Part shown: piece by piece, positions 1-13,587 of the stretch
Layout: the number at the start of each line of letters is the position of its first letter
How positions within the stretch are numbered: position 1 is the first letter of the stretch
Source: Deltaproteobacteria bacterium
GTDB lineage: Bacteria > Desulfobacterota > Desulfobacteria > Desulfobacterales > JAFDCJ01
Reading direction: 5' to 3'
Assembly: GCA_024277475.1 (NCBI GenBank)
Contig: JAJRVC010000066.1
Coordinates: 1-13,587, forward strand
DNA: 13,587 nucleotides
The notes under the pieces: model-generated
Database searches by the model: none
The model's input: the letters and a program-made list of their open reading frames with translations, nothing else
What the model was told of the DNA's origin: nothing
Program-made: the position numbers and the translations under genes

Positions 1-534
1 AAAGAAGCCTGCGATTACATTAAGAGTAAAGTAAGATCTATACCGGATTGGCCTATTAAAGGTGTTATATTTAGAGATATTACAACGCTATTGCTGGACC
101 CGCCGGCATTTAAGCAAATTTGTACTATCTTTTATGACCGATATGTAAACGAAAAGATCGATAAAATTGTCGGCATCGATGCCAGGGGGTTTTTATTTGG
201 ATCCGTATTGGCGTATAAATTGGATGTCGGTATGATCCCGATCCGAAAAAACGGTAAACTTCCCTATAACACACTCAGTGAATCTTACACATTAGAGTAC
301 GGCGAAGAAATCATCGAAATACATGAGGATGCCATTCAAAAAGGTGAAAGAGTCGTCGTAATAGATGATTTAATGGCCACCGGAGGCACAATTTCAGCAG
401 CTGCGAATCTGGTTGAAAAACTGGGTGGAGAAATTGTTGAATGCTCATTTGTTCTGGAGTTGCCTGATTTAAACGGTCGGGCAAAACTCGGTAATCGAAA
501 AGTATTTTCGATAGTCGAATTTGAAGGCGATTAG
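1..534 (+). CDS. apt: Adenine phosphoribosyltransferase (5' end cut by window edge)
   Basis: Converts adenine and PRPP to AMP and pyrophosphate in the cytoplasm (purine salvage). The frame is open from base 1, so the start codon lies outside the window. 177 residues are visible against about 170-185 for the family, so probably only a few residues are missing. Recognisable stretches are IPDWPIKGVIFRDIT near the N-terminus, ARGFLFG, VRKNGKLP-like IRKNGKLP, the LEYG segment, and the PRPP-binding loop VVVIDDLMATGGT with its two acidic residues. It ends at TAG 532-534. The first in-frame methionine-type start (base 91) would remove the conserved FRDIT motif and is not the real start. A 225-bp gap separates it from the redox operon, so they are probably not co-transcribed. 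Confidence 0.95.
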   Translation, partial: KEACDYIKSKVRSIPDWPIKGVIFRDITTLLLDPPAFKQICTIFYDRYVNEKIDKIVGIDARGFLFGSVLAYKLDVGMIPIRKNGKLPYNTLSESYTLEYGEEIIEIHEDAIQKGERVVVIDDLMATGGTISAAANLVEKLGGEIVECSFVLELPDLNGRAKLGNRKVFSIVEFEGD

Positions 535-670
535 GGAATGATGAAGGACGGAAATCGCTTCGTTCAATCATTTCTATTTGCAACTTTATATAGTGCATGC
601 ATATTACGATCCATTAATTTCCGCAAAGACTCATTCGTCAATCGACATTCGTCGTTCCTTTTTGTTGCCG

Positions 671-701
671 TTGACTTTTTGAACCGATTATGTGATATAC
701 C
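671..701 (+). promoter_or_regulatory. Weak sigma-70-like promoter candidate for the redox operon
   Basis: TTGACT at 671-676 resembles a -35 box. GATATA at 694-699 (17-bp spacer) or TATACC at 696-701 (19-bp spacer) could be the -10 box. Neither -10 is good. It lies about 60 bp before the NuoE-like start in an AT-rich gap, which is the only reason to favour it. Confidence 0.3.
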
Positions 702-759
702 AACCTTTGCATTTGAGTTACCTGTCTTTTCCATTACCGATTAGCCGGAGGATTATTAT

Positions 760-1254
760 ATGTCTGATAGAAAACATCCTCAACATTCTGATATTACGGA
801 TGATATGTGGAAGAAAATCGATGAGATCGTTGCAGCCAACCAGGGCCTGCCCGGTTCGGTCATCGGCGTTTTGCGGGAATGTCAGGATGTTGTTGGATAT
901 CTTCCTGTTGAGTTGATTGACTATATCAGCTACGGACTCAACCTTTCCCGCAGCGAGGTTTTCGGTATCGCTTCTTTCTATTCGCTTTTTTCGTTGAAGC
1001 CCAAAGGGCGCCACGTGATCAAGGTTTGCATGGGAACAGCCTGTTATGTGAAAGGCATACAGGAGTCTATCAGCCGCATTGAAAACCAGTACAACATGAA
1101 AGAAGGCGGTACCACTGAGGACCGGCGCTTTTCCCTGGAAGCTGTCAGGTGTCTGGGGGCCTGTGGACTTGCCCCGGTGGTGGTGGTGGATCAGGACACT
1201 TACGGCGGGGTGAAAGCTGACAAGGTAATTGAAACAATTGAAAAGTATGAATAA
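760..1254 (+). CDS. nuoE: NuoE-like [2Fe-2S] thioredoxin-fold subunit of an NAD(H) oxidoreductase
   Basis: Electron-transfer subunit that pairs with the NuoF-like flavoprotein encoded next; family members occur in complex I, NAD-reducing and bifurcating hydrogenases (HydC/HndA) and transhydrogenases. The 164-residue length is normal. An N-terminal helical bundle precedes a thioredoxin-like domain with the four [2Fe-2S] ligands C90, C95, C131 and C135 (CMGTAC and CLGAC). The ATG at 760 follows a strong GGAGGA site at 748-753. No other complex I subunits are nearby, so it is not part of a standard Nuo operon. The gap to the NuoF-like start is 56 bp, consistent with one operon. The fold and partner are certain; the exact complex is inferred from context. 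Confidence 0.93.
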   Translation: MSDRKHPQHSDITDDMWKKIDEIVAANQGLPGSVIGVLRECQDVVGYLPVELIDYISYGLNLSRSEVFGIASFYSLFSLKPKGRHVIKVCMGTACYVKGIQESISRIENQYNMKEGGTTEDRRFSLEAVRCLGACGLAPVVVVDQDTYGGVKADKVIETIEKYE

Positions 1255-1310
1255 GTGTTCTTGTCAGAATTGATGGTTCCTGGTGAAATCGTGAATTGCA
1301 GGAGAAGAGA

Positions 1311-3098
1311 ATGAATAAGGTTAGAACCCAGTTAATGCTCTGCAGTGGCACGGGCTGTCATGCTACTGGAACTATAGGGTTTCAAGAAGCCCTTCAAAAG
1401 GAACTCGAGCGCCAGGGGCTTGCTGAAGAGATTAAGATTATCGAAACAGGTTGCAATGGCTTTTGCGCTGTCGGCCCGGTCATGCTGGTTCAGCCCGAAG
1501 GAATTTTTTACCAGAAACTTAAAGCCGAGGATGTTCCCCACCTGGTTGAAGAGCATTTTTTAAAGGGCCGTCCGGTTAAAAAATTATTCTATGTAGAGCC
1601 CGCCTCCAGGGAAACCATTCCAACCATGGAACAAATCCCTTTTTTTGCCAATCAAATGTTCTGGGTAATGCGCAACAAAGGGATTATCGATCCGGAACTT
1701 ATCGATGAATATATTGCTAGGGACGGCTACTTTGGGGTCGCCAAAGCTCTTCTGGAAATGACTCCGGAACAGATCATTGAAGAGGTCAAAACTTCCGGGC
1801 TCAGGGGCCGCGGCGGTGCAGGCTTCCCCACCGGTTTGAAATGGGAGTTTGCGCGCCAGACTCCGGGAGAAATCAAATATGTTTTGTGCAATGCCGATGA
1901 GGGCGATCCCGGTGCCTTTATGGACAGGAGCGTTCTTGAAGCCGATCCGCATGCCGTCCTCGAAGGCATGATTATCGCCGCCAGGGCCATTGATGCCCAT
2001 AAGGGAATCATTTACGCCCGCACGGAATATCCCCTGGCTATCCGCAGACTGGGGATAGCCATCAAACAGGCCCGGGAATACGGACTGCTGGGAGAAGATA
2101 TTCTAGGCAGCGGTTTTGATTTTGATATTGAGATTTACCAGGGAGCCGGCGCGTTTGTTTGCGGGGAAGAGACGGCTTTGATGAGATCGATTGAGGGTAA
2201 ACGCGGGATGCCGCGCCCTCGCCCGCCGTTTCCGGCACATCAGGGGTTGTGGGAAAAACCGACCGTCTTAAATAATGTTGAAACCCTGGCCAATATTGCT
2301 CAGATCATTACAAACGGGGGACAATGGTATGCCAGTGTGGGTACGGAGAGCAGCAAGGGGACCAAGGTTTTCGCGTTGTCCGGCGATGTCAATAACATCG
2401 GCCTGGTGGAAGTGCCGATGGGGACGACCCTCAGGACGATAATTTATGATATCGGGGGCGGTGTTCCCGGGAAGAAAAAATTTAAAGCGGTCCAACTGGG
2501 CGGCCCTTCCGGCGGTTGCGTTCCGGAACAATACCTGGACACACCCGTTGACTATGAAGCCATTGCCAAAGTAGGGGCTATCATGGGATCCGGCGGGGCC
2601 ATTGTCATGGATGAAAATACCTGCATGGTGGACATGGCACGCTTTTTCATGGATTTTGTTCAGGATGAGTCCTGCGGTAAATGTACTCCTTGCCGCGAGG
2701 GGACGCGACGACTTTTGCAGCTGCTGGAAAAATTCTGCGAAGGTAGAGGAGAACCCGGAGATATAGAAGTCATGGAGGAGCTCTCCTACACGATCAAAGA
2801 CACCGCTTTGTGTGGGCTGGGGCAAACCGGACCCAATCCGGTCCTTTCCACGTTACGCTACTTCAGGGACGAATATGAGGCCCATATTTATGAAAAACGA
2901 TGTCCGGCCAAGCGCTGTGTGGAGTTGCTTCGATTCGAAGTCGAGCCGGATACTTGTACCAAATGCGGTCTTTGTTTCCGGAGCTGTCCGGCTGATGCCA
3001 TTGTATGGAAAAAGAAAGAGGTTGCATTTATCGACAAAAAAAAATGCATCAAATGCATGACCTGTTTTGAGAAGTGCAGGTTTGATGCTATATTTTAA
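1311..3098 (+). CDS. nuoF: NuoF-like FMN/NAD-binding flavoprotein with N-terminal [2Fe-2S] domain and C-terminal 2[4Fe-4S] ferredoxin domain
   Basis: Catalytic NAD(H)-oxidising or -reducing subunit. Domains by residue: thioredoxin-like [2Fe-2S] domain with C11, C16, C48, C52; 51-kDa core with the FMN/NADH glycine loop GRGGAGFPTG at 166-175 and GAGAFVCGEETAL at 278-290; SLBB domain around 340-410; [4Fe-4S] site ESCGKCTPC (C455, C458, C461) with C501; C-terminal ferredoxin with two CxxCxxCxxxC sets (C549/552/555/559 and C579/582/585/589). This 595-residue layout is that of HndC/HydB-type subunits of bifurcating enzymes, not of plain complex I NuoF (about 430-450 residues). ATG 1311 is chosen because AGGAGA lies just upstream at 1300-1305. 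A TTG five codons earlier (1296) would overlap that site. A 193-bp gap with an inverted repeat follows before the RnfB-like gene. Confidence 0.94.
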   Translation: MNKVRTQLMLCSGTGCHATGTIGFQEALQKELERQGLAEEIKIIETGCNGFCAVGPVMLVQPEGIFYQKLKAEDVPHLVEEHFLKGRPVKKLFYVEPASRETIPTMEQIPFFANQMFWVMRNKGIIDPELIDEYIARDGYFGVAKALLEMTPEQIIEEVKTSGLRGRGGAGFPTGLKWEFARQTPGEIKYVLCNADEGDPGAFMDRSVLEADPHAVLEGMIIAARAIDAHKGIIYARTEYPLAIRRLGIAIKQAREYGLLGEDILGSGFDFDIEIYQGAGAFVCGEETALMRSIEGKRGMPRPRPPFPAHQGLWEKPTVLNNVETLANIAQIITNGGQWYASVGTESSKGTKVFALSGDVNNIGLVEVPMGTTLRTIIYDIGGGVPGKKKFKAVQLGGPSGGCVPEQYLDTPVDYEAIAKVGAIMGSGGAIVMDENTCMVDMARFFMDFVQDESCGKCTPCREGTRRLLQLLEKFCEGRGEPGDIEVMEELSYTIKDTALCGLGQTGPNPVLSTLRYFRDEYEAHIYEKRCPAKRCVELLRFEVEPDTCTKCGLCFRSCPADAIVWKKKEVAFIDKKKCIKCMTCFEKCRFDAIF

Positions 3099-3136
3099 CT
3101 TTTAAGAGCCTAACCCGGACAAGCAGGAAGAAGGGC

Positions 3137-3197
3137 CACCAAGGCACAAAGTCATAAAACAAAATTGTTTGTAAAAATTAATCTTTGTGCTTTGGTG
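3137..3197. repeat. Imperfect inverted repeat in the intergenic region (MITE/REP-like)
   Basis: Left arm CACCAAGGCACAAAG (3137-3151) and right arm CTTTGTGCTTTGGTG (3183-3197) are inverted complements over 15 bp with one difference, which is a G-U wobble in RNA. The 31-base spacer is AT-rich and contains its own small dyad AAACAA/TTGTTT. It sits between the NuoF-like and RnfB-like genes of an apparent operon. Sequences of this CCAAG-CACAAAG type look like dispersed intergenic repeats rather than terminators, since no T-run follows the right arm directly. Confidence 0.65.
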
Positions 3198-3291
3198 TCT
3201 TGGCGGTAAAAATGTTTTTTAGCGAAAAATGCACAAAAATAATTCATAGGGGCCTAACAGTTCTTCAAATAATCATTGTTGGAGTGATATC

Positions 3292-5379
3292 ATGACTGCA
3301 GCGCTTATTTTGATGGGGGGCATAGGACTGGTCATCAGCGCCGGTTTAGCTCTGGCGTCGAAAGTATTTTATGTTTATGTCGATCCCAAGATTCTGGATG
3401 TCGAGGACGAATTGCCGGGTGCCAACTGAGGTGGCTGTGGGCTGCCGGGTTGCAGCGCCAATGCAGAAGCGATCGTGGCCGGAATAGCGGCGCCTAATTC
3501 CTGTGTGGCGGCCGGCCCCGAGGTGGCTGAAGCCATCGCCGGAATCATGGGAGTTAAAATAGAGGCAAAGGAACCGGACATCGCCTTACCGGGATGCTAT
3601 TTCGGTGTCAAGCATGCTGATTTAAAATACATCTATGACGGGCTGGATGATTGCCGGGCGGTGGCGCTTTTAGGCGGTGGTATGAAAGTATGCACCATCG
3701 GCTGTCTGGGCCTGGGGACCTGTGAAAAAGCTTGTCCCTTTGATGCGATTACCATGGGACCCCAGGGACTGCCTGTGGTGGATGAAACGAAATGCACCGG
3801 TTGCGGTACCTGTGAACGGGTCTGCCCGAAGCACATCATTACTCTGTCTTCCGTTACCCGCCGCATCATGAGAGAATACACCACCGAAGAATGTACCACA
3901 CCCTGCCAGCGGGGTTGTCCGGCCGGCATTGATATCCGTGAATATATCCGACAGATTTCTCTGGGTAATTTCCATCGATCGGTTCAGGTCATCAAGGAGC
4001 GCAACCCTTTTCCGGCTATTATCGGAAGAATTTGTCCGCGTCCCTGTGAGCTGGATTGTCGTCGGAATTTTATTGATGAGCCCGTGGCGATCAATTATCT
4101 GAAACGTTATGTCGCCGATTTTGAACGGCAAAGCGGGGAAAGAATACTTCCCTACAAGGCACCCTCATCGGGCCGTGGCATTGCCGTGGTAGGCGGGGGA
4201 GTGGAAGGGCTTTCTACGGCTTATTTTGCCGCCCGCCTGGGTCACCGGGTAACCGTCTATGACGCCAACCCGAAACTCGGCGGATTGTTGCGAAGTGCCA
4301 TAGCCAAAGAACGACTGCCCGAGGAGATACTCGATTGGGACATCGACGGGATCCTTGAAATGGGAGTCGCAGCGCAGACCGGCAAGGTAATGGGAAAAGA
4401 TTTTACAGTGGACTCTTTGCTCAGGCAGGATGTTGAGGCCGTATTTTTGGCCGGCGGCGGCTGGGACAGCCGGCTGGCCCGGGAAACTGTGACCCAAATC
4501 GAATCGCCTATTCCCGGCACCTGTATGATGGTCGATCTCTTAAGTTTAGCGGCCAAAGGCCATGAGATGTTTACCTGTCAATCGGACGTAACTATTTTCG
4601 GTGGCGGCAAACTTGCTTTGGAAGCGGCAACGATTTGCCAAGAATGGGGTGCCGAAAATATTACCCTATTGTTTCGTGAGGATATACAAAACAGTCCTAT
4701 CAGCGATGACGATGTAAAAAATTGCGGTTGCGAAGGATTCGATATTATGTATAACGCCGCTATCCACTGCATAAGAGGTGAAGGGGATCGTCTTGTCGAG
4801 TTGGATACGATTAATATCAAAACCCGGGAAAAAACCACCCTAACGGCTCAAAACTTGATCATCGCCACCGGACGCTTCCCGGAGTTGATTTTTATTGAGT
4901 CAAAACCGGAAGAACCCGAAACCGGAGAGCTTGCGGATCGGCCCTTGCGCTGGGAGGCCACGCCGCCTTATAAACAACCCGCCTTTAAAGACGAAGTCGG
5001 GCTGTTTGCTGAGGGGGATGTGCTGGCTGACTACAGTGCCGCGATTAAAGCCATCGGAGCCGGAAGAAGAGCGGCGGTATCCCTGCAGCAGATGATGTAC
5101 GGGATTGACCCGTCTCTTACGGAGCAGGTGATCACGCCGGAATCCATTTTGCAGAATGTCGATCATGTTGAAAGCGTTATGGCCTGTCAGCGCCAGATCA
5201 TGCCACTTTGCAGCGGCAGGGAGCTTGCTGCATGCGGGGAGATTGAAAGGGGCTTTAACAGCGAAAAGGCGGGATTTGAAGCTTCAAGGTGTCTGCAATG
5301 CGGACTGATTTGTTATGAACATTCTGCTGAGGTCGAAGAAAAAGAGGAGTCTGCCGACCGTATAGAGCAACAGTCATGA
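3292..5379 (+). CDS. rnfB: Selenocysteine-containing RnfB-like / GltD-like (NfnB/StnC-type) fusion oxidoreductase
   Basis: A 695-residue protein when TGA 3427-3429 is read as Sec46. Layout: membrane helix about 3-22; RnfB cluster motif LPGAN-U-GGCGLPGC giving ligands U46, C49, C54, C71 (RnfB normally has Cys at 46); 2[4Fe-4S] ferredoxin (C134/138/144/148 and C168/171/174/178); a cysteine-rich GltD N-terminal domain (C201, C205, C209, C248, C252, C256); FAD loop VVGGGVEG at 299-306; second Rossmann loop FGGGKLALEAA at 436-446; FAD-closing GLFAEGDV; C-terminal CLQCGLIC (C667, C670, C674). The start ATG 3292 has GGAG at 3281-3284, and its N-terminus (ASKVFYVYVDPKI, then LPGAN) is typical RnfB. 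Likely role: passes electrons between ferredoxin, NAD(P)H and the NuoEF-like subunits at the membrane. A plain nonsense mutation is the alternative. It is less likely because the frame is otherwise intact and a SECIS-like hairpin follows. Confidence 0.88.
3427..3460 (+). promoter_or_regulatory. In-frame UGA (Sec codon) with bacterial SECIS-like hairpin
   Basis: TGA occupies 3427-3429 in the frame of the RnfB-like gene. Downstream, GCTGC (3441-3445) pairs perfectly with GCAGC (3452-3456) around the loop CGGGTT (3446-3451). A lower stem TGGC (3432-3435) pairs with GCCA (3457-3460), leaving a 5-nt bulge on the 5' side. The loop begins 16 nt after the UGA and has G as its second base. This fits what is known of bacterial SECIS elements, which lie within the coding region with the loop roughly 16-37 nt from the UGA and a G in the first two loop positions. 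SelB recognition is inferred. Confidence 0.85.
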
Positions 5380-5388
5380 TGTGATTTC

Positions 5389-5421
5389 AATCTAACATCG
5401 GAATCCTGGTCCTCTGGACCT
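5389..5421 (+). repeat. Copy A of a 33-bp post-gene hairpin repeat
   Basis: Starts 9 bases after the stop of the RnfB fusion gene and matches 13543-13575 at 31 of 33 positions. It holds the hairpin GGTCC-TCT-GGACC (5408-5420), extendable by CC/GG across a T-T mismatch. Between the copies the only change in the stem turns an A-U pair into a G-U pair, so pairing is kept. It lies between the RnfB-like and RseC-like genes. Confidence 0.8.
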
Positions 5422-5460
5422 GGGTATCTACTAAACTAGGTACTGACGAAAGATTTCTTT

Positions 5461-5946
5461 ATGGCAACTGAACAGGGCATCGTCATCAAAACCGATTCCA
5501 GCGCGGCATGGGTAAAAACAGTCAAGTCCGGCGACTGTGAGGGATGTTCGGCCAGGGGGTCCTGCCACGCCATGGAAACCAGTGATGAGATGGAGGTAAA
5601 AGTCATCAATGAAGCCGGCGCCAAGGTGGGAGATCGGATTGTCCTGAGTTTTGAAACCTCATCGCTGTTAAAGGCTACCTTCCTGCTCTATGTGTTTCCG
5701 ATATTGTTTCTGATCATCGGCGCGGCTATCGGTCAGGAGATGGCTCCCAAGTTCGGTTTTAATCCTTCCGGGTTCTCGGTGGTCATGGGCTTTATTTTTT
5801 TTTTCGTGGCTCTGCTGATAATCAAAACAACGGCGAACAAACTAGCTAGAAAAAATGAATACCGCCCTAAAATTATAAAAATTTTGAAACCGCTCAACGA
5901 TTCGGGGTTAGCGGAGGTGAACAAAAAAAGAAGCGATGCTCCGTGA
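5461..5946 (+). CDS. RseC/MucC-family membrane protein (SoxR-reducing RseC-like)
   Basis: A 161-residue inner-membrane protein. A soluble N-terminal part holds the family's cysteine motif CEGCSARGSC (C26, C29, C35). It is followed by a small beta region and two membrane helices at about 72-91 and 105-122, then a basic tail, as in RseC. In other bacteria RseC works with Rnf-type complexes to keep SoxR reduced, and RseC-like genes are common beside rnf genes, so its place after an RnfB-like gene fits. It is 81 bp downstream of that gene. The ribosome binding site is weak (GAAAG about 8 bp before the ATG). Its role here is probably assembly or reduction of the redox complex, which is inference; no SoxR gene is in the window. 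Confidence 0.85.
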   Translation: MATEQGIVIKTDSSAAWVKTVKSGDCEGCSARGSCHAMETSDEMEVKVINEAGAKVGDRIVLSFETSSLLKATFLLYVFPILFLIIGAAIGQEMAPKFGFNPSGFSVVMGFIFFFVALLIIKTTANKLARKNEYRPKIIKILKPLNDSGLAEVNKKRSDAP

Positions 5947-6021
5947 GGTGACGATTTTATCAGATCGAGGACCGGGTATCTTCCGGCCGGCTCAATGGCC
6001 ATCTTTATTTGAGCTCATCGA

Positions 6022-6324
6022 TCACGTTTTTACCGACGTTGTCGGGTTGGATTCAGGAAATAAATCTTCAATGTCAAAATTTTTTATTTTGACCAGGCAG
6101 TTGTTCAAAGCTTCCACTTCGGTTGCTCCAACTCCCTGAAATTCCTGTCGGGCAATAATATTAATGAGATTTGGAACCGCTACAAAATTACCCGCCAGAT
6201 CACCGGCCAGGGTTTCATGGACATCAATGTAAATCATTCTTTGGTTTCGAATCAGATTATATCTGGCTACTTTGGTCAGAATATCATTTTCCATCAAGTC
6301 CTGCATTTTTGCGATTGCCCCCAT
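6022..6324 (-). CDS. Small conserved-looking hypothetical protein (100 aa)
   Basis: I do not recognise this family. The 100-residue product has no signal peptide, membrane helix or cysteine cluster (a single Cys). It has a balanced soluble composition with predicted-helix-like starts (IAKMQDLMENDILTKVARYNLI) and a hydrophobic stretch around GNFVAVPNLINII. The frame is clean, has a promoter-like sequence just upstream (6340-6368), and faces the RseC-like gene tail to tail with a 75-bp gap, which supports it being real. The ribosome binding site is poor (GTGG about 7 bp before ATG). It lies downstream of the HU gene on the same strand, but a terminator separates them. Confidence 0.6.
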   Translation of the reverse strand: MGAIAKMQDLMENDILTKVARYNLIRNQRMIYIDVHETLAGDLAGNFVAVPNLINIIARQEFQGVGATEVEALNNCLVKIKNFDIEDLFPESNPTTSVKT

Positions 6325-6339
6325 TTTTTTCCACTGTCA

Positions 6340-6368
6340 ATTCTAACGGAAATCCATTAAAGTTTGAA
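6340..6368 (-). promoter_or_regulatory. Candidate promoter for the 100-aa gene
   Basis: On the minus strand TTCAAA (6368-6363) and TAGAAT (6345-6340) are separated by 17 bp and match the -35/-10 consensus at 4 and 5 of 6 positions. It begins right after the HU terminator. Transcription would start about 10 nt before the ATG at 6324, giving a very short leader. Confidence 0.4.
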
Positions 6369-6370
6369 GA

Positions 6371-6415
6371 TAAATAAAAAGGGCAGCTTTCAGCCCTATA
6401 GCTGAAGAACTGCCC
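6371..6415 (-). terminator. Rho-independent terminator of the HU gene
   Basis: Read on the minus strand, GGGCAG (6415-6410) pairs with CTGCCC (6386-6381), and inside it TTCAGC (6406-6401) pairs with GCTGAA (6394-6389). A TTTTTATTTA run (6380-6371) follows. It lies 20 bp after the HU stop codon. Confidence 0.9.
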
Positions 6416-6435
6416 CCTTTAGGACTTGGGCTAAA

Positions 6436-6708
6436 TTAGATGGAGTCCTTGAGCTTTTTGCCGGCTTTGAATTTTACTACGTTTCGGGCCTTGATTTTAA
6501 TCGGATCGCCTGTTTGAGGATTGCGGCCTTTGCGTGCCTTTTGACGCTTCTTCATAAATGTTCCGAATCCGACCAGCGTGACTTTTCCGTCTTTCTTTTT
6601 CAGGGCTTTGGTGACGTTGGTCATGAACGAGTCAAGAACCGCGCCGGCCGCCACTTTGGAAACGTTAGCATCTTTTGCCATTTTTTCAATTAATTCTGCT
6701 TTTGTCAT
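6436..6708 (-). CDS. hup: DNA-binding protein HU (bacterial histone-like)
   Basis: A 90-residue nucleoid protein of the HU/IHF family that bends and compacts DNA as a dimer. The N-terminus MTKAELIEKMA is characteristic, VGFGTF lies at 46-51, and the DNA-intercalating arm is GRNPQTGDPI (61-70) with proline 64. Length and composition are typical of an HU rather than of an IHF subunit, although HU and IHF cannot be fully separated by eye. The ATG at 6708 is preceded by a strong AAGGAGA site. It has its own promoter and terminator, so it is a single-gene transcript, divergent from the PilZ gene. Confidence 0.96.
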   Translation of the reverse strand: MTKAELIEKMAKDANVSKVAAGAVLDSFMTNVTKALKKKDGKVTLVGFGTFMKKRQKARKGRNPQTGDPIKIKARNVVKFKAGKKLKDSI

Positions 6709-6743
6709 TTCTGTCTCCTTCTTTTGAGTTTAAGAGCAAAGCA

Positions 6744-6757
6744 ATAAAAGCTTTTAT
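6744..6757. promoter_or_regulatory. 14-bp perfect palindrome in the HU leader
   Basis: ATAAAAGCTTTTAT is an exact palindrome just downstream of the HU -10 box, between the expected transcription start and the ribosome binding site. It could be a repressor site or simply an AT-rich leader. No known binding protein can be named. Confidence 0.4.
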
Positions 6758-6763
6758 GTAGTC

Positions 6764-6792
6764 AATCTAACTCAAAAATCTCCGAAAGTCAA
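6764..6792 (-). promoter_or_regulatory. Sigma-70-type promoter of the HU gene
   Basis: On the minus strand TTGACT (6792-6787) and TAGATT (6769-6764) are 17 bp apart and match 5/6 and 4/6 of consensus. The predicted start gives a leader of about 50 nt before the ATG. Confidence 0.6.
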
Positions 6793-6976
6793 TAGGTGAA
6801 TGCTTGTTTTTCACGGTTTTACAAGAAGAAATCATTGAAAAGGCTTTAATCTTAAAGATTTTCCTAAAGTTTATGGTGTGATTTTGTTTCAGCTCCCTGA
6901 ATTAATGCGAAAATCCTGTTTAAAAAAAAAGCATTTCGTGATAAAAAATAATAAAACTCATTAACTGACCCGGCCG

Positions 6977-7001
6977 AACCGGACTTGTCTACCGGTTTTT
7001 T
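6977..7001 (+). terminator. Terminator-like hairpin in the PilZ gene leader (possible attenuator)
   Basis: AACCGG (6977-6982) pairs with CCGGTT (6992-6997) around a 9-nt loop and runs into TTTTTT (6996-7001). The upstream gene on this side is divergent, so there is no obvious + strand transcript to end. The structure sits 27 bp before the PilZ start and may act as leader attenuation or as insulation. Confidence 0.5.
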
Positions 7002-7027
7002 AAAAATTGAATAGTTAGGGAAGTGAT

Positions 7028-7522
7028 ATGACTGAAAAAGTTTATATAGCCAGCACAAAGATGGCTACCTTTGTTTGTCCGAAGTGTCAGAAATCAAAGA
7101 CGGTAAATGTTTCAAAATATGCCGACCTGGATAAAAACGTTAAGGTGAGTGTTAAGTGCCCGTGCGGTTATTCTTATGTCTCCATTTTGGAAAAACGAAA
7201 ACGATACCGCAAAGAAACGAACTTGCCCGGATCTTACAGTCGCTATGTCGATGGCAAACAGATTGGCGGCGGATTGATGATTGTCAAGGATTTGTCCACA
7301 TTTGGAATGAAACTTCAGATTGATGCCGATAACGACTGTGAGGTCGGAGACGTCATTCAGGTAGAATTTCATACCGACGATTCTCAAAGAGCCTTCATAA
7401 AAAAGAAAGTGATTATCAGAAACATCAACAAGACGATTATCGGAACTGAATTTGCTCCTACGGAGGGAGTCGATAAGGCTTTGGGATTTTATCTATTCAA
7501 CTATAACGGGAATGTCGATTGA
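7028..7522 (+). CDS. PilZ-domain c-di-GMP-binding protein with N-terminal zinc-ribbon-like motif
   Basis: A 164-residue cytoplasmic protein. Residues 17-46 carry CPKC and CPC (C17, C20, C44, C46), a likely metal-binding ribbon. The PilZ domain follows with its arginine motif RKRYRK at 57-62 and the second motif DLSTFG (D88, S90, G93); these are the residue sets that bind cyclic di-GMP in the family. ATG 7028 has AGGGA six bases upstream. The alternative ATG at 7061 would keep the ribbon but has no good ribosome binding site. The glycosyltransferase starts 64 bp downstream on the same strand, so the pair is probably an operon in which c-di-GMP state affects polysaccharide synthesis. That link is inference from context. 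Confidence 0.85.
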   Translation: MTEKVYIASTKMATFVCPKCQKSKTVNVSKYADLDKNVKVSVKCPCGYSYVSILEKRKRYRKETNLPGSYSRYVDGKQIGGGLMIVKDLSTFGMKLQIDADNDCEVGDVIQVEFHTDDSQRAFIKKKVIIRNINKTIIGTEFAPTEGVDKALGFYLFNYNGNVD

Positions 7523-7586
7523 AATACAGATGCAGCTGGTCAACGATTATGTTGTTGACTGTTTTCGTTATGAGGAGGTTTGAAAA

Positions 7587-8936
7587 ATGGCATATTGTTC
7601 GTTTTGTAAAAGAAACCATAATGTGGGTTTCATATCCACGCGTTTTGCAGGAACAGACGGGGTTTCGCTGGAAACAGCCAAATGGGCTGATGTTTTTGAA
7701 AGGGTTGGATTCGCCTGTTATTATTTCGCCGGTGAGCTTGATCGGCCGGCAGAATGTTCATATCTTCTCGAAGAAGCCCATTTTCAGCACCCGGATATCA
7801 ATGAAGTCTTTCGACAATGTTTTGGCAGCCGGGTAAGGGGACGGGTTGTCACCCAAAAAATCTATGAACTCAAACGCAGGCTAAAGGATCACATATATAA
7901 ATTCATTGAAAAATTTAAAATTGATTTGCTAGTTCCGGAAAACGCTCTAACGATTCCCTTGAACCTACCCCTGGGCATTGCGCTTACCGAGATCATTTCC
8001 GAAACCGGAATGCCCACCATCGCCCATCATCACGATTTTTTTTGGGAACGCCAGCATTTTGTGATCAATGCCGCCTGGGAATATCTCAATATGGCGTTTC
8101 CGCCCCACCTGCCGACGATCCAGCATGTGGTAATCAACTCTTCAGCGGATAACCAGTTGAGTCTCCGTACCGGTATTTCACCCACTATTATTCCCAATGT
8201 TATGGATTTTGAAAATCCGCCCCCGATGTCCGGTGGTTTTGAACCCTATGGATTTAATTCCAAAAACGAGAATAGCGAAGCTGATGATTATGCGTCAGAT
8301 GTGCGGCAGGCGCTGGGAGTAGCAGATGATGTACTGTTAATCCTTCAGCCCACCCGGGTTGTTAAGCGTAAAGGAATTGAACATGCCATTGAGCTGGTGC
8401 ACCGGCTGGGGATGAAGGCCAAACTGATTATTTCGCATGCCTCCGGAGATGAAGGGTATGATTACGAACGCCGGGTGAGAGAATACTCCAAATTGATGAG
8501 AGTTGACACCTATTTTGTCTCAAGCATTATCAATGAAGAAAGAGGCCTTACCGAGAGCGGAAGGAAGATTTACAAGCTGGAAGACGTCTATCCCCATGCC
8601 GATCTGGTCACGTATCCCTCAACTTTTGAAGGGTTCGGCAATGCATTCCTGGAAGCCATCTATTTTTGCAGACCGATTATGGTAAACACCTATTCGATCT
8701 ACACGATGGATATTAAGCCCAAAGGTTTTTCAGTAATTGAGATGGACGGATATGTATCGGATGAAACGGTGCGCAAAACCAGAAAAGTGTTAACCGATCC
8801 GGAACTGCGCAGAAAAATGGTAAAACATAATTACGAAACAGCCCAAAAATACTATTCCTACTCGGTTCTGCACAATAAATTAAAGAATCTTATTTCAGAC
8901 TGCACCGGTTGCCAGTTGACGGATAATCACCACTAG
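7587..8936 (+). CDS. GT4-family (GT-B fold) glycosyltransferase
   Basis: A 449-residue retaining glycosyltransferase. The N-terminal Rossmann half starts at NVGFISTRFAGTDGVSLET (12-30), the loop near which acceptor and donor bind. The C-terminal half begins around 240, with QPTRVVKRKG (254-263) providing the basic residues that hold the nucleotide-sugar phosphates. The signature E-x7-E is E348...E356 in TFEGFGNAFLEAI. Unusually, the protein begins with a short CSFCKRNH extension (C4, C7, H11) before the fold. ATG 7587 has a strong GAGGAGG site at 7572-7578. Donor and acceptor sugars cannot be told from sequence. Placement between PilZ and WecB genes suggests surface polysaccharide or glycolipid synthesis; some relatives of this shape make small glycosides instead. 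Confidence 0.85.
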   Translation: MAYCSFCKRNHNVGFISTRFAGTDGVSLETAKWADVFERVGFACYYFAGELDRPAECSYLLEEAHFQHPDINEVFRQCFGSRVRGRVVTQKIYELKRRLKDHIYKFIEKFKIDLLVPENALTIPLNLPLGIALTEIISETGMPTIAHHHDFFWERQHFVINAAWEYLNMAFPPHLPTIQHVVINSSADNQLSLRTGISPTIIPNVMDFENPPPMSGGFEPYGFNSKNENSEADDYASDVRQALGVADDVLLILQPTRVVKRKGIEHAIELVHRLGMKAKLIISHASGDEGYDYERRVREYSKLMRVDTYFVSSIINEERGLTESGRKIYKLEDVYPHADLVTYPSTFEGFGNAFLEAIYFCRPIMVNTYSIYTMDIKPKGFSVIEMDGYVSDETVRKTRKVLTDPELRRKMVKHNYETAQKYYSYSVLHNKLKNLISDCTGCQLTDNHH

Positions 8937-9003
8937 AACATAATTTTTTAAGTTGGACTTCGGCAGTGGCCATGTTACACTTACTGGTAACCGTTCACAG
9001 GTT

Positions 9004-9019
9004 TGGGGCTTCGACCCCA
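9004..9019. repeat. Small GC hairpin in the gap before wecB
   Basis: TGGGG (9004-9008) pairs with CCCCA (9015-9019) around CTTCGA. It lies in the 240-bp gap 8937-9176, in which I see no gene, no clear promoter and no T-run after the hairpin. Its function is unknown. Confidence 0.35.
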
Positions 9020-9176
9020 CAAGAAGGGCTTAACATTCAGAAGGACAAAGTAAGGCATTAGGAACCCGGAGTCCAGGTTAATAATGCTCATTTTCCCTAA
9101 TAACTCAATTTATTTCTGCGTGAACCTGAAGTCGAATGTTTTCGTTAAAAAATAATCAATTGGGAACGCTTTTACC

Positions 9177-10346
9177 ATGAAAATTCATCTTATTGCAGCT
9201 GCCAGACCGAATTTTATGAAAATCGCACCGCTCTACCATGCTCTGAAAAAAGAACCATGGGCTGAACCCCTCATTGTGCATACCGGCCAACATTATGATC
9301 TGAACATGTCCGATGTCTTTTTTCAGGATCTTGGTCTGCCGGAGCCCGATTTGCACTTGGATGTGGGCAGCGGCACCCATGCCGAACAGAGCGGTCAAGT
9401 GATGATCGCCTACGAAAAGGTTTTATTTGAAAGCCGTCCGGATATGGTTATCGTTGTCGGAGATGTCAATTCCACTATGGCCTGTACCATCGCCGCTGTA
9501 AAAATCTCCTACAAATCAGCAGGGTTAAAATCAAACCCCATAGGTCCAACAGGAGCATTAGACTCAGCAGACCTCGATCGGCCGTGTGTTGCCCATCTTG
9601 AAGCCGGGCTGCGTTCGTTTGACCGCACCATGCCCGAGGAAATCAACCGGTTGGTGACCGATGCTCTGGCGGATATCCTCTGGACGCCGTCCCCCGATGC
9701 CGATGATAATTTGGTTCGAGAAGGGGCCGCCAGACAGAAAATCCAGCGCGTGGGCAACATTATGATTGATTCGCTGGAAATGTTGCGCGGCTCCATCGAA
9801 AAGCAGGCCGTTTATGGCGAGATGGGATTGAATCCGGGCGAATACGGCCTGGTGACCCTGCACCGTCCTTCGAATGTGGATGATCCCAGGAGCATGACAA
9901 CACTTTGCCACACCCTGGTTCGCATATCGCGACGGGTGCCCCTTGTTTTTCCAGTGCATCCGCGTACCCGGAAAAATATGGAAAATTTCGATTTGATGCC
10001 GCTTTTGGAAAAGGCGGACAATTTAATAATTTCCGGACCTATTAACTATATCCGCTTCATGAACCTGGTATTTAACTGCCGTTTTGCGCTTACCGACTCC
10101 GGCGGCCTTCAGGAGGAAACCACCTATCTGGGTATTCCCTGTCTGACCTTGAGACCCAACACAGAACGGCCAATTACCATCCATCAGGGTACCAATTGTT
10201 TGTGCGTTCTCGATGATTTCGAAAAACATGTGGATGATTTGCTTTCGAAAAAATTCTCTCATGACTGCAATATTGATTTGTGGGATGGCCGAACCGCCGA
10301 TAGAGTCGTGGCAGCAATCAAATCCTATTTTAAAGAGGCGCGGTAG
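9177..10346 (+). CDS. wecB: UDP-N-acetylglucosamine 2-epimerase (non-hydrolysing), with a 24-residue insertion
   Basis: Interconverts UDP-GlcNAc and UDP-ManNAc in the cytoplasm, supplying ManNAc-type sugars for surface polysaccharides. The start MKIHLIAAARPNFMK is diagnostic. Catalytic and substrate regions are present: VVGDVNST (D96), HLEAGLRSFD with E142, MPEEINR (E154/E155), LHRPSNVDD (H229), HPRT (261-264) and TDSGG (306-310). At 389 residues it is slightly longer than usual because of an extra segment at 111-134 between AAVKI and RPCVAHLEAG (bases 9507-9578), where normal family members connect almost directly. The frame is intact. ATG 9177 has a weak GGGAAC upstream. It follows the glycosyltransferase by 240 bp, so it may have its own promoter. 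Confidence 0.95.
   Translation: MKIHLIAAARPNFMKIAPLYHALKKEPWAEPLIVHTGQHYDLNMSDVFFQDLGLPEPDLHLDVGSGTHAEQSGQVMIAYEKVLFESRPDMVIVVGDVNSTMACTIAAVKISYKSAGLKSNPIGPTGALDSADLDRPCVAHLEAGLRSFDRTMPEEINRLVTDALADILWTPSPDADDNLVREGAARQKIQRVGNIMIDSLEMLRGSIEKQAVYGEMGLNPGEYGLVTLHRPSNVDDPRSMTTLCHTLVRISRRVPLVFPVHPRTRKNMENFDLMPLLEKADNLIISGPINYIRFMNLVFNCRFALTDSGGLQEETTYLGIPCLTLRPNTERPITIHQGTNCLCVLDDFEKHVDDLLSKKFSHDCNIDLWDGRTADRVVAAIKSYFKEAR
9507..9578 (+). repeat. 72-bp in-frame insertion inside wecB
   Basis: Encodes 24 residues (from SYKSAGLK to ADLD) absent from the usual family layout at this point. It is more A-rich than the flanks, contains the dyad GGGTT/AACCC (9522-9526 and 9534-9538), and carries TCAGCAG twice in direct orientation (9516-9522 and 9564-9570). 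This resembles a small palindromic element that inserted without breaking the frame. Confidence 0.5.
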
Positions 10347-10660
10347 AAGACCTACCCAAATATATTTGAAATTTACTTCAACGTTGAATTTCCTTTGGTC
10401 ATTACTTCGATATTCTCTTTTTTAGAGTTTCTTTTTTGATCATAATTTGTGCTGCAGCGTAGTCCCCTATAGGGCCTATCGGCCGGCGGCCGGATTCCTG
10501 ACACCCTAGACCCATTTTCGTGTTCTCCCGGGTTTGATTTTCTATTTTACCTCTGATTACAATTTCGTAATTCAAATTCCATGCCTGATTAAAAAAAGAT
10601 ACGGTTTGAAGATCGCAAAACCGATGTTGTTTATATTCCTAATAATTTTGGGATATTAGA
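10347..10660. other. Intergenic region upstream of the surface-protein promoter
   Basis: No credible gene. It contains a 12-bp perfect palindrome TTCAACGTTGAA (10377-10388), a GC-rich cluster of short palindromes at 10465-10494 (CCCTATAGGG, GGCC-TATC-GGCC, GCCGGCGGC) that contrasts with AT-rich flanks, and an inverted repeat CGGTTT/AAACCG (10602-10623). No clear terminator directly follows wecB. Confidence 0.6.
10602..10623. promoter_or_regulatory. Inverted repeat, possible activator site for the sigma-54 promoter
   Basis: CGGTTT (10602-10607) and AAACCG (10618-10623) form a perfect 6-bp dyad with a 10-bp spacer. Its centre is roughly 95-100 bp before the expected transcription start, the usual distance for an enhancer-binding protein. 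The role is inferred from position only. Confidence 0.3.
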
Positions 10661-10662
10661 AA

Positions 10663-10690
10663 AAATGCCAATGAATTGCGATTGGCATTT
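10663..10690. repeat. 10-bp perfect inverted repeat overlapping the -24 element
   Basis: AAATGCCAAT (10663-10672) and ATTGGCATTT (10681-10690) are exact inverted complements with an 8-bp loop. With A-rich sequence before it and TTTAATTT after it, it could be a weak terminator for upstream transcripts. It could also be an operator, because its right arm contains the TGGCA of the sigma-54 promoter. Confidence 0.6.
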
Positions 10691-10698
10691 AATTTGCT
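10683..10698 (+). promoter_or_regulatory. Sigma-54 (RpoN) -24/-12 promoter
   Basis: TGGCA at 10683-10687 and TTGCT at 10694-10698 place GG and GC exactly 10 bases apart, as RpoN promoters require (TGGCAC-N5-TTGCW). Transcription would start about 10709, roughly 30 nt before the riboswitch core. A poorer sigma-70 alternative is TTGCGA (10676-10681) with TATACA (10698-10703). Confidence 0.65.
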
Positions 10699-10734
10699 AT
10701 ACAAGGAGATAACAACTTATCATTTATAATCAGA

Positions 10735-10833
10735 AAGCTTGATAAAGGCAAACCATCCGAAAGGATGGGACGCAAAGCCACTGGCCTAAACCCCGCAAAC
10801 CACGGGATACGGTAGCAGGGCTGCCGGGCAAAC
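10735..10833 (+). promoter_or_regulatory. Cyclic-di-GMP-I (GEMM-I) riboswitch aptamer
   Basis: Senses c-di-GMP in the nascent mRNA leader. Conserved parts are visible in order: GCAAACC (10748-10754) whose first G matches the ligand-contacting G; the hairpin CCATCC-GAAA-GGATGG (10753-10768) with its GNRA loop; GACGCAAAGCC (10769-10779); the GGCCTAA receptor strand (10783-10789); and the last helix GGTAGC/GCTGCC (10811-10825). Ends of the closing P1 helix are approximate. It lies just before a secreted surface protein, a classic target of c-di-GMP control. Confidence 0.95.
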
Positions 10834-10835
10834 GT

Positions 10836-10894
10836 AGCACCTTTCAATTTGGCTGCGCGATGCGCGGTAAATCCAAAAAAAAATGAAAGGTGCT
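10836..10894 (+). promoter_or_regulatory. Riboswitch expression platform sequestering the ribosome binding site
   Basis: AGCACCTTTCA (10836-10846) is the exact complement of TGAAAGGTGCT (10884-10894), which contains the AAAGGTG ribosome binding site of the downstream gene. A small GCGC hairpin lies between them. The CCTTTCAA part of the first arm can instead pair, with a 2-nt bulge, to TTGATAAAGG at 10739-10748 on the 5' edge of the aptamer. Ligand binding could therefore free the site, making this a translational ON switch; the direction is inference. Confidence 0.75.
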
Positions 10895-10897
10895 CGA

Positions 10898-13549
10898 ATG
10901 GATACAACAATAATATGCTTTCCTCGAATAATTGCTTACGTGTTCAGGAAGGTTTCTTTACTTACTTTACTGGCTCTTGCTTTGCTCGTGTCGCCCATGG
11001 TTGCCTATGGTGCAACGGTTACCCTGGCATGGGATGCCAACACCGAACCGGATCTTGCCGGGTATAAAATTTACTACGGTACGGCCAGCGGCAATTATTC
11101 CGACAGCATCGATGTGGGCGATGTCACAGAGTATACGGTCACGGGACTTGACGACGGTGGTACTTATTATTTTGCTGCCACCGCCTATGACGAAGACTAC
11201 AATGAGAGCGCCTACTCGGAGGAACTGGTCCACACTTTCAGCAACGCCAAACCTACCGGTGACAGTCTGGATTATTGCCGCGATTTTGGACCCTGTACTG
11301 AGGGTGAAGGGGACTGTGATAATGACAACGAGTGTGAGGCTGGCTTAACCTGTGTGCAGGTTACAGGTGTCGATACCTGCCAGACTATTTCACCGGATCC
11401 AAATAGTAGCCCATCCACACCGTCGGTACCGGCCGGTCCTTCCAGCGGGTATATCCAGACAAGTTACAACTTCAGCACGGCGGCTTCCGATCCTGAAGGT
11501 GATGTGCCTGAACTACTGTATGACTGGGGCGACGCGTCAAGCTCCAACTGGGGAGCATCCTCGCAGAGCCATGCCTGGTCCTCTGCCGGCATTTTCTGTG
11601 TCAAAGCTCAGGCAAAAGATAGCAATGGAGCCTTATCGGGTTGGTCGGATTGCAAAAGTATCACTGTTACTGAAAACACCCATACCATTACGGCTTCAGC
11701 GGGCGCTAATGGAAGTATTTCGCCTTCCGGCAGTGTCACGGTCAGCCATGGATCCAGCAGAACATTTACCATCACTGGGGGTGCGAATTATAAGGTTCAG
11801 GATGTTTTGGTGGATGGTATCTCGGTTGGAGCGGTTACCTCCTATGCGTTCACCAATGTGGTTCAGAACCATACGATTGCGGCCGGCTTTACCGTCGATA
11901 ATCAGTCGCCGATAGCCAACGCCGGTCCTGATCAGACAGCCAATGAAGGAGCTGTCATCAAATTAAAGGGTAATACCTCATCGGATCCGGATGGCAGTAT
12001 TGCTGCTTATTCCTGGAACCAGATCAGCGGACCCTCCGTGCAACTCTCAAACTTCGATCAAATCGAAGCCAGTTTCATATCGCCCAATGTCGTTGCATCG
12101 GGTGAGACCCTGGTTTTTCAGTTGGTCGTGGCAGATAACGAAGGGCTTCAGGCGACTGATTCCTGTTCGGTATACGTCACCAGAGAACCGGTAACCGATA
12201 GTGATGGAGACGGTGTTGCGGATGATCAGGATGATTTTCCGTATGATGCGGATGAGTATCTGGACACGGATGGTGACGGCGAGGGCAACAACGCGGATAC
12301 GGATGACGACAATGACGGCATGCCGGACACCTGGGAGTTGTTGTACGGCCTGGATCCGCTTAAAGATGATGCCGACGATGATCCCGACGGTGATGACATC
12401 AGCAATCTCAACGAGTATAATATGGGATCCCAACCGAATTATAATGAAAATAATTTAAAACCGGATCCTCCGCAGTTGCTGAGTCCTGGTAATTACGAGA
12501 TAGTCGGCTTAACACCGCTGCTTGAGACCGACGAATTTTATGATCCAAATGTTGACGATGTCCACAGCCAGACCCAATGGAAGATCATTCGGGTCAATGA
12601 TGAATTCTGTGTGTTTGATGTCACGACAAGTTCATCGTTGACCGCCCTGAAAGTGCCGATGCTGATCCTGGAGGAAGACACCGATTACATCTGGCAGGTC
12701 AAAGTTATTGACAGTCGGGGTACAGCTTCGGAATGGTCTGAAGCCGGATATTTTACGACTGAATTCCTCGAACAGGATTCAGACGGCAATGGTGTCCTGG
12801 ATCATCAGGAAGTGGATACCACCATTGACCTGGATAAAGATGGAATCATGGACCGGGATCAGGAAGACATCAAGTGCGTTGCCACCGAGTCCGGCGGTTT
12901 TAAGATCGGTATCAGTATTCGGGAAGCTGAAAATGCTGATTCCATTGTGTCCATCCAATCAGAGATTCCCGGGGATACTGATTTGCTCTTTTCCGCTCAA
13001 GACGGACCGAATTTTCTGGCGTTTGGGCTGATTCATTTTAAACTGCTTGTAAAAGAACCTGGAGACGAGGTCAAAGTGGCCATTTACCTTTCCAAGGCGG
13101 CCTACGACGATGGAATATGGTATAAATATGATCCCGTAAACGATGAATGGTTTGATTATTCCGACTTCATTGATTTCAGCGCCGATCGAAAAACGGTCCA
13201 TTTGACCCTGACAGACGGCGGCTTCGGTGATGCGGACGGCATTGAAAACGGTGTCATTGTCGACCCTCTTGCCTTACGTACGGCTTCCGATCACAGTTCC
13301 GATTCCTCCGGTTCGGATTCTTTTATAGAGGATGTTACCGACAAGCTGAATCCTGCCAGCGGCATGTGTTTTATTTCAACTGCCGGCTCCCGGTCTGCCA
13401 ACAGGCAAACATTAGGTTTATGGCGTGAAATCCGGGGCAGTGATTTGTCTACTTTAATTGTTTTCATTTTGCTCGTTTACATTGGGAAAGAGATTTTTTT
13501 AAGAATCAGGCACAATCGGGGGATGGGTCGTAGAACAAGTTTAATCTAA
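10898..13549 (+). CDS. Secreted multidomain calcium-binding surface protein with choice-of-anchor U domain and CFI-box C-terminal anchor
   Basis: An 883-residue exported protein. Order: signal peptide (hydrophobic core around SLLTLLALALLVSPM, likely cut after AYGA at 39); fibronectin type III domain 40-114; cysteine-rich patch 126-161; PKD/Ig-like domain 174-258; InlB-B-type repeat 262-332; PKD domain 335-428; thrombospondin type 3-like DxDxDG calcium repeats 434-510; another Ig/Fn3-like domain 522-621; further acidic calcium repeats 626-660; choice-of-anchor U-like domain about 660-790 (WYKYDPVNDEWFDYS, LTDGGFGDADG); Ser/Asp linker; CFISTAG at 824-830; membrane helix 850-868; arginine-rich tail. 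ATG 10898 is chosen because AAAGGTG lies 5 nt upstream; the in-frame ATG at 10883 overlaps that site and has none of its own. Likely an adhesin or matrix protein, made when c-di-GMP is high; this function is inferred. Confidence 0.9.
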   Translation: MDTTIICFPRIIAYVFRKVSLLTLLALALLVSPMVAYGATVTLAWDANTEPDLAGYKIYYGTASGNYSDSIDVGDVTEYTVTGLDDGGTYYFAATAYDEDYNESAYSEELVHTFSNAKPTGDSLDYCRDFGPCTEGEGDCDNDNECEAGLTCVQVTGVDTCQTISPDPNSSPSTPSVPAGPSSGYIQTSYNFSTAASDPEGDVPELLYDWGDASSSNWGASSQSHAWSSAGIFCVKAQAKDSNGALSGWSDCKSITVTENTHTITASAGANGSISPSGSVTVSHGSSRTFTITGGANYKVQDVLVDGISVGAVTSYAFTNVVQNHTIAAGFTVDNQSPIANAGPDQTANEGAVIKLKGNTSSDPDGSIAAYSWNQISGPSVQLSNFDQIEASFISPNVVASGETLVFQLVVADNEGLQATDSCSVYVTREPVTDSDGDGVADDQDDFPYDADEYLDTDGDGEGNNADTDDDNDGMPDTWELLYGLDPLKDDADDDPDGDDISNLNEYNMGSQPNYNENNLKPDPPQLLSPGNYEIVGLTPLLETDEFYDPNVDDVHSQTQWKIIRVNDEFCVFDVTTSSSLTALKVPMLILEEDTDYIWQVKVIDSRGTASEWSEAGYFTTEFLEQDSDGNGVLDHQEVDTTIDLDKDGIMDRDQEDIKCVATESGGFKIGISIREAENADSIVSIQSEIPGDTDLLFSAQDGPNFLAFGLIHFKLLVKEPGDEVKVAIYLSKAAYDDGIWYKYDPVNDEWFDYSDFIDFSADRKTVHLTLTDGGFGDADGIENGVIVDPLALRTASDHSSDSSGSDSFIEDVTDKLNPASGMCFISTAGSRSANRQTLGLWREIRGSDLSTLIVFILLVYIGKEIFLRIRHNRGMGRRTSLI

Positions 13550-13575
13550 CATCGAAATCCTGGTCCTCTGGGCCT
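13543..13575 (+). repeat. Copy B of the 33-bp post-gene hairpin repeat
   Basis: Overlaps the TAA stop of the surface-protein gene (13547-13549) and matches 5389-5421 at 31 of 33 positions. The stem GGTCC (13562-13566) pairs with GGGCC (13570-13574) through one G-U pair around TCT. The copies diverge after this point. The element may continue past the window edge. Confidence 0.8.
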
Positions 13576-13587
13576 CCGGCTCGTAAG

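Follow-up and report, generated by a model that had tools for sequence, protein, structure and literature searches.

Within the window, by which we mean the whole 13,587-nucleotide stretch of DNA analysed here, from a relative of sulfate-reducing bacteria, we found a gene predicted to encode a fused RnfB-GltD protein with TGA at codon 46, and residue 46 is very probably selenocysteine (Sec) rather than an error. We hold with good confidence the explanation as a whole, namely that UGA46 would be decoded as Sec through a hairpin directly 3' of it, that Sec46 would be a ligand of the FdI iron-sulfur cluster, and that the fusion would serve, beside NuoE and NuoF, as third subunit of one enzyme. 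Coordinates are collected in Table 1; genomes, loci and database proteins are cited under our own G, L and P numbers.

Table 1. Features of the window referred to in the text.
Feature	Positions	Strand	Remarks
NuoE/HydC/StnA-like [2Fe-2S] subunit	760..1254	+	
NuoF/HydB/StnB-like FMN subunit	1296..3098	+	Start codon unsure; extensions: N-terminal [2Fe-2S], C-terminal 2x[4Fe-4S]
RnfB-GltD fusion gene	3292..5379	+	695 aa, predicted Sec at residue 46; TM helix, FdI (PF04060), two more [4Fe-4S] motifs, GltD-like FAD/NAD(P)H domain
TGA read as Sec46	3427..3429	+	Would stand in for the first FdI cluster cysteine (of four)
Cys49 codon	3436..3438	+	Predicted FdI [4Fe-4S] co-ligand; invariant column, aligned to RnfB of solved Rnf
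Putative bSECIS hairpin GCUGC(CGGGUU)GCAGC	3441..3456	+	Conserved place and codon invariance
Cys54 codon	3451..3453	+	Predicted co-ligand; alignment to RnfB, invariant column
GTG codon 62	3475..3477	+	Gene-caller start of truncated 634-aa product
Cys71 codon	3502..3504	+	Predicted co-ligand; alignment to RnfB, invariant column
RseC/MucC-like membrane protein	5461..5946	+	Conserved downstream neighbour

The frame is as the earlier note had described it, starting at ATG 3292, ending with the stop TGA 5377-5379 and open throughout apart from the TGA at codon 46. It reads MTAALILMGG...LPGAN-TGA-GGCGLPGCSANAEAIV..., which gives the motif LPGAN-U-GGCGLPGC around this codon. The description of the product as RnfB-like was borne out by a Pfam scan, in which PF04060 matched residues 41-72 with 43.1 bits (cut-off 23), and by the TIGR01944 model (77.2 bits, cut-off 68.7). 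The N-terminal helix of RnfB is also present, and the scan placed ferredoxin-type cluster motifs at about 137-184, followed by a dihydropyrimidine-dehydrogenase-type Fe-S domain at 201-281 and an NAD(P)/FAD domain. Residues 1-190 match RnfB in solved Rnf complexes (9eri, E 1.1e-53; 7zc6, E 1.5e-50), and the best matches of the GltD part are NfnA of NfnABC and StnC, with NfnB/GltD-type chains also matched.

The TGA at codon 46 was found to recur in relatives. Besides the window, 11 genomes of relatives carry it, all in one clade, whereas 24 other RnfB-GltD genes have a Cys codon (TGC/TGT) there; this comparison of 12 TGA genes with 24 Cys genes was read in fetched genes, a subset of the 224 genomes (out of 291 in an order-level survey) that have a homologue at E <= 1e-100. 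Among the first 11 RnfB-GltD loci fetched, TGA was present in 8 and Cys in 3, and the top ten matches of the order-level survey were TGA genes, with a broken copy in G008 ranking lower. The codon lies where the earlier note had placed it, at the first cluster cysteine of RnfB: in an alignment of 23 proteins the four FdI cysteine positions do not vary, and the other 22 sequences all have Cys at column 46. In two family-level groups the TGA form was present in 6/8 and 5/6 genomes, where G008 fell under the match threshold of one of the counts and yet carries TGA. The family-level genomes without the TGA form were G018, which has Cys, G188, with only a fragment from residue 224, and G177, with only a more distant Rnf2-like paralogue. 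The G188 match (G188:C261:3110-4528) extends to query residue 696, past the stop codon of the query, and since it spans this stop the '1 TGA' recorded for G188 may be a true stop and not a Sec codon. Three order members flagged '1 TGA' among the matches listed (G172, G178 and G196) have Cys at codon 46 and were discarded, as was G156, a 72% identical fragment that might have been counted among the Cys members of the clade but has hairpin codons like those outside it. A phylum-wide scan for the Sec motif of RnfB, made with a narrow pattern on a sample of 395 genomes, matched five, of which only G005 was genuine, and so gave no further Sec RnfB; in the four other genomes (five sites) the frames were full of stops, and the reversed pattern, used as a control, gave six matches. 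That the TGA is a sequencing or assembly error for TGC is hardly credible. The window is a single contig, which would leave room for such an error, but the same codon is TGA in 11 relatives' genomes and the codons downstream of it are frozen.

This freezing was seen in the hairpin. Bacterial SECIS (bSECIS) elements carry a G within the first two positions of a loop that lies about 16-37 nt after the TGA. The 5-bp stem with a 6-nt, G-containing loop reported by the earlier note is indeed there (stem 3441-3445/3452-3456, loop 3446-3451, CGGGTT), with G at loop position 2 and a gap of 16 nt between TGA and loop, so that it agrees with the bSECIS pattern in both respects. At least 5 bp with a loop G were present at the hairpin place in 12/12 TGA genes versus 0/24 Cys genes, three of the latter having 4 bp and a loop G there; when such a 5-bp hairpin was allowed anywhere in the stretch, the counts were 12/12 and 3/24. 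Codons 50-55 (Gly-Leu-Pro-Gly-Cys-Ser) are GGG CTG CCG GGT TGC AGC in all 12 TGA genes, the sole exception being one GGG for GGT, while the adjoining codons vary even at invariant residues and codons 50-55 themselves vary freely, with many codons used, in the 24 Cys genes. Their mean pairwise codon identity was 0.97 versus 0.49 over 277 invariant columns, the usable columns being limited because L001 and L008 are incomplete. They ranked first among 54 testable 6-codon windows for synonymous conservation, and none of 20,000 draws of same-residue columns reached their identity, although these draws do not model kinship. Folding energy and RNAalifold, tried as SECIS tests, gave no support: the energy of the hairpin stretch was unremarkable (z = +0.80, with 164/200 shuffles at least as stable) and no compensatory pairs or covariation were found in the alignment of the hairpin. 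The case for the hairpin therefore rests on its place and on the freezing of its codons. As a positive control, hairpins of a similar kind in the selD genes lie 19-21 nt past the in-frame TGA of SelD itself. Since the TGA recurs, the place of the hairpin is conserved and its codons are the most synonymously conserved, we consider the combination of TGA and hairpin to be beyond chance, and it is through this hairpin that UGA46 would be decoded.

We then considered whether the TGA could be a true stop, giving a 45-residue peptide and a soluble protein that restarts at GTG 3475. What speaks for this comes from the database homologues, for which we used the best 120 of 2752 (119 without the window's own). 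Among these, 106/119 start at residues 62-78, past residue 46, while 12/119 read through with C at the site and one, P0035, lacks residues ~31-46. P0035 is otherwise near full length, the ~16 missing residues including the Sec site. However, late starts of this kind among the best 120 of 2752 are also what gene-caller restarts would produce, as would be expected of miscalled selenoproteins. Codon 62 is GTG in only 7/12 TGA genes, and the Cys homologues are single continuous proteins. In addition, the sequences before and after the TGA are both under purifying selection. Between the window and nine other TGA genes, L008 and L088 being excluded, dN/dS came to 0.08-0.23 for residues 1-45 (defined in 8/9 pairs), 0.045-0.072 for residues 47-200 (9/9 pairs) and 0.08-0.17 for residues 201-690 (7/9 pairs). 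Selection on residues 1-45 and the frozen hairpin codons both argue against a stop, which we regard as very improbable.

The distribution of Sec and Cys could be followed further in a quick tree of residues 79-690. It contained one clade of 131 sequences (SH-aLRT 99), made up of the TGA loci and truncated database rows, 12 Cys rows and the one row with the deletion. Over the columns used in the tree, L007 is identical and L001 nearly identical to a truncated database row, and because these loci match truncated rows, truncation can be taken, for these two at least, as a mark of TGA. If truncated rows are counted as Sec and C in the database as Cys, the whole tree implies 9 Sec/Cys changes, and the simplest reading would be one gain of Sec in the clade with several losses back to Cys. 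The count of reversions is uncertain, because C in the remaining Cys proteins of the database could hide U. For P0042 the C is genuine, its first 70 residues being those of L167, which has TGC in the DNA. This locus (G018:C70:4137-6039) is 89% identical over residues 1-279 and keeps GGG CTG CCG GGT TGC AGC behind the TGC at codon 46; to judge from these codons, it shows a Sec-to-Cys revertant with fossil hairpin codons. The selB gene of G018 is broken across two reading frames of a single contig, through either decay or assembly error. Because Sec appears to have been lost repeatedly back to Cys, the pattern suggests that Sec tunes the function of the protein and does not enable it.

The machinery for Sec was present in the relatives. 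Across the genomes of the 11 TGA relatives, for which completeness is not stated, SelA and SelD were found in 11/11, each best SelD match having an in-frame TGA of its own, and SelB over cut-off in 9/11 (not in G004 and G007). A tRNA-Sec over the gathering score was found in 6/8 TGA genomes examined, with none in G007 and G008 among the 150/390 and 150/591 candidates scored. As a discriminator between TGA and Cys genomes SelB was rejected, because it is also common in non-TGA genomes (22/27). As for individual Cys genomes, in G006 SelB is broken into two parts that lie on two contigs, and a tRNA-Sec is present; G009 has a tRNA-Sec and no SelB was found; and in G011 neither was found. Together, the conservation of the TGA, the frozen hairpin codons, the Sec machinery of the relatives and the purifying selection strongly favour the Sec reading that the earlier note had put forward.

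If residue 46 is Sec, it would occupy the first Cys position of the FdI Cys4 motif, U46-x2-C49-x4-C54-x16-C71, and most likely would ligate the FdI [4Fe-4S] cluster with a selenolate. In a structure model of the fusion, a helix was placed at residues 2-25 and the GltD part was good, while FdI was poor (pLDDT about 55-65) and Foldseek TM-scores were low (<=0.39 by query length); since the model is poor in FdI, cluster ligation by Sec46 rests on homology. In the part of the C. tetanomorphum Rnf study that bears on this domain, FdI is described as small and highly mobile and is proposed to carry electrons from FdII-III to the iron between RnfA and RnfE (PMC9588780); a flexible FdI domain is likewise described in PMC12174285. 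The FdI cluster was not resolved in that Rnf map, and U46-GG-C49 fits UxxC, a redox motif shared by many entries of the selenoprotein table in PMC13188914, so that Sec46 could instead be incorporated as one half of a redox-active, thioredoxin-like selenol-thiol pair and not as a cluster ligand. We consider such a pair unlikely, given that a [4Fe-4S] cluster in FdI is argued to be highly likely by the same authors (PMC9588780), that all four Cys columns are invariant with Cys in column 46 of all other aligned proteins, and that Cys swaps for Sec in the closely related gene of G018. The preferred reading, in which Sec46 is a cluster ligand, departs in one point from the earlier note, which had placed the residue at the ferredoxin entry point. 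FdI with residue 46 lies at the far end from ferredoxin, on the exit side (PMC9588780), and because FdI is proposed to carry electrons to RnfAE, the Sec46 cluster, if formed, would be an exit shuttle and not a ferredoxin dock.

The surroundings of the gene bear on its partners. The order nuoE-nuoF-fusion is intact in the window and at L001-L005, L010, L115 and L116; in G133 (L114) the nuoE match is partial, covering just residues 1-63, and L007 starts inside nuoF at a contig end. An rseC gene follows 3' of the fusion at all TGA loci but L001, where the contig ends inside the fusion. The operon exception is G008 (L008/L112), where nuoEF is missing and the TGA copy, besides lacking its first 18 codons, carries a frameshift near residue 540-553; this may be a decaying copy or an assembly error. 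Of nine Cys loci inspected, two (L006 and L118) have nuoEF, and it was not found at the other seven (L009, L011, L110, L111, L113, L117 and L119), the sequence of L111 beginning just 265 nt 5' of the gene. At L011, rnfC-D-G-E-A lies upstream of the Cys fusion, these names being based on order and size and backed by matches to Rnf operons found via PF03116. NuoF of the window matched subunit B of a NiFe-hydrogenase (7t2r, 1.4e-258), HydB (7.6e-254) and StnB (6e-221), and NuoE matched 7t2r subunit C (1.8e-44) and HydC (1.6e-41). The nearest matches of both are thus bifurcating-hydrogenase subunits, those of StnABC and NfnABC come second, and a HydBC-type core is present. The NuoG-like [2Fe-2S] module of the Bfu/StnABC/NfnABC third subunit was not found in the Pfam scan.

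Judged by operon and homology, NuoE, NuoF and the RnfB-GltD fusion probably make up one enzyme of the HydBC/StnAB/NfnBC bifurcating type, with the fusion as its third subunit; the single TM helix of RnfB would anchor the fusion in the membrane. In StnABC, electrons of NADPH are described as passing from the GltD flavin to the bifurcating NuoF-type flavin (PMC10482914). In the enzyme proposed here, electrons would be exchanged between NAD(P)H on the side of the GltD flavin and NAD+ and ferredoxin on that of the NuoF flavin, and the mobile FdI domain would deliver electrons one at a time to a partner in the membrane, which might be RnfAE of Rnf2, or RseC. As for the earlier view of an Rnf-type protein, membership of the RnfB family stands, but the gene lies outside an rnfCDGEA operon, beside nuoE/nuoF and rseC and not rnfACDEG. 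All seven TGA genomes searched have rnfD, and six of these (G005, G008, G097, G039, G002 and G010) have an Rnf-adjacent RnfB-GltD paralogue with Cys at site 46 (FAGANCGGCGYAGC); for the seventh, G133, only a short contig was available for the Rnf2 search, and in G008 the rnf genes lie in two places. The fusion might, doubtful as we hold it to be, dock on RnfADEG in place of the operon RnfB and, with NuoEF, feed the Rnf2 pump from NAD(P)H. It retains the TM helix and FdI of RnfB, Rnf2 operons are present in TGA genomes, and RseC adjoins it; but in 6/7 TGA genomes these operons encode their own Cys RnfB-GltD.

Two further features of the window were noted. In the gap between nuoF and rnfB, positions 3137-3197 hold a near-perfect 15-bp hairpin (CACCAAGGCACAAAG ... 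CTTTGTGCTTTGGTG), with z = -3.06 in a single-strand DNA fold and 2/200 shuffles as good. It could represent a dispersed repeat of small size; a search of 171 loci with 15 bases from it gave no match. Positions 10883-13549 encode a large putative secreted protein in which, by eye, Asp-rich repeats of the calcium type and a hydrophobic C-terminal segment can be made out.

A UxxC selenoprotein described as 'Fe-S cluster domain-containing protein' is listed under PRK07118 / NF005503 in the tables of PMC9312934 and PMC13188914, with ABC78902.1 and WP_258165141.1 as listed members. NF005503 is a model of 292 positions for the RnfABCDGE type subunit B. Because the reviews list this UxxC family and the model is one of RnfB, a Sec-containing member of the RnfB family has already been predicted. 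What these proteins share with the fusion, as tabulated there, is the RnfB family and the UxxC Sec motif (PMC9312934, PMC13188914); they are set apart at the level of the model and its description, NF005503 being a short RnfB versus a fusion with GltD that scored 182.1 bits, under the equivalog cut-off of 252. The large RnfB (~700 aa) of Rnf2 in Desulfobacula toluolica and Desulfococcus multivorans likewise joins RnfB with NAD+-binding sites, but it is a subunit of an rnf cluster, whereas the window fusion lies beside nuoEF and has a predicted Sec; the available part of that paper reports no Sec RnfB, and the five Sec genes it names exclude RnfB (PMC5109826). The bifurcating transhydrogenases StnABC and NfnABC of the Bfu family share the NuoE, NuoF and GltD parts (PMC10482914, PMC9304861, in the sections available). 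The window system differs from these in that no NuoG-like part was found and in its membrane-anchored RnfB part and Sec. HdrA selenoproteins (CxxU), in which Sec is a cluster ligand, are another case from anaerobes of an iron-sulfur electron-transfer subunit with Sec, but in another protein family and at another site. There is also a selenoprotein called 'RnfC', which we take to be PrdC and not the RnfB-GltD fusion. It was rejected as the same protein (PMC5029168) because later reviews list PrdC instead. The UxxC selenoprotein of the RnfB family is credited in the relevant table of a 2022 review to the 2008 GOS study, the main text of which, as available, does not contain the term 'Rnf', and the rows that this review credits to the 2007 Olavius paper, as far as available, include no RnfB; L002 itself stems from a record of Olavius Delta 1. 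For D. autotrophicum, the available part of the genome paper names 17 energy-metabolism Sec proteins, RnfB not included. Within the open-licence literature, the GltD-fused and NuoEF-linked Sec form therefore appears to be new.

In well-understood selenoproteins Sec is mostly found at catalytic sites. Here it would sit at a position that in the homologues is that of a structural cluster ligand, within a mobile electron shuttle. One consequence is practical, as gene calling truncates the fusion in 106/119 homologues (best 120 of 2752), so that the membrane anchor and first cluster are lost. Speculatively, and with low confidence, the membrane-bound, NuoEF-dependent bifurcating NAD(P)H/ferredoxin enzyme could be an alternative electron-input module of the Rnf sodium pump, with a 3Cys/1Sec shuttle in which selenium tunes a one-electron carrier. 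The closely similar Cys and Sec forms of the protein, among them one that retains a fossil hairpin, amount to a natural experiment on the effect of a selenolate on a [4Fe-4S] cluster and, if the Sec46 reading is true, they would offer a rare opportunity to study the role of selenium at an electron-shuttling centre.
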